From NCBI RefSeq assembly GCF_001431425.1, contig NZ_LDJG01000005.1:124001-188000 (forward strand): a stretch of 64,000 nucleotides of DNA, read 5' to 3'. The notes beneath the pieces were generated by a model that saw only the letters and a program-made list of their open reading frames with translations, had not been told where the DNA came from and searched no databases. Numbering within the stretch: the stretch's first letter is position 1; every line of letters starts with the position of its first letter. Position numbers and translations under genes: made by a program. Origin of the DNA: Stenotrophomonas nitritireducens. Its GTDB lineage: Bacteria > Pseudomonadota > Gammaproteobacteria > Xanthomonadales > Xanthomonadaceae. This document shows positions 1 through 64,000 of the stretch, one piece after another.

Positions 1-1293
<1,293 letters not shown>

Positions 1294-1384
1294 GTAGTGC
1301 TCGCGCCACCGGCAGGGAAAGATAGAGAACCTACTATTATACCAGCGCAGCATAACGCTTGCCGGGCGGTGGTTTCACGGCGCG

Positions 1385-1825
1385 TCAGGGTCTGAGCAGG
1401 AAGGTCACCGGTCCATCGTTGACCAGGCTGACGACCATATGGGCCCCGAAGCGGCCGGTTTCCACCCCTCCAGCCCGTTTTTCGCGGCAGATCGCCACCA
1501 ATCGGTTGAATAGCCGTTCAGCCTCGGCGGGTGCCGCCGCGCTGCTGAAGCTGGGACGCATGCCGGACCGGGTATCGGCGGCCAGGGTGAACTGGCTGAC
1601 CAGCAGAAGGCCGCCACCGGTATCGCTCAATGAACGATTCATCTTGCCGGCATCGTCGGCGAAAACACGATACCCGAGCAGGCGCTCGGCCATCCGCGCC
1701 AGCGCCGCCTCATCGTCGCCAGGCTCGACGCCGACCAGCGCCAGCAACCCGGGACCGATCTGCCCGACCACCTCCCCATCCACCGTGACCGATGCCTGGG
1801 CGACGCGCTGGATCAGGGAAAGCAT
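1385..1825 (-). CDS. dtd: D-aminoacyl-tRNA deacylase
   Basis: Dtd hydrolyses D-amino acids and glycine mischarged onto tRNA, a cytosolic proofreading step outside the synthetases. The 146-residue length is typical of the family. The two signature motifs are present: SQFTLAAD at residues 77-84, and the C-terminal motif NDGPVTF at 136-142, where most family members have NxGPVT. The ATG at 1825 gives the conserved start MLSLIQRV. An in-frame ATG 52 codons upstream would add a tail that the family does not have. It is transcribed toward rpoD and diverges from the acyltransferase gene. Confidence 0.95.
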
Positions 1826-1958
1826 GGGTACTCCTTGGACGTTGGAAGGCCGCACCATATACCGCGCCGCGCCCGGACGGACCTGCACGGGTAAGGGATC
1901 GGCCCCACGGATCGCGGCGCCGCCAAGCCTGTTGCCGCGGCGTACTAAACTTGCACGG

Positions 1959-2879
1959 ATGAAACCGGAACGCGCCGCCAAGCTCTATCACCGCCTCGCC
2001 ACCCTGCTCACCGCCCTGCCCTGGTCGTGGCAACGGGCCCTGGCCGATGCCCTCGCCTGGCTGTGGGGACGGCTGGACGCCCGCGAAAGCAGGGTGACCC
2101 GCCGCAATCTTGAACTGGCCTATCCGGAGCTTCCCGCCGTACAGCGCGCGCGCCTGCACCAGGACGTACTGCGCACCACCGCCCGCCAGGCGCTGGAGAC
2201 CCTGTATCTGTGGACCCACGACCCGGCCACCAACCTGGAACGCCATCTGCGCGAGCGCCACGGGCAGGCGCTGTACGACGCGGCGCTGGCCGCGGGCAAG
2301 GGCGTGATCGTGGTCGCGCCGCATTACGGCAACTGGGAACTGCTGAACCAGTGGCTGGCCTCGCGCGGGCCGATCGCCATCGTCTACGCGCCCCCGGAAA
2401 ACCCGGTCGGCGACGCTTTCCTGCAGCTGGCGCGCGGCGGCGACAACGTGCGCCAGGTGCGCGCCGAAGGCCCGGCGGTGCGGCAGCTGTTCAAGGTGCT
2501 CAAGGACGGCGGCGCGGTCGGCATCCTGCCCGACCAGCAGCCGAAGAACGGCGACGGCGTGTTCGTTCCGTTCTTCGGCGTGCAGGCGCTGACCATGACC
2601 CTGGTCAACCGCCTGGCCGAACGCACCGGCGCCACCGTGCTCTACGCCTGGTGCGAGCGTACCGGCCCGGACATCGAGTTCGCCCTGCACGTGGAACCGG
2701 CGCCGGCGCAGATCGCCGACCCCGACCTGCAGGTCGCCGCCGGCACGCTGAGCGCCGGCATCGAGCGCATCGCCCGGCGCGATCCCGCGCAGTACCAGTG
2801 GACCTACAAGCGCTACACGCTGCGCCCGCCCGGCAGCGGCGAATGCGACCCCTATGCCACGGAACGCCACCCGCATTGA
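1959..2879 (+). CDS. lipid A biosynthesis lauroyl/myristoyl acyltransferase (LpxL/HtrB family)
   Basis: This inner-membrane enzyme transfers a secondary acyl chain from acyl-ACP to a lipid A precursor on the cytoplasmic face. The 306 residues match LpxL/LpxM size. The catalytic HX4(D/E) motif is seen as HYGNWE, with H122 and E127. An upstream NLELAYPE block (50-57) is also typical. A hydrophobic N-terminal stretch (about residues 12-38) is the likely anchor. The start codon is an ATG. Whether it is the lauroyl (LpxL) or the second (LpxM) acyltransferase cannot be decided from motifs. Lipopolysaccharide genes lie about 4 kb downstream. Confidence 0.9.
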
Positions 2880-2962
2880 GCGCGCATGCACACTGCCCCT
2901 GCAACACTGCGTCACCCCGGCGGTCGATTGAATCCGAGACCGCCGGCCTCATTAGGTTGCCG

Positions 2963-4087
2963 ATGAACGCCACGTCCTCCACTCCCGCTTCCTCCAGCTT
3001 CGGCGAGACCGCGGCGATCCGCTGCGAACGCGCCGCGGCCGAACTGCGCGCCGGGCGGCCGGTGGTGCTTACCGACGGCGACCGCCGCCTGGCCACGATG
3101 GCGCTGGACAGCGCCTCGCCGGCGGGCTTCGCCGCCTTCGCCCGGGCCGCGGACGAGCGCCACTACCTGTTCCTGACCACGCCGCGCGCGCGGACCCTGG
3201 GCATCGACACCGCCCACGGCATCCGCATCGCGCTGGCCGGGCAGGGCTTCGAGAGCCTGCCGGCGCTGGCCTACCTGCGCGACACGCCCTCGCCGGCCGG
3301 CATTCCCAGCGAAGGCGATGACCTCGATGCGGCCGCCGTCGAAGCAGCGCGCCTGGGCCTGCTGTTGCCGGCGCTGGTGTCGGCCACCCTGCATGCCGGC
3401 GCCACGCCGTTCGACGACTGCCTGCACCTGGCGCTTGACGACCTGCGCTGCGGCGCCGCCCAGGCCGGCCAGGACTACGAGCTGGTGACGCGTTCCCCGG
3501 TGCCGTTGCGCGATGTCGGCATGACCGAGTTCGCGGTGTTCCGCGGCGGCGTCGCGCAGCGCGACCAGGTAGCGGTGATCGTCGGCACGCCCGACCTGCA
3601 GGGCGTGGTGCCGGTACGCGTGCACTCCTCGTGCCTGACCGGCGACCTGTTCGGCTCGCTCAAGTGCGACTGCGGCGACCAGCTGCGGCGCGGCCTGCGC
3701 ACGCTCAAGGAACTGGGCGGCGGCATCCTGCTGTACCTGGACCAGGAAGGGCGCGGCACCGGCATCGCCGCCAAGATGCGCGCCTACGGCTACCAGCATG
3801 AAGGGCTGGACACCATCGACGCCGACGCGCAGCTGGGTTTCGGCGCCGACGAACGCCGCTACGGCAGCGCGATCGCCATGCTGCGCGGCCTGGGCGTGCA
3901 GCGCATCCAGCTGCTGACCAACAACCCCACCAAGGTGCAGCACCTGCGCAATGCCGGCATCGAAGTGCTGGGCAGCATCCCGGTGACCGGCGAGATCACC
4001 GCCGAGAACGAGCAGTACCTGCGCACCAAGGCCGCGCGCGCCGGCCACCACCTGGATGTCGATGCGCTGATCATGTCGGCGCAGTGA
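2963..4087 (+). CDS. ribA: GTP cyclohydrolase II with degenerate DHBP-synthase-like N-terminal domain
   Basis: The C-terminal half (about residues 175-374) is GTP cyclohydrolase II, the first step of riboflavin synthesis from GTP. The three zinc ligands are present in the usual spacing: C224, C235 and C237 in SSCLTGDLFGSLKCDCGD. GRGTGIA and NNPTK follow. The first 170 residues align by eye with the fold of RibB (3,4-dihydroxy-2-butanone 4-phosphate synthase): AELRAGRPVVLTDGD and TTPRARTLGI match RibB landmarks. The acidic active-site motif (DDEDRENEGD-like) is replaced by TDGDRRLATM, so RibB activity is not expected. The architecture equals RibBA with a dead first half. No FMN-riboswitch core is visible in the short upstream gap. 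Confidence 0.9.
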   Translation: MNATSSTPASSSFGETAAIRCERAAAELRAGRPVVLTDGDRRLATMALDSASPAGFAAFARAADERHYLFLTTPRARTLGIDTAHGIRIALAGQGFESLPALAYLRDTPSPAGIPSEGDDLDAAAVEAARLGLLLPALVSATLHAGATPFDDCLHLALDDLRCGAAQAGQDYELVTRSPVPLRDVGMTEFAVFRGGVAQRDQVAVIVGTPDLQGVVPVRVHSSCLTGDLFGSLKCDCGDQLRRGLRTLKELGGGILLYLDQEGRGTGIAAKMRAYGYQHEGLDTIDADAQLGFGADERRYGSAIAMLRGLGVQRIQLLTNNPTKVQHLRNAGIEVLGSIPVTGEITAENEQYLRTKAARAGHHLDVDALIMSAQ

Positions 4088-4142
4088 TCGCCGGCGCGCC
4101 GCGCTGATGACGGGACTCCCGGCGTGCCTGTATGGTCGCGCC

Positions 4143-4652
4143 ATGATCGAACCTCCCAGCCTTCCCGCCGCGCCGCCCGCCACCGGAAGCGACTGGCAGC
4201 CCCTGCCGCGCCGCGGCGCGCCTTTCGCCGCGATCGGCGCCGGGCTGGCGTCGATGTCCATCCTGCTGCTGGCAGGCGGCGCGTTGTCGCTGGTGCTGCG
4301 CAATCCATGGTGGCTGCCGACCGCGCTGATCGCCGCCGCCGTGGGCCTGCTGGGCGGTGCATGGATCGGTTGGCGCCGCCATCGCCGCACCTTCTGGCGA
4401 CTGGACGACCAGGCCCTGGGCGTACGCCGCGGCCATCTGTGGCTGAGCGAGAGCCATGTGCCGGTATCGCGCGTGCAGCACCTGGACCTGCGCCGCGGAC
4501 CGCTGCAGCGCGCCGCCAACCTGGCGACGCTGGTCGTGCACACCGCCGGTACGCGGATGAACACCGTCGCCATCGCCGGCCTCGCCCATGACGACGCCGA
4601 ACGCCTGCGCGACCGCCTCGCCCGCCAGCTCGACCACGACGACGCGCTGTGA
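4143..4652 (+). CDS. PH domain-containing membrane protein (YdbS-like)
   Basis: This is a 169-residue membrane protein with two hydrophobic segments (about residues 28-52 and 58-78) followed by a bacterial PH_2 (DUF304) domain, recognised by FWRLDDQALGVRRGHLWLSESHVPVSRVQHLDL. Such proteins pair with a larger multi-PH protein (YdbS/YdbT in Bacillus, linked there to envelope-antimicrobial resistance). The same pairing is seen here: its stop codon overlaps the GTG start of the next gene by 4 bases, so the two are translationally coupled. The biochemical role is unknown. Confidence 0.85.
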   Translation: MIEPPSLPAAPPATGSDWQPLPRRGAPFAAIGAGLASMSILLLAGGALSLVLRNPWWLPTALIAAAVGLLGGAWIGWRRHRRTFWRLDDQALGVRRGHLWLSESHVPVSRVQHLDLRRGPLQRAANLATLVVHTAGTRMNTVAIAGLAHDDAERLRDRLARQLDHDDAL

Positions 4653-6154
4653 ATCCTTCGCAGACGCCGGCAACCCCACTGGAGCAGCGCCTGCACCCGT
4701 GGTCGTGGCTGTTCGAACTGCAGCAGCAGCTGCGGCAGTTCCTGCTGCCGCTGGTGGCACTGCTGTTCTTCGGCAGCCGCCGCCAGGACAGCGAATGGCC
4801 GTTCCACCTGGTCACGCTGGCGGTGATCCTGGCCATGGCCGCCACCGCGCTGCTGCAGTACCTGACCTACCGTTACCGGATCGGCGAGGACGCGCTGACC
4901 GTGCGCAGCGGCATCCTCGAACGCACCCGCCGCGAGATCCCGTTCGCACGCATCCACAACGTGGTCGTCCACCAGAACCTGCTGCATCGCCTGTTCGGCG
5001 TGGCCGAGCTGCGGCTCGAGTCGGCCGCCGGCGACAAGCCCGAAGCGCAGATGCGCGTGCTGCGGCTGGAACAGGCGCTGGAGCTGGAGCGCCTGATCCG
5101 CCAGGGCGGCGGCCGCGCACCCGCTGCCGCGGAGGACCCGCAGGCCGCTCCCGGCTCCTTGCTTGAATTGCCGCTGCCGGAACTGGTGCGGCTGGGGCTG
5201 ATCTCCAACCGCGCGCTGGTAGTGGCTGCGGCCGCCATCGGCGCGCTCTGGCAGATGTTCCCGCGCGACGTCGCGGAAGATTTCGTCCGCGACCAGGGCC
5301 GGCAGGTGTTCGGCTATGCCAGCCAGCTGCAGCTGGACACCCTCCCCCTGGTCGGCACCATCGCCGCCCTTCTGCTGCTGGTCCTGCTGTCGATGTGGCT
5401 GATGTCCATCGCGTTGGCGATCGTGCAGTACCACGGCTTCCGGTTGAGCGAAGCCGAGCGCCGCCTCACTGTCGAGCGCGGCCTGCTCACCCGGCTGCGC
5501 AGCAGCGTCGCACGCCGCCGCATCCAGGCCTGGACCCTGCGCGAAGGCGTGCTGCACCGGCTGTTCCGGCGCCGCCAGCTGCGCGTGGACATCGCCGCCG
5601 GTGGCGGCCAGGAACAGGACGGACGCGCCTTGAAGGAACTGGCGCCACTGGCGACGCCCGACGCCTGCGACGAGCTGTTGCGGCATTTCCTGCCCGGGGT
5701 GCCATGGCCGCCTGCGCAATGGCAGGCGGTGTCGATGCGCGGCTGGTGGCGGCTGTGCCTGCCTGCACTGTTCGTCGTCAGTGCGGCGACCCTGCTGGGC
5801 TGCCGCGAATTCGGCGCATGGGGGCTGCTGCCCCTGCTGTGGCTGCCCTGGTCCGCGTTCAAGGCGCATCGCCGGGTCTCGCGCTTGGGCTACAGCATCG
5901 ATCCGCGACGGGTGGCGATACGCGGCGGCTGGTGGAGCCGCTGGTGGCGCGTGGCCGAACTGGACAAGCTGCAGGCCGTGCGCCTGGACCGCTCACCGCT
6001 GGACCACCATTTCGGCACCGCCACGCTCACCCTCGATACCGCCGGCGCTGCCGGTTCGCCAGCGCTGCGGCTGCGTTTCCTCGAGCAAGCGCGCGCCCGC
6101 GAACTGATGGACCAACTGGTCCGCGAGATGGCGCGACGCCGGCTGCGCTGGTAG
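4649..6154 (+). CDS. PH domain-containing membrane protein with three PH_2 repeats (YdbT-like)
   Basis: This 501-residue polytopic protein starts with GTG inside the overlapping GTGA junction with the preceding gene. Three PH_2 (DUF304) modules can be seen: one after YRYRIGEDALTVRSGILERTRREIPFARI (residues about 73-135), one after GFRLSEAERRLTVERGLLTRLRSSVARRRI (about 260-320), and one after YSIDPRRVAIRGGWWSRWWRVAELDKLQ (about 415-470). Paired hydrophobic helices precede each module. It is the larger partner of the YdbS-like protein and probably forms a membrane complex with it. The family has no established enzymatic function. Confidence 0.85.
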   Translation: MNPSQTPATPLEQRLHPWSWLFELQQQLRQFLLPLVALLFFGSRRQDSEWPFHLVTLAVILAMAATALLQYLTYRYRIGEDALTVRSGILERTRREIPFARIHNVVVHQNLLHRLFGVAELRLESAAGDKPEAQMRVLRLEQALELERLIRQGGGRAPAAAEDPQAAPGSLLELPLPELVRLGLISNRALVVAAAAIGALWQMFPRDVAEDFVRDQGRQVFGYASQLQLDTLPLVGTIAALLLLVLLSMWLMSIALAIVQYHGFRLSEAERRLTVERGLLTRLRSSVARRRIQAWTLREGVLHRLFRRRQLRVDIAAGGGQEQDGRALKELAPLATPDACDELLRHFLPGVPWPPAQWQAVSMRGWWRLCLPALFVVSAATLLGCREFGAWGLLPLLWLPWSAFKAHRRVSRLGYSIDPRRVAIRGGWWSRWWRVAELDKLQAVRLDRSPLDHHFGTATLTLDTAGAAGSPALRLRFLEQARARELMDQLVREMARRRLRW

Positions 6155-6156
6155 CA

Positions 6157-6195
6157 CGGTTGCAGCCGGTAGCGCCGGCTGCCGGCCGGCAACCG
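6157..6195. terminator. nested hairpin between convergent genes
   Basis: Outer arms CGGTTGC (6157-6163) and GCAACCG (6189-6195) pair, and an inner AGCCGG/CCGGCT stem (6164-6169 with 6175-6180) nests inside. It lies just after the PH-domain gene and before the end of the oppositely oriented glycerophosphotransferase gene, so it could serve both. There is no T-tract, so intrinsic termination is uncertain. Confidence 0.4.
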
Positions 6196-6242
6196 CATGG
6201 CGATGGCGATGATCCCGCGGCTGTGGACCAGGCGCCGTGCCC

Positions 6243-7298
6243 TCAACGCCGCGATGGCCCCCAATAGCCGAGATCGCGACGGATCTGCAGTCCACGCCAC
6301 GTCGCGCCCAGCGGCTTGCGCTTCAGCGTTCCCAGGCGGCCGGCGATGAAATCCTCGGTCGCGGCGATCACCCGTCCGGAGGAACGCCCGTCACGATAGG
6401 GATGGATGGAATCGGCATAGCGGACGATCTCCGCCACCAATGCCGGTTCCGGCGCCAGCGCGCGCGCGAGCATGTCGGGCAGCTGCTGCGGATCGTAGAA
6501 ATCGAGCATGTGCGGCTGCGGCACGCGGTTGCGGAAGGTCACCACCGGCTTGTGCTGGACGATGAACTCCGAAACGATCGACGACGTATCCGAAACCAGC
6601 ACGTCGGCGGCGCGCTGCGCGGCCATCACCTGCTCCGGCTCGATGAAGCAGGCATTGCCGCCAGCCAGCGCGCGATAGCGCCCGAACAGTTCCGGTGCGC
6701 ACTTGGGATGCAGGGTCAGCAGCCAATAGCGCTCGCCGCGGGCGATGTCGGCGGCGATGCCCTCGTACAGGTGCGGCGCCGCGCTCAGGCGTTCGGTGAA
6801 GGTGGAGCCGAACAGCACCACCGGCCGGCCGCCGGCCGGCGCGCGCAGGGCGGCGCTTTCCCCGCCATCGTCGCGGAACAGCGGATCGAGCTTCGGCCAG
6901 CCGGTTTCCTTCACCGCGAAATGGCCTTCGCGCGCCGCCAGCTCCTGGAACGGCCGCGTCGTCGCCGGCCCCTGCGTGCAGTACAGGTCGAACAGGCCAC
7001 GCACCCGGAAATGGCCGCGGGCGTCCTCGCGCTTCTGCACGTTGAAGCCATGGAACAGCTGCACTTTGGCCCCGGCGATGAACGGCGGCACCCAGTTGGC
7101 CGCGCTCAGCACCGCGCGCGGACGCATCGCCAGCGCCTGCTCCAGCCCGATCGACGCCACGCCCTCCAGGGTCGCCCCGGCCGCACCGCCGTGGAACCAG
7201 GCCGCGACTTCGTGGCCGTCCGCGTGCAACGTCCGCACCAGAGGCGCGAGAATAGGCAGCGCGTAGCGCTCCGTCGCAAACAGCAGGTATCCGGCCAT
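6243..7298 (-). CDS. CDP-glycerol glycerophosphotransferase-like protein (surface polysaccharide modification)
   Basis: This 351-residue protein has the GT-B-like fold of the CDP-glycerol:poly(glycerophosphate) glycerophosphotransferase family. Supporting motifs are LFHGFNVQKR (81-90), VLFGSTFTERL, a LHPKC segment, and the donor-binding block VLVSDTSSIVSEF, which matches the family's D(Y/T)SS pattern. In Gram-positives the family builds teichoic acids. Here the neighbours are LPS core and O-antigen ligase genes, so a role in decorating lipopolysaccharide or an exopolysaccharide is more likely. The ATG at 7298 is preferred because GGAGAGG lies 8 nt upstream. A second ATG at 7304 would overlap the start codon of the divergent gene. 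Confidence 0.75.
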   Translation of the reverse strand: MAGYLLFATERYALPILAPLVRTLHADGHEVAAWFHGGAAGATLEGVASIGLEQALAMRPRAVLSAANWVPPFIAGAKVQLFHGFNVQKREDARGHFRVRGLFDLYCTQGPATTRPFQELAAREGHFAVKETGWPKLDPLFRDDGGESAALRAPAGGRPVVLFGSTFTERLSAAPHLYEGIAADIARGERYWLLTLHPKCAPELFGRYRALAGGNACFIEPEQVMAAQRAADVLVSDTSSIVSEFIVQHKPVVTFRNRVPQPHMLDFYDPQQLPDMLARALAPEPALVAEIVRYADSIHPYRDGRSSGRVIAATEDFIAGRLGTLKRKPLGATWRGLQIRRDLGYWGPSRR

Positions 7299-7302
7299 CA
7301 CC

Positions 7303-8115
7303 ATGTCCTCTCCGACCGCTCCCACCGAACGGCCTCGCATCACGGCCTGCATTATCGCGTTCAACGAAGCCGCGCGCATCGGCGACTGCCTGGCGTCGCT
7401 GGCGTTCTGCGACGAGATCGTGGTGGTGGATTCGTATTCCAGCGACGCCACCGTGGCCATCGCGGAGGCCGCCGGCGCGCGCGTGCTGCAACGCGCATTC
7501 GACGGATTCCGCAGCCAGAAGGCCTATTGCGTCGAGCAGGCCAGCCACGACTGGGTGCTGTGCCTGGACGCCGACGAGCGGGTGAGCGCCGGACTGCGCG
7601 AGGCCATCGAACAGGCGCGCGACAGCGGATTTTCCGGTGTCGCCGGCTATCGCTTCGCACGCCTGTCCGAGTACTTCGGCCGGTTCCTGCGCCACGGCAA
7701 CGCCTACCCGGACCGCGTGCTGCGCCTGTTCGACCGGCGCCATGGCGGCTGGCGCGGCAAGCGCGAGATCCATGAAGCGGCCAGCGTCGACGGCGCGGTG
7801 CGCACGCTGCGTGGCGACCTGATCCACTACCCCTACCGCTCCTTCGAACAGCAGCTGGCCAAGACCCAGCGCTATGCGCGGATGATGGCCGAGCACGAGT
7901 TCGCCCGCGGCAAACGCGCCACCCTGGGCAAGCTGGTGCTGGCGCCGGCCTGGCGCTTCTGGCGCGGCTGGCTGCTGCGCGGCGGCTTCCGCGACGGCTG
8001 GCACGGCCTGGTCTATGCCTACGTGCGCGCCAACTACGTGCGGCAGAAAACCATCATGCTGTGGCTGCTGCAGAACGGCCAGGACGTGGCCGATCCGCCC
8101 GGCGATCAACCCTGA
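7303..8115 (+). CDS. family 2 glycosyltransferase, WaaE/KdtX-like (LPS inner core)
   Basis: This 270-residue GT-A glycosyltransferase opens with ITACIIAFNEAARIGDCLASL and carries the DxD motif as D89/D91 in LCLDADERVS. Sequence and length match the WaaE/KdtX group, which adds a beta-linked glucose to an LPS inner-core heptose in the cytosol. GGWRGKREIHEAA and LIHYPYRSFEQQLAK blocks are typical. The gene diverges from the glycerophosphotransferase with essentially no space between the start codons. Its 3' end overlaps the convergent O-antigen ligase gene by 10 bases. Confidence 0.85.
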   Translation: MSSPTAPTERPRITACIIAFNEAARIGDCLASLAFCDEIVVVDSYSSDATVAIAEAAGARVLQRAFDGFRSQKAYCVEQASHDWVLCLDADERVSAGLREAIEQARDSGFSGVAGYRFARLSEYFGRFLRHGNAYPDRVLRLFDRRHGGWRGKREIHEAASVDGAVRTLRGDLIHYPYRSFEQQLAKTQRYARMMAEHEFARGKRATLGKLVLAPAWRFWRGWLLRGGFRDGWHGLVYAYVRANYVRQKTIMLWLLQNGQDVADPPGDQP

Positions 8116-9410
8116 GCGGCACGCGGCCGGGAACCACCGGCCGCCGTGACCAGCGACAGGCCGGCCAGCATGCCGACCAGCGTGGCGTAGGTGCTCACGG
8201 TTATCTGGTGGGCGAACATCGACTGGGTCATGCCGCAAAGGATATAGGCGACCACCACCATCACCCCGGCCGCGGCGGGACCACGGAATCCACTTTCGCC
8301 GCTGCGGCGATGCAGGTGGATGAAGATCCAAAGCGGCAGGCCATAGATGCACAGCAACAGCAGCAGGCCCGGGACTCCCTGGGTCGCGCCCCATTCGGCG
8401 ACGTCGTTGTGCGCATGCCCCAGATGGCAACGCGCCTCCATCGCTTCCGCCTGGCGGCAGTCCGGCAGGCGCTGCATGGCGGCGTCGAAATTGCCGATGC
8501 CCATGCCCACCCACGGATGTTCGAGGAAGGTATCCCAGGCCACCTGCAGCCGCTCCAGGCGCGCGCCAGCGGACGAATCCACGTCACCGGCCTCGATGCG
8601 CTGCACATCGCTGTGCAGCTCGCTCAGGCGGGTACGTTCGCGCAGCTGCGGGACCGCCAGCACCAGCGTGGCCGCGACCAGCACCAGTCCGGCCAGCGAG
8701 GCAAGCCGGAGACGCCCGCTGCCCCGGCGTATCGACAGGGCCATCGCGACCAGCAACGCAAGCAGGGCCGGCCATACGCCGCGGCTGCCGCTGAGCAGGA
8801 TCACTCCGCCACCGGCCGCCATGCCCAGGACAATCCAGCCCCAGCGCTCGGGAGGCCGGCAGAACACCAGCAGGACCATGAACACCACGGTGATGTCGGC
8901 CAGCACGATGGAATTGGTCCAGGCCTGGGCCCGCGGCCAGCCATGGGCGACCTGGTAACCGGCGATGGCCAGCGTTGCGAACAGGCCGAACAGCACGCCC
9001 CACCACAGCGCCTCCAGCCGCGGGCGGAATGCGCATACCCAGAGCAGTACCCAGGGCATGGCCAGGAACCGGGTGCGATAACCCTCATCCCTGAACACAT
9101 CGGCGAAATACCACGACGACAACAGCGCCGAGGCCAGCCCGGCCACGGTCAGGGCCAACAGCAGGCATCCGATGACACCGGTGCATGTGCGTGCGCGCCA
9201 CAGGCGGGAGAAGCCCCAGATACTGGTAACCAGCAGCACCAGGGTAAAGGGCAGCACATTGAATGGCGTGGCGACCATCGCCGCCGGCAGCAGGAACAAC
9301 CCTGCCGATGCCAGCGTGCCCAATGCGTCCTTCCGCTCGAGAGCAGCGGTCGCGGTATAAGTCAGATTGCGTGCCATCCCTGCAACTCTGGAGCCGAAGC
9401 CATGAATCAT
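8106..9410 (-). CDS. O-antigen ligase family protein (WaaL-like)
   Basis: This is a 434-residue polytopic inner-membrane protein with about ten to twelve hydrophobic helices. A large periplasmic loop (about residues 255-345) contains GMGIGNFDAAM and the HAHND motif (332-336), the histidine-bearing signature of O-antigen ligases. GSR at 208-210 ends an earlier helix, as in WaaL. The role is transfer of undecaprenyl-linked O-polysaccharide (or another glycan) to lipid A-core in the periplasm. WaaL relatives also ligate glycans to proteins, so specificity is inferred only from the adjacent LPS genes. An alternative start lies at 9377 (MARNL). Neither start has a well-spaced ribosome binding site. 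Confidence 0.82.
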   Translation of the reverse strand: MIHGFGSRVAGMARNLTYTATAALERKDALGTLASAGLFLLPAAMVATPFNVLPFTLVLLVTSIWGFSRLWRARTCTGVIGCLLLALTVAGLASALLSSWYFADVFRDEGYRTRFLAMPWVLLWVCAFRPRLEALWWGVLFGLFATLAIAGYQVAHGWPRAQAWTNSIVLADITVVFMVLLVFCRPPERWGWIVLGMAAGGGVILLSGSRGVWPALLALLVAMALSIRRGSGRLRLASLAGLVLVAATLVLAVPQLRERTRLSELHSDVQRIEAGDVDSSAGARLERLQVAWDTFLEHPWVGMGIGNFDAAMQRLPDCRQAEAMEARCHLGHAHNDVAEWGATQGVPGLLLLLCIYGLPLWIFIHLHRRSGESGFRGPAAAGVMVVVAYILCGMTQSMFAHQITVSTYATLVGMLAGLSLVTAAGGSRPRAAQG

Positions 9411-9902
9411 TCCCTACCAGCCAGGCCCAGGACGCAGGAACACGATTCCCGGGCTCGCGGACGCGTCCGCCATACGCGGCAGCCGGCGGACGATACCACG
9501 CCGATCTGATTTCCCTATCGGCCGCGTTCCCTCGGCCATTTTTCCTTCGTATCCCGGCAGCCGGCGGCGCCGGCCCGCATCGGTGCTGCCACCTGGTCGA
9601 CGACGGCCACGGTGCACCCGCCTCGACAACCTCCTTGCCGGCAGCAAGCACGGCGCCGCGCAGCCGCGGCAACGGCTTCGAATGGATGCGGCGCGACGTG
9701 GCCTTCCCGCGGGTGGAACTGGGCCGCCCCCCAATCCGCCGATCCTTGCCGGGCGGGCCCTCTTCATCGGCAGCTGGAGCGTGGCTTCACCCGACCAGCA
9801 GGCGTGTTCGCATGGATCACGCTTGTGCCGGGACATCCAGGCGGATGCGCCGGCCCGGCAAGGGACTCCACTCGGCTCGCGCGCGACCTGGCCGGATTCC
9901 CG
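9411..9902. other. intergenic stretch with no supported gene
   Basis: Open frames on both strands in these 492 bases have arginine/proline/alanine-rich translations without recognisable domains and look like chance frames of GC-rich DNA. No tRNA, repeat or convincing terminator was seen. It presumably contains the promoter of the O-antigen ligase gene. Confidence 0.5.
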
Positions 9903-11240
9903 CTATCGGCCCTTCACCAGCCGTGCATGGAAAAAGCCATCGCCGCCCTGCTCTCCAGGCAGGCGCTGGCGCGTTCCCGCATCGCCATGGCCGAAAGCCT
10001 CGGGCAATCCGTCGACGCGCGCATCCGCCGTCCGGGCGAGGAAGGCAGCGATCTGCTGCTGGTTCTCGCGGCGGAGGATCGAGCAGGTGGCATACAGCAG
10101 CACGCCGCCCGGTGCCACCACCTGCCACAGGGCATCGAGCAGCCGCGCCTGCAGGGCGACCAGCGCATCGATGTCGCCGGGGCGGCGGTGCAGCAGCACG
10201 TCGGGCTGGCGGCGGACGACGCCGGTGGCCGAACACGGCGCATCCAGCAGCACCGCGTCGAACGGCTCGCCGTCCCACCAGGCATCCAGATCCGCCGCGT
10301 CCGCCGCCCGTACCTGCGCCGAAGCGCCCACGCCGGTGCGGTCGAAGGTCTCGCGGATGCGCTGCAGGCGCCGCGCATCCACGTCCAGCGCCAACAGGCG
10401 CAGCGCCGGGTCACGCTCGAGCAGGTGCGCCGCCTTGCCGCCGGGAGCGGCGCAGGCGTCCAGGACCCTGGCCCCGGGACTCGGCGCCAGCGTATCGGCC
10501 ACCTGCTGCGCCGACAGGTCCTGCACCGACACCGCGCCCTCGCCGAAACCGGGCAGGCTGGCGACCGGCACCGCGACCGGGAGCCGGATCGCGTCGGCGG
10601 CCAGGGCCGAAATCTCGGCATCGATGCCGGCGGCGCGCAGTTGTTCGAGGTAGGCGTCGCGTGAGTACCGCTGCCGGTTGACCCGCAGCCACAGCGGCGC
10701 CGGCTGCAGGCTGGCGGCGAACACTGCATCCGCCTGCGCCGGCCAGTCCCGGCGCACCTGATCCCGCAGCCACTGCGGCCAAGCGTCTTCGGCGCGGGCA
10801 GCGGGAAAGCCCTCGCGCTGCGCCCGGCGCAGCACCGCGTTGACCAGCCCGGCCTGGCGCTCGCGCCCCAGCGCGCGCACCGCCTCGACCGTGGCCGACA
10901 GCGCGGCATGGGCCGGCAGTTCCAGCGCGTCGAGCTGGGCGAAGCCGGCCAGCAGCAATCCCATCAGGTCGCCATCGCGCGGCCCCAGTGGCTTCTGCAG
11001 CCATTGCCGCAGCGCCTGTTCGTACACCGTGCGGCGGCGCAATGCGGCGAAGCAGATCGCCTCGAGCAGGGCGCGGTCGCGGCCGTCGTCCAGCTTCGGC
11101 AGGGTCGCCGCCAGTTCCGCCTTGAGCGAACGGCCGCGGCCGATGACTGCCGCCAACACCTTGGCCGCCAGCAGGCGCGTCTGCACGCCCGGCTGCTGCG
11201 CGGCGCCGCCCTTCCACGGTCCGGATGCCGAAACCACCAT
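9903..11240 (-). CDS. rsmB: 16S rRNA (cytosine-967-C5)-methyltransferase RsmB
   Basis: RsmB methylates C967 of 16S rRNA using S-adenosylmethionine. The 445 residues comprise an N-terminal NusB-like RNA-binding domain (about 20-155) and a C-terminal Rossmann methyltransferase domain. Motif I is [19 protein letters not shown]. The catalytic cysteine is C336 in DAPCSATGV, with the second conserved cysteine in YATCSI. The gene starts 4 bp after fmt ends, making the usual def-fmt-rsmB operon in minus-strand order. Confidence 0.95.
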
Positions 11241-11244
11241 CCGC

Positions 11245-12168
11245 TCAGCCCTCTACCGGCAGGTCGCGGCGGGCATTGAGGTAGTCGGCGGCGGTGATCG
11301 CCTTGCCGCCCTCGCGCTGCACCACGCGCAGCCGCAGCGCGCCCTGGGCGCAGGCGATGTCGATGCCATCGCGGGATGCACCGATCACCGTGCCCGGCGC
11401 CTTGCCGCGGTTGTCGTCGATGGGCACCGCGCCATGGATGCGCACGCGCTCGCCCGCCAATGCGGCTTCGGCCACCGGCCACGGATTGAAGGCGCGCACC
11501 CGCCGCGCCAGCGCGGCGGCGTCCTGGCTCCAGTCCAGCCGCGCCTCGGCCTTGTCGAGCTTGTGCGCATAGGTGACGCCGGCCTGCGGCTGTACCTGCG
11601 GTACCGGCTTGAGGCCCGCGCGCAGCAGCCCCAGGCCGTCGGACAGCACCCGTGCGCCCATCTCCGCCAGGCGATCGTGCAGCAGACCGCCGGTATCGGT
11701 GTCGCTGATCGGGGTGCTCTGGTGCAGCAGTACCGGCCCGGTATCCAGGCCTGCCTCCATCTGCATCAGGCAGACGCCGGTCTCGCTGTCGCCGGCCTCG
11801 ATCGCACGCTGGATCGGCGCCGCGCCGCGCCAGCGCGGCAACAGCGAGGCATGCACGTTCCAGCAGCCATGGGTGGGAATGGCAAGCACCGCCCTGGGCA
11901 GGATCAGCCCATAGGCGACCACGATCATCAGGTCCGGCTGCAGGTCGCGCAGTTGCCGCTGGGCCTCGGGGGTCTTCAGGCTCTCGGGCTGGAACACCGG
12001 AATGCCGCGGGCGATGGCGTCGAGCTTGACCGGCGACGGCATCAGGCCGCGGCCGCGGCCGGCCGGGCGGTCGGGCTGGGTGTAGACCGCGACCACCTCG
12101 TGGTGGCGCGCGGCCGCGCCAAGCGAGGCGACGGCGAATTCCGGCGTACCGGCAAAAACGATTCTCAT
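11245..12168 (-). CDS. fmt: methionyl-tRNA formyltransferase
   Basis: Fmt formylates initiator Met-tRNA with 10-formyl-tetrahydrofolate. Length is 307 residues, and the catalytic triad is visible as N104 and H106 ([13 protein letters not shown]) and D142 (MEAGLDTGP). The C-terminal OB-like tRNA-binding domain runs from about residue 205. It begins [12 protein letters not shown], the standard start. It lies downstream of def, so the enzymes that add and later remove the formyl group are co-transcribed. Confidence 0.97.
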
Positions 12169-12193
12169 GGCAATCCAACTCCCGGAAAGAACG

Positions 12194-12216
12194 ACGGCGC
12201 CGGGTGGCGGCGCCGT
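12194..12216 (-). terminator. hairpin between def and fmt
   Basis: Arms ACGGCGCC (12194-12201) and GGCGCCGT (12209-12216) form an 8-bp GC stem with a 7-nt loop inside the 92-bp def-fmt gap. There is no T-run, so it may reduce read-through or stabilise the def message rather than terminate it. Confidence 0.4.
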
Positions 12217-12260
12217 GCGATGCGCTGGTGCGCGATCCCGGCCAGGCCGGGCGGCCCGGC

Positions 12261-12776
12261 TCAGGCGACGTGCTTGCGCTGCTTGGCCAGCTTCTTGCGC
12301 ACCATTTCGCGCTTGAGCGGCGAGAGGTAATCGATGAACAGCTTGCCGTCCAGGTGGTCCATCTCGTGCTGGATGCAGGTGGCCAGCAGGCCATCGGCGG
12401 CCAGTTCACGCTCGCGGCCCTCGCGGTCCAGGAAGCGCACGACGATGTTGTCGGCACGGGTCACGTCGGCATAGATGCCGGGCACCGACAGGCAGCCTTC
12501 CTGGTATACGCGGCCGCTTTCGCTGGCGCTGGCGATCTGCGGGTTGATGAACACCTGCGGCGCGTCGTGCTCCTCGCTCACGTCGATGACCATGAAGCGC
12601 TTGTGCACGTCCACCTGGCTGGCGGCCAGGCCGATGCCCGGGGCGTCGTACATGGTCTGGAGCATGTCGTCGAGCAGCTGCTGGAAGGCCGGCGTGGTCA
12701 CTTCGGCGGCGTCGACCAGGGCCGCCTTGGTGCGCAGCCGCGGGTCGGGGAATTCAAGAATGGGCAGGAGGGCCAT
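12261..12776 (-). CDS. def: peptide deformylase
   Basis: Def removes the formyl group from nascent proteins. All three motifs are present in this 171-residue protein: GIGLAA (47-52), EGCLS with metal ligand C95, and HEMDH with ligands H137 and H141 and catalytic E138. This is a type I enzyme. The ATG at 12776 gives the family-typical start [15 protein letters not shown]. It diverges from the LysM gene and heads the def-fmt-rsmB unit. Confidence 0.97.
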
Positions 12777-12839
12777 GGGGTGCACCGGATGGGAGATGCC
12801 GCACAATTCGGCAGGACGTCCCAATTCTAGCGCCTGCGC

Positions 12840-12872
12840 TTGCCCGGCGCCCCGGGTTCTGCACTATAGTGC
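12840..12872 (+). promoter_or_regulatory. candidate promoter with 12-bp palindrome upstream of the LysM gene
   Basis: TTGCCC (12840-12845) followed after 17-19 nt by ACTATA/TATAGT gives a plausible sigma-70 promoter. The -10 region is embedded in the perfect palindrome GCACTATAGTGC (12861-12872), 34 bp ahead of the LysM start and between divergent genes. Function is inferred from position only. Confidence 0.4.
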
Positions 12873-12906
12873 GCGGACCTGTTGGGGAATCAGGCAGATC
12901 GCAGCC

Positions 12907-14043
12907 ATGCTGAAACAATTACGTACGGTCGCCGCCGTCGCGTTGCTGACCGTGACGACCTATGCCGTGGCGGTGGAGACGGGCGCCACCCATCCCGACA
13001 CCTATGTGGTGCGAAAGGGCGACACGCTCTGGGATATAGCCGCCCGTTTCCTGAAGAAGCCGTGGCTTTGGCCGGAAATCTGGCAGGCCAACCCGCAGGT
13101 CAAGAATCCGCACCTGATCTATCCCGGCGACGTCCTGAGCCTGGCCTACCTGGACCGGGTGACACCGCAGGGGACGATCCAGCCGGGCAGGCGCGACGAA
13201 GCGCCGATCAATGCGATCCCGCTGGCCGAGGTTGAACCGTTCCTGAAGAACCTGACCGTCATGGACAGCTTCAAGGAGCTGCCCTACGTCGTCGGCCTGG
13301 AAGACAACCGCATGCGCGGCAGTGCCGGGCAGCAGGCCTATGTACGCGGCCTGCAGAACGCCCAGCCCGGCCAGCGCTATGCCGTGCTGCGGCCCACGGT
13401 CCGTTACGGCCAGCCCAAGCCCAGCGACGACCTGGACGAACGCGGCAACACCACGCCGTTCACCGGCGACCTGTGGAAGAGCTACATCTCCAGCAGCGAC
13501 CGCCACGAACTGCTGGGCTACGAACTGGCCCAGGTCGCGGTCGGCACGGTGCGCCACATCGGCAGCGGCGAGCGCGAAGCCTCGACCCTGCTGCTGCAGG
13601 ACAGCGGTCGCGAAGTCCGCGCCGGCGACCGCCTGGTACCGGTGCAGGCCAACCCGTACGACCTGCAGTTCGTGCCGCATGCGCCCACCGCGGCGGTCGC
13701 CGACGGTCATCTGCGCGTGCTGGCCGTCGCCGATACCCTGACCTCGGGCGGGCCGCGCGACGTCATCGCCATTTCCGGCGGCGCACGCGACGGCATCGAC
13801 AACGGCACCGTGTTCTCGGTCTGGCGCAGCAGCCGCCATGTCATCGACCGCGTGACCGGCATGACGAGCTCGCGTGCGGACGACGCGCTGAAGCCCGGCG
13901 CCGGCCGCGTGTCGCTGCCGGCCGAGTATGCCGCCCATGCGATGGTGTTCCGTACCTTCGACAAGGTCAGTTATGCGCTGGTGATGGAAGGCAGCAAGCC
14001 GGCCCGCGTCGGTTACGAGCTCAGGCATCCGGACGCCCAGTAA
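12907..14043 (+). CDS. secreted LysM peptidoglycan-binding protein
   Basis: This 378-residue protein has a signal peptide (cleavage after the AVA of about residue 20) and an N-terminal LysM domain (about residues 33-82: TYVVRKGDTLWDIAARF ... IWQANPQVKNPHLIYPGDVLSL). The remaining 290 residues form a conserved domain found in LysM proteins encoded next to dprA throughout the gammaproteobacteria. It is expected to bind peptidoglycan in the periplasm. No catalytic motif is visible. A strong hairpin follows the stop codon and separates it from dprA. Confidence 0.9.
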   Translation: MLKQLRTVAAVALLTVTTYAVAVETGATHPDTYVVRKGDTLWDIAARFLKKPWLWPEIWQANPQVKNPHLIYPGDVLSLAYLDRVTPQGTIQPGRRDEAPINAIPLAEVEPFLKNLTVMDSFKELPYVVGLEDNRMRGSAGQQAYVRGLQNAQPGQRYAVLRPTVRYGQPKPSDDLDERGNTTPFTGDLWKSYISSSDRHELLGYELAQVAVGTVRHIGSGEREASTLLLQDSGREVRAGDRLVPVQANPYDLQFVPHAPTAAVADGHLRVLAVADTLTSGGPRDVIAISGGARDGIDNGTVFSVWRSSRHVIDRVTGMTSSRADDALKPGAGRVSLPAEYAAHAMVFRTFDKVSYALVMEGSKPARVGYELRHPDAQ

Positions 14044-14070
14044 GCGGCGCGGCACAATCCTACGCAGCAG

Positions 14071-14103
14071 CACGACGGCGCCCGAGGGCGCCGTCGTGGT
14101 TTC
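14071..14103 (+). terminator. hairpin terminator after the LysM gene
   Basis: A perfect 12-bp stem, CACGACGGCGCC (14071-14082) with GGCGCCGTCGTG (14087-14098), loop CGAG, is followed by GTTTCC. The position, 28 bp after the stop codon and just before dprA, suits an intrinsic terminator. Confidence 0.65.
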
Positions 14104-14120
14104 CGGACCAGCATGCGCGC

Positions 14121-15272
14121 ATGCCAGTCCTTCCAGACCTCGCCGCCAAGCGCGGGCATGAAGCCGAGGCCCTGTTGGCGCTGGTCCTGGCCGGTGGCCC
14201 GGCGCGACCACTGCGCGACCTGCTCGAACACTTCGGCAATGCCCGCGACGCGCTGGCGGCCGGGCTCCCTGCATGGCGGGCCGCCGGCCTCGGCCCGCAG
14301 CAGATGCAGGCGCTTGCCGTCGCGGCGCCCGGACGCATGGAGCAGGTCCGCCGCTGGCTGGACCATCCGCGCCACCACCTGCTCGGCTGGCGCGATGCCG
14401 ACTACCCGCCGCTGCTGCGCAGTTGCCCGAATCCGCCGGTCGCCGTGTTCGTCGACGGCGACCCGGCGCAGCTGTGGCAGCCCGCCATCGCCATCGTCGG
14501 CAGCCGCAACCCCAGCGCGGCCGGGCGCGACAACGCCTACGAGTTCGCCAGCGCCCTGTCGGCAAGCGGCCTGTGCGTCGGCAGCGGCCTGGCGGCGGGC
14601 ATCGATGCGGCCGCACATCGCGCCGCGCTCGACGGGGGCGGCAGCACGTTCGCGGTGATCGGCACCGGCCCGGACCTGGCCTACCCGCGCCGGCACGCCG
14701 TCCTCCAGGAACAGATCGCCGCCGCCGGTGCGGTGGTCAGCGAGTACCCGCCAGGCACGCCCGCGCGCAGCGGCCAGTTTCCCGCCCGCAACCGGCTGCT
14801 GGCCGCGCTCTGCCTGGGCACGGTGGTGATCGAGGCGGCCGAGCGCTCCGGCGCGCTGATCACCGCCCGGCTGGCCGCGGAAGCCGGGCGCGAGGTGTTC
14901 GCGATGCCCGGCTCGATCCGCAACCCCATGGCGCGCGGCTGCCATCGCCTGATACGCGACGGTGCAACATTGGTGACACAGCCCGTCGACATTCTTGAAG
15001 GCGTGGCCAATCTGGCCGGCGAACTGGCAGGCGCCTTGCAAAACCGGTTGTTGACCCCCATTCCGGATGCGCCGGGCGCCCCTTGCCCGGCCCCCACCCT
15101 GCCGGACCAGGACTACCAGCGCTTGTGGAATGCGCTGGGCTACGACCCCACCGGTATGGATTCGCTGATCAGGTGTACTGGATTGACGGCCAGCAGGCTG
15201 TCATCCATGCTGCTGGTCATGGAACTGGAAGGAAAGGTGTCGTCCGCATACGGCTGCTACACCCGCACCTGA
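14121..15272 (+). CDS. dprA: DNA-processing protein DprA
   Basis: DprA loads RecA onto single-stranded DNA taken up during natural transformation. The 383 residues contain an N-terminal SAM-like region, the extended Rossmann fold with [15 protein letters not shown] and [13 protein letters not shown], and further conserved blocks [18 protein letters not shown] and [17 protein letters not shown]-terminal winged-helix domain (about residues 320-383) ends in MELEGKVSS. The ATG at 14121 is chosen because residues upstream in the same frame are not conserved. It is followed 44 bp later by smg. Confidence 0.95.
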
Positions 15273-15316
15273 GGTTCCTTCACCTCCACAGCGCCGCATG
15301 GCGCAGGCCGAGGGCA

Positions 15317-15790
15317 ATGAAAGAGAGCATTCTGGACGTCCTGCTGTATCTGTTCGAACACTATTTCAGCGAGGACGCCGATCTCATAAGAGACCGCGAC
15401 TCCCTGCAGAACGGCCTGATCCAGGCCGGTTTCAGCCCCACCGAGATCAGCAAGGCCTTCGACTGGCTCGATGCGCTGGCCGAGCAGCGGCCGGCCGTAG
15501 GCCAGCCGCGGGTGGACGGGCCGGTACGCATCTTCCATGGTCCGGAACTGGACAAGCTGGACGTGGAGAGCCGCGGCTTCCTGCTGTTCCTCGAACAGCA
15601 CGGCATCCTCGACGCCGACCAGCGCGAACTGGTGCTGGACCGGGCGATGGCGCTGGACCAGGACGAACTGGACCTGGACGACCTCAAGTGGGTGGTGCTG
15701 ATGGTGCTGTTCAACCAGCCGGGCGCGGAAGCGGCCTATGCCTGGATGGAAACGCAGATGTTCCTTGACGAACCCGAGCCGCTGCACTGA
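15317..15790 (+). CDS. smg: DUF494 family protein Smg
   Basis: This 157-residue acidic cytosolic protein starts [17 protein letters not shown] and is the typical Smg/DUF494 product found between dprA and topA in gammaproteobacteria. Its function is not established. The start codon is an ATG with GGAG-like sequence in the preceding AGGCCGAGGGCA. It probably shares a transcript with dprA (44-bp gap) and ends at a strong hairpin. Confidence 0.92.
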
Positions 15791-15803
15791 AGAAGAGCCG
15801 TAG

Positions 15804-15828
15804 CGCCAATCCCCCTGCGGGATTGGCG
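15804..15828 (+). terminator. hairpin after smg
   Basis: A 10-bp stem, CGCCAATCCC (15804-15813) with GGGATTGGCG (15819-15828), loop CCTGC, starts 13 bp after the smg stop codon. It has no T-run, so it may stabilise the RNA rather than terminate alone. Confidence 0.5.
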
Positions 15829-16036
15829 AAGAAGCCGCGCCGCAAGGCTTTGTCAGCGGTTCTGATGGCGAACGCGATACCGCGCGCGGGCGGAAAGCGG
15901 CTGGGCGCGGGCGTCTGAACGACATGCCGTAGTACGAGGCTTCGCTCCGCGCCATCATCCAGCCTGTGGGCCCGCTCTCCCCGCATCGGTCCCGCACCAG
16001 GTTCGCCCCTCCATGGACAGCCGCAAGGAATCCCCC

Positions 16037-16747
16037 GTGAGCCAGTGGTTCTATGCCGAAGGCAACCGCGAACGCCGTGGTCCTCTGCCCGCCGCGAACA
16101 TCGCCGAACTGTTCCGCTCCGGCCGCATCGCCGACGACACCCTGGTCTGGCGCGAAGGCGCCGCCGACTGGCGGCCGCTGCGCGACTTCGCCGCCGAACT
16201 CGGCCTGGACATGCCGGCCGGCATCCCACCGGAACCGTCCGCGCCGCCGTTGCCGCCACCGGTACAGCACGCTCATGTCGTCGCGCCGACACCGCCTCCC
16301 CGCTCCGGGCTGTCCGGCTGCGCCGTCATCGGCATCATCGCCGCGGTGGCGGGCGTCGCGCTGCTGGCGCTCGTCGGCATCCTCGCCGCGATCGCGGTCC
16401 CGGCCTACAACGACTACCTGCTGCGCTCGAAAATGGCGGTCGCGAGGGGACAACTGCAGCCGTTGACCCACGAAGTCGCCCATTTCGCCGCCGCCAACGG
16501 GCACTGCCCGGTCAATGGCGACGACGGTTTCGAAGATCCCGAAGGCTATGCCGCCGGCGATGTCGCGAGCGTGCGCGTGGGCCGGTTCGAGAACGGCCAC
16601 TGCGGGCTGGAGGCGACGTTCCGGATGCCCGGCAAGCAGATGCTCGACGGCAAGCACCTCTGGCTCGACTACGATACGCAGGCCGACACGTGGACCTGCA
16701 GCTCCGATGTGGCGGACAAATATCTGCCAGCCAGTTGCCGCGGCTGA
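16037..16747 (+). CDS. GYF_2 domain protein with pilin-like transmembrane segment
   Basis: This 236-residue protein has an N-terminal GYF_2 (DUF4339) domain, residues 1-55 (MSQWFYAEGNRERRGP ... LVWREGAADWRPL). A proline-rich linker follows, then a hydrophobic segment at about 95-122 running into VPAYNDYLLRSKMAVARGQL, which matches the N-terminal helix of type IV pilins and pseudopilins. The C-terminal part has four cysteines. The GTG at 16037 is preferred over the ATG 8 codons upstream: AAGGA lies 7 nt before it, and it gives the same start as the paralogue encoded next. The pilin-like helix is internal, so it is not a normal pilin substrate. Function is unknown. Confidence 0.8.
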   Translation: MSQWFYAEGNRERRGPLPAANIAELFRSGRIADDTLVWREGAADWRPLRDFAAELGLDMPAGIPPEPSAPPLPPPVQHAHVVAPTPPPRSGLSGCAVIGIIAAVAGVALLALVGILAAIAVPAYNDYLLRSKMAVARGQLQPLTHEVAHFAAANGHCPVNGDDGFEDPEGYAAGDVASVRVGRFENGHCGLEATFRMPGKQMLDGKHLWLDYDTQADTWTCSSDVADKYLPASCRG

Positions 16748-16780
16748 GCCGGGGCGAACAGAACCTTACGGGGAATATTG

Positions 16781-17731
16781 ATGAGTCAGTGGTATTACGC
16801 CGATGCCAGGCGCGAGCGGCATGGGCCGGTCGAGGCCGACACCCTCCGCGACAAGTTCCGCAGGAACGAGCTGGACCTCTCCACCCTGGTCTGGCGCGAA
16901 GGCATGCCGCAATGGCAGCCGCTCTCGGCGATGGCCGAGGAACTGCAGCTGCTGGTGCAGGCCGACACCGGCGGCGGCATCGACCTGCGCGCGGACTACC
17001 AGGCCATCGAGGACGGCACCGCCGTCGCGAAGGCCAGCGCGGCGGCGGCCATTGCCGAATCGCCCTATGCGGCGCCCGGGAGCGTGACCCTCGACACCAA
17101 TCGAGTGATCGCCAGCGGTGACGTGGTCCATGCTGGTTTCCTGCGACGCCTGGCCGCCTCCCTCGTCGATTCTTTCGTCACTGGCATCATCACCTGGATC
17201 CTGTTGATCCCGATCATGCTGTTGATGGGCGTCGGCCTGGGCACCTTGGCCGACCCGGAGAACATCGCCAGCCTGGGCGCCATGCTGGGCTTCCAGGGAC
17301 TGATATACCTCGTCAGCTTCCTCGTTCCGTGCCTCTATTTCGGCTGGATGCAGTCTTCCACCAGCATGGCGAGCCTGGGCAAGATGGTGGTCGGCATCAA
17401 GGTCGTGCGGGGCAACGGCGAACGCGCAAGCTTTTGGCGCAACTTCCTGCGCTATCTGGCCATGATGGTTTTCGGCATGGTCACCTGCTACGTCGGCTTC
17501 CTCATCACCGCCTTCATGGTGGCGATGACCGAGCGCAAGCAGGGCCTGCACGACATGATCTGCGACACCCTGGTCGTGGACAAATGGGCGTTCACCGACC
17601 ATCCGCAATGGCAGCAGCGCGGCCTGGGTACGGCGACCATCGTGATTCTTTCGATCTTCGGCCTGCTGGTGGTGGGCGGCACCATCGCCATGCTGGCGCT
17701 GATCGGCATCGCCTCCTCCAAATTCAGCTGA
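16781..17731 (+). CDS. GYF_2 and RDD domain membrane protein
   Basis: This 316-residue protein has an N-terminal GYF_2 domain (residues 1-57, SQWYYADARRERHGP ... LVWREGMPQWQPL), strongly similar to that of the preceding gene. It is followed by an RDD-family membrane domain (about residues 118-272) starting AGFLRRLAASLVDSFV, whose R and D residues mark the family. LGKMVVGIKVVRGNGERASFWRNFLRY and KQGLHDMICDTLVV are the other RDD landmarks, and a final transmembrane helix lies at about 285-310. The start ATG at 16781 has GGGGAA upstream. The 33-bp gap to the previous gene suggests one transcript and a related job for the two GYF_2 domains. Substrate unknown. Confidence 0.85.
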   Translation: MSQWYYADARRERHGPVEADTLRDKFRRNELDLSTLVWREGMPQWQPLSAMAEELQLLVQADTGGGIDLRADYQAIEDGTAVAKASAAAAIAESPYAAPGSVTLDTNRVIASGDVVHAGFLRRLAASLVDSFVTGIITWILLIPIMLLMGVGLGTLADPENIASLGAMLGFQGLIYLVSFLVPCLYFGWMQSSTSMASLGKMVVGIKVVRGNGERASFWRNFLRYLAMMVFGMVTCYVGFLITAFMVAMTERKQGLHDMICDTLVVDKWAFTDHPQWQQRGLGTATIVILSIFGLLVVGGTIAMLALIGIASSKFS

Positions 17732-17738
17732 ATCACAT

Positions 17739-17817
17739 GCCGCCGCTTGACAACGGCGGCCTCTCCGTGATTTCTCTGGACAAGAAAAGCTGAACGCCCG
17801 GGTCCTGCCCGGGCGTC
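17739..17817 (+). terminator. two consecutive hairpins after the GYF_2/RDD gene
   Basis: GCCGCCG (17739-17745) pairs with CGGCGGC (17754-17760), and about 35 bp further on CGCCCGGG pairs with CCCGGGCG across a 5-nt loop. The first begins 7 bp after the stop codon. Together they are a plausible boundary before topA, although neither is followed by a T-run. Confidence 0.45.
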
Positions 17818-17917
17818 GGCATATGCGGATCGGCCGCCGCGGCTTCACTAACGGGCGCGTTTGCGCCACCCTAGCGCCCCCACCGGGCCCAGCCCTCCCC
17901 CGCAAGAATCCACTGAC

Positions 17918-20413
17918 ATGCCCAAGCACCTGCTCATCGTCGAATCGCCCGCCAAGGCCAAGACGATCAACAAATACCTCGGCAAGGACTTCACCGTCCT
18001 GGCCTCGTATGGGCATGTGCGCGACCTGGTGCCGAAGGAAGGCGCGGTCGATCCGGACCATGGCTTCGCCATGCGCTACGACCTGATCGAGAAGAACGAG
18101 AAGCATGTCGAGGCCATCGCCAAGGCCGCCAAGAGCGCCGACGACATCTATCTGGCGACCGACCCGGACCGCGAGGGCGAGGCGATCAGCTGGCACATCG
18201 CGGAAATCCTGAAGGAGCGTGGACTGCTCAAGGACAAATCGATGCAGCGCGTGGTCTTCACCGAGATCACGCCGCGCGCGATCAAGGAGGCGATGAACCA
18301 GCCGCGCGCCATCGCCGACGACCTGGTCGATGCCCAGCAGGCACGCCGGGCGCTTGATTACCTGGTCGGCTTCAACCTTTCCCCGGTGCTGTGGCGCAAG
18401 GTGCAGCGCGGCCTGTCCGCCGGCCGCGTGCAGAGCCCGGCGCTGCGCATGATCGTCGAGCGCGAGGAAGAGATCGAGGCATTCAAGGCGCGCGAATACT
18501 GGTCCATCGAGGCCGACTGCGCGCACCCGACCCAGCATTTCTCGGCCAAGCTGATCAAGCTGGACGGGCAGAAGTTCGAACAGTTCACCATCACCGACGG
18601 CGACACCGCCGAAGCCGCTCGCCTGCGCATCCAGCAGGCCGCGCAGGGCCGCCTGCACGTCACCGACGTCGCCAGCAAGGAGCGCAAGCGCCGCCCGGCG
18701 CCGCCGTTCACCACCTCCACCCTGCAGCAGGAGGCCTCGCGCAAGCTCGGCTTCACCACGCGCAAGACCATGCAGGTGGCGCAGAAGCTGTACGAAGGCG
18801 TGGCGATCGGCGAGGAAGGCACGGTCGGCCTGATCTCCTACATGCGTACCGACTCGGTGAACCTGTCGCAGGACGCGCTGGTCGAGATCCGCGACGTGAT
18901 CGCCCGCGACTACGGCACCGCCTCGCTGCCGGACAAGCCCAATACCTACACCACCAAGAGCAAGAACGCGCAGGAAGCGCACGAAGCGGTTCGCCCCACT
19001 TCGGCGCTGCGCACGCCGGCGCAGGTGGCGTCGTTCCTGTCCGACGACGAGCGCAGGCTGTACGAGCTGATCTGGAAGCGCGCGGTGGCCTGCCAGATGA
19101 TCCCGGCCACGCTCAACACCGTCAGCGTCGATCTTTCCGCCGGCAGCGAGCATGTGTTCCGCGCCAGCGGCACCACCGTGGTGGTGCCGGGCTTCCTCGC
19201 CGTCTACGAAGAAGGCAAGGACAGCAAGAATGCGGAAGACGAGGACGAAGGCCGCAAGCTGCCGACGATGAAGCCCGGCGACAACGTGCCGCTGGAACGC
19301 ATCGCCGCCGACCAGCACTTCACCCAGCCGCCGCCGCGCTTTACCGAAGCGGCGCTGGTCAAGGCGCTGGAGGAATACGGCATCGGCCGTCCCTCGACCT
19401 ACGCCTCGATCATCCAGACCCTGCTGTTCCGCAAGTACACCGAGATGGAAGGCCGCAGCTTCAAGCCGACCGACGTGGGCCGCGCGGTCAGCAAGTTCCT
19501 GTCCAGCCACTTCACCCGCTACGTCGACTACGACTTCACCGCCAAGCTCGAGGACGAGCTGGACGCGGTGTCGCGCGGCGAGGAGGAGTGGGTGCCGCTG
19601 ATGGAGCGTTTCTGGGGCCCGTTCAAGGAGCTGGTCAGCGACAAGAGCGAGTCGCTGGACCGCACCGACGCCGGCAGCGCGCGCGTGCTCGGCACCGACC
19701 CGGCGAGCGGCAAGGAAGTGAGCGCGCGCATCGGCCGCTTCGGCCCGATGGTGCAGATCGGCACCGTGGAAGACGAGGAAAAGCCCAAGTTCGCCTCGCT
19801 GCAGCCCGGCCAGAGCATCTATTCGATCTCGCTGAACGACGCGCTGAAGCTCTTCGACATGCCGCGCAAGCTCGGCGCCGACGCCAACGGCGAGGAAGTG
19901 AGCGTGGGCATCGGCCGCTTCGGCCCGTTCGCCAAGCGCGGCAGCACCTATGCCTCGCTGAAGAAAGAAGACGACCCGTACAAGATCGACCTGGCCCGCG
20001 CCGTCTTCCTGATCGAGGAGAAGGAAGAGATCGCGCGCAACCGCATCATCAAGGAGTTCGAGGGCTCGGACATCCAGGTGCTCAATGGCCGCTTCGGCCC
20101 GTACATCAGCGACGGCACCCTCAACGGCAAGATTCCGAAGGACCGCGAGCCGGCCTCGTTGACCCTGGCCGAAGTGCAGCAACTGATGGCCGAAACCGGC
20201 AAGCCGGCGCGCAAGGGCTTCGGCGCGAAGAAGGCCGCGGCCAAGAAGACGGCGGTGAAAAAGGCAGCGGTGAAGAAGGAAGCTGCGCCGAAGAAGACGG
20301 CCGCCAAGAAGGCGCCGGCCAAGAAGGTGGTGAAGAAGGCGGCCGGCAAGACGGCGGCCAAGAAGACCGTGGTGAAAAAGGCCACGCAGGCCGACGACGC
20401 ACCGCCGTTCTGA
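17918..20413 (+). CDS. topA: DNA topoisomerase I with lysine/alanine-rich C-terminal tail
   Basis: This type IA topoisomerase relaxes negative supercoils. The 831 residues start with a Toprim domain (LIVESPAKAKTINKYLG, and the metal site DPDREGEAISWH). The catalytic tyrosine is Y308 in GLISYMRTDS. The C-terminal part has Toprim_Crpt-type repeats (VSARIGRFGPMVQIG, VSVGIGRFGPFAKRG, VLNGRFGPYISDG) instead of the cysteine zinc ribbons of E. coli TopA; no CxxC motif is present. The last ~65 residues are a histone-H1-like KKAAAKK-type tail, probably for DNA binding and processivity. A 14-bp hairpin lies downstream. Confidence 0.97.
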   Translation: MPKHLLIVESPAKAKTINKYLGKDFTVLASYGHVRDLVPKEGAVDPDHGFAMRYDLIEKNEKHVEAIAKAAKSADDIYLATDPDREGEAISWHIAEILKERGLLKDKSMQRVVFTEITPRAIKEAMNQPRAIADDLVDAQQARRALDYLVGFNLSPVLWRKVQRGLSAGRVQSPALRMIVEREEEIEAFKAREYWSIEADCAHPTQHFSAKLIKLDGQKFEQFTITDGDTAEAARLRIQQAAQGRLHVTDVASKERKRRPAPPFTTSTLQQEASRKLGFTTRKTMQVAQKLYEGVAIGEEGTVGLISYMRTDSVNLSQDALVEIRDVIARDYGTASLPDKPNTYTTKSKNAQEAHEAVRPTSALRTPAQVASFLSDDERRLYELIWKRAVACQMIPATLNTVSVDLSAGSEHVFRASGTTVVVPGFLAVYEEGKDSKNAEDEDEGRKLPTMKPGDNVPLERIAADQHFTQPPPRFTEAALVKALEEYGIGRPSTYASIIQTLLFRKYTEMEGRSFKPTDVGRAVSKFLSSHFTRYVDYDFTAKLEDELDAVSRGEEEWVPLMERFWGPFKELVSDKSESLDRTDAGSARVLGTDPASGKEVSARIGRFGPMVQIGTVEDEEKPKFASLQPGQSIYSISLNDALKLFDMPRKLGADANGEEVSVGIGRFGPFAKRGSTYASLKKEDDPYKIDLARAVFLIEEKEEIARNRIIKEFEGSDIQVLNGRFGPYISDGTLNGKIPKDREPASLTLAEVQQLMAETGKPARKGFGAKKAAAKKTAVKKAAVKKEAAPKKTAAKKAPAKKVVKKAAGKTAAKKTVVKKATQADDAPPF

Positions 20414-20416
20414 CCC

Positions 20417-20482
20417 CCTGCCGCACCGGCAGGAGGATAATCGGCACTCCCGCAGCAGGCCGCCCACCGGGCGGCCTGCTGC
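20417..20482 (+). terminator. double hairpin after topA
   Basis: A short CCTGCCG/CGGCAGG stem (20417-20433) is followed by a perfect 14-bp stem (20452-20465 with 20469-20482, loop ACC). The second is one of the strongest hairpins in the window, but no T-run follows. It lies between topA and tsaC. Confidence 0.6.
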
Positions 20483-20537
20483 TATGCGTTCCACCCGCGC
20501 CTGCGTACCTTGTACTTCGCCCCAAACGGTGCCGACC

Positions 20538-21098
20538 ATGCCTGAACTCGATCTGCAGACCGCCATTCCCGCGCTGCGCGCCGGTGGCGTCATCGCCTAC
20601 CCGACCGAAGCGGTCTGGGGGCTGGGCTGCGACCCTTCCAACGAAGCGGCCGTCATGAAGCTGCTGGCGCTCAAGCAGCGTCCAGTCGAGAAGGGCATGA
20701 TCCTGGTCGCCGCGGCAACAGCGCAGCTGGAGGGATGGGTGCGGCTCGACGCGCTGGCCGGCGGCCGCCGGCAGGCCGTCCTCGACAGCTGGCCCGGCGC
20801 CAATACCTGGATCGTCCCGGCCGGCCCGCTCGCCCCGCGCTGGATCACCGGCGAACATGACGGCATCGCCGTGCGGGTCAGCGCGCATCCGCTGGTATGC
20901 GCCCTGTGCCAGGCCTGGGGCGGTCCGCTGGTCTCGACCAGCGCCAACCTTGCCGGCCAGCCCCCCGCCCGCGACCGCGGCCAGCTCGACCCGGTCCTGC
21001 TCGCTCGACTTGATGGCCTGCTCGCCGGCGCCACCGGCGGCCTGGCCCAGCCCACCCGCATCCGCATCGCCGCCACCGGACAGGTGCTGCGCGACTGA
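20538..21098 (+). CDS. tsaC: threonylcarbamoyl-AMP synthase (TsaC/YrdC)
   Basis: This enzyme makes threonylcarbamoyl-AMP from threonine, bicarbonate and ATP for t6A37 tRNA modification. The 186-residue short form corresponds to E. coli TsaC. Visible signatures are GGVIAYPTEAVWGLGCDP, LKQRPVEKGMILVA and the STSANLAGQPP loop. The ATG at 20538 gives the standard short N-terminus. Its place after topA is conserved in xanthomonads. Confidence 0.93.
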   Translation: MPELDLQTAIPALRAGGVIAYPTEAVWGLGCDPSNEAAVMKLLALKQRPVEKGMILVAAATAQLEGWVRLDALAGGRRQAVLDSWPGANTWIVPAGPLAPRWITGEHDGIAVRVSAHPLVCALCQAWGGPLVSTSANLAGQPPARDRGQLDPVLLARLDGLLAGATGGLAQPTRIRIAATGQVLRD

Positions 21099-21373
21099 GC
21101 CGGCAGGAATGCCGGTGGCGAGGCCGCATCGCCGCGCGCCACCACCGCATGGCCTGCCCCGGCTGATCGATGCCGGCGGAGCGGCCGCCGTCCAGGCGCA
21201 AACCGCGGCACGATCGCCACCGCGGGTGGCCCGTTGCCGGCCCGGCTTCCGCATCGCCGCACGCGCGCCCCCGCCCGGCACGCGCCCGGCCGGGGTGGTC
21301 CCTGCGGCATATCCCCTTGGCCCGACACCGCCCGGAGGCTTGCGCCATCGGCCATATGCGGCAACATGGCGGC

Positions 21374-22069
21374 ATGCGCCTCCGCCTGCTCCTGCCCGGG
21401 TCCCTCGCCCTGCTGGCCGCCGCGGTGCCGGCCGCCGAGCCGGTGCCCACCGGCAGCGTGCGCATCTATCGCTGCGTGGCGAGCAGCGGCGCGGTCGCGC
21501 TGCAGGACGCCCCCTGCGGCGACGGACACCGCCAGCAGGTGCTGGACATGCAGCGTCCGCAGGATCCGCCTCCCGGGTCGGCGCCGGCGCCCTCCATGCC
21601 AGCCCCGGCCATGCCGGCCGAGCGCGAGATCCGCATCGTCACCGTGCAGCCGCCGCAACCGCTTTACGAATGCATCGCTCCGGATGGCGGGCGCTATACC
21701 AGCGACGACGGCGTGGGCAACCCGCGCTGGGTGCCGCTGTGGGTCGACGGCCATTACCCGCCCGTGACCATGGGCGGCAGCGTTTCAGGCAGCGTCAGCC
21801 TCGGTTCCGGCACGGTCGCCATCCAGAGCGGGCGACCCGGCCACGACCATCCGCGGCCCCATCGGGGCGGGCCTGCGGTCGCCACCGGCACCTGGGTCCG
21901 CGATGCCTGCCACCCGCTGCCGCAGCCGGAAGTCTGCGCACGCCTGCGCGACCGCCGCTGGGAACTGGTGCGCCGCTACAACAGCGCCCTGCAGAGCGAG
22001 CGCCAGGCGCTCACCCGCGAGCAGCGCGGCATCGAGGCGCGACTGGAACGGGATTGCGGCGGCCATTGA
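21374..22069 (+). CDS. secreted DUF4124-like protein
   Basis: This 231-residue protein has a clear signal peptide (RLRLLLPGSLALLAAAVPAAEP). The start of the mature part has the DUF4124-type pattern, in which a short beta strand plus 'A(L)QDAPC' and paired cysteines recur (IYRCVASSGAVALQDAPCGDG, and again YECIAPDGGRYTSDDG). A glycine/serine-rich middle (GGSVSGSVSLGSG) and an arginine- and glutamate-rich helical C-terminus with three cysteines follow. It is likely periplasmic with disulfides. Function unknown. An ATG six codons upstream (21356) is an alternative start. The 275-bp gap before it holds only a short CCGGCA/TGCCGG hairpin after tsaC. Confidence 0.75.
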   Translation: MRLRLLLPGSLALLAAAVPAAEPVPTGSVRIYRCVASSGAVALQDAPCGDGHRQQVLDMQRPQDPPPGSAPAPSMPAPAMPAEREIRIVTVQPPQPLYECIAPDGGRYTSDDGVGNPRWVPLWVDGHYPPVTMGGSVSGSVSLGSGTVAIQSGRPGHDHPRPHRGGPAVATGTWVRDACHPLPQPEVCARLRDRRWELVRRYNSALQSERQALTREQRGIEARLERDCGGH

Positions 22070-22117
22070 GGCCAACAGGCGTCCGGCCGCCGGTGCGGCC
22101 GCCCGCGGAGCCGGGCC

Positions 22118-22891
22118 TCAGAACCCGTAGCGCAGGAAACCGCCGTCCACCGCGATGCATTCACCGGTGACGTAGCTCGATGCCGGCAGGCACAGGAAGC
22201 CGACCGCGGCGGCGACTTCCTCCGGCTCGCCGATGCGGCGCATCGGCGTGCGCGCGATCACTTCGTCGTAGTAATCCGCGTCCGACAGCGGTCCGGAGGT
22301 GCGGCGGGTGCGGATGTACCAAGGCGCAACCGAATTCACGCGGATGCCATCCTCGGCCCATTCGCAGGCCAGGTTGCGGGTCATCTGCTGCAGCGCCGCC
22401 TTGGTCATGCCGTAGACCACGCCGCTGCGCACGTGGGTGATGCCGGAAACGCTGCCGACGTTGACGATGGCCGACGCGGCGTGGCGCGTGAGCAGCGGGT
22501 AGGCATGGCGCGACAGTTCGAACGCGGAGAACAGATTGGTCTCGAAGATGCCGCGCCATTCGTCTTCGCTGTAGTCGTTGGCCGGCCGGGTGATGTTGCC
22601 GCCGGCGTTGTTGACCAGCAGGTTCAGTCCGCCATGGTCCTCGGCCCAGTCCAGGATCGCGTGGCGGTCCTCGTCGTCGGCGACATCGGCGGACAGGCCA
22701 TGGATCTGGCGGCCGGGGAATTCGTCGGCCAGGTCGTCGCGCACCTGCGCCAGCGCATCGGCGTCGCGCGCCACCATCAGCAGGTCGGCGCCGAAACCGA
22801 GCAGTTCGCGCGCGATCGCCAGGCCGATGCCGGCGCTGGCGCCGGTGATCAATGCGGTCTGTCCGTCCAGCCGCCAGCGGTTAGTGTTCAT
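22118..22891 (-). CDS. short-chain dehydrogenase/reductase (tropinone reductase-like)
   Basis: This 257-residue cytosolic NAD(P)-dependent oxidoreductase is of the classical SDR type. The cofactor motif is TGASAGIG, followed by NNAGGN. The catalytic Ser is in NVGSVSG and the Tyr and Lys in VVYGMTKAA. The C-terminus has the common [20 protein letters not shown] signature. The overall pattern is closest to plant-like tropinone reductase and gluconate 5-dehydrogenase groups, but substrate cannot be read from sequence. A second in-frame ATG lies 4 codons upstream (22903). Confidence 0.88.
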
Positions 22892-23566
22892 GCGCCGTAG
22901 CATACCGCCGACCCCACGACCGGCCCATGCCGATGATCCCTCCGGCCGTCTCGACCGGACACCCCGGCGTTCGCCCTGGCCCTGCCGCCGTGCCGGAGCG
23001 AAGCCGCACGGGCGCAGGCACTGTTCGCCGGCGTGAGGGCCGGCATGACGGCGGAAAGGTAATGGCGGCGGTGCCGGATGCGGGCTTGCCGTCCGGACCG
23101 CACCCCCTGCGGGAAGCGATGAGGAGCGCGTGAGCCGCGACGGCCTGCATCCCGATGGTCTTCGGTTCGCCGCGCGCGCGTACGAGCGCGACGACCGGTT
23201 GTCGCAGCTGACGCCCGGCCCCGTACGCCGCGACCTGCCGCCGACGGAGGCGCTGACGACCTGCGATGCGGTGCTGGCTGTGATGACGGCCCGCCATGGA
23301 ACGCCATCACGGCAGCAGGATCTGCTCGACGATTCTTGGTGCCGGAGCGCGAGGCCCCCTGGCGACAGGGCGACAGGGCGACAGGGCGACAGGGCGACAG
23401 GGCGACAGCGTTATCACCCTCGGCGATGGCGACGGTTGAGGCCGGCACCTGCCGCTGTTGGACGTGGCGTTCCGGCCGATACGGCGGAACCGAACGTCGT
23501 CGGGCGCGCACGCCTCCCTTCATGGCGATGTGTCAGGATGTCGCCAGCTTCCACAGGAGCGTGCCG
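22892..23566. other. long intergenic region containing an octamer repeat
   Basis: These 675 bases between the SDR and a small lipoprotein gene contain no convincing gene. Translations in all frames are arginine/proline-rich, and the longest plus-strand frame crosses an 8-bp repeat that would shift frame with each copy change. The octamer array is listed separately. Confidence 0.5.
23361..23408. repeat. six tandem copies of the octamer GGCGACAG
   Basis: Six perfect consecutive copies of GGCGACAG fill 23361-23408. The unit length is not a multiple of three, so copy-number change by slipped-strand mispairing would shift any reading frame across it. It lies about 160 bp upstream of the small lipoprotein gene in an otherwise empty region. 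Confidence 0.95.
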
Positions 23567-23788
23567 ATGGATATCCGTCATTGCCTGTTGCCCTCGACCC
23601 TGGTCCTGCTGGCCGGTTGCAGCAATCCGCAGCCGCCGGAGACCGAGCGCCGGCCCGATCCGCAGGCCGCGGCGATGCGCGAGGCCATCGCGCAACCGCT
23701 GGCCGACGCCAAGGCCGCCACAGCCGCGACCGAAGAAGCGGCCAAGGCGGAGCAGAAAGCCATGCAGGCGGCGGACGCCGCCCCGTAG
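23567..23788 (+). CDS. small putative lipoprotein
   Basis: This 73-residue protein has a lipoprotein signal peptide with lipobox LLAGC (lipidated Cys at residue 18). The mature part is a short charged linker followed by an alanine/glutamate/lysine-rich helix (ADAKAATAATEEAAKAEQKAM) that could form a coiled coil. AGGAG about 8 nt before the ATG supports translation. No family was recognised. It resembles small alanine-rich lipoproteins of the Lpp type only in general design. Confidence 0.7.
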   Translation: MDIRHCLLPSTLVLLAGCSNPQPPETERRPDPQAAAMREAIAQPLADAKAATAATEEAAKAEQKAMQAADAAP

Positions 23789-23907
23789 CAGCGCGTCCGG
23801 GTGTGCAACGAGCCCTGCGCGGCTCCCGCGGCAACGGCCGGCGGATCCGCGCGCGGAGACCAGACGGGAAAGCCCATTGCCCCTGGAAGGGCGCGCCCGC
23901 ATATGAC

Positions 23908-23929
23908 AACGCCGCCCGAGGGCGGCGTT
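23908..23929 (-). terminator. hairpin after sppA
   Basis: A 9-bp stem, AACGCCGCC (23908-23916) with GGCGGCGTT (23921-23929), loop CGAG, lies 24 bp beyond the sppA stop codon. No T-run follows on the minus strand, so it is a candidate only. Confidence 0.5.
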
Positions 23930-23952
23930 GCCAGGTCACGTGGCGGCGGCCA

Positions 23953-25860
23953 TCACAGCCCGCAGAAGCAGTAGGCCAGCGCCTTCACCGGCGCGCCGTT
24001 GCGGTCCTTCACCGCGTCCTCGACGAAGCGCAGCTGGGTGTCCATCTCCGGCATCGTGCGCGCCAGCATCATCCGCGCCAGGCCGGAATCGGACAGCATC
24101 CAGGCGCCGGCGCGGCTGCCGGCGAAGCCGGTCATGAACTGCGCGAACGGCGTGGCCGCTTTTTCGATGTAACGCACGCGGTACTTGTCCTGCGCGCCGA
24201 GTTTGGCGCGCGTGGCGGCGTCGGCCACCGCGGCCTTCAGCCCACCGAACTCGTCCACCAGCCCGCGCTCCTTGGCCTGCGCGCCGCTCCATACGCGGCC
24301 GCGCGCCACTTCGTCGATGGCGTCCACGTTGCGGTCGCGCGCCTGCGCCACCTTGCCGGTGAAGTCGGCGTAACCCTTGTCGATGACCGACTGGATCACG
24401 CGGCCTACCGCCGGGTCCATCGGCCGGGTGACGTCGAACGCGCCGGCGAAGCGGGTGGTGCCCACGCCGTCGGTGTGCACGCCGATCTTGTCCAGGCTGC
24501 GGGCGAAGTTGGGGATCATGCCGAAGATGCCGATCGAGCCGGTGATGGTCGATTCGTCGGCATAGATGCGGTCGGCGTTCATGCTGATCCAGTAGCCGCC
24601 GGAGGCGGCCATGTCGCCCATCGACACCACCACCGGCTTGCCGGCGGCCTTGAGCGCGTCCACCTCGCGGCGGATCTGCTCGGAGGCGAACACCTCACCG
24701 CCCGGTGAGTCCACGCGCAGCACGACGGCCTTGACGTCGTCGTCGTCGCGCGCGGCACGCAGCAGCGCCGAGGTGGAGACGCCGCCAACGCGGCCGGCAG
24801 GCAGGTCGCCGCCGGCGATCTCGCCTTCGGCCACCACCACCGCCACCTGCGGACGATTGTCGATCGGCGAACGGTGCGCATCGATCTGGGTCAGGTAGTC
24901 GCCCAGCGCGATCTGGCGGAATCCGCCATCGGCATCGTTGTCGGCCACGCCGCGGTCGGTGAGCAGCGCTTCCACTTCCTCGCGGGTTTTCAGCCCGTCC
25001 ACCAGCTTCTGCTGCAGGGCGAAGCGCGCCAGGTCGCCGCCGGCGGCGGCGATGCCCTCGGGCAGGGTGTCGATGCCGGCGGCCAGCTGCGCGGCGTCGA
25101 GCTTGCGCGCACTGGCGATGTCGCCCAGGTAGCGCTGCCACACGTCGTTCATCCAGAACAGGTCGGCTTCCTTGGCCTGCGGCGAGGCGGCATCGAGCAC
25201 GTAGGGCTCGGCGGCGGACTTGTATTCGCCCACCTTGAACAGGTGCACGTCCACGCCCAGCTTGTCCTGCAGGCCGCTGCGGAAGTACTGGCGATAACGC
25301 CCCAGGCCCTCCAGCAGCAGGCTGCCCATCGGATCGAGATAGACCTCATCGGCCTGCGCGGCCAGCAGGTACTGCGACTGGCTCATGTTTTCGCTGAAGG
25401 CGACCAGCTGCTTGCCGGAGGCGCGCAGTTCCTGCAGCGCCACGGCTACCTCGCGCATCGAGGCGAAACCCGATGGCTGCAGCTTGTCCAGCTCCAGCAC
25501 CACGCGCTCGATCTTCTTGTCGTCGCGCGCGGCTTCGATCGCGCGGACCAGGTCGCGCAGCTGGAGTTCCTCGGCGTTGTTGTCGCCCACCATCTTGGCC
25601 AGCGCGCGGCTGACCGGATCGGTGCTGTACTGCTCGACCAGCCGGCCTTCCGGGGCGATGACCAGGGTGGTGCGGTCCTGCAGCACCTTGGCCGACGAGG
25701 CGCCCTTGCCCATCGCCACCAGGAACACGATCAGCAGCAGGAACAACAGGCCGAAGAACAGCAGGTTGAGGATCAACCGCCGGGTGAAGTTCATGACGTC
25801 CCACAGCCCGACGAAGAAGCTGGCGATGGGGTTGCGGCGGGGCAGCGGTGGGGGGTTCAT
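23953..25860 (-). CDS. sppA: signal peptide peptidase SppA, 67K type
   Basis: This inner-membrane serine protease degrades leftover signal peptides. The 635 residues match the long (E. coli-type) form with two tandem S49 domains. A transmembrane helix lies at about residues 28-50. The catalytic dyad is split between the domains: K214 in VGEYKSAAEPY and S420 in MGDMAASGGYW. The start at 25860 (MNPPPLPRRN) has GGAGCATCC-type sequence upstream; an upstream TTG is less likely. Confidence 0.95.
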   Translation of the reverse strand: MNPPPLPRRNPIASFFVGLWDVMNFTRRLILNLLFFGLLFLLLIVFLVAMGKGASSAKVLQDRTTLVIAPEGRLVEQYSTDPVSRALAKMVGDNNAEELQLRDLVRAIEAARDDKKIERVVLELDKLQPSGFASMREVAVALQELRASGKQLVAFSENMSQSQYLLAAQADEVYLDPMGSLLLEGLGRYRQYFRSGLQDKLGVDVHLFKVGEYKSAAEPYVLDAASPQAKEADLFWMNDVWQRYLGDIASARKLDAAQLAAGIDTLPEGIAAAGGDLARFALQQKLVDGLKTREEVEALLTDRGVADNDADGGFRQIALGDYLTQIDAHRSPIDNRPQVAVVVAEGEIAGGDLPAGRVGGVSTSALLRAARDDDDVKAVVLRVDSPGGEVFASEQIRREVDALKAAGKPVVVSMGDMAASGGYWISMNADRIYADESTITGSIGIFGMIPNFARSLDKIGVHTDGVGTTRFAGAFDVTRPMDPAVGRVIQSVIDKGYADFTGKVAQARDRNVDAIDEVARGRVWSGAQAKERGLVDEFGGLKAAVADAATRAKLGAQDKYRVRYIEKAATPFAQFMTGFAGSRAGAWMLSDSGLARMMLARTMPEMDTQLRFVEDAVKDRNGAPVKALAYCFCGL

Positions 25861-25929
25861 GGATGCTCCGGAAGGGGCTTGTTGCAACGCAGGATACCCA
25901 TGATCGGCAAGGCCGGCATGGGCTTCAAG

Positions 25930-27294
25930 TCAGGGTGCCGCAGGATGGAACAGGCGCTGGCTGCTGACCCGCAGGCGCCAGCCCATCAGCACGGCGGCGG
26001 CGGTCAGGCCCATGATCAGGCCGACCCACATGCCCTGCGGTCCCCAGCCCAGGCCGAGGCCGAGCCCGGCGCCGAGCGGCATGCCCACGCCCCAGTACGC
26101 GAACATGGCGATGAACATCGGCACGCGGGTGTCCTTGAGCCCGCGCAGCGCGCCGGCCGAAAGCACCTGGATGCCGTCGGGGAACTGGAAGGTGGCCGCG
26201 TACAGCAGCAGGGTGGAGGCCAGCGCCGCCACGGCCAGGTCGTCGGTATACAGCCGCACCACCGCGTCGTGGCCCAGCAGCAGCACGGTGATCGACAGCA
26301 TCTGGGTGACCAGCACGATGGCGTAGCCGGCCCAGGTGGCGCGGCGCACGCCCAGCGGATCGTTGCTGCCCACGGCGTGGCCGACGCGCACGGTGGTGGC
26401 CTCGGCCACGCCCATCGGGATCATGAAGCACAGCTGGGCGACGTTGATCGCGATCTGGTGCGCACTGGCCTCGACCGCGCCGATGCGGCCGATCAGCAGC
26501 GCGGTGATGATGAAAAGACCGCCCTCCATCAGCACGGTGACGCCGATCGGCAGGCCGGTACGCAGCAGGTCCCAGATCGCGCGCCAGCGCGGCGGTTCGA
26601 AATGCCCGAACAGCTGCAGGTGGGCGAAGCGCCGGGTCTTCCACAGGTAGGCGGCGAAGCACAGCGCCTGCAGCCACATCGTCACCGACGAGGCGATGCC
26701 CAGGCCTTCGGCACCCAGTTCGGGGAAACCGAACCTGCCGTTGCACAGCGCATAGCCCAGTGGCCCCAGCACCAGCAGCCCGCCGAAGCCGAGCAGCATG
26801 GTCGGCAGCGTCCAGTGCATGCCTTCGCTCAGGTAGCGCATGCAGAAGTACAGCGTCAGCGCCGGCACGCCCCAGCGGATCGCGTGCAGGAAGCCGGTGG
26901 CTCCGGGCACGATATCCGGGGCGATGCCGAAGGCCGGCAGGAACGCCGGCACCACGCTGAGGAAGGCGAACATCAGCACGCTCAGGCCCACGCCCAGCCA
27001 CAGCGCCTGGCGGAACAGCGGGCCGATGTCGCGCTCGCGGCCGGCGCCATTCAACTGCGACACCGAAGCGGTCAGCGAGATCAGGGTGCCGATCGGCACC
27101 AGCATCGGCAGCCACAGCAGGGCGGTGCCGATGCTGACCGCGGCGAAGGTATCGGTGCCGTGGTGGCCGGCGATGGTGTTGTCGACGAAAGCGATCAGGC
27201 CGGTAGAGACATGGCCCAGGACCAGGGGCAGGGCAAGCAACCCGGTGGCGCGCACTTCCTGGCGGAAGCGCGGCGTGGCGGAGAGGGTGGGCAT
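25930..27294 (-). CDS. MATE family multidrug efflux transporter (NorM-like)
   Basis: This 454-residue inner-membrane protein has twelve predicted helices in two MATE repeats. Landmarks are ALPLVLGHVSTGLIAFVDNTIAGHHGTDTFAAVSIGTAL in helices 1-2 and LPIGVTVLMEGGLFIITALLIGRIGAVEASAHQIAINVAQ at the start of the second half. Family members exchange cationic drugs for Na+ or H+. The pattern is NorM-like, but drug specificity cannot be read. It stands alone, 163 bp downstream of the DUF3106 gene on the same strand. Confidence 0.93.
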   Translation of the reverse strand: MPTLSATPRFRQEVRATGLLALPLVLGHVSTGLIAFVDNTIAGHHGTDTFAAVSIGTALLWLPMLVPIGTLISLTASVSQLNGAGRERDIGPLFRQALWLGVGLSVLMFAFLSVVPAFLPAFGIAPDIVPGATGFLHAIRWGVPALTLYFCMRYLSEGMHWTLPTMLLGFGGLLVLGPLGYALCNGRFGFPELGAEGLGIASSVTMWLQALCFAAYLWKTRRFAHLQLFGHFEPPRWRAIWDLLRTGLPIGVTVLMEGGLFIITALLIGRIGAVEASAHQIAINVAQLCFMIPMGVAEATTVRVGHAVGSNDPLGVRRATWAGYAIVLVTQMLSITVLLLGHDAVVRLYTDDLAVAALASTLLLYAATFQFPDGIQVLSAGALRGLKDTRVPMFIAMFAYWGVGMPLGAGLGLGLGWGPQGMWVGLIMGLTAAAVLMGWRLRVSSQRLFHPAAP

Positions 27295-27457
27295 ACGGGG
27301 AGGAACGCGGACTGCGGCCGGCGCGGGACGCGCTGTTGCCGGGTCGCGGGAGCCGCGCATTGTAAAGGCAGCGGATGAAGATGCGTGAAAGGCGTCCCGG
27401 CCGCGCAGGGCATCGCCCCGCCCGGCGCGACCAGGCGCTGGGCGGATGCGCGGCGCG

Positions 27458-28024
27458 TCACCGGGTTTCGGTCTTCTGCCGCAGCCAGTCGGCGCGGCCT
27501 GCGGCTGGCACGGCCAGCAGCTGGTCGCGCAGCGCGTCGCGCTCCTGCGGCGGCGTGCGCTGCGACAGCACGCCCAGTTGCGCCAGCTGCGCGGCATCGA
27601 GCTGGCGCAGCAGCGCCAGCATCGGCTCGCGCTGGTGTTCCGGCAGATAGCCCAGCAACGGCTGCAGCTTGGGGTACTGCGCGCCCAGCTGCGGGCCCAG
27701 CCGCCAGCCATCGCGATGCAGGCGGTCCAGACCGAGGAAACGGTCGCGCAGCGCCTCGCGCTCGGCCGCCGGCAGTGCCGCCATGTCGGCCGCGGCCCGG
27801 CGCACGCGCTGGCGCTCGGACTCGGGCAGCGCGCGCCACGCCGCATAGCGCGCGCGCAGTTCGCGCTGCTGGGCCGGCGCCAGCGCCGACCAGTGCGATC
27901 GCGGGTCCGGCATGGCACCGGCCGCGTGCGCGGCCGGCGGCGGCATGGCGGCGGGCATCGCCAGCGACGGTGCGGCCGGCAGCAGCACCAGCAATACCGG
28001 CAACAGGCGCTCAATCCTCCGCAT
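27458..28024 (-). CDS. DUF3106 domain protein (secreted)
   Basis: This 188-residue protein has a signal peptide (RIERLLPVLLVLLPAAPSLA). The mature region has the DUF3106 pattern of repeated short W/L/P helices: HWSALAPAQQRELRARYAAWRALPESERQRVRRAAADMAALPAAEREALRDRFLGLD. Function is unknown. Its start overlaps the end of the sigma-region-4-like gene by 14 bp, so the two are co-translated. In related genomes this domain is commonly encoded next to ECF-like regulators (family knowledge, not seen here directly). Confidence 0.82.
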   Translation of the reverse strand: MRRIERLLPVLLVLLPAAPSLAMPAAMPPPAAHAAGAMPDPRSHWSALAPAQQRELRARYAAWRALPESERQRVRRAAADMAALPAAEREALRDRFLGLDRLHRDGWRLGPQLGAQYPKLQPLLGYLPEHQREPMLALLRQLDAAQLAQLGVLSQRTPPQERDALRDQLLAVPAAGRADWLRQKTETR

Positions 28025-29021
28025 CGACCGTCTCCAGGGCGGTGCCGGCCGGTTCGGCGCGACCGGGGCGCGCCTGCGATTCGTCCACCGGCACCGGGCC
28101 GCCGGCCGCATACCAGGCGTGGAAATCGGCGTCCTGCGCCAGCGCCAGCTCCGGATCGGCCAGCATCGCCGCATCATCCGCGGCACGGCTGTCGCCGCTG
28201 GCAGGCGCGGCGGGAGGATCGTCGGCCGGCAAGGCCTCCACCTGCACCGGGCCATTGTCCGAAACCGCGCCCTCGGCGGCTGGCGCGGCCGCGCCGGGCA
28301 ACGCCGGCCGGTGCTCCTGCCACCACCAGGCCGCGACCACCGCAAGCAGCACCAGGGGCAGGCACAGCAGCAGCCAGGTCCGCCAGCGCCAGCGCGTTGC
28401 GGTACGGCGCGGCGGGCGGGCAACGCGGGCATCGGCTTCGATCCGTGGCGCCGCGGGCGCCTGGCGGGCCGGCGCGGCCCCGGCCGCCATCGCCCCGCGC
28501 AGCTGTTCCAGCTGCTGCACGCGGCCCGGCGGGAGATCGCGCACCTGCGCCTGCACCTGTTCGGCCAGCCCGCGCCATGCCGTCGCGTCCGGATGGCCCT
28601 GCGCGTCCAGCGGGCAGGCGCCAGCCAACGCATGCCGGTATGCCTCCGGCGTCACCCCGAGGACCGCCGAGGCGGCATCTTCATCCAGCCCGCCGCCGAT
28701 ACGCAGCAGCAGCGCCAGCCGCTCGGCCGGGGCCAGGTCCTGAAGATGGGCCAACGCGGGCGGCCAGTACCCGTTCGTGGATGGCGCCCGCATTTGCGGG
28801 TTGCCGCACAGCAGGGTCCAGAAACGGGCGGGCCAGTCGGCCATCGGCATGCCCGCGGCCGGGCCGGCGAAGGCGCGCATGGCAGCCGCCACGGCACGGC
28901 CGGCGGCATCCTCGTCGCCGCTCTGCAGGCCCGCGACGACCAGGGCGCGTCGTTCGACGCCTTTCAGGAAAGCGGACAGGGCACTGGCTGCGGCCGGTGT
29001 TGGAGAGGCGGGTGCAGCCAT
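28011..29021 (-). CDS. membrane-anchored protein with sigma-region-4-like helix-turn-helix
   Basis: Residues 92-133 of this 336-residue protein (HLQDLAPAERLALLLRIGGGLDEDAASAVLGVTPEAYRHAL) resemble region 4 of ECF sigma factors, where LP..R....L....G.s..EIA..LG.s...v...L is usual. The N-terminal 90 residues lack a recognisable region 2 (no core-binding or -10 motif). A proline/arginine-rich linker leads to one transmembrane helix (about 214-234) and an acidic, proline-rich C-terminal part that would lie in the periplasm. The ATG at 29021 is chosen; upstream residues in frame look non-coding. It is translationally coupled to the DUF3106 gene. Function unknown; the sigma resemblance is my inference from pattern. 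Confidence 0.7.
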   Translation of the reverse strand: MAAPASPTPAAASALSAFLKGVERRALVVAGLQSGDEDAAGRAVAAAMRAFAGPAAGMPMADWPARFWTLLCGNPQMRAPSTNGYWPPALAHLQDLAPAERLALLLRIGGGLDEDAASAVLGVTPEAYRHALAGACPLDAQGHPDATAWRGLAEQVQAQVRDLPPGRVQQLEQLRGAMAAGAAPARQAPAAPRIEADARVARPPRRTATRWRWRTWLLLCLPLVLLAVVAAWWWQEHRPALPGAAAPAAEGAVSDNGPVQVEALPADDPPAAPASGDSRAADDAAMLADPELALAQDADFHAWYAAGGPVPVDESQARPGRAEPAGTALETVDAED

Positions 29022-29508
29022 CAGTTGGACTCCTTCATCGCCGGGAATGATACCCAGCGCGTCGGGCCCCGCAGATAGTCCCGGCAGCCGGCCTGCACGC
29101 CGTCTTGACGCTCTCCCGGACGCTCCATGCCGCAACTTGTGCACAGCGTCAATAGCCTGCCTGCAATCGGCCGCGATTTCCGGCGGGCACCCATATTTCG
29201 CTTTTGTTTCACGAACAAGTTGTTGATTTTAAAAGACTTGATCGTATGGCTATTTTTTGACCAAGTTGAGGGAAAGGCTTCCACCACCGCCCTGGGCGCG
29301 TGGAGCACAACGCTGATGCACAGAGTTATCCACAAGTTGTGTGGATAAGCCCAAATCTCCAAGCCCGGCCTGCGTTTACGCGGTGTTTATGCTTCCGGCG
29401 CGAACAAGCGCACGCAAGTAGGCGGCATGCGGCGGACCGGTTTCCCGACCGGTTCCGGCGGCCCCCGGGGGGTGTGCCGGCCGGCGACCGGCACCTACAC
29501 TGCCGCCC
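29022..29508. other. AT-rich intergenic region upstream of priA
   Basis: This 487-bp region has no supported gene. By my count 29191-29270 holds 27 G/C in 80 bases (34%), against roughly two thirds G/C in the surroundings. It includes the palindrome AACAAGTTGTT (29214-29224) and runs such as ATTTTAAAAG and TATTTTTTGA. DnaA-box-like sites flank it and are listed separately. Confidence 0.85.
29314..29348. promoter_or_regulatory. DnaA-box cluster with an inverted perfect pair
   Basis: TTATCCACA (29326-29334) and its exact reverse complement TGTGGATAA (29340-29348) are consensus high-affinity DnaA boxes, separated by 5 bp. A one-mismatch box, TGATGCACA, precedes them at 29314-29322, and another, TTGTGCACA, lies at 29137-29145. 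They sit about 160 bp upstream of priA and immediately right of the AT-rich stretch. Binding is inferred from consensus. Confidence 0.75.
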
Positions 29509-31704
29509 ATGCCCACCTGCCCCACCCTGCGCATCGCACTGCCGGTCCCGTTGCCGCAGACCTTCGATTACCTGCCTCCGCCCGGCAGCCCGGACCCGGG
29601 CGCCGGCGATACCGGGCGCCGGGTCAGGGTTCCGTTCGGCAACCGCGAACTGGTCGGCATGGTCGAGAGCATCGGCACGGCGGACGACCCGGCGACGCTG
29701 CGGGAAGCCCTCCAGTGGCTGGACGGCCCGCCGCTGCTGGGCGGGGAGCTGCACGCCTCGCTGCGCTGGCTGGCGCGCTATACCCATGCGCCGCTGGGCG
29801 AGGTGATCGCCACCGCGCTGCCGGCGCCACTGCGCCGGGGCGACCCCCTGCCCGATACCCATGGCTGGGGCTGGGAGTTGACCGTGGCCGGTCACGAGGG
29901 CCGGTCACGGCTGCGCGATGGCACCCGCCCGCGACGCCTGGCCGAACTGCTGGGCGACGGCACTCTGGCCGAGGAGGTCCTGGCCGCACGCATGGACGGC
30001 TGGCGCGAGGCCGGCCGCGCCCTGCTCAAGCGCGGCTTCGCGCAGCGCGTGGCGATGGCGGCGGCGATCCCGGCGGCCCATCCGCTTCCCGGCCCCGAGC
30101 CGAACCCGCAGCAGCAGGTGGCGATCGAGGCGATCACCGCGGCCGACGGCTTCCAGCCCTTCCTGCTCGATGGCGTCACCGGCAGCGGCAAGACCGAGGT
30201 CTACCTGCAGGCCATCGCCCATTGCCTGGCGCAGGGCCGGCAGGCGCTGGTGCTGGTACCGGAGATCGGCCTGACCCCGCAGATGCTGGCGCGCTTCCGC
30301 GCCCGCCTTGGCATCGCGGTGCACGCGCTGCATTCGGGCCTGAACGACAACGAGCGCGCGCGGGTATGGGCGGCCGCTTCCCGCGGCGAAGCGCGGGTGA
30401 TCGTCGGCACCCGTTCGGCGGTGTTCACGCCGCTGCCGCAGGCCGGGCTGCTGATCGTCGACGAGGAGCACGACGGCAGCTACAAGCAGCAGGATGGCAT
30501 CCGCTACCACGCCCGCGATTTCGCCCTGGTGCGCGGCAAGGCGCTGGACATACCGGTGGTGCTGGGCAGCGCCACGCCCTCGCTGGAATCGCTGCACAAC
30601 GCGCGTGCCGGCCGCTACACCCACCTGCGCCTGCAGCAGCGCGCCGGCGACGCGCGGCCGCCGGCGGTGCGGGTGTTCGACGTGCGCAAGCGGCCGCTGC
30701 AGGACGGCCTGTCGCCGGAAGTGCTGGCGGGCATCGAACAGCACCTGCGCGCCGGCAACCAGGTGCTGGTGTTCAAGAACCGCCGCGGCTACGCGCCGGT
30801 GCTGCTGTGCCACGACTGCGGCTGGACCGCGCCGTGCCGGCGCTGCAGCACGCCGCTGCACGCCACGCCGATGACCGTGCACGGCGCCGGGCGCCGCCTG
30901 CAATGCCACCACTGCGGCGCGCGCGCGCCGGTGCCGCTGGCCTGCCCGGACTGCGGCAGCCTGGCGCTGCAGCCGCAGGGCATCGGCACGGAGCGGCTGG
31001 AAGAGCGGCTGCTGCAGCTGTTTCCCGATTTCCCGGTGCTGCGCATCGACCGCGGCACCACCGCGCGGCGCGACGCGCTGGAACAGACTCTGGCCGCGCT
31101 GGGCGAGCAGCCCGGCATCCTGGTCGGCACGCAGATCCTGGCCAAGGGCCACGACCTGCCGCGGCTGACCCTGGTGGTGGTGGTCGGTATCGACGAAGGC
31201 CTGTTCTCCGCCGACTTCCGCGCCAGCGAGAAGCTGGCCCAGCAGCTGATCCAGGTCGCCGGCCGCGCCGGCCGCGCCGACCGCCCCGGCGAGGTCTGGC
31301 TGCAGACTCATCACCCGGACAATGCGCTGCTGCACACCCTGGTCAACGGCGGCTACCACGCCTTCGCCGATGCCGAACTGGCGCAGCGCGAGGCCGCCGG
31401 CTTCCCGCCGTTCGCGCATCTGGCGCTGCTGCGTGCAGAAGCCAAGCAGGTCGAACAGGCGAATGAATTCCTGGCAGCGGTGAAGCACGCCATGCCCGCC
31501 GACAGCCCGGTCGAACGCTACGGCCCGATGCCCGCACCGATGCCGCGCCGCGCCGGCTTCCAGCGCACGCAGCTGCTGCTGTCGGCCACGCAGCGGCGTG
31601 CGCTGCACGGCCTGCTCGATGCGCTGGTGCCACAGATATACGCACTGCCGCAGGCGCGACGCGTGCGCTGGTCGCTGGACGTGGACCCGGTGGACCTCTA
31701 CTGA
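29509..31704 (+). CDS. priA: primosomal protein N' (replication restart helicase PriA)
   Basis: PriA recognises stalled forks and reloads the replicative helicase. The 731 residues contain the N-terminal 3'-DNA-binding domain, Walker A with K228 (GVTGSGKTEVY), the DEEH box (VDEEHDGSYKQQ), and the helicase-embedded zinc-binding cysteines in residues about 435-483 (CHDCGWTAPCRRC and CHHCGARAPVPLACPDCG). The second helicase lobe has GTERLEERL, GTQILAKGHD and QVAGRAGRA. The upstream region is unusual in carrying DnaA boxes. Confidence 0.97.
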   Translation: MPTCPTLRIALPVPLPQTFDYLPPPGSPDPGAGDTGRRVRVPFGNRELVGMVESIGTADDPATLREALQWLDGPPLLGGELHASLRWLARYTHAPLGEVIATALPAPLRRGDPLPDTHGWGWELTVAGHEGRSRLRDGTRPRRLAELLGDGTLAEEVLAARMDGWREAGRALLKRGFAQRVAMAAAIPAAHPLPGPEPNPQQQVAIEAITAADGFQPFLLDGVTGSGKTEVYLQAIAHCLAQGRQALVLVPEIGLTPQMLARFRARLGIAVHALHSGLNDNERARVWAAASRGEARVIVGTRSAVFTPLPQAGLLIVDEEHDGSYKQQDGIRYHARDFALVRGKALDIPVVLGSATPSLESLHNARAGRYTHLRLQQRAGDARPPAVRVFDVRKRPLQDGLSPEVLAGIEQHLRAGNQVLVFKNRRGYAPVLLCHDCGWTAPCRRCSTPLHATPMTVHGAGRRLQCHHCGARAPVPLACPDCGSLALQPQGIGTERLEERLLQLFPDFPVLRIDRGTTARRDALEQTLAALGEQPGILVGTQILAKGHDLPRLTLVVVVGIDEGLFSADFRASEKLAQQLIQVAGRAGRADRPGEVWLQTHHPDNALLHTLVNGGYHAFADAELAQREAAGFPPFAHLALLRAEAKQVEQANEFLAAVKHAMPADSPVERYGPMPAPMPRRAGFQRTQLLLSATQRRALHGLLDALVPQIYALPQARRVRWSLDVDPVDLY

Positions 31705-31740
31705 ATTCACCCGCCGGCGGCAGTCAGGGGGCGTCGCGGC

Positions 31741-32043
31741 TCATAGCCTCCGCAGCAACGTGAGTACCGAATGCGGTTCGACGATCAATGCCGTCAGCGC
31801 CGCATTGAAAAGCGCGCCGTAGGGGGCGTTCAGGTGTGCCTGGAACGCTGTTTCGTCGGCGTACTCTTCGAACACGAAAAACGACTCCGGAAGCTCTGCC
31901 CTGTGCAAAGCCTCGAATCGCAGGTTACCGGGCTCCTTGCGGACTTCGCAGGCGTAATCGCTCAACAGCATGGCCACCTGCGCGGCATTGCCTTGCGTAG
32001 CGGTGAATGTGGCATAGAGAATGACGGGGTCAGTTACGGTCAT
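31741..32043 (-). CDS. antibiotic biosynthesis monooxygenase (ABM) domain protein
   Basis: This 100-residue protein has the ABM/dimeric alpha-beta-barrel pattern: VILYATFTATQGNAAQVAMLL at the start, then EPGNLRFEALHRAELPESFFVFEEYADETAFQAHLNAPYG, as in YgiN/LsrG-type putative quinol monooxygenases. Such proteins act on quinols or small aldehydes/ketones without a bound cofactor, but many are uncharacterised. It lies 163 bp downstream of the aldo/keto reductase on the same strand and may be the last gene of the accessory block. Confidence 0.82.
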   Translation of the reverse strand: MTVTDPVILYATFTATQGNAAQVAMLLSDYACEVRKEPGNLRFEALHRAELPESFFVFEEYADETAFQAHLNAPYGALFNAALTALIVEPHSVLTLLRRL

Positions 32044-32160
32044 CGCGTGATTTCATCCCAGGCATTGGAAACGGGGGCGATACGGCGGCAGGTACCACCG
32101 CACGGGCAAGCCGGGACCGTGCAGCGGCTGGCTGCGCGTCGTGCCGACGGCACCAGCACC

Positions 32161-32190
32161 ACGGCCCGCCGCAGGACGGCCGCGGGCCGT
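32161..32190 (-). terminator. hairpin after the aldo/keto reductase gene
   Basis: ACGGCCCGC (32161-32169) pairs with GCGGGCCGT (32182-32190) across a 12-nt loop, 17 bp beyond the aldo/keto reductase stop codon. Weak candidate because of the loop size and lack of a T-run. Confidence 0.35.
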
Positions 32191-32206
32191 AGCCACTACG
32201 ATCAGA

Positions 32207-33043
32207 TCAGCTCATATCCTCGAAGTCAGCAGGGTCCGGGCCCAAGCGCCTGCCTGCGTCGATGCGTCCGATCTGCGCCATGTCGTCCTCATCCAGGGCG
32301 AAATCGAACACTGTCGCGTTCTCGGCCATTCGCGCCGGCGTCACCGATTTGGGGATGGCCACCCTGCCCGACTGCATGTGCCAGCGCAGGACCACCTGGG
32401 CGACCGTCCGCCCATGCTTGCCGGCGATCGTCTGCAGGACGGGGTGCGCCAACAGCTCGCCGCCGTGGGCGAGCGGGCTCCACGCCTGGGTAACGATGCC
32501 TTGGGCGCGTGCCTGCTGCTGCAGCCCGGCCTGCTGCAGCAGAGGGTGCAGTTCGATCTGATTGACTGCCGGGACCACGCCGGTGGCGTCGATGATGCGG
32601 TCGATATCCTGCGCGCGGAAGTTGGATACGCCGATCGACCGCACTTTGCCATCCGCGCGCGCCTGCACCAGTGCCTTCCAACTGTCGACGAAGCGGTCAT
32701 GGCGCGGGCACGGCCAATGGATCAGGTACAGATCGACCCGATCCAGCCCCATCCTGGCGAGGCTGGCGTCGAGCGCCCTTAGCGCCGAATCGTAGCCCTG
32801 ATCGGGATTGCGCAGCTTGGTGGTGATGAACAATTCCTCGCGCGCTACGCTCGAAGCCTGGATCGCATGACCGATGCCCTCCTCGTTGCCGTAGGCGGCG
32901 GCACCATCGACGTGGCGATAGCCCAGTTCGAACGCGGTGCCAACGACACGCGCAGTGTCCCCAGCCGGAACCTGCCACACCCCCAGTCCAATCTGCGGAA
33001 TGCGATGGCCGTCGTTGAGTGGAAGCGAGGGAATGATCTTCAT
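32207..33043 (-). CDS. aldo/keto reductase (DkgA-like)
   Basis: This 278-residue NADPH-dependent reductase has the complete AKR tetrad: D46, Y51, K76 and H109 (VDGAAAYGNE, TTKLRNP, LYLIHWP). The C-terminal cofactor motif is VAIPKSVTPARMAENATVFDF. The sequence pattern is AKR5/2,5-diketo-D-gluconate reductase-like. It could reduce a keto sugar or aldehyde produced by the upstream genes. The start ATG has GGAGATTCC-like sequence upstream. It follows the sugar symporter gene by 69 bp on the same strand. Confidence 0.9.
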   Translation of the reverse strand: MKIIPSLPLNDGHRIPQIGLGVWQVPAGDTARVVGTAFELGYRHVDGAAAYGNEEGIGHAIQASSVAREELFITTKLRNPDQGYDSALRALDASLARMGLDRVDLYLIHWPCPRHDRFVDSWKALVQARADGKVRSIGVSNFRAQDIDRIIDATGVVPAVNQIELHPLLQQAGLQQQARAQGIVTQAWSPLAHGGELLAHPVLQTIAGKHGRTVAQVVLRWHMQSGRVAIPKSVTPARMAENATVFDFALDEDDMAQIGRIDAGRRLGPDPADFEDMS

Positions 33044-33112
33044 GGAATCTCCTTTTAAGAACGCCCTGTGCAGGGCTGGGCAACGATGAAGCAGAGCGGG
33101 CGGCAGCGCGCG

Positions 33113-34399
33113 TCAGGCAGCGGCACGTGACGCGCGCAAGGCGAAGGCCAGAATGACCAGGAAGCAGGCGGCCGGCACAGCGATGGCCCAGTGGATGCCG
33201 GCCATGTCGGACACCCAGCCCATCAGTGCAGTCAGCAGACCACCGCCGATGATGGCCATTACCATCATCGACGCACCGAGCTTGCGGCGATCCTCGTCCA
33301 AGCCCTCAAGCCCGAGCACGAAGATGGTTGGAAACATTACCGACATGAAAAGACTGGCGATCACCAGGGCATACAGACCGATGCGGCCGGGCAGGACCAC
33401 CGCGACCACACACAACACCAGGTCCAGAAACGCGAACGTAGCCAGCAACTGCGTCGCACCTACCCTGCGCAATGCCAGCGAACCCAGGAAGCGCCCGGCC
33501 ATGAACAGTACCAGCGACAAGGTAAGGAAGCCGGCGGCAGTCTTTTCCGGAGTATTGGGCACCACGTCCTGGAAGTAGCGGATCAGGTAACTCCAGATCC
33601 CGACCTGCGCTCCGACATAGAAGAACTGCGCAACCACCGCGAACATGAAGCCACGGGTACGCAGCAGTCCGCCCAGGTGCGAGAGGCTGCTGGCCTTGGC
33701 CGCCGCCGGCTGCTCGGGCGGAACCGGGAACTTCACCATCGCGATCATCATCGCCCACACCACCACGACCAGACCAATCACTACGTAGGGCACTTGCACA
33801 GCCGCCGACTCGGCAGCGAAATAGGTCTGGCGCGCAACCGGCGCCATCGCCGCCAGGTCCTGGGCACTGTATTCGACCCCGGAAAAAATAAAATGCGAGC
33901 CGATCATCACCCCGGTCATCGCCCCCAGTGGATTGAACGCCTGCGCCAGATTGAGCCGGCGCGCCGCGCCCTGCGCAGGCCCAAGCGCGATCACCAGCGA
34001 GTTGGCCGATGTCTCGAGGAACGCCAGTCCACTGGCGATAACGAACAGTGCCAGCAGGAAGAAACCATAGGTGTGCACTTGCGCCGCCGGGTAGAACAGG
34101 AAAGCGCCGGCCGCATACAGCAGCAGCCCGAGCACCACCGCCGCCTTGTAGCTGTAGCGCCGCATGAACATGGCCGCCGGCAGCGCGAAGATGAAATAGC
34201 CCAGGTAGAAGGCGCTCTGTACAAGCCCAGCCTGCAGGTCGCTCAGTTCGAAAGCCTTCTTGAACTGCTTTATCAGGATGTCGTTGAGGCTGGCTGCCGC
34301 GCCCCAGAAGAAGAACAGCGCGATGATCAGCGCCAGCGGCAACAGGAGCGCGCGCGCCATGCCTCCCGCTGCGGTTGCGGTTTTTTCACTGTGCTGCAT
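33113..34399 (-). CDS. FucP-family sugar:H+ symporter (MFS)
   Basis: This 428-residue inner-membrane protein has twelve predicted helices and the FucP-family hallmarks: ALFFFWGAAASLNDILIKQFKKAFELSDLQAGLVQSAFYLGYF at the N-terminus and FLETSANSLVIALGP in helix 5. Relatives import L-fucose, glucose/galactose, mannose or fructose with protons. The ATG at 34399 has GGGGAG 8 nt upstream and is preferred over two upstream ATGs. The neighbours (fructokinase-type kinase, LacI regulator, TonB receptor) suggest that it moves the sugar across the inner membrane. The exact sugar is not known. Confidence 0.88.
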   Translation of the reverse strand: MQHSEKTATAAGGMARALLLPLALIIALFFFWGAAASLNDILIKQFKKAFELSDLQAGLVQSAFYLGYFIFALPAAMFMRRYSYKAAVVLGLLLYAAGAFLFYPAAQVHTYGFFLLALFVIASGLAFLETSANSLVIALGPAQGAARRLNLAQAFNPLGAMTGVMIGSHFIFSGVEYSAQDLAAMAPVARQTYFAAESAAVQVPYVVIGLVVVVWAMMIAMVKFPVPPEQPAAAKASSLSHLGGLLRTRGFMFAVVAQFFYVGAQVGIWSYLIRYFQDVVPNTPEKTAAGFLTLSLVLFMAGRFLGSLALRRVGATQLLATFAFLDLVLCVVAVVLPGRIGLYALVIASLFMSVMFPTIFVLGLEGLDEDRRKLGASMMVMAIIGGGLLTALMGWVSDMAGIHWAIAVPAACFLVILAFALRASRAAA

Positions 34400-34560
34400 G
34401 CGGTGCACTCCCCGGTTAGGGCCATTCATGGGCAATTTTTTCCGGTTCCCCGGTGGGCGTCGCGGGTCCAGCGGCGGCTGAAGCAGGACCATCGCGGTGC
34501 AGCGGGCGGGTTCATGCGCGACCCTGCACTGCGATGGCCGTTGGATCAGCTGGCGCCTCT

Positions 34561-36591
34561 TCAGAAATTGACGCTGTTGCGCAGATTCAGGCGTAGCTCG
34601 CAGACGGCGCGATGAGCTTGGTCGATGGAATCAGGCGTGGTATCCCGCGCGGCCGCGTCGCAGTTGGCAATGGCGATGTTGCCGTAAGGCATTCGTGCCC
34701 GCTCGTGCGGCGGTTGCTCGCCACGTTCGAGGAAATCGTCGAACACCGAGGAGTACATGTACGAATAACCATGGCCCCAGCGATTAACGGTGATCCCTGC
34801 GATGTCGCGGCGCGCGTCGAAGCCATGCGGACCGAGCATGCGGGTGAGCTGCTCGCGCACGTTCAGCTCATAGGTTTCGAAATCAGTGGCGTACATCTCG
34901 GCGCGGGCGACGCGGTACTGATCCTTGACCGGGATACCGGGCGTCTCGAACACCCGCAGCATGGTCAATACGGTCGGCTCATCGGGCGAGGCTGAGCGCA
35001 CGTAGCCGCCGATGTCTACCGGACACTCGAGCAGGATCTGCGAGTAATAGCCGTTGGGCGCGTTGATGAAGCAGGTGCCTGCCTTCTTGAAGGCCTGCCA
35101 GTTGTTCAGCCAGACATTGACCCAAAGGTTGGCCGCATGCACCTGGTAGCGCAATGCTTCCTTCTGCCACTCAGGCAGTTCCGGGCATATGTACGGGATG
35201 ACGTGGTGCCAGCAGGCCAGCACGCAATGGCGGGCGCGGACGCGCTGCAACTTGCCGTCCCGGAAATAGGTCACCTGCACTCCGTCGGCGGTATTGGCCA
35301 CCTGCACCACGGTGCTGTCCAGGCGGATGCGGTTGTGGTTGTCGGGAAGGTCCAGCCTCGAGTAGTCGGCGCGCTGCAGGATCGAATCCTCCAGGGTCCT
35401 GCCGGGCAGCGCAGCGGGAATCAACTGACGCACGATCAGGCGGGCGATGGTCGCGTTGCCATCGGGGAAGTGGTAGTTGGCGACAGCTTTGTGGGTGGTC
35501 GCCGGCGGCACGCCCAGGGCGCTTGCGGGTAGTGGATTATCCGTACCCAGTTCCATACCCAGGAAGCCGGGCAGCCCACGCCGACGCGCCGCCATCGCCG
35601 ACATTCCGGATAGCCCGCGCGCACTGCCGAAGGTGCGGTCGCGCAGATAGGTAACGACCATCGGGTCGACCTTGGCGACATCCAGCAGGAAGTCGCGGTA
35701 GGTGATCGCGCGCAGCTTGCGCACGCGTTCAACAGGCGCCAGCCCCGGCAGGTAATCGATGCGGCCGGCATGGAGCCGGTATACGTCCTTGCGCGCCTGC
35801 TCGCTCATTGGCGCCCCGGCAAGGAAATCCGCCCAACGTCGCGCCTGGTCGGGTGGCGTATTTGGATCGTGCAACGCGACGAATTCGATCCAGGGAGCCG
35901 GATCGTCCATCAACGCATCGCGACCGAAGGTCTCCTTGTCGTAGTACACCGACTGGCCCATGCCATGGCGGTGGTAAAAGAACGTGTCCTGGTTGTCCTG
36001 GTTGAGCCGGGCGATGTCTTCGATTCCGATTGAGCGCATGAACTCACGCGCGTTATCGCTACCGGGCGATATGTTGAAGGTGCCTGCATTGGAAATGACG
36101 GTGCGCTTGCCGAAATTGAACTCGTTGCGCTTTGCGTGACCGCCGAAGTCGTCGTGGTTGTCCAATACCAGGGTATGCGCCTGGCCGCCGCTGTCGCGCG
36201 CGTAGTACAAGGCCGCAGCCAGGCCGCTGATGCCACCACCCACTACGATGAGGTCGTATTGCTCGCCAGTATCGTGCACCTGCGTGGGGTCGATCTGCAG
36301 CGAGCCGTCACGCAGTGCATGGCCGGCCTCGAAAGCCTTCGGATAGCCACTGCCGCGCATGCCGGTCAGCGCTGGCGGATATGGCCCCTGCGCGGACGCG
36401 GGCATGCCGCGTCCGGCCACACCTGCCACACCCGTCGTTCCGGACAGCGGCATCCCCGCTGCGGCGGCCAGCACGTCCGGCGCGACGCCGGAGGCGGCCA
36501 CTGCCAGCGAGGTCTTGAGAACGCCGTTGATGAAATCGCGGCGCTCGATGCTGTCGAGCATGCCCAGTTGTTCGTGCCTGTTGCGCGTCAT
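34561..36591 (-). CDS. Tat-exported FAD-dependent oxidoreductase (spermidine dehydrogenase-like)
   Basis: This 676-residue flavoprotein has a twin-arginine signal (R17-R18 in ERRDFINGVLKTSLAVAASG) and an FAD-binding dinucleotide motif VVGGGISGLAAALYY (116-130), with DNHDDFGGHAKRNEF downstream. The architecture and size match the NAD(P)-binding/amine-oxidoreductase group that includes Pseudomonas spermidine dehydrogenase SpdH; assignment to polyamines is tentative. It should fold with FAD in the cytosol and be exported by Tat. It begins 15 bp after the TonB-receptor gene, so they form one transcript. Glycine/alanine-rich residues 40-70 form a linker after the signal. Confidence 0.8.
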   Translation of the reverse strand: MTRNRHEQLGMLDSIERRDFINGVLKTSLAVAASGVAPDVLAAAAGMPLSGTTGVAGVAGRGMPASAQGPYPPALTGMRGSGYPKAFEAGHALRDGSLQIDPTQVHDTGEQYDLIVVGGGISGLAAALYYARDSGGQAHTLVLDNHDDFGGHAKRNEFNFGKRTVISNAGTFNISPGSDNAREFMRSIGIEDIARLNQDNQDTFFYHRHGMGQSVYYDKETFGRDALMDDPAPWIEFVALHDPNTPPDQARRWADFLAGAPMSEQARKDVYRLHAGRIDYLPGLAPVERVRKLRAITYRDFLLDVAKVDPMVVTYLRDRTFGSARGLSGMSAMAARRRGLPGFLGMELGTDNPLPASALGVPPATTHKAVANYHFPDGNATIARLIVRQLIPAALPGRTLEDSILQRADYSRLDLPDNHNRIRLDSTVVQVANTADGVQVTYFRDGKLQRVRARHCVLACWHHVIPYICPELPEWQKEALRYQVHAANLWVNVWLNNWQAFKKAGTCFINAPNGYYSQILLECPVDIGGYVRSASPDEPTVLTMLRVFETPGIPVKDQYRVARAEMYATDFETYELNVREQLTRMLGPHGFDARRDIAGITVNRWGHGYSYMYSSVFDDFLERGEQPPHERARMPYGNIAIANCDAAARDTTPDSIDQAHRAVCELRLNLRNSVNF

Positions 36592-36606
36592 TCGGGTTCC
36601 CCGGCC

Positions 36607-39159
36607 TCAGAAGCGGTAGTCGATGCGGGCGTAGTAGTAACCGCCCAGGGCGCTGATCGAATCCAGTGAGTCATACATCCACTGGTAGGTTGCCTTGTTG
36701 CTGGCGCTCATCGCCGCCTCCGGCAGCTTGCTGGTGCGCTTGTCGAAGACGTTGTCCACGCCGGCAGTCACACTGAATCCGTTGCCGAAATCGTAGCTGC
36801 CGGACAACGAGGTGATCAGCTTCGGATCGATCGTGTACTTGTAGTTGTTGGCCAGGCGCTTGATCGGGCCGTAATGGGTGAAATTCATTCCGAGATTCCA
36901 ACCACTGCGCGCCCAGTTGATGCCGGCCACCTGCGTGTAGCGCGGCGAACGGTAGCGCAGGTTGTACTCGCTGGCCTCGGTGAGCAGTTGCACGTTGGGC
37001 AGGCTGGACAGGATTGGCGACACCTGTTCACGGCGCGTAATGTCGGTCTGGACCGCATTGATGGCGTAGTTCCACGTCCACATTCCGTAATCGGTGGGGA
37101 TGCCGCCATCGGCGGTGAATTCGACGCCGCGGGTGCGGGTATCGCCCACGCTGCGCAGGTAGCTGACGAACAGGCCCTTGTCCGGACTGACCGAATAGCC
37201 TGCACCGGCAAGCAGCGCGTCGATGGTGGCGACCTGCTGCGCGTTGAGCACGTTGCCGCTGTAGTCGACCACCCGCGCCGGATTGGTTGGGTCATAGCCT
37301 ACATAGTTGGACATGCCCAGCTGGTCGCGGATGTCAATCTGGTAGGCGTCGATCGCCAGATGCACGTTGTCGACCGGCGCGAACGTAAGGCCGACGCTGT
37401 AGTTGGTGGATTTCTCCGGCTTGAGTGGCGTGGATCCCAGCGACATGGCGAGCGGCGAACTGGCGCGGGCATTGATCCAGCGTTGCGTGGCCGTATCCGA
37501 AGTCAGCTGAAAGTTCTGCGCCGCAAGCGATGGCGCGTGGAAGCCATTGCTGACGGTGGCGCGAATCGCGACGGCGTCGGTGAAGTCGAAGCGCGTGCTC
37601 AGGCGGCCGGTGGATACGCTGCCGAAATCGGAGTGGTCCTCGTAGCGCCCGGCAAAGTCAAGGTACCAGCGCTTGGTGACATTGGCCGAGGCGCCGGCAT
37701 AACCTGCCCAGCCATGGCGCGTTCCATGCGATGCATCGGCAGGCAGATAACCGGTGTAGGCGGTAATGCCCTGGCCGTACCACGAGGCCCGTTCACCAGC
37801 GCCGCGAGTGTACGCCTCGCTCTGGTATTCCAGCCCGGCACTGAAGTCCACGGGCGAGACGAACGCCTCGGTCTCGAAACCATGGCGAAGGTCCAGGTTC
37901 ACCACGGTCTGCGTGTAATCGAGCTTGCCCGAATACACATCGGTGGCGCCGCCCGGATAGTCGAGTGAATAGTTGGCCGAGTTATGGGTATAGACCTTGT
38001 AGTCGTCGCGGCTGCGCGTGGCGCTCAGGTCCCAATCCCAGGTGCCCACCGCTCCCTTCAGGCCAAGCACGCCGGTGTAGTCCTGCTCCTTGCCGACCGC
38101 ATCGGGGGTGAACCCATCGGGGTATACGTTCTTGAATAGACCGAGATTGCTGCTCCAAGCGGTATACGGTGTGCGCGTGTTCTGGCGTGAACTGATACGG
38201 CGGTCGCTGAATGTGGCGAACGAATACAGCGTCAGCGCTTCGCCCAGGCCGTACTCAAGGTTGTACGCGGCGGACTTCAAGGTGTACTGCGGGATGCTGT
38301 AGGCATAGTCCCTGACCTCATGTCCCGCTTCGGCCGGATTGGCAACGGTGCCCGTGCAGAGGCTGTTGTAGGTGCACAGCTTGGTCAACTCTCCGTTGGC
38401 GCCTATCGCCGGATACACCCGGTAGCTGTCGCGGAAGGGTCGTACCCGTGTCGCTTCATGCTGATCGGTGTAGTTCAGCGAGAGGTTGACGAAACCCGTG
38501 CTGCCGAGTGGCAGACCCAGATTGGCGCCGTACTTGGCGCGGGTGCCGTTGCCGGCGAAGCTGCTGCCTCCCTCGACCGAGAGCTCGCCTCCACTGGCCG
38601 CGGACTTGAGGATGATGTTGACCACGCCGGCGATGGCATCGGAGCCATAAATCGCCGCCGCGCCATCGCGCAACACCTCGATGTGATCTACCGCGGCCAT
38701 GGGGATCAGTGACAGATCGGTATAGTTGTGGCCGGGGAAGCTGGTGTCGCTGGTGTAGGCGCTGACATTGCGGCGCTTGCCATTGACCAGCACCAGCGTG
38801 TAGCCAGGCGAGAGGTTGCGCAGCATGGCGCCGCGCACCTGGTAATCCAGACCGCCGCCGTAGGTCTGCAGGCTCAGCGAGGGCAGCTTGGTCAGCAGCG
38901 CTTGCAACAGGTCGCCCTTGCCGGTCGCGGCCAACTCCTCGGCACTGACCAGATCGATGGGCGTGGAACTGTTCTCGACCGTGCGCGTGCTGTTGCGCGA
39001 TCCGGTAACGAGAATGGTATCCAGCTTCTTGGCCTGCGGGTCGTTCGCGGATCCGGCGCCATCGTGTTGCTGTGCGACGGCGGCCGGCACCGTCATTGCC
39101 AGGGCGTACCCCAGGGAAACAGCCAAGGCGTTGCGTACGAAACGGGCGTTGCGATTCAT
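36607..39159 (-). CDS. TonB-dependent outer-membrane receptor
   Basis: This 850-residue protein has a signal peptide (about residues 1-29, ending AAVAQ) and a plug domain from about residue 40 (LDTILVTGSRNSTRTVENSSTPIDLVSAEEL ... VDHIEVLRDGAAAIYGSDAIAGVVNII). The rest is a 22-stranded barrel ending in an aromatic residue (YYYARIDYRF). It lacks an N-terminal signalling (STN/FecA-type) domain, so it should not talk to a FecR. It is downstream of an ECF sigma gene and immediately upstream of the exported flavoprotein. Substrate unknown; carbohydrate or amine are both possible. Confidence 0.93.
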   Translation of the reverse strand: MNRNARFVRNALAVSLGYALAMTVPAAVAQQHDGAGSANDPQAKKLDTILVTGSRNSTRTVENSSTPIDLVSAEELAATGKGDLLQALLTKLPSLSLQTYGGGLDYQVRGAMLRNLSPGYTLVLVNGKRRNVSAYTSDTSFPGHNYTDLSLIPMAAVDHIEVLRDGAAAIYGSDAIAGVVNIILKSAASGGELSVEGGSSFAGNGTRAKYGANLGLPLGSTGFVNLSLNYTDQHEATRVRPFRDSYRVYPAIGANGELTKLCTYNSLCTGTVANPAEAGHEVRDYAYSIPQYTLKSAAYNLEYGLGEALTLYSFATFSDRRISSRQNTRTPYTAWSSNLGLFKNVYPDGFTPDAVGKEQDYTGVLGLKGAVGTWDWDLSATRSRDDYKVYTHNSANYSLDYPGGATDVYSGKLDYTQTVVNLDLRHGFETEAFVSPVDFSAGLEYQSEAYTRGAGERASWYGQGITAYTGYLPADASHGTRHGWAGYAGASANVTKRWYLDFAGRYEDHSDFGSVSTGRLSTRFDFTDAVAIRATVSNGFHAPSLAAQNFQLTSDTATQRWINARASSPLAMSLGSTPLKPEKSTNYSVGLTFAPVDNVHLAIDAYQIDIRDQLGMSNYVGYDPTNPARVVDYSGNVLNAQQVATIDALLAGAGYSVSPDKGLFVSYLRSVGDTRTRGVEFTADGGIPTDYGMWTWNYAINAVQTDITRREQVSPILSSLPNVQLLTEASEYNLRYRSPRYTQVAGINWARSGWNLGMNFTHYGPIKRLANNYKYTIDPKLITSLSGSYDFGNGFSVTAGVDNVFDKRTSKLPEAAMSASNKATYQWMYDSLDSISALGGYYYARIDYRF

Positions 39160-39217
39160 GGGCTTGCTCCTGTGCCAGGGAAGGCGGTGGTCGGGAGATC
39201 GGTCGATGCGGCTTCGG

Positions 39218-40036
39218 CTATCCGGCATGACGAGGGAAGGAGGGGGAGTGCTGCATCACGTGCATGGCATCGCCGCATTCTTCCAAGAACGGCGCCATGC
39301 CTTTGCCGAAGGCGGAAGCGCGCGCGGCGCTCCTGGGCGAACGGCCCGCCCTCGCTCCCCGCAGCGGGACGGGGCACTTTCGCGGCACCGGAGGGAACAT
39401 CCGCACGGATTGCGGGAATTCGTCGGCGCGCGCTGTCGCGGCGCATGCCGGCGGCCGGTTGGCCTGGGCCATCGTTTCCATCAGCAGGGACGACGCCCGG
39501 GCTAGATGCTTCTCCACCGAGCTCCTGGAAATTCCCATGCGCCGAGCGACTTCGTACTGCGGCAGTTGTTCGACCCGGCACATCACGAATGCCTGTCCGC
39601 AGCGAGGAGGCAATCCATCGATCATCCATGCGAGCCGGCGCAATTCCTGGCTTGCTCCTGCGTGACGTTCAAGAGTGAGCTCGTGGTGTTCGCGCGAAAC
39701 ACCGGAATTTGTATCGATTGAAATAAAACACGAACGCCTGAAATGCTTGAACACCACCGAGCGCGCCACAGTAAACAGATAGGCGCGCCGCTCGAGAATT
39801 TGCTCTACCCGCTCCTGCGCGGCGATTAGCGCATAGGCTTCCTGCACGACGTCATCCACCTCGAGTCCCGTCGGCACCTGCGAGCGCAGCCGGCGCCGCA
39901 GCGCCGACTCATGGGGCAGGACATGACCGGCCAGCCAGTGTGTGCGTCGCGCATGCAATGGCGCTTCGATGACCGCTTCCGTGCCCTCGTGTCGGAGGCT
40001 TCCGATGCCTGCTCGCGCGATCACTCGTACCGCCAT
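39218..40036 (-). CDS. ECF-type RNA polymerase sigma factor with long C-terminal tail
   Basis: This is an extracytoplasmic-function sigma factor. Region 2 spans about residues 46-104 (LRRRLRSQVPTGLEVDDVVQEAYALIA ... RRAYLFTVARSVVFKHFRR) and region 4 about 137-188 (WMIDGLPPRCGQAFVMCRVEQLPQYEVARRMGISRSSVEKHLARA). The pattern is FecI-like. The remaining ~80 residues are a cysteine/proline/arginine-rich tail not usual in the family; they may be read-through after loss of the normal stop or a true extension. GAGGTGG lies just upstream of the ATG. No FecR-type anti-sigma gene is adjacent. The TonB-receptor gene begins 58 bp downstream. Confidence 0.85.
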   Translation of the reverse strand: MAVRVIARAGIGSLRHEGTEAVIEAPLHARRTHWLAGHVLPHESALRRRLRSQVPTGLEVDDVVQEAYALIAAQERVEQILERRAYLFTVARSVVFKHFRRSCFISIDTNSGVSREHHELTLERHAGASQELRRLAWMIDGLPPRCGQAFVMCRVEQLPQYEVARRMGISRSSVEKHLARASSLLMETMAQANRPPACAATARADEFPQSVRMFPPVPRKCPVPLRGARAGRSPRSAARASAFGKGMAPFLEECGDAMHVMQHSPSFPRHAG

Positions 40037-40205
40037 TGTCGCCACCTCGTGTTCATTGAGAAGGTATGGAGCCGGTGGTGCCGGCCAGCCAGAACGGCTG
40101 CTTTCACTGCTAGACAACGATCCTCGGCGGAACGGAATCCACAACTTCCGATACACCTTTTTCATTCTTGCCGCGCGCTTCGGCTCCCTGCACGGCCATG
40201 CCTGC

Positions 40206-41204
40206 TTAGCTGACTTGACCGGGCTGTTCCTGAAGAAGTCGTTGCACTTCCTCCAGCGTTGGCATGGCGGCAAACGCACCTTTCCGGGTGACGGCCAGCG
40301 CGCCAACCGCCGCGCCGAAGCGCAAGGTGGCGACGATTGCGTCATGGTCCCGGCAGAACGCATCGAACGCGCCCCCCGTCCCGCCGCGTTCGGCCAGGCC
40401 ATGGAGCACGCCGCCCACGAAGGCATCGCCGGCCGCCGTGGTATCGACCGGCAACACCCGGAAACCGGGCACTTCGCCATGGGCGTTGCGGGTATGCCAG
40501 TGCAATGGCGCGGCGCCATCAGTGACGATGACCCAGCGCGCCCGCGCAGCCAGCAGGCGGTGCAACACCTGTGCGCGGCCATCACTTCCGAACGGCCTGG
40601 CAAGGTAGTCCAGTTCCTCGCGCGAGAGCTTGACGAGATCGGCCTGCTCCAGCGCCTGCCACAGCCATGGCGTCGGGTCGACCTGCGCCGGCCACAGCAT
40701 CGGGCGCAGATTGAGATCGAGGCTGACCACCGCACCGGCGGCGCGCGCGCGATCCATGCCAGCGAACGTCGTTTCGGCGATGCTCGGCTCAGTCAGGCTG
40801 TTGGAACAGACATGGAAGCAGCCAGTGCCATCGAAACAGGCAGGCTGGAAGTGTTCGGCCCGGAACAGCAGATCGGCTGCAGGCGGGCGGTAGAAACTGA
40901 AACTGCGTTCGCCCGCGCCGTCCAGCGCGACGAACGCCAACGCGGTCTTGGCCGCACTGGTGCGAACGATGCAGTCGGTGTTGACGCCGGACTCGGCCAG
41001 GCTGTCGGCGAGAAAGTCACCGAACATGTCGCAGCCCAACATGCCCGCGAAGTGGCTGCGCGCGCCCAGCCTGGCTGCGGCCACCGCGACATTGGCCGGT
41101 GCGCCGCCAGCGTATTGCAGGAAAGCGCGCGGCGCCTGCGGCGAAGCCGGTGGCTGCGCCAATAGATCGATCAAAATTTCGCCGAAACAAACAATCTTGC
41201 CCAT
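40206..41204 (-). CDS. PfkB-family sugar kinase (fructokinase-type)
   Basis: This 332-residue ribokinase-family kinase has the substrate-binding GG motif (QYAGGAPANVAVAAARLG, residues 30-47) and the catalytic base D260 in DTTAAGDAFVGG, where DTxGAGD is usual; the G-to-A change is tolerated in several fructokinases. Sequence pattern, length and the FFFR-like SFSFYRPPAAD segment indicate fructokinase. It would phosphorylate the sugar imported by the FucP-type symporter. It lies downstream of the LacI regulator on the same strand. Confidence 0.88.
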   Translation of the reverse strand: MGKIVCFGEILIDLLAQPPASPQAPRAFLQYAGGAPANVAVAAARLGARSHFAGMLGCDMFGDFLADSLAESGVNTDCIVRTSAAKTALAFVALDGAGERSFSFYRPPAADLLFRAEHFQPACFDGTGCFHVCSNSLTEPSIAETTFAGMDRARAAGAVVSLDLNLRPMLWPAQVDPTPWLWQALEQADLVKLSREELDYLARPFGSDGRAQVLHRLLAARARWVIVTDGAAPLHWHTRNAHGEVPGFRVLPVDTTAAGDAFVGGVLHGLAERGGTGGAFDAFCRDHDAIVATLRFGAAVGALAVTRKGAFAAMPTLEEVQRLLQEQPGQVS

Positions 41205-41336
41205 CAGGTGTCAGCCTCCCCGGCCCATTTCGAGGCCAGCAGCGCTGCCACTCGCGACGGGCACCACGAGACTGGCTGGAGCATGGACAGGATGGGAATG
41301 GACATGGAATCGGCTCGGATGCGATTGGAAGAAGAA

Positions 41337-42392
41337 TCAGCCCTGACGCGCCGCGCTGCTCTCGCGGATGCGCAGTTGCACCGCCGCGACAGTACGCAGC
41401 GGTGGCGCATCGGGATTGGCCAGTCGCTGCAGCAGCAATGCGGCCGCTTGGCGCCCGCGCTCGCGCGGGTCGGCGGTCAACGTGGTCAACGGCGGCACCG
41501 CCACCGAGGCCTCGGAGATGTCGTCGAAGCCGGTAACGGCAAAATCGCCGCCCGGGCGGACGCCACGGGAGGTCAGACCCAGCATCAGCCCCAGCGCGAC
41601 GGTGTCGTTGTAGCAGACCGCGGCACTGGGACGCTCGCCATCGGCAAACAGTTCACCGGTGCGTGCTGCCGCCTCAAGGCGGTTGGGTGCCGACTCGATC
41701 ATCCAGCTCGGCTGAACCTGCAGACCGGCCTCGGCCATTGCCTGCTGGTAGCCGGTGCGGCGTTGATGGCAGGAACTGGAAGCGGCATGACCGCCGAAGA
41801 AGGCAATCTGACGATGGCCACGCTCAAGCAGGTGGCGGGTGGCGAGATAAGCACCCTGCTGGTTATCCAACGTCAGGAAATCCCACTCGGCACCGGGCAG
41901 TTCGCGGTTGAACAGCAGCACGTTGGCGTGGGCGCCCAGCACCTGGTGCAGCTGCGCGGCGTCGCTGCCTTCGGCCGGCGACAGGATGAAACCGGTGGGC
42001 GTGTGCTCCATCAGCGTGGTCAATACCGCCTGCTGGCGCCTGGGCGATTCACCGGTGCTGCCCAGCAGCGTCACATATCCCTTGCCTCCCAATGCCTCGT
42101 CCACGCCAGCGGCGAATTCGGCGAAGAACGGGTTGGACAGGTCATTGATGACCAGCGCGATCGACGAGGAGGTACGCCGGCGCAGGTTGGCGGCTGTTCG
42201 GTTGTACACATAACGCTGTCGGCGCAGTTCGGCCTCGACCTTTGCACGTGTATCCACGTTGACCAGCGGGCTGCCGCGCAATACCAACGACACGGTCGCC
42301 CGCGACACCCCCACCGCCCGTGCAATGTCCGTCACCGTTACTGCCCGCTTGCCGGCCTTGCACGCATCCTTTCCATCTGGCGCTTCGTTCAT
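41337..42392 (-). CDS. LacI-family transcriptional regulator
   Basis: This 351-residue regulator has an N-terminal HTH (VTVTDIARAVGVSRATVSLVLRG, residues 18-40) and hinge (YNRTAANLRRRTSSSIALVINDLSNPFFAEF), followed by a periplasmic-binding-like effector domain. The ATG at 42392 has GGAGG 7 nt upstream and is preferred over upstream in-frame ATGs. Two LacI-type operators lie about 180-230 bp upstream, so autoregulation is likely. It presumably represses the downstream kinase and sugar-uptake genes and is released by a sugar or sugar phosphate. Confidence 0.93.
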   Translation of the reverse strand: MNEAPDGKDACKAGKRAVTVTDIARAVGVSRATVSLVLRGSPLVNVDTRAKVEAELRRQRYVYNRTAANLRRRTSSSIALVINDLSNPFFAEFAAGVDEALGGKGYVTLLGSTGESPRRQQAVLTTLMEHTPTGFILSPAEGSDAAQLHQVLGAHANVLLFNRELPGAEWDFLTLDNQQGAYLATRHLLERGHRQIAFFGGHAASSSCHQRRTGYQQAMAEAGLQVQPSWMIESAPNRLEAAARTGELFADGERPSAAVCYNDTVALGLMLGLTSRGVRPGGDFAVTGFDDISEASVAVPPLTTLTADPRERGRQAAALLLQRLANPDAPPLRTVAAVQLRIRESSAARQG

Positions 42393-42575
42393 GCCCGAGC
42401 CTCCGCTGCGCGCAACCGGCAATAGGCGAGACGCCATGACCCACTCCCGCCGTGGCAACAGGCCGATACCTCTCCTTGCGTGTAGCGCAGCATGTTCCGG
42501 TGGTGATGGGTCGAATGAATCACTACAAGCTCTCCCGATGCTCGGCGATGTAATAGGCACGATTCCATTTACTGA

Positions 42576-42591
42576 TTTGCATCGTTACAAA
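42576..42591. promoter_or_regulatory. LacI-type operator O1
   Basis: TTTGCATCGTTACAAA fits the pseudo-palindrome TTTGNANCGNTNCAAA with the central CG typical of LacI-family operators. It lies about 185 bp upstream of the lacI start codon and forms a pair with the site at 42608-42623. Confidence 0.75.
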
Positions 42592-42607
42592 TGAAAGAAG
42601 AATTGAA

Positions 42608-42623
42608 TTTGTAACGATCCAAA
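42608..42623. promoter_or_regulatory. LacI-type operator O2
   Basis: TTTGTAACGATCCAAA fits the same TTTGNANCGNTNCAAA pattern. Its centre is 32 bp (about three helical turns) from O1, and the 12-bp segment ATTTGTAACGAT (42607-42618) is an exact inverted copy of ATCGTTACAAAT at 42581-42592. The pair brackets a likely lacI promoter. Confidence 0.75.
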
Positions 42624-42755
42624 TAAACCACTTATCCAAGCATCATGCATTCTGCAGTGCATCATCAACGATGCCGCTGGCAGGTTTGGCGATGCGCGAT
42701 CCCGTGAACCAAGGGTATGGACAGCTCCGGCTCCGGCCCTGCTGTCCATGGCAGC

Positions 42756-43376
42756 TCAGGTCAGCGGCGTCATCACGCCCTTCCGGTAGGCCGGACGCTG
42801 CTGCAGGCGCGCATACCAACCCGCCAGATGCGGCAGCTCCGGGCGCTGGATAGGCATCTCGAACCAGGCATAGGCGAACGCACCCAGCGGAATGTCGCCC
42901 ATCGCGAACGCCTCGCCGGACAGCCACGGCTGCCGCGCCAGTTCGGCATCGGCCAGCGCCAGCAGTTCGCTGCAACGCACCAGCGACGCGTCGATGCGCG
43001 CGGCGTCGCGGTCGGCCGGCGCGGTACGCACCACGCCCCAGAACAGGTCGCGGAAGGCGACGGCGAAGCTGGATATGGTCCAGTCCATCCACTTCTCGCT
43101 CTGCGCGCGCCGCGCCGGATCTTCCGGGTACAGCGTGCCCAGCGCATAGCGCGCAGACAGGTAACGGACGATCGCGTTGGACTCCCATACCGGCAGGCCG
43201 TGATCCTCGATCACCGGCACCAGTCCATTGGGATTCATCTCCCGGTATTCCGGCGTCTGCGTGCCGCCGAACGCGCCGCCCACCTCGATCGACTCGTAAG
43301 GCAGGCCGATTTCCTCGGCGCACCACAGCACCTTGCGCACGTTGCTCGAATTGTGGCGCCCCCAGATCTTCAGCAT
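42756..43376 (-). CDS. glutathione S-transferase
   Basis: This 206-residue protein has a thioredoxin-fold N-terminal domain (MLKIWGRHNSSNVRKVLWCAEEIGLPYE). It has the glutathione-binding NGLVPVIED segment with the conserved cis-proline, and the WESNAIVRYLSARY block. A helical C-terminal domain from about residue 85 contains the DIPLGAFAYAWF helix. It is a beta/theta-like cytosolic GST; the catalytic Ser/Cys is probably in SSNVRKV. The ATG at 43376 is the first that gives the domain start. Confidence 0.92.
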   Translation of the reverse strand: MLKIWGRHNSSNVRKVLWCAEEIGLPYESIEVGGAFGGTQTPEYREMNPNGLVPVIEDHGLPVWESNAIVRYLSARYALGTLYPEDPARRAQSEKWMDWTISSFAVAFRDLFWGVVRTAPADRDAARIDASLVRCSELLALADAELARQPWLSGEAFAMGDIPLGAFAYAWFEMPIQRPELPHLAGWYARLQQRPAYRKGVMTPLT

Positions 43377-43488
43377 GCCCGCTCCCGTCGTGATCGATGC
43401 GAGGCCTGCACGATACGCCAGCTTCCGTCGGATGCCGGCAGACGCGGGAACGCGGCGCCGGTGCATCGCCGTCGCGGTGCATGCATCA

Positions 43489-44265
43489 TCATGCGGCGCC
43501 CAGCTTCCCGGCCTTGGCCGCGGCCTTCTTCGGCAGCGCGCGCACATAGGACGACTTGCCGTCCTTCTTCAGCTCGAACAGGCCGATCGCCGCGAGCAGG
43601 TCGCTGAGTTTTCCGTAGCCGTAATTGCGCGGATCGAACGACGCCTGGTTGCCGATCTGGCTGCCGACCGGCCCCAGGTGCGACCAGCCGTCCTCGCCCT
43701 CCGACGCCGCGACCGCCCGGCGCAGCATCTTCACCAGCCGCGTGTCGCCACGCAGCTCGGCGCCGCTCTTGCGTGGCCGCGCCTCGTCCCCCGCATCCGG
43801 GCCCACTTCGGGCGCGCTGGCGTGCGACTGGCCCAGCGCTTCCAGATAGGTGAACTTCGAACAGGCGTTGACGAAGGGATCGGGCGTCTTCTTCTCACCG
43901 AAGCCATAGACCTTCACCCCGTCGGTCAGCAGGCGCATCACCAGCGGGGTGAAATCGGCATCGCTGGAGACGATGGCGAAGCCATCCAGGTTGCGCGCAT
44001 AGAGCAGGTCCATCGCGTCGATCACCATCGCCATGTCCGAGGCGTTCTTGCCCTTGGAATAGGCGAACTGCTGGATCGGCCGGATCGCATACTCGTGCAG
44101 CACCGATTCCCAGCCTTTCAAACGCGGGCTCTTCCAGTTGCCGTAGGCGCGGCGCACGTTGGCTACGCCGAAGCGCGCCACCTCGGCCAGCACCTCGTCG
44201 ATCTTCGCCGCCGGCGCGTTGTCGGCGTCGATCAGCAGGGCGATGCGCTTCTCGGGATCGGACAT
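43489..44265 (-). CDS. NYN ribonuclease-like domain with OST-HTH/LOTUS domain
   Basis: The N-terminal NYN (PIN-like) domain covers about residues 7-140. Conserved acidic residues are visible as D13/D15/N16 (LLIDADNAPA), D77 and D83 (SDMAMVIDAMD), and D102/D104 (IVSSDADF), consistent with a metal-dependent nuclease. The C-terminal 90 residues (RLVKMLRRAVAAS ... HLGPVGSQIGNQASFDPRNYGYGKLSDLLAAIGLFELKK) match an OST-HTH/LOTUS RNA-binding domain. A lysine/alanine-rich end follows. In eukaryotes LOTUS domains bind RNA or RNA helicases; the bacterial substrate is unknown. It diverges from ndh. Confidence 0.88.
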   Translation of the reverse strand: MSDPEKRIALLIDADNAPAAKIDEVLAEVARFGVANVRRAYGNWKSPRLKGWESVLHEYAIRPIQQFAYSKGKNASDMAMVIDAMDLLYARNLDGFAIVSSDADFTPLVMRLLTDGVKVYGFGEKKTPDPFVNACSKFTYLEALGQSHASAPEVGPDAGDEARPRKSGAELRGDTRLVKMLRRAVAASEGEDGWSHLGPVGSQIGNQASFDPRNYGYGKLSDLLAAIGLFELKKDGKSSYVRALPKKAAAKAGKLGAA

Positions 44266-44386
44266 GTCGTTCTCTCCATGGCACTCGGCTGGGTTCCAGT
44301 ATCGATCATCGACATGACCGTGCGCACCCCGTGCGAAGATGACGGCCGGTTGTCACGCCTTCCACCGGCCCCCACCGGAGTACCGC

Positions 44387-45679
44387 ATGCCCCACGACCG
44401 CCCTCCCCGCCTGCTGATCGTCGGCGGTGGCTTCGCCGGCCTCTGGGCCACCCGCGCCCTCGCCGGGACGAAGCTGCGCATCACCCTGATCGACCGCCGC
44501 AACCATCACCTGTTCCAGCCACTGCTGTACCAGGTCGCCACCGCCGGCCTGTCGGCGCCGGACATCGCCGCGCCGCTGCGGCACATCCTCGGCCATCAGC
44601 GCAACGTCGAGGTCCGGCTCGGCGAAGTGGAGGCCATCGACAAGCACAACCGGCAGGTGCGGCTGCGCGACGGCGGCACGCTGGACTACGACCTGCTGCT
44701 GGTGGCCAGCGGCGCCACCCACGCCTATTTCGGCAACGACCAGTGGGCGCCGCATGCGCCGGGCCTGAAGACACTGGACGACGCCCTGGCCCTGCGCCGC
44801 CGGCTGCTGCTGGCGTTCGAGAAGGCCGAAGCCGAGCCGGATCCGGCAAAGAAGGCGGCGTGGCTCAGCTTCGCCATCGTCGGCGCCGGCCCCACCGGCG
44901 TCGAACTGGCCGGCACCCTGGCCGAGATCGCCCGGCACACCCTGCGCAACGAGTTCCGCCATATCGATCCGGCCTCCGCGAAAGTGCGCCTGGTCGAAGC
45001 CGGTCCGCGGGTGCTGTCCAGCTTCCCGGAAGTGCTGTCGCTGAAGGCGCGCCGGCAACTGGAACGGCTCGGCGTGGAAGTGCATACCGGTACGCCGGTA
45101 ACCGCCATCGACGCCGAAGGCTTCCACCTGGGCGAGAACTTCATCCCCGCGCGCACCGTGGTGTGGGCCGCCGGCGTCGCCGCCTCGCCGCTGGCGCGCA
45201 CATTGGACACGCCGCTGGACCGTGCCGGCCGCGTGCAGGTGCAGCCGGACCTGACCGTGCCCGGCCATCCGGAGATCTTCGTCGCCGGCGACCTGGCCGC
45301 ACTGGTGCAGGCCGATGGCCGCCCGGTACCGGGCGTGGCGCCGGCCGCCAAACAGATGGGCAGGTACGTGGCCGGAGTAGTCCGCGCAAGGCTGCAGCAA
45401 CGCCCGCCACCGCCGCCCTTCCGCTACCGGGACCAGGGCAATCTCGCCACCATCGGGCGCATGGCCGCCATCGTGCACATGGGCCGCCTGAAACTCTCCG
45501 GCCTGCTTGCCTGGTGGTTCTGGCTGGCCGCACACGTGTTCTTCCTGATCGGCTTCCGCAACCGGCTGGTGGTGCTGCTCAACTGGGCAGTCGCGTACTG
45601 GAGCTACCAGCGCGGCGCGCGGATCATCTTCGGCGACGCCGATGGTGAGCCACGCGATGGCGGGCCGCCGCGGGAGTGA
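44387..45679 (+). CDS. ndh: NADH dehydrogenase type II (NDH-2-like FAD oxidoreductase)
   Basis: NDH-2 passes electrons from NADH to quinone without pumping protons, on the inner face of the membrane. The 430 residues have two dinucleotide-binding motifs: FAD (IVGGGFAGLWATRAL, residues about 9-23) and NADH (IVGAGPTGVELAGTL, about 164-178). The quinone-site-like block VPGVAPAAKQMGRYVA and a membrane-binding C-terminal hydrophobic helix (AWWFWLAAHVFFLIGF) are present. GGAG precedes the ATG. This is the usual short bacterial form. Confidence 0.92.
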   Translation: MPHDRPPRLLIVGGGFAGLWATRALAGTKLRITLIDRRNHHLFQPLLYQVATAGLSAPDIAAPLRHILGHQRNVEVRLGEVEAIDKHNRQVRLRDGGTLDYDLLLVASGATHAYFGNDQWAPHAPGLKTLDDALALRRRLLLAFEKAEAEPDPAKKAAWLSFAIVGAGPTGVELAGTLAEIARHTLRNEFRHIDPASAKVRLVEAGPRVLSSFPEVLSLKARRQLERLGVEVHTGTPVTAIDAEGFHLGENFIPARTVVWAAGVAASPLARTLDTPLDRAGRVQVQPDLTVPGHPEIFVAGDLAALVQADGRPVPGVAPAAKQMGRYVAGVVRARLQQRPPPPPFRYRDQGNLATIGRMAAIVHMGRLKLSGLLAWWFWLAAHVFFLIGFRNRLVVLLNWAVAYWSYQRGARIIFGDADGEPRDGGPPRE

Positions 45680-45691
45680 ACGCCGGCAGTG

Positions 45692-46093
45692 TCACGCACC
45701 GTCGGGGGCGAAGCGCTCGAACACCTGCTGCCCGGTCAGCTTCTCGGTATCGTTGGCCAGTTCGTAGAACGCCGGCTTCTCGTCGATGAATATCTGGCTC
45801 TTGAGCTGGAATTCCTGCTGCTGGAACAGCCCGGCCGGCAGCATGTATTCGCCGGTCGGCAGCAGGCGGTAGAACAGATGAGTGCCGCAGGCCGGGCAGA
45901 AGCCGCGCTCCGCCCAGTCGGAGGAACGGTAGGCAGCGGGCTGCGCCCCCTCGAAGCGGACATCGCTGCCGCAATGCACCGCAAACATCGGCCCGCCCGA
46001 CCAGCGCCGGCACATCGCGCAATGGCACAGGCCGACGTCGCCGGCCTCGCTGGCGACCACTTCGATCGCGCCGCAAAGACACTGTCCCTTCAT
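45692..46093 (-). CDS. GFA family protein (Mss4-like, zinc-binding)
   Basis: This 133-residue GFA/Mss4-fold protein has the zinc-binding cysteine pattern GQCLCGAIE, CHCAMCRRWSG, GFCPACGTHLFYR. Family members include S-(hydroxymethyl)glutathione synthase/Gfa, but most are uncharacterised. It is convergent with ndh, 12 bp between stop codons. An upstream in-frame extension is not conserved, so the ATG at 46093 is used. Confidence 0.9.
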   Translation of the reverse strand: MKGQCLCGAIEVVASEAGDVGLCHCAMCRRWSGGPMFAVHCGSDVRFEGAQPAAYRSSDWAERGFCPACGTHLFYRLLPTGEYMLPAGLFQQQEFQLKSQIFIDEKPAFYELANDTEKLTGQQVFERFAPDGA

Positions 46094-46176
46094 CACCGTC
46101 TCCGTTCGTGGATGCAGGAGCGCGAATCTACACCGCCGCGATGACACCGGAATCCCCGCATCGCAGCCGCGCAACG

Positions 46177-46204
46177 AAAAAGCCCGGGTTTCCCCGGGCT
46201 TTTC
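46177..46204. terminator. bidirectional terminator after rpoH
   Basis: An 8-bp stem, AGCCCGGG (46181-46188) with CCCGGGCT (46193-46200), loop TTTC, is flanked by AAAA on the left and TTTT on the right. On the minus strand this is a good intrinsic terminator 30 bp after the rpoH stop codon. Confidence 0.85.
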
Positions 46205-46233
46205 CTTCCCTATGTCGTCGAACCGCTGGACGA

Positions 46234-47109
<876 letters not shown>

Positions 47110-47135
47110 AGGACCTCATCTTAGCAGTCGAACTA

Positions 47136-47163
47136 TTGGACTGCTCGGTACAGAAAAAGTTCC
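47136..47163 (-). promoter_or_regulatory. candidate sigma-E promoter of rpoH
   Basis: On the minus strand GGAACTT (47163-47157) is followed by exactly 16 bp and then TCCAA (47140-47136). This matches the RpoE consensus GGAACTT-N16-TCAAA with one mismatch. It is 27 bp upstream of the rpoH start codon, implying a short leader. Inference from consensus. Confidence 0.6.
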
Positions 47164-47287
47164 AGCGTTCCAGATCTGTCGTTAAAATCCCCGGAAACAC
47201 CTTGAAACCTCCCCATTCGGATCAATGGAAAGCCTGCGCAGGCTAGCAGCAAGCCTGTCACCGGCGTATGACAGGACACCACGGCGT

Positions 47288-48022
47288 TCAGCCGCCGGCG
47301 AGCCGGGCTTCCAGCTCCGTCCTGGGCGGCAGGCGCCAGTCGATCGGGGCCTGGCCGCGACGGGCCAGATAGTCGTTGGTCTGGGAGAAATGCCGGCAAC
47401 CGAGGAAGCCGCGGTGGGCCGACAGCGGCGAGGGGTGCGGCGCTTTCAGCACGCGGTGGCGGCGGGTGTCGATGACCTTGCCCTTGGCCTGGGCGTAGCT
47501 GCCCCAGAGCAGGAACACCAGCCCCTCGCGCTCGCGGTTGAGTACATCGACCACGTGATCGGTGAACCCTTCCCAGCCCTTGCCCTGGTGGGCGCCGGCG
47601 CGGCCTTCCTCGACCGTCAGCACGGCGTTGAGCAGCAGCACGCCCTGCCATGCCCAGGGCAGCAGGCAGCCGTGGTCCGGGCGCCGGAACGGCGGAACGA
47701 CGTTGCTGTCGTCCTCCAGTTCCTTGTAGATGTTCAGCAGCGACGGCGGCACCGGCACGCCGGGCATCACCGAAAAACACAGGCCGTGCGCCTGGCCGAA
47801 GCCGTGGTACGGGTCCTGGCCGAGCACGACCACCTTCACCTGCTCGAACGGCGTGGCGTCGAACGCGGCGAATATCTGCGGCCCCGGCGGGAACACCCGC
47901 GCGCCAGCGGCCTTGCGCTGGCGCAGGAAGGCCGACAGTTCGCGCATTTCCGGGCGCAGCAGCCAATCGCCGATGCGCGCCTTCCAGCTCGGTTCGAGCT
48001 GGACGTTCGGGGCTGCGCTCAC
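47288..48022 (-). CDS. ung: uracil-DNA glycosylase
   Basis: Ung excises uracil from DNA. In this 244-residue family-1 enzyme the catalytic D70 is in the GQDPYHG motif and the [11 protein letters not shown] block supplies the catalytic histidine. [12 protein letters not shown] and [11 protein letters not shown]-like segments are also typical. Its start overlaps the stop of the upstream response regulator by 4 bases (ATGA), so it belongs to the ftsE-ftsX-regulator-ung operon. Confidence 0.97.
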
Positions 48023-48861
48023 AGCACCACCGTCGGCTGCGCCAGCCGGGTCAGGCGCAGCTGGAACAGCACCTTGGTCACCAGCAGGCGTTCCTCGATC
48101 GGCTTCTGCACCAGGTCGTTGGCGCCGGCCTGCAGCAGCGCGGACTGGTTGTGCGGGTTGCTGTCGCCGGTCATCACCAGCACCGGCAGGCGCCGCTTGC
48201 CGTAGCCGAAATCGATGCGCACGCGCTCGACCACATCGCGGCCGTTGAGCTCGCCCTTGAGGGTGACGTCGGTCAGCACCAGGTCGATGCGCCGCGTGGT
48301 GCGGCCCAGCGATTCGGCAGTGAGCAGCGAGAACGCGTCCTCGGCGGTGAGCACGTGCACCACGTGCAGGTCGTGGCGTTCGAGCATGCGCTTGGTGGCC
48401 TCGGCCACCACCCGGCTGTCCTCGACGTACAGCACCGTGGCGCCGGGCACCGGCTCGGGCTGCACATAGCCGCGGATGAAGGTCGCCAGCGCCTCGTGGC
48501 CCAGCGCCTTGTCGAAATAATCGGTGACGAACTCGTTGAAGCGGCGCTGCTCCAGGTGGCGCTGCGCATCGCCGGACACCACGATCACCGGCACGTAGGC
48601 CTGCCCGGCCGCTTCACGCACGCTGCGCGCCAGCGCCAGGCCATCGCCGTCGGGCAGCGCCAGCGAGGTGGTGACCAGGTGCACCGGCCCGGCTTCCAAC
48701 GCCTTGCGCGCCTCGTCGAGACCGGCACAGCCCACCACCTCCACGTCCGGCAACTCGCGCTGCAGCACGTCGGAGATCAGTTTGCGCACCAGTTTGGAGC
48801 CATCGACCACCATCACCCGGGGGGCGTCGCTGATCAGATGCTTGAGTTCGTGCGTGGACAT
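48019..48861 (-). CDS. response regulator with two receiver domains, first one degenerate
   Basis: This 280-residue protein consists of two CheY-like receiver domains and no output domain. The second (about 141-270) has the acidic pocket E147/D148 and the phosphoacceptor D198 ([10 protein letters not shown]). The first (about 14-132) has S66 where the aspartate should be ([14 protein letters not shown]) and only one of the two pocket acids (VVDGSK), so it cannot be phosphorylated in the normal way. It may act as a dimerisation or phospho-relay-sensing module. It is embedded between ftsX (7-bp gap) and ung (4-bp overlap). No histidine kinase is in the window. Confidence 0.9.
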
Positions 48862-48868
48862 GCGCGTG

Positions 48869-49843
48869 TCAGGTGTCGGTCGGGCGAGTCTGCCTGAGGA
48901 AGTGCCCGGTCACCAGCCACGCCCCCAGCCAGCCAAGAATCACCGTGCCCAGCAGCACCAGCCCCGAATGCAGGGCATCGAGCCCGTGCAGGGCGAACGG
49001 GCTGCCGTAACTGCCCGACAGCGCCGCCAGCGGCGGGCGCAGGGCCAGGCCGCAGGCGCCGACCAGCGCCAGCGCCAGCGCACCTGCGCCCAGGCCGTAC
49101 CAGGCACCCAGGTAGATGAAGGGACGCCGGATGAAACCGTCGCTGGCGCCGAGCAGCTGCAGTACGCCGATCTCCTCGCGCCGCGCCTGGATGTCCAGGC
49201 GCACGGTATTGCCGACCACCAGCACCGCGCCCAGCCCCAGCAGCAGCGACAGCACCTGCACCAGCCGCGCGCCGAAACCGAGCCAGGCGTCCAGGCGCTG
49301 GCGCCACAGCGCATCGTGCTGGACCAGGTCGGCCTGCGGCAGCGCCTCCAGCGACCTGGCCAGCGCCACGTCCTCGCCGCCTGCCGGGGTGACGATCAAC
49401 AGCGTCGGCAGCGGGTTCCCGCCCAGCGCGTCGATCGCCTCGCCCAGCCCGGCGCTCTCGCGCAGTTCGGCCAGGCCCTCGTCGGGCGTGCGCAGCACCA
49501 CGCCGGCGACGTCGGCGCGCGCGCGCAGGCTCGCGGCCACTTCCTGCGCGGTGGCGCCATCGATCTCGGGCTTGAGGAACAGGTTGATGTCGCGCGACTG
49601 CTGCACGCTGCCGGAAAAAACCTTGAGGTTGTCCAACGCGATCGACAGGCCCAGCGGCAGGGCCAGCGCCAGCGCCATCACCGCCACGGTCAACGCCGTC
49701 GCCCAGGGCTTGCGCAATGCGCGGCCGAGGCTGAAGACGACGCTGTGCAGGTGATGGGCGAACCACACGCCCAGCCGCGACGGCGCCGCGGCTCCGGTAT
49801 TGGCGGCCTTGTTCGCCGCCTCCTTCTTCGCACCCTTGCTCAT
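48869..49843 (-). CDS. ftsX: cell division protein FtsX
   Basis: FtsX is the membrane subunit of the FtsEX complex, which regulates septal peptidoglycan hydrolases. The 324 residues contain an N-terminal helix after LRKPWATALTVAVMALALALPLG, a periplasmic loop (about 72-175), and three C-terminal helices with LDIQARREEIGVLQLLGASDGFIRRPFIYLG. This is the FtsX pattern. Its ATG overlaps the ftsE stop codon as ATGA. Confidence 0.95.
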   Translation of the reverse strand: MSKGAKKEAANKAANTGAAAPSRLGVWFAHHLHSVVFSLGRALRKPWATALTVAVMALALALPLGLSIALDNLKVFSGSVQQSRDINLFLKPEIDGATAQEVAASLRARADVAGVVLRTPDEGLAELRESAGLGEAIDALGGNPLPTLLIVTPAGGEDVALARSLEALPQADLVQHDALWRQRLDAWLGFGARLVQVLSLLLGLGAVLVVGNTVRLDIQARREEIGVLQLLGASDGFIRRPFIYLGAWYGLGAGALALALVGACGLALRPPLAALSGSYGSPFALHGLDALHSGLVLLGTVILGWLGAWLVTGHFLRQTRPTDT

Positions 49844-50526
49844 TCGGCCAGGTCCTGCGGCGAGATGTCGTCGACCAGGCGGCCGTGGTCCAGGATCAGC
49901 ACGCGCTTGCGCATGTGCTTGAGCAGCGCCAGGTCATGGCTGACCACCAGCACGCTGGTGCCGCGGCCGGGCAGTTCGGCGAACAGCGACATGATTTCCG
50001 CGGCGAGGGTGGGGTCGAGGTTGCCGGTCGGCTCGTCGGCCACCAGCAGCTTCGGCTCGGCGACGATCGCGCGGGCGATGCCCACGCGCTGCTGCTCGCC
50101 GGCCGACAACTGCGTGGGCAGCGCCTTCTCGCGATGCCCCAGGCCCATGCGCTCGAGCACCAAACGCACCCGCTTGCCGGTATCGGCGCGGCGGTCGCCG
50201 CGCAGGATCAGCGGCAGCGCCACGTTCTCGCCGATGGTGCGGTCGGTCAGCAGGCGATGGTCCTGGTGAACCGCGCCGACCTCGCGCCGGTGCAGGGCCA
50301 CCTTGCCGCCGCGCACCTTGAGCAGGTTGCGTTCGCCGAACAGCACCGCGCCACGGGTCGGGCGTTCGCTCAGGTGGATCAGTTTCAGCAGGGTGCTCTT
50401 GCCGGCACCGGAATGACCGGTGACGAACAGCATCTCGCCAGCCGCCACTTCGAAGCTGACGTCCACCAGCGCCTGGTGGCCGCCCGCATAGTGTTTGCTG
50501 ACATTGTCGAAACGCAGGACGCTCAT
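49840..50526 (-). CDS. ftsE: cell division ATP-binding protein FtsE
   Basis: FtsE is the ABC ATPase that energises FtsX and links it to FtsZ. The 228 residues have Walker A (GHSGAGKST, about 37-45), the Q-loop GAVHQDHRLL, signature LSAGEQQRV, Walker B LLVADEPT and the H-loop VSHD. The ATG at 50526 gives the conserved MSVLRFDNVSKHY start. First gene of the ftsE-ftsX-regulator-ung operon; translational coupling to ftsX. Confidence 0.95.
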   Translation of the reverse strand: MSVLRFDNVSKHYAGGHQALVDVSFEVAAGEMLFVTGHSGAGKSTLLKLIHLSERPTRGAVLFGERNLLKVRGGKVALHRREVGAVHQDHRLLTDRTIGENVALPLILRGDRRADTGKRVRLVLERMGLGHREKALPTQLSAGEQQRVGIARAIVAEPKLLVADEPTGNLDPTLAAEIMSLFAELPGRGTSVLVVSHDLALLKHMRKRVLILDHGRLVDDISPQDLAE

Positions 50527-50588
50527 GCGCCGATTATGCCGGAGGCGAAGCGCGGCGTGCATCGCGCGGGGCGACGGCGGAAACGAAA

Positions 50589-50614
50589 CAGGAGCGCACG
50601 GGGGTGCGCTCCTG
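50589..50614 (-). terminator. intrinsic terminator of rhlB
   Basis: A perfect 10-bp stem (CAGGAGCGCA, 50589-50598, with TGCGCTCCTG, 50605-50614) is followed on the minus strand by TTTCGTTTCC. It is 42 bp beyond the rhlB stop codon and ahead of ftsE. Confidence 0.75.
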
Positions 50615-50655
50615 CGGTCGGCAAGGCGGCCGGCCGTCGGCCGGCACCATCGCGA

Positions 50656-52344
50656 TCAGTCGCCCGACAGCATCCGGCGGATCTTGCGGCCCAGCCGGGT
50701 CAGGAACGAATCGCTGTCGTTGCCGGACTGGCGCATCGGCGTGGCCGGCACCTGCACCGGGCCATTGCCGACGGCCGCCGCTGCGGCTGCGGTTTCGACG
50801 CCCTCGACCGGACGGCCGTGACGACGACGGCGACGCTTGCGCGGCGCGCGCTCGCCCTCGACCGCAGCTTCCGGCGCACCTTCGGCACGCGGCGGGCGGG
50901 GCGGACGCGGTGCCGGCGCGGCTTCGGCGGAAGCCGCCACCTGCTCTCCTTCCACGCGCGGCTTGCGCGGGCCACGCGGACGGCGCTCGCCGTCGCGACG
51001 CTCGCCGCGGCCACCGCCGGAACGACCACCGCCGCTGCGGCCGCCGCCCCGACGCTCTTCCTCGGCGGCGCGGGCTTCGCGCGCCTCGCGGAAGATCGTG
51101 CCGACGCTCTCGTTTTCCTCGCCCTCACCCTCGCCCTCGGCCGGCGCCGCGCGCTCCGGGCGCGGCAGCGCGGTCAGCAATTCCTTGGTGACCGGCTCGG
51201 AGGGAATCTTCTGCTCGATGTAGGCCTCGATGTCCGGCAGGCTCATCGCATAGCGCTCGCAGGCGAAGCTGATCGCGTCGCCTTCCTCGCCCAGCCGCGC
51301 GGTGCGGCCGATACGGTGCACGTAATCCTCGGCATCGAACGGCAGGTCGTAGTTGTAGACGTACTTGATGCCGTCGATGTGCAGGCCACGCGCCGCCACG
51401 TCGGTGGCGACGAGAATTTCCAGCTGGCCCTTCTGGAAACGGTTGAGCAGGCTCTCGCGCTTCTTCTGCGGCACGTCGCCGGACAGCACGCCGACGCGGT
51501 AGCCCGCCCGTTCCAGCGCACGCGCCACGCGCTCGACGAATACCTTGGTGTTGACGAACACCATGGTACGCGCGCCCTCGCTGCGCGAGAGCAGGCCCAG
51601 CAGCAGCGGCAGCTTCTCCTCGTCGGACGGGAAGTAGATGCGCTGGCGCACGCGGTCGGCGGTGATGTTGTCGGTTTCCACCACCAGCTTCTGCGGCTCG
51701 TTCATGTGCTCGTAGGCCAGCTCCAGCACGCGATGGCTGAGGGTGGCCGAGAACAGCAGCGTCTGCCGGGTGGTGCGCTCGGGCATGCGCCGCAGCAGGA
51801 AGCGGATGTCCTTGATGAAGCCCAGGTCGAACATGCGGTCGGCTTCGTCCAGCACGCAGATCTCGCAGGCATGCAGCGAGACCACCTTGTGCTGCTTGAC
51901 GTAGTCGATCAGGCGGCCCGGGGTGGCGATGATCACGTCCACGCCCTTCTGCAGCAGTTCGCGCTGCTTGTCGTAGTCGACGCCGCCGTAGACCAGGGCG
52001 AAGCGCAGGCCCGAGTCGGAGGCGAACTTCATCGCGTCCTTGTGGATCTGGATCGCAAGCTCGCGGGTCGGCGCCAGGATCAGCGCGCGCGGGTCTTCCG
52101 GCTTGCGGTCGGCCAGCGCCGGCCGGCTCAGCAGCCGGTTGATGACCGCCACCAGGAAGGCCAGCGTCTTGCCGGTGCCGGTCTGCGCCTGGCCGGCGAC
52201 GTCGCCGCCAGGCAGGGCCACCGGCAGGGTCAGCGCCTGGATCGGGGTACAGCGGGTGAATCCGGCTCCTTCCAGCCCGGCCAGCAGGGCCGGTTGCAGC
52301 TCGAAGGAGGAAAAAGTCACATCGGTCAGCGGTTTGTCGCTCAT
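50656..52344 (-). CDS. rhlB: DEAD-box RNA helicase RhlB with long RG-rich tail
   Basis: This ATP-dependent RNA helicase is a degradosome partner of RNase E in enterobacteria. The 562 residues contain the Q motif, Walker [15 protein letters not shown] ([10 protein letters not shown]), SAT (FSATLSHR) and motif [12 protein letters not shown]. The C-terminal ~170 residues are disordered and rich in glycine, arginine, glutamate and proline, with [14 protein letters not shown]-type repeats and an [10 protein letters not shown]-like basic patch. This resembles RGG boxes and is much longer than E. coli RhlB (421 residues). The start ATG at 52344 is typical (MSDKPLTDV). It diverges from trxA. Confidence 0.93.
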
Positions 52345-52542
52345 TATTCGGTCTTGGTAGTGCCATCCGGCCAGGTTGGCCAGGCGGCTTGCATCGTATC
52401 GGGCACCGTCGCACACTGCGGCCCCTGCGCCGGGTCGCGCGACGCCAAGGCCAAGCCTTTATGTCCGCGCAATGCCCCAGTTTAGCGCAATGCGGCAGCC
52501 AACCCGGCATGGGCCGTCGCATTGCCCCAGGAGACTCCTCAA

Positions 52543-52872
52543 GTGAGCGATAAGGTTCTACACGTCGGCGATGCCGATTTCGACGCCGCCGTGCTGCAGT
52601 CCGACACCCCCGTGCTGGTGGACTTCTGGGCCGAATGGTGCGGCCCGTGCAAGATGATCTCGCCGGTGCTGGACGAACTGGCCGACGCCTACGACGGCAA
52701 GCTGAAGATCGCCAAGCTCAACGTCGACGAGAACCGCGCCACCGCGGTCAAGTACCACGTGCGCTCGATCCCGATGCTGCTGCTGTTCAAGGACGGCCAG
52801 ATCCAGGCCACCCAGATCGGCGCCGTCGGCAAGGGCCAGCTGAGCCAGATGATCGACAAGGCGCTGGTCTGA
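52543..52872 (+). CDS. trxA: thioredoxin TrxA
   Basis: This 109-residue cytosolic thioredoxin has the redox motif WCGPC (C33 and C36) and cis-proline block SIPMLLLFKDG. A GTG start at 52543 with AGGAG 9 nt upstream gives the classic SDKVLHVGDADF beginning. A TTG further upstream would add seven residues. The trxA-rho order opposite rhlB is conserved in gammaproteobacteria. Confidence 0.97.
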   Translation: MSDKVLHVGDADFDAAVLQSDTPVLVDFWAEWCGPCKMISPVLDELADAYDGKLKIAKLNVDENRATAVKYHVRSIPMLLLFKDGQIQATQIGAVGKGQLSQMIDKALV

Positions 52873-52880
52873 TCTTCCCC

Positions 52881-52902
52881 GCCGGCGGCCACGGCCGCCG
52901 GC
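52881..52902 (+). terminator. hairpin after trxA
   Basis: GCCGGCGGCC (52881-52890) pairs with GGCCGCCGGC (52893-52902), starting 8 bp after the trxA stop codon. No T-run follows. It probably stabilises or ends the trxA message before the rho leader. Confidence 0.5.
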
Positions 52903-52950
52903 TCCGGGCCAGCCTTGCCGCAGGCCCAACGGGCGTTTCCCGCCACCTTG

Positions 52951-52970
52951 CACCGCCGCGCGCGGCGGTG
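52951..52970. promoter_or_regulatory. 20-bp perfect palindrome in the rho leader
   Basis: The 20 bases are a perfect inverted repeat (CACCGCCGCG and its complement) centred 134 bp upstream of the rho start. As RNA it would be a strong hairpin; as DNA it could be a protein site. rho leaders are commonly autoregulated, but no mechanism can be shown here. Confidence 0.5.
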
Positions 52971-53094
52971 TTAGTGTCGCGACATCCGGCAGCGTTCGCC
53001 TGCCGCACCCTCCGGCCGGGTTCTCGTCCGGATCATTCCCAACCAGTTCGCCGCCCCATCGGGCGCTCGCACGTCAGCGAGAGGAATCAAGCAC

Positions 53095-54813
53095 TTGTCC
53101 GAGAACACTCCTTCCGAAACCGGGAGCGCCGACGCGCCCGTCGAGAAGCGCGTGCGCAAGCCGCGCGTCGCCAAGGCCACCGAGGCCGGCGACAGCAGCA
53201 GCTCCGCCCCCACCGCTCCCGCCCAGTCCGCCCTGCCGCTGCCGGCTGGCGACACTTCCCCCGCTCCCGCCGCTCCTGCCCCAGGCAATGAAGGCCAGGC
53301 GTCCGCGCCGGCCGGCAACCCCCAGGGGGGCCAGGACGGCGGCGAGCCGCGCAATGGCGACGGCAATCAGTCGCGCCACGGCCAGCAGAACCAGCAGAAC
53401 CAACAGGGCCAGGGCAACCGCCGCGACCGCTTCCGCAACCGCCGCGAGCGCAACCGCGACCGTTTCCGCGACGACGGCGGCATGCCGCAGGACGGCGGCA
53501 ACGAGACCTTCGTGCCGCGCCCGCACCCGAACGTGCCCGAAGGCTTCCCGGCCTATTCGCTGAGCGACCTGAAGCGGATGCCGGCGCACAAGCTGCTGGA
53601 GATCGCCGAGCAGCTCAGCATCCACGACGGCGTGGCGCGCGCGCGCAAGCAGGACGTGATCTTCGCCCTGCTGAAGGTGCTGACCCGCCACGGCGACGGC
53701 GTCGCCGCCGACGGCGTGCTGGAAATCCTGCCCGACGGCTTCGGCTTCCTGCGCGCGGCCGAGGCCAGCTACCTGGCCGGCCCGGACGACACCTACATCT
53801 CGCCCAGCCAGATCCGCCGCTTCAACCTGCGCACCGGCGACCACATCGCCGGCCGCATCCGCTTCCCGAAGGACGGCGAGCGCTATTTCGCGCTGAACAT
53901 CGTCGACACCATCAACGGCGAGCCGATCGAAGCGTCGAAGAACAAGGTGCTGTTCGAGAACCTGACCCCGCTGTTCCCGCGCAAGCGCTTCACCCTGGAA
54001 CGCGGCAATGGTTCCTCGGAAGACATCACCGGCCGCATCCTCGACCTGATGGCGCCGCAGGGCAAGGGCCAGCGCGCGCTCATCGTCTCCCCGCCCAAGG
54101 CGGGCAAGACGATGATGATGCAGCAGATCGCCACGGCCATCACCACCAATCACCCGGAAGTGCACCTGATCGTGCTGCTGGTGGACGAGCGTCCGGAAGA
54201 AGTGACCGAAATGCAGCGCACCGTGCGCGGCGAAGTCGTCTCTTCGACCTTCGACGAGCCGGCCGCGCGCCACGTGCAGGTCGCCGAGATGGTGATCGAG
54301 CGCGCCAAGCGCCTGGTCGAGCACAAGAAGGACGTGGTGATCCTGCTCGACTCGATCACCCGCCTGGCCCGCGCCTACAACAACGTCGTGCCCAGTTCCG
54401 GCAAGGTGCTGACCGGCGGCGTGGACGCCAACGCCCTGCACCGCCCGAAGCGTTTCTTCGGTGCCGCACGTAACGTTGAAGAAGGCGGCTCGCTAACCAT
54501 CATCGCCACCGCGCTGGTCGAGACCGGCTCGAAGATGGACGAGGTGATCTACGAGGAATTCAAGGGCACCGGCAACAGCGAAGTGCACCTGAACCGCCGC
54601 ATCACCGAGAAGCGCGTCTACCCGGCCATCGACATCAACCGCTCCGGCACCCGCCGCGAGGATCTGCTGATCGAGCCGGAGCTGCTGCAGAAGATCTGGA
54701 TCCTGCGCAAGCTGCTGCACCCGATGGACGAGATCGCGGCGATGGAATTCCTGCTCGACAAGATGAAGAACACCAAGTCCAACGACGAGTTCTTCGGTTC
54801 GATGAAGCGCTGA
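53095..54813 (+). CDS. rho: transcription termination factor Rho with long N-terminal extension
   Basis: Rho is the hexameric RNA translocase that ends transcription. It has 572 residues compared with 419 in E. coli. The extra ~150 N-terminal residues are low-complexity: first Ala/Pro/Ser/Thr-rich, then Q/N/G-rich and R/D/N-rich (residues about 75-135). Next come the Rho N-terminal and RNA-binding domains ([25 protein letters not shown]), Walker A SPPKAGKT near residue 333, and [13 protein letters not shown]. The start is TTG with GAGAGGA 8 nt upstream. A terminator follows. Confidence 0.95.
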
Positions 54814-54826
54814 TTCCCGATGTATC

Positions 54827-54853
54827 GAAGAGCCCCGCAATGCGGGGCTCTTT
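54827..54853 (+). terminator. intrinsic terminator of rho
   Basis: An 11-bp stem, AAGAGCCCCGC (54828-54838) with GCGGGGCTCTT (54842-54852), is followed by TCGTTTCC and lies 14 bp after the rho stop codon. Confidence 0.85.
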
Positions 54854-54880
54854 CGTTTCCGCTGCCAGCCGCCGGCGCGC

Positions 54881-55753
54881 TCAGCCTTCCAGCGGCGTCA
54901 ACAGTCTCGGTCCCTTGCCGCGGCCCGCCATGTAGATGCCGCCATCGGCCAGCGCGTCCGAGCCGTTTTCCCAGTCCTCGTCGCTGATCCACGGCGCGCG
55001 CTCGCGCGGCCCGGGGATGTAGGCGCGCCACACGCCGTACTCGTCGTCCGGCAACGATCGTCCCTTGTCGACGATCGCATAGCGCACCGGCACGCGTATG
55101 TTCCAGTGCGGCTGGTCCGCCTCCGCGCCCGCCGCCGGCACGCGGAATTCCCATCTGCGTGCGGCGGCCATCGCGTTGCTGCCCAGCACCTGACGGAACT
55201 TCCGCATCTGGCTCTCGCTGGCCACCACGGTCATGTTGACCTGTTCCACGTAGAGGTCCGCGACACGGCCGTCGCGCCCGACCTTGAGGATCAGGTAGAC
55301 ATCGCCCTGCGCGCCCATCTCGTACATCGGGCGCGGATAGGTCGGCGGCGACATGTTCGACGCAGTGACCGACGTCCTGCTTTCAGGGTCGTAGGTCTCG
55401 AAGCCTGCACTGCGGATGGACACCTGCGTATTGCCGTCTTCCAGCCGTTTGCCGACCAGGCGTAGCATCAGCGGCGAGCGCGCGGCGACGGGCTTGCCGT
55501 CGCGGACCACCGGCTCGAAGGCCCAGGCCATCACCGACGACTGGACGAAACGCGCCAATCCTTCGCTCAGTCGATCCTGCTGATCCAGCCGCACCGCTTC
55601 CACGCTGCCATCGGGCGCGATATCGATCTGTCCCGACAACTGCATGCCCATCTCGGCCTGCTTGCGCACACCGCCCGGCCCGACGGCGGATGCGGCACCG
55701 GCCGCCAGCAGCAGCACGGCCAGTGCTCCCCAACGATGCAACGACTTCAACAT
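54881..55753 (-). CDS. periplasmic protein with TonB-C-like domains
   Basis: This 290-residue protein has a signal peptide (KSLHRWGALAVLLLAAGAASA). The mature part contains two regions with the TonB C-terminal fold pattern: GQIDIAPDGSVEAVRLDQQDRLSEGLARFVQSSVMAWAFEPVVRDGKPVAA (about 40-95), and SPPTYPRPMYEMGAQGDVYLILKVGRDGRVADLYVEQVN ... AAARRWEFRVP (about 130-200). There is no N-terminal membrane anchor like that of true TonB, so energy transduction is unlikely. It may have a binding role. Convergent with rho. Confidence 0.8.
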   Translation of the reverse strand: MLKSLHRWGALAVLLLAAGAASAVGPGGVRKQAEMGMQLSGQIDIAPDGSVEAVRLDQQDRLSEGLARFVQSSVMAWAFEPVVRDGKPVAARSPLMLRLVGKRLEDGNTQVSIRSAGFETYDPESRTSVTASNMSPPTYPRPMYEMGAQGDVYLILKVGRDGRVADLYVEQVNMTVVASESQMRKFRQVLGSNAMAAARRWEFRVPAAGAEADQPHWNIRVPVRYAIVDKGRSLPDDEYGVWRAYIPGPRERAPWISDEDWENGSDALADGGIYMAGRGKGPRLLTPLEG

Positions 55754-55811
55754 GAGGCTCTCCCTGTCGATCATGGTCCGGCAACGACTGTACCGTTTCC
55801 GGGGCCGGCGT

Positions 55812-57533
55812 TCACGCCAGCCGCAGCCCACGCGGATACGGCGGATTGTCGGGAAACTCGCCACGGGCGAAGGCGGCCTGCAGGCCTCGCCACCATTGCG
55901 GATCGAACAGCTCGCCGTGCGCCTCGCGTACCGCCTCCATCAATGGATGCGGCAGCCCCATGAACAACGGGAAGCGCTCGGGAAACACGTCGTTGGGCGC
56001 GATGTGGAACCAGGGCTCGGCGGCCATGGCCTCTTCGGCGTTGCGCGGCTGCGGCCAGTCGCGGAAATTGCAGTCGCCCACCCGGCACAGTTCGTCGTAG
56101 TCGTAGAACACGGCGCGGCCGTGGCGGGAGACGCCGAAGTTCTTCAGCAGCATGTCGCCGGGGAAGATGTCGTTGCGCGCCATGTCGGCGATGGCCTGGG
56201 CATAGTCCAGCGCCGCCGCGCGCGCGGCCTCGGCGGCCTGTTCGCGCAGGTACAGGTTGAGCGGACGGAAGCGCCGCTGCACGTAGCACAGCGAGATCAC
56301 CAGGTCGTCGCCCTCCACGCGCACGCTGCGCGCGCAGCTGTCCAGCAACTCGTCGCGCAGTTCCGGGGCGAAGCGCGCCAGCGGGAAGCGCAGGTGGCGG
56401 TAAGGCTGCGCGTCGAGCAGGCGACCGATGCGGTCCAGATTGAACACCAGCGCGTAGCGGTCCTCCACGTCCTGCCTGCTCATGGTCTTGGGCCAGGCGA
56501 AGCGGTCGCGGATCAGCTTGAACACCAGCGGGTAGCTGGGCAGGGTGAACACCGCCATCACCATGCCCGGCGTGCCCTCGGCCTGCACCAGCCGCTCGTT
56601 CGCATGCTGCTGGAAATGGCGGAAGAAGGTGCGGTAGCGCTCGGTCTTGCCCTGCTTGGCGCGGCCGAGCACGGTATAGATCTCGTCCACCGGCTTGCCC
56701 GGCAGCAGGCTGCGCAGGAACACCACCGCGTCGGCGACGGTGGGCAGGTCGGCCTGGAAATAGCTGCGCGAGACGCCGAACAGGTGCGCCACGTCGCGGC
56801 GCCGGCTCAGCACCGCCTCCGCGCGCAGGCCCTCGCCGTCGTTGACCAGCGCGATCACGCACGGCGAGAAGCGGTGCTCGCCGAACACGCGGCCGACGAG
56901 GTACGCGCGGCGCTCGCGGTAGAACACGGTTTCCAGCAGTTCGATGGCGCGCACCGGGTCCGGCCCCCAGTGCGCGAGGTCGTCCTGCAGCCGCACGGCG
57001 ATGGCGGCGGCGCAGCGCAGGCGGTGCCGGTACGGCACGTCGAAGCGGTAGTCGGCCAGCATGCGCTCGAAGGCATCGGCCGGGCGCGCCTCGGAAACGG
57101 TATAGACGTGGCGCGCGACCGGATGGGTGATGGCATCGGACGGTTCGATGTCGATCGCCATGAACTCGATGGCATCGTCCACGCCGTGGGTGGCGAACAG
57201 CCGCCGGGTCAGGGTGTTGTAGAAGGTCTTGTACAGCTCGCCGTCGATCAGCCCTTCGACCAGCACGGCGAAGGCCACGCGTACCTGCATCCACGACCCG
57301 CGGGCGGGCGTACTGCCTGCGATGGCCTGCAGGCGGGCCATGCACTCGCCGATGCACCGGTCGTACAGCGCGATGCGCTCGACCGCGTCGATGCGCGCCG
57401 CCGCCCAGTCGCGCTGCTCGAAGCGCAGCCGCGCGCGCCGGGTGATGGCGGAAAAGCGCGCATGGTAGTCCTCGAAACCGTCGCGGATGCAGGCGGCGAT
57501 GGCGTGGGTGGATTCAGTGGCAGGCATCGGCAT
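55812..57533 (-). CDS. aceK: isocitrate dehydrogenase kinase/phosphatase
   Basis: AceK phosphorylates and dephosphorylates isocitrate dehydrogenase to steer carbon into the glyoxylate bypass. The 573-residue length matches E. coli AceK (578). Visible landmarks are the regulatory N-terminal domain and kinase-like C-terminal half. The latter has the lysine-bearing block [16 protein letters not shown], the PLNLYLREQ segment and the catalytic loop [25 protein letters not shown]. The ATG at 57533 is used; a GTG at 57560 is an alternative, and no start has a clear ribosome binding site. It lies downstream of a monomeric isocitrate dehydrogenase gene, 214 bp away on the same strand. Confidence 0.93.
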
Positions 57534-57592
57534 TGCGGGAGTCGGGGCGCCGGGCTTCACCCTACCGCACCAGGGTGACGCGTGCCGCCCCC

Positions 57593-57662
57593 CGTAGGAG
57601 CGACTTCAGTCGCGATGGGGCTTTACCGGTGAAGCCCTTTCGCGACTGAAGTCGCTCCTACG
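57593..57662. repeat. REP-type palindromic element
   Basis: A 23-bp perfect inverted repeat (57593-57615 and 57640-57662; core GGAGCGACTTCAGTCGCGA) encloses a 24-bp spacer that itself contains GGGCTT/AAGCCC. This motif is a common dispersed element in Xanthomonadaceae and Pseudomonas genomes. It lies between icd and aceK. Only one copy was seen in the window. Confidence 0.9.
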
Positions 57663-57689
57663 AAAGGCGGTGACGCCATCCGCAAACGA

Positions 57690-57720
57690 AAAACCCGCAT
57701 CGCCGAAGCGATGCGGGTTC
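57690..57720 (-). terminator. intrinsic terminator of icd
   Basis: A 12-bp stem, AACCCGCATCGC (57692-57703) with GCGATGCGGGTT (57708-57719), loop CGAA, is followed on the minus strand by TTTCGTTTGC. It is 28 bp after the icd stop codon and separates icd from aceK. Confidence 0.85.
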
Positions 57721-57747
57721 CGGGTCAAACAACCGCGACGGGTGCGA

Positions 57748-60009
<2,262 letters not shown>

Positions 60010-60216
60010 TCAGCGGCGCATTGTCGCGCGTCGCGGCGGTTCGGGCAAAACGGACGGGTACGGTTTCGCCTGCGCGGCGGCGGCCGGCATTCATGGCGTC
60101 TGCTCATGAGGCAGGCATCAGCGCTGCAGCGCACCGCGGCGGGGAAGCGGCAGGGAGATCGCCGACAAGGGCCCCGCTGTCGCTTGCCGGCAACCAGCAG
60201 GCGCTTCCGGGACAGG

Positions 60217-60248
60217 AAAAAAAAGGGCGCAGTCCTGCGACTGCGCCC
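60217..60248 (-). terminator. strong intrinsic terminator of the lipoprotein gene
   Basis: A perfect 10-bp stem, GGGCGCAGTC (60225-60234) with GACTGCGCCC (60239-60248), is followed on the minus strand by eight T (the A-run at 60217-60224). It lies 50 bp after the lipoprotein stop codon. The rest of the 324-bp gap to icd holds no supported gene. Confidence 0.92.
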
Positions 60249-60297
60249 ATGGCTCACACCTGTCGGGAGAGAGGGACGATAGGTGAAAGCCCTTCCG

Positions 60298-60774
60298 CTA
60301 CTTCACTTCGAACTCCTGGGTCATGCCGGCCGGCTGGCCGTCCAGGGTCACGTCCGCGCGGTATTTACCGGCGGGCCATGCGTTGGTGTTGGCGAATTCG
60401 ATGTTGGTAGTGCCGGTATCGGTGGTATTGAGCGTACGGCTCTGCTCACCGGCGACCTGGCCGTCCTGATAGGTCAGCTTGGCGGCGAGATTGACATTGG
60501 CGGCGGTGCCGTTGGTCTTTACCGAAATCACGATCTTGTCCTTGGTGCCAAGGGTCGCCATCGGAGCCACCGACTGGTCCGCGCCGATGGTGTTGCCCAC
60601 GGTCACGGAGGTGACGCTGACCGCCGGGGCGGCCGGGGCGGGCTCGCTCATCGGCGCCGGAGCGCTCATCTCCGGCGCTGGCGCCGGGGTCGGTTCGTTC
60701 TTCTTGCAGCCGGCCAAGGCAGCGGTGCCGGCCAAGGCGATCATCAGGGTGGTGGTCAGCGAAATCTTCTTCAT
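60298..60774 (-). CDS. putative lipoprotein
   Basis: This 158-residue protein has a lipoprotein signal peptide with lipobox LAGC (lipidated C23). A proline/alanine-rich linker (PAPAPEMSAPAPMSEPAPAAPA) is followed by a beta-rich domain of about 110 residues (SVTVGNTIGADQSVAPMATLGTKDKIVISVKTNG ... GKYRADVTLDGQPAGMTQEFEV) with an immunoglobulin-like look. No family was recognised. It should sit in the outer or inner membrane facing the periplasm. It ends at a strong intrinsic terminator and follows the LysM gene by 52 bp. Confidence 0.8.
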   Translation of the reverse strand: MKKISLTTTLMIALAGTAALAGCKKNEPTPAPAPEMSAPAPMSEPAPAAPAVSVTSVTVGNTIGADQSVAPMATLGTKDKIVISVKTNGTAANVNLAAKLTYQDGQVAGEQSRTLNTTDTGTTNIEFANTNAWPAGKYRADVTLDGQPAGMTQEFEVK

Positions 60775-60826
60775 GGGTTGCTCCGGGTAATGGGTTGCAA
60801 GGCAAAGGGATGACGCGGCTCAACCA

Positions 60827-61126
60827 TCAGCCTTCGCGTGGCGGGACCTTCAGTACCTGTCCGGGGAATATCTTGTCCGGGTTGTCGAGGACATCGCGGT
60901 TGGCCTCGAAGATCCGCTTCCATGCATTGGCGTCGCCCAGCAGGTTCTTGGCGATCCTGGAAAGACTGTCGCCCTTCTGCACGGTGTATTGCTGTTCGCC
61001 GACGATTTCCTCGGTACTGGTCACCGTGCCGGTGACACCGGAGAAATCCGCCTTCGGCACGATCTGCTCGGTGCTGGTGACGGTACCGGTCACGCCGGAA
61101 AAATTGGCCTTGTTGTCGCTGCTCAT
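60827..61126 (-). CDS. small LysM domain protein with duplicated N-terminal repeat
   Basis: This 99-residue protein lacks a signal peptide. Its C-terminal half is a LysM domain (46-95: QYTVQKGDSLSRIAKNLLGDANAWKRIFEANRDVLDNPDKIFPGQVLKVP), as in the cytosolic/K+-binding YgaU (Kbp) type. The first half holds two near-identical 15-residue repeats (9-23 and 28-42, FSGVTGTVTSTE(Q/E)IV) with a 19-residue period. In Kbp a BON domain precedes LysM; here the repeats take its place. It is co-directional with the lipoprotein gene. Function unknown. Confidence 0.85.
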   Translation of the reverse strand: MSSDNKANFSGVTGTVTSTEQIVPKADFSGVTGTVTSTEEIVGEQQYTVQKGDSLSRIAKNLLGDANAWKRIFEANRDVLDNPDKIFPGQVLKVPPREG

Positions 61127-61230
61127 CGGGTCGTTCCTCCTCGGCTGGGTGCAACGATTGCACCGCCCGCGTTAAGGAACCATCGCGCCGGCGTAAAGCC
61201 GGCGTATACCCGGAAAACGGTCCGGCCGGA

Positions 61231-62043
61231 TTACTGGCGGGGATCGCGGAAGGGACGGTGGCCGGCAGCGAAGTCGGCAGTCGAACGGCGCGGGTTGATG
61301 TCCAGGCCGCCGCGGCGGGTGTAGCGCGCCTCCACGTCCAGCGAGCGGCAGCCGCACTGGCGCACCAGGTCGAGGAAGAGGCGCTCCACGCACTGTTCGT
61401 GGAATTCGGCATGGTCACGATAGCTGGACAGGTAGCGCAGCAGACCACCGCGATCGATGCGCGGGCCGGCATAGCGGATGCTCACGCTGGCCCAGTCGGG
61501 CTGGCCGGTCACCGGGCAATTGGACTTGAGCAGGGCCGAGACCAGGGTTTCGGCGGCCACGTCGCCGGCATCGGCGCGCAGGAAGCCGGCCTGCGGCGGA
61601 CCGTAGTGGTCGATCTCCAGATCCAGGCCGTCGATGGAGTCGCCTTCGGCATCGGCCACGGGCGGCAGGCCGAATTCGACCACGACCTCGGCACCGGCGC
61701 AGGCGGACAGGTCGGCGGCGATGCGCGCACGCACGTCGGCGGCGCTGTCGAAACGCGCGGCGTTGAGGGAGTTCAGGTAGAGCTTGAGCGACTTCGATTC
61801 CACCAGGTTGGGCGAAGTGGCCGGCACCCACAGTGTGGCGGTGGCCACGCAGGGCTTGCCGCGCGTGTCCAGCCAGCCCAGTTCGTAGACATGCCAGCGA
61901 TCCTGGCCAACGAAGGGCAGCGCGGCCGCGAGGCCGATCTCGGCGCGGGCGGCGGCGCGCGGAATCGGGAACAGCAGGCCCGGGTCGTACTGGGAGGGAT
62001 AAGCGACCTCGCGGCCGAGGCTGGAATCTTGGGGGGTGTTCAT
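61231..62043 (-). CDS. queF: NADPH-dependent 7-cyano-7-deazaguanine reductase QueF
   Basis: QueF reduces preQ0 to preQ1 in queuosine tRNA synthesis. The 270-residue form is the long (bimodular, type II) QueF. The catalytic cysteine is in [12 protein letters not shown], and the [10 protein letters not shown] motif for NADPH/substrate is present. Its start ATG is at 62043 with no unusual upstream sequence. Confidence 0.95.
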
Positions 62044-62436
62044 GCGGGGATTGTAGGAGCTGTTGCGTTAGCCGCGCCTGCACCGGGAGCCAGCCGCCAT
62101 GATCCGGCGTGCCACGGCGTTGCTCCTGCTGCTGGGCCTGGCCGCCCGCCTTTGGCAACCGTCGCGGGCCATGCCCGTGATCGTCCAGGTCCAGGCCGGC
62201 CGCCGCGAACCCGCCCGGCATCGGGATCTCCATGGAAGGCAACGCCGGCACCGCCTGCCAGGGGCGGGGGCGATGCCGCCCCTACGGCGCCGGCCCGGCG
62301 GTCGTGTGCCGCGACGCCGGTGGTTCCGCGCCGGGCGACCCGGGCAGGCGCTCCGGCGGCGGGAGTACGGGCGGCCCCGGGAGCGCGGCGGACCGGCCGC
62401 GCACAGCGCCGGAACCGGGTCAACGTCCGCCGGGGA
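62044..62436. other. intergenic region, possibly a decayed gene
   Basis: These 393 bases hold no intact gene. A plus-strand frame from 62099 starts with a signal-peptide-like MIRRATALLLLLGLAARL, but after about 35 residues it becomes arginine-rich. A different frame continues with a glycine/cysteine-rich segment (MEGNAGTACQGRGRC at about 62232). This could be a frameshifted small secreted protein, or chance. Confidence 0.3.
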
Positions 62437-63753
62437 TCAGCCCTGCGCGCCGTGCAGGTAGTCCAGCGAGACCTGCAGCAGCGCACGCAGCCCCACGTCC
62501 AGCGCCTTCTCGTCGAGCAGGAACTTCGGCGAGTGGTTGCTGGGCGCGGTGGCCGGGTCGATGCCCTCGCTGGTGGAGCCGACGAAGAAGAACATCGCCG
62601 GCACCTGCTGCGCGTACAGCGAGAAGTCCTCCGACCCCATCTGCAGCGGCGGTTCGTAGACATTGGCCTTGCCGACCACCGCCTGCAGGCTGGGCAGCAT
62701 CCGCGCGGTCAGCCCCGGGTCGTTGACCGTGGCCGGGTTGCCATCCTTCTCGTAGATGTCGGTGACGGCGGTGGCGCCGTGGGCGGCGGCGGTGTGTTCG
62801 GCGACATTGCGCAGGTCGGCGAAGATCTGCTGGCGCATCTCCGGGTCGAAGGTGCGGATGGTGCCGACCATCTCCACCGAGTCTGGGATGATGTTGTAGC
62901 GGATGCCGCCCTTGATCGCGCCGAAGGTAAGCACCGCCGGCTGCTTGGACAGGTTGGCGCGGCGGCTGACGATGGTCTGCGCGGTGCCGATCAGGTCGGA
63001 AGCAGCGACGATCGGGTCGATGCCGTTCCACGGCGCCGAGCCGTGGGTCTGGCGGCCGTTGACGGTGATGCCGAAGCGGTCGGACGCGGCCATCAGCGGG
63101 CCGCCGCGCACGGCGATCTGCCCGGCCTGGACGCTGGAGAACACATGCAGGCCGAACACCGCTTCCGGCTTGAAGTCCTTGAACAGTCCTTCCTTGAGCA
63201 TCAGTTCGGCACCGCCCTGCTCCGGCGGCGGCGCGCCTTCCTCGGCCGGCTGGAAGATCAGCATCACCTCGCCCGGCAGCCTGTCGCGCATCGCCACCAG
63301 CGCGTCGGCCACGCCAAGCAGGGTGGCGGTATGCGCATCATGGCCGCAGGCGTGCATCACCCCGACCTTCTCCCCGCGGTATTCGGAAGTGGCGGTGGAG
63401 GCGAACGGCAGCCCGGTCTGCTCGGTCACCGGCAGCGCGTCCATGTCCGCGCGCAGGGCGATCCTCGGGCCCGGCAGGGCGCCCTTGATGATCGCCACCA
63501 CGCCGTTCACGGCCACGCCGGTCTGCGGCTTCAGGCCCATCGCCCGCAGGCGTTCGGCGACCTTGGCGGCGGTACGCACCTCCCGGTTGGACAGTTCCGG
63601 GTGCTGATGGAAATCGCGGCGCCACTCTACCACCTGCCGCTGCAGGCGCGCGGCGGCGGCCTCCACCTCCGGGCGCTGGCCCTCGGCGGCCAGGGCGGAA
63701 ACGGGGGCCAGGGCGCACGTCAGCGCGGCCAACAGAACGGTGTTGCGGATCAT
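62437..63753 (-). CDS. secreted M20 family amidohydrolase (hippurate hydrolase-like)
   Basis: This 438-residue metallopeptidase has a signal peptide (IRNTVLLAALTCALAPVSALA). The M20D/amidohydrolase pattern is clear: ALRADMDALPVTEQTGLPFAS, the metal ligands in MHACGHDAHTATLLG, FQPAEEG, GLHV and the C-terminal MGSEDFSLYAQQVPAMFFFVG. Relatives remove N-acyl groups from amino acids or hippurate. GAGGAAAG 5 nt before the ATG at 63753 supports this start over ATG 63768. Expected in the periplasm. Confidence 0.92.
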   Translation of the reverse strand: MIRNTVLLAALTCALAPVSALAAEGQRPEVEAAAARLQRQVVEWRRDFHQHPELSNREVRTAAKVAERLRAMGLKPQTGVAVNGVVAIIKGALPGPRIALRADMDALPVTEQTGLPFASTATSEYRGEKVGVMHACGHDAHTATLLGVADALVAMRDRLPGEVMLIFQPAEEGAPPPEQGGAELMLKEGLFKDFKPEAVFGLHVFSSVQAGQIAVRGGPLMAASDRFGITVNGRQTHGSAPWNGIDPIVAASDLIGTAQTIVSRRANLSKQPAVLTFGAIKGGIRYNIIPDSVEMVGTIRTFDPEMRQQIFADLRNVAEHTAAAHGATAVTDIYEKDGNPATVNDPGLTARMLPSLQAVVGKANVYEPPLQMGSEDFSLYAQQVPAMFFFVGSTSEGIDPATAPSNHSPKFLLDEKALDVGLRALLQVSLDYLHGAQG

Positions 63754-63963
63754 CCGGGCTTTCCTCATCGGCAATCGAGAGGTGAATGTAGGGCAAACGG
63801 AGCGGGGAAAGGAGTGTCAACGGACAGGTTGCGGAACCGTTCACCATCAATACGGGTCTGAGCGCGTGGCCCATCGGTCATGCGCCAGCCGTCACGGGCC
63901 GGCGTTATGCTCTGCGCCGTTCCGCCAGCCCCTTCGCCAATCGGTTCCTCGGGAGTTTTCCGC

Positions 63964-64000
63964 ATGTCGCGTTTCTGGAAGATCGTGCTGCTCGTCGTCG
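63964..64000 (+). CDS. start of a membrane or secreted protein, cut by window end
   Basis: The last 37 bases encode MSRFWKIVLLVV, a basic-then-hydrophobic N-terminus like a signal anchor. GGGAG lies 12 nt upstream of the ATG. The rest is outside the window, so no function can be assigned. Confidence 0.55.
   Translation, partial: MSRFWKIVLLVV

Follow-up and report, generated by a model that had tools for sequence, protein, structure and literature searches.

DnaA-reactivating sequences (DARS) are sites that bind ADP-DnaA in preference to ATP-DnaA and promote the release of its ADP, which raises the level of ATP-DnaA. They have been described in E. coli and its near relatives, as far as the relevant passages of the papers cited here go, and one sentence in a review places similar sequences in many proteobacterial species (PMC10380432). 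The DARS core is described as three DnaA boxes, with box I opposed to boxes II and III, and the spacing is identical in DARS1 and DARS2 (PMC5742627). DARS2 is placed upstream of mutH (PMC11317965), and DARS1 is reported to depend on a flanking DNA region in place of IHF and Fis (PMC5742627, PMC4245941).

We investigated an element upstream of priA in Stenotrophomonas nitritireducens. The window (the whole stretch of 64,000 nucleotides that was analysed) is part of one contig of a draft genome of 3,983,487 bases in 95 contigs, whose best priA matches come from Stenotrophomonas; the element in the window is non-coding and intergenic, with a minus-strand gene on one side and priA on the other (Table 1). 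The element shares its layout with the E. coli DARS and recurs at priA in many gammaproteobacteria, which points to a probable switch for recharging DnaA rather than to a second origin. From its sequence, we consider it likely to be a DARS at which ADP-DnaA would be recharged with the help of IHF and Fis. A DARS is the best fit among the readings considered, better than the three options of the initial annotation (an oriC away from dnaA, a DnaA-titrating site or DnaA control of the restart helicase gene), which did not include DARS.

Table 1. Coordinates of the predicted features of the priA upstream element, numbered from the first letter of the window.
Feature	Position	Strand	Description
Outlying weak DnaA box	29137-29145	+	TTGTGCACA; one mismatch to TTWTNCACA
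AT-rich stretch	29188-29267		33.75% GC; contains the IHF-like and Fis-like sites
IHF-like site	29216-29228	+	CAAGTTGTTGATT; one mismatch to TAAnnnnTTGATW; 85 bp beyond box III
Fis-like site	29248-29262		GGCTATTTTTTGACC; exact to GnnYAnnnnnTRnnC; 51 bp beyond box III
DnaA box III	29314-29322	+	TGATGCACA; one mismatch to TTWTNCACA; 3 bp from box II
DnaA box II	29326-29334	+	TTATCCACA, perfect; 5 bp from box I
DnaA box I	29340-29348	-	TTATCCACA, perfect; opposed to boxes II and III
priA, replication restart helicase (primosomal protein N')	29509-31704	+	NF004067, 1033 bits, cut-off 763

The inverted pair of perfect DnaA boxes with 5-bp spacing to which the initial annotation had pointed was confirmed, as was its 80-bp stretch of about 34% GC. 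Its two further boxes are one-mismatch boxes with respect to TTWTNCACA, but they differ from TTATCCACA at two positions. Boxes I to III, read on the minus strand, make up the core (29314-29348), and the perfect pair, which lies 161-183 bp upstream of priA, accounts for the sole matches to TTATCCACA at up to one mismatch within the window. The number of boxes is not above chance, with two in the window versus 2.97 expected from shuffles. Across the 3,983,487 bp of the genome there are eight perfect boxes (two at the priA element, two between dnaA and dnaN and four single) versus 14 for a reversed control pattern. Unlike the number, the arrangement upstream of priA is far above chance: the 22 fixed bases of the core are expected at most 4.5e-7 times in the genome from base composition, and the core is unique in its own genome at up to three mismatches. 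The AT-rich stretch is the lowest-GC 80-mer nearby, the window holding two clusters of 80-mers that low, and the mean of the relatives has its AT peak at the same place. The outlying box was recognised by eye in many inspected xanthomonad sequences. A search of 28900-29600 against Rfam gave no match at the gathering score.

We compared the core with the DnaA sites of E. coli. In the MG1655 record, DARS1 reads TTATCCACT-5-TGTGGATAA-3-TGTGTATTA and DARS2 reads TTATTCACC-5-TGTGGATAG-3-TGTGAAGAA, and the minus strand of the window reads TTATCCACA-5-TGTGGATAA-3-TGTGCATCA. The I-N5-II-N3-III geometry is therefore the same in all three, and the window has the three-box arrangement of a DARS, with box I opposed to boxes II and III at 5 and 3 bp. 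Mismatches to the 22 fixed bases numbered none in the window, one in DARS1, three in DARS2, six in the datA region, eight in oriC-mioC, ten in the dnaA promoter region and seven in the genome's own dnaN-dnaA-rpmH region. Among background 1-kb pieces, a set in which the scored E. coli regions are included, 415 of 422 had 8-11 mismatches. DARS1, which we take to lie between bioD and uvrB, differs from the window element in its neighbour gene. Its region was present in 5,374 of 5,426 E. coli genomes by BLAST; a BLAST search with a 35-base composite, a query that was probably too short, gave no match in E. coli genomes.

At up to two mismatches, 195 of the 200 genomes searched in the order and 302 of the 370 in the class contained the core, and none contained the reversed control. 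We then took the priA upstream sequences of relatives, the comparison proposed in the initial annotation (77 of 80 loci and the window, three loci that were cut off before the gene start being excluded). The region proved to be conserved: 62 of the 78 sequences, including the window, contained the core at up to two mismatches and opposed to priA, and in 57 it was exact. The 16 sequences in which the core was not found came from Pseudomonas (three), Vibrio (four), Photobacterium (three), Marinobacterium, Marinimicrobium and four MAGs. The initial annotation was right to see a predicted DnaA-binding control element upstream of priA. A locus titled Bacillus subtilis SK7B5 (L028) carries a Stenotrophomonas-like priA (77% identity) and the xanthomonad box pair, and its assembly is probably mislabelled or contaminated, judging from these sequences. 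Two gammaproteobacterial MAGs (L078 and L085) have six or seven DnaA boxes at up to one mismatch in about 600 bp of AT-rich DNA upstream of priA, and box I of the core is absent from both.

So that loci were not chosen by the core pattern, a second sample was built from priA. PriA was present in 350 of the 370 genomes of the class, and the sample comprised 110 genes from 63 families at the top of a list ranked by PriA domain score, the order of the window being represented by one genome (G020), in which the core lies about 3.3 kb from priA. The core was found upstream, at up to two mismatches and on the strand opposite to priA, at 46 of the 110 genes and in 30 of the 63 families, and in the other orientation at four genes. 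The 46 cores lie about 40-488 bp (median 123) from the start of the PriA domain or from an aligned-start point, the reference for 30 loci being a point 30 bp inside the aligned start. The remaining 64 sampled genes had no such core at up to two mismatches, and at the priA gene of E. coli no core was found (best fit, nine mismatches).

The spacing of the core was examined in the same 110 genes at up to two, three and four mismatches. The true spacing gave 46, 48 and 51 hits, respectively, and the opposite orientation gave 4, 19 and 43, the box pair being a palindrome. A gap of 4 or 6 bp between boxes I and II gave no hit at any threshold, a gap of 7 bp gave 0, 0 and 3, and a gap of 3 bp gave 0, 1 and 9. 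Altering the gap between boxes II and III gave 0, 10 and 29 hits (2 bp), 1, 31 and 42 hits (4 bp) and 27, 39 and 46 hits (5 bp). These results indicate that the I-II gap of 5 bp is sharply defined and that the II-III gap is less well resolved, the test fixing only four bases of box III.

The core also occurs away from priA. Within the order, priA adjoined the core at 12 of 25 distinct loci fetched and did not adjoin it at the other 13; by genome, a priA-linked core was found in 12 of 20 among the loci fetched, some genomes giving two loci. At 35 of the 55 distinct loci fetched by pattern, no priA was found nearby. Counts within the order are inflated by kinship, and the class-level set spans 30 families. 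Flanking genes were named for a minority of the cores away from priA, and among those some adjoin genes of the RrnaAD, thymidine-kinase, PALP, patatin and gamma-glutamyltranspeptidase families. The idea that DARS sites mark DNA-repair genes (uvrB, mutH, priA and sbcB) was not sustained.

To search for partner sites, we used the consensuses given by the authors of the DARS2 work, TAAnnnnTTGATW for IHF and GnnYAnnnnnTRnnC for Fis (PMC4245941); in the surveys the first IHF base was relaxed to C or T after the window had been seen, and the Fis consensus is a loose one. Of the 62 sequences, 51 had an IHF-like site at up to one mismatch no more than 150 bp away (mean of 9.2 and maximum of 17 in shuffles), and 49 placements fell at 85-86 bp, no shuffle having more than two at one position. 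The Fis consensus was matched exactly in 28 of the 62 (shuffles, mean 5.5, maximum 12), in 27 at exactly 51 bp, no shuffle having more than three at one position. Of the 46 class-level cores, 34 had an IHF-like site at 84-87 bp (on average 0.24 and at most 2 in shuffles; at most two in any other 4-bp bin) and 21 had the Fis consensus at 48-51 bp (at most one in any other bin). The 35 cores without a nearby priA had 20 IHF-like placements at 84-87 bp and 14 Fis placements at 51-52 bp. A co-shifted variant was found in five of these 35 cores, from two families (L154, L156, L176, L181 and L191), with IHF at 74-75 bp and Fis at 40 bp, both sites being about 11 bp, or about one helical turn, nearer to the core. 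Among all 163 cores there were 61 joint placements with an IHF-Fis offset of 34-35 bp. Two of the cores with the nearer sites, L176 and L181, are DARS-like and stand beside sbcB (exodeoxyribonuclease I) in one family of the order.

We compared these flanks with those of the E. coli elements. DARS2, in which the IHF sites were located here by consensus and not from the published figure, has an IHF-like site 74 bp from box III in the same orientation as that of the window at 85 bp, one helical turn apart. By consensus match, the window element resembles DARS2 in carrying an IHF site at a set distance from the core, on the side of box III. DARS2 differs in having a further IHF-like site, oppositely oriented, at 58 bp, in adjoining mutH instead of priA, and in its Fis-consensus site, which lies at 110 bp, beyond IHF, whereas that of the window lies between the core and IHF; no Fis site placed like FBS2-3 of DARS2 was found in the window element. 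Since the Fis consensus of DARS2 is at 110 and not 51 bp, the site at 51 bp in the window may be bound by another protein or may form part of the AT-rich IHF site. DARS1 has a degenerate IHF-like sequence at 86 bp (two mismatches, shuffle P 0.03), which is only suggestive, and unlike the window it has no Fis consensus near 51 bp.

Published shift experiments on DARS2 bear on this spacing (PMC4245941). A shift of the IHF sites away from the core left them partially effective at 5 bp and moderately effective at 10 bp, and a shift towards the core left them only partially effective at either distance. Moving the Fis sites by 5 bp was considerably inhibitory, and moving them by 10 bp had a moderate effect. 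These tests fit helical phasing in part; that IHF moved 10 bp towards the core was no better than 5 bp is a misfit with simple phasing.

Some of these features would also suit a passive DnaA titration site or a datA-like inactivation site. The element has high-affinity boxes and an IHF-like site, and the outlying box at 29137 places that site between boxes, as in datA, which likewise consists of DnaA boxes and an IHF site in non-coding DNA. However, datA inactivates ATP-DnaA, and its region fits the core poorly, the core geometry being absent (6 of 22 bases mismatched), while titration does not need a fixed spacing of boxes, IHF and Fis. We therefore regard a titration or datA-like site as quite improbable. 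The conserved DARS geometry and the phased pair of IHF-like and Fis-like sites are left unexplained by titration and by control of priA alike.

We examined the surroundings of priA for promoter signals. A -10-like hexamer, TACACT, lies at 29496-29501 and ends 7 nt before the priA ATG, and copies resembling TACACT or TAGACT were seen by eye at the corresponding position in many inspected relatives. Because this hexamer is so close to the ATG, the priA mRNA may be nearly leaderless, as far as the sequence suggests. No sigma-70-like promoter was found in 29000-29540. The gene divergent from priA (28011-29021, minus strand) matches an RNA polymerase sigma factor only weakly, with a score below the cut-off, and is followed by a DUF3106 gene.

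Both the window and S. maltophilia E301 (L022) have a neighbouring gene divergent from priA, as would be expected if the boxes stood by chance near an AT-rich divergent promoter. However, in Rhodanobacter spathiphylli and Dyella nitratireducens (L070 and L066) the nearest upstream long frame runs towards priA. The element is kept beside such co-directional neighbours as well, so its AT-rich part is more than a divergent promoter, and the proposal that it serves only as the promoter of the divergent gene was rejected. Chance placement, which the expected number of 22-base matches per genome also opposes, is refuted by the conservation, and we give it next to no credence.

A DnaA operator of priA, at which DnaA, IHF and Fis would tune priA transcription to the replication cycle with a geometry suited to binding and not to ADP release, has more in its favour. 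The core stands in one orientation at the 46 priA genes of the sample, at 42 of which its distance from the PriA domain or aligned start is about 40-166 bp, and so tight a link could reflect a part played in expressing priA, whether in addition to DnaA recharging or in its place. E. coli DnaA is also reported to prefer paired boxes 2-3 bp apart, at target genes as elsewhere (PMC11317965). Against this, the core also occurs at the 35 loci where no priA was found nearby, with 20 IHF-like placements at 84-87 bp among them, DARS1 and DARS2 carry the same core at other genes, and in the window the core lies about 150 bp upstream of the TACACT hexamer, which is far for simple repression. We consider the operator alone to be unlikely. 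A combination that overlaps the DARS reading, in which DARS activity is coupled to the transcription of priA or priA is itself tuned by DnaA occupancy, is conceivable but less than probable. It is favoured by the priA linkage in 30 of the 63 sampled families and by the precedent that read-through transcription is described as removing IHF from datA (PMC10950094), and it is weakened by the 64 sampled priA genes without the core.

We investigated the position of the element relative to dnaA, in view of the proposal of the initial annotation that it might be an oriC away from dnaA; on that reading, the AT-rich stretch would serve for unwinding. The boxes do adjoin AT-rich DNA, but the IHF-like and Fis-like sites already account for that part. 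The other perfect box pair of the genome lies between dnaA and dnaN, on another contig, and this own oriC region likewise has its two perfect boxes beside AT-rich DNA; unlike the element, it has no DARS core (seven mismatches). In S. maltophilia E301, 821 kb separate the priA core from dnaA (19% of the contig, compared with 20.6% of the chromosome between DARS2 and oriC); the corresponding distances are about 0.58 Mb for Stenotrophomonas sp. SY1 and about 0.75 Mb for Dyella nitratireducens. A further 12 genomes of the order have core and dnaA on the same contig, at separations of about 58 kb (G013) to about 0.9 Mb, in rounded sizes, the core being confirmed at priA for G013 and G061 only. Left out of these separations were G011, whose core is not at priA, and G047, G054 and G148, in which core and dnaA are on different contigs.

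The GC-skew check that had been suggested for an origin was run on S. maltophilia E301. In 20 sampled stretches, the skew was positive between 0.01 and 1.55 Mb and negative between 1.77 and 4.19 Mb, indicating that it switches near dnaA (4.255 Mb) and at about 1.65 Mb and not at the element (3.434 Mb). The element thus lies neither beside dnaA nor at a GC-skew switch, and, as a DARS does, it lies in non-coding DNA outside oriC and distant from it. An origin away from dnaA was rejected on the box pair between dnaA and dnaN, the distance in the three relatives and the skew, and we consider it very unlikely indeed. In Stenotrophomonas sp. SY1 (G003, L012), 22 of 40 perfect DnaA boxes fall within 78 kb around dnaA (C1:24-102 kb, dnaA at 56.7 kb). 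Origin-proximal enrichment of DnaA boxes has likewise been reported in E. coli (PMC12371093).

The partner proteins of a DARS are encoded in the genome: IhfA, IhfB (both NCBIfam, over cut-off) and Fis (over cut-off), the last being 49% identical to E. coli Fis over residues 22-97. In an alignment, DnaA keeps D269, R281, R285, L290 and R334, and a Q is aligned with R227, a residue described as important for DARS2 (PMC4245941). Of the two residues counted as needed for the DARS2 reaction, L290 is thus kept and R227 is not. From the DARS mechanism as presented in passages of PMC5742627, PMC4245941 and PMC8682772, ADP-DnaA would bind boxes I-III, and the opposed molecules on boxes I and II would make a head-to-head AAA+ contact that loosens ADP. 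IHF, about 85 bp away, would bend the DNA, and Fis, about 51 bp away, would help the bent arm to act on the DnaA complex. Apo-DnaA would then depart, take up the more abundant ATP and be able to fire oriC located elsewhere. Binding by DnaA, IHF and Fis, the release of ADP and an effect on initiation timing are what we infer for the element.

Our literature searches found no paper joining DARS, DnaA and priA, though an earlier listing in the founding DARS study is possible. They found none on a DnaA-reactivating sequence in Xanthomonas and none on DnaA boxes upstream of priA, and among papers on Xanthomonas or Stenotrophomonas none, judged by title, dealt with such an element. We tentatively suggest, as a possibility that is not the likeliest, that the core module (with Fis-like and IHF-like sites at 51 and 85 bp, or with the pair shifted about 11 bp towards the core) is a gammaproteobacterial DARS of long standing, perhaps the ancestral one, that was inherited or moved as a unit, that DARS1 and DARS2 are its relocated and altered descendants, and that its place at priA couples recharging to PriA-dependent restart. 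If the element is a DARS, it raises the question of why DnaA recharging should be tied to priA in so many families. Its module geometry would allow DARS to be located in genomes without recourse to experiments, and a class-wide module whose sites are fixed and apparently helically phased would offer a testable geometry for ADP release driven by IHF and Fis.
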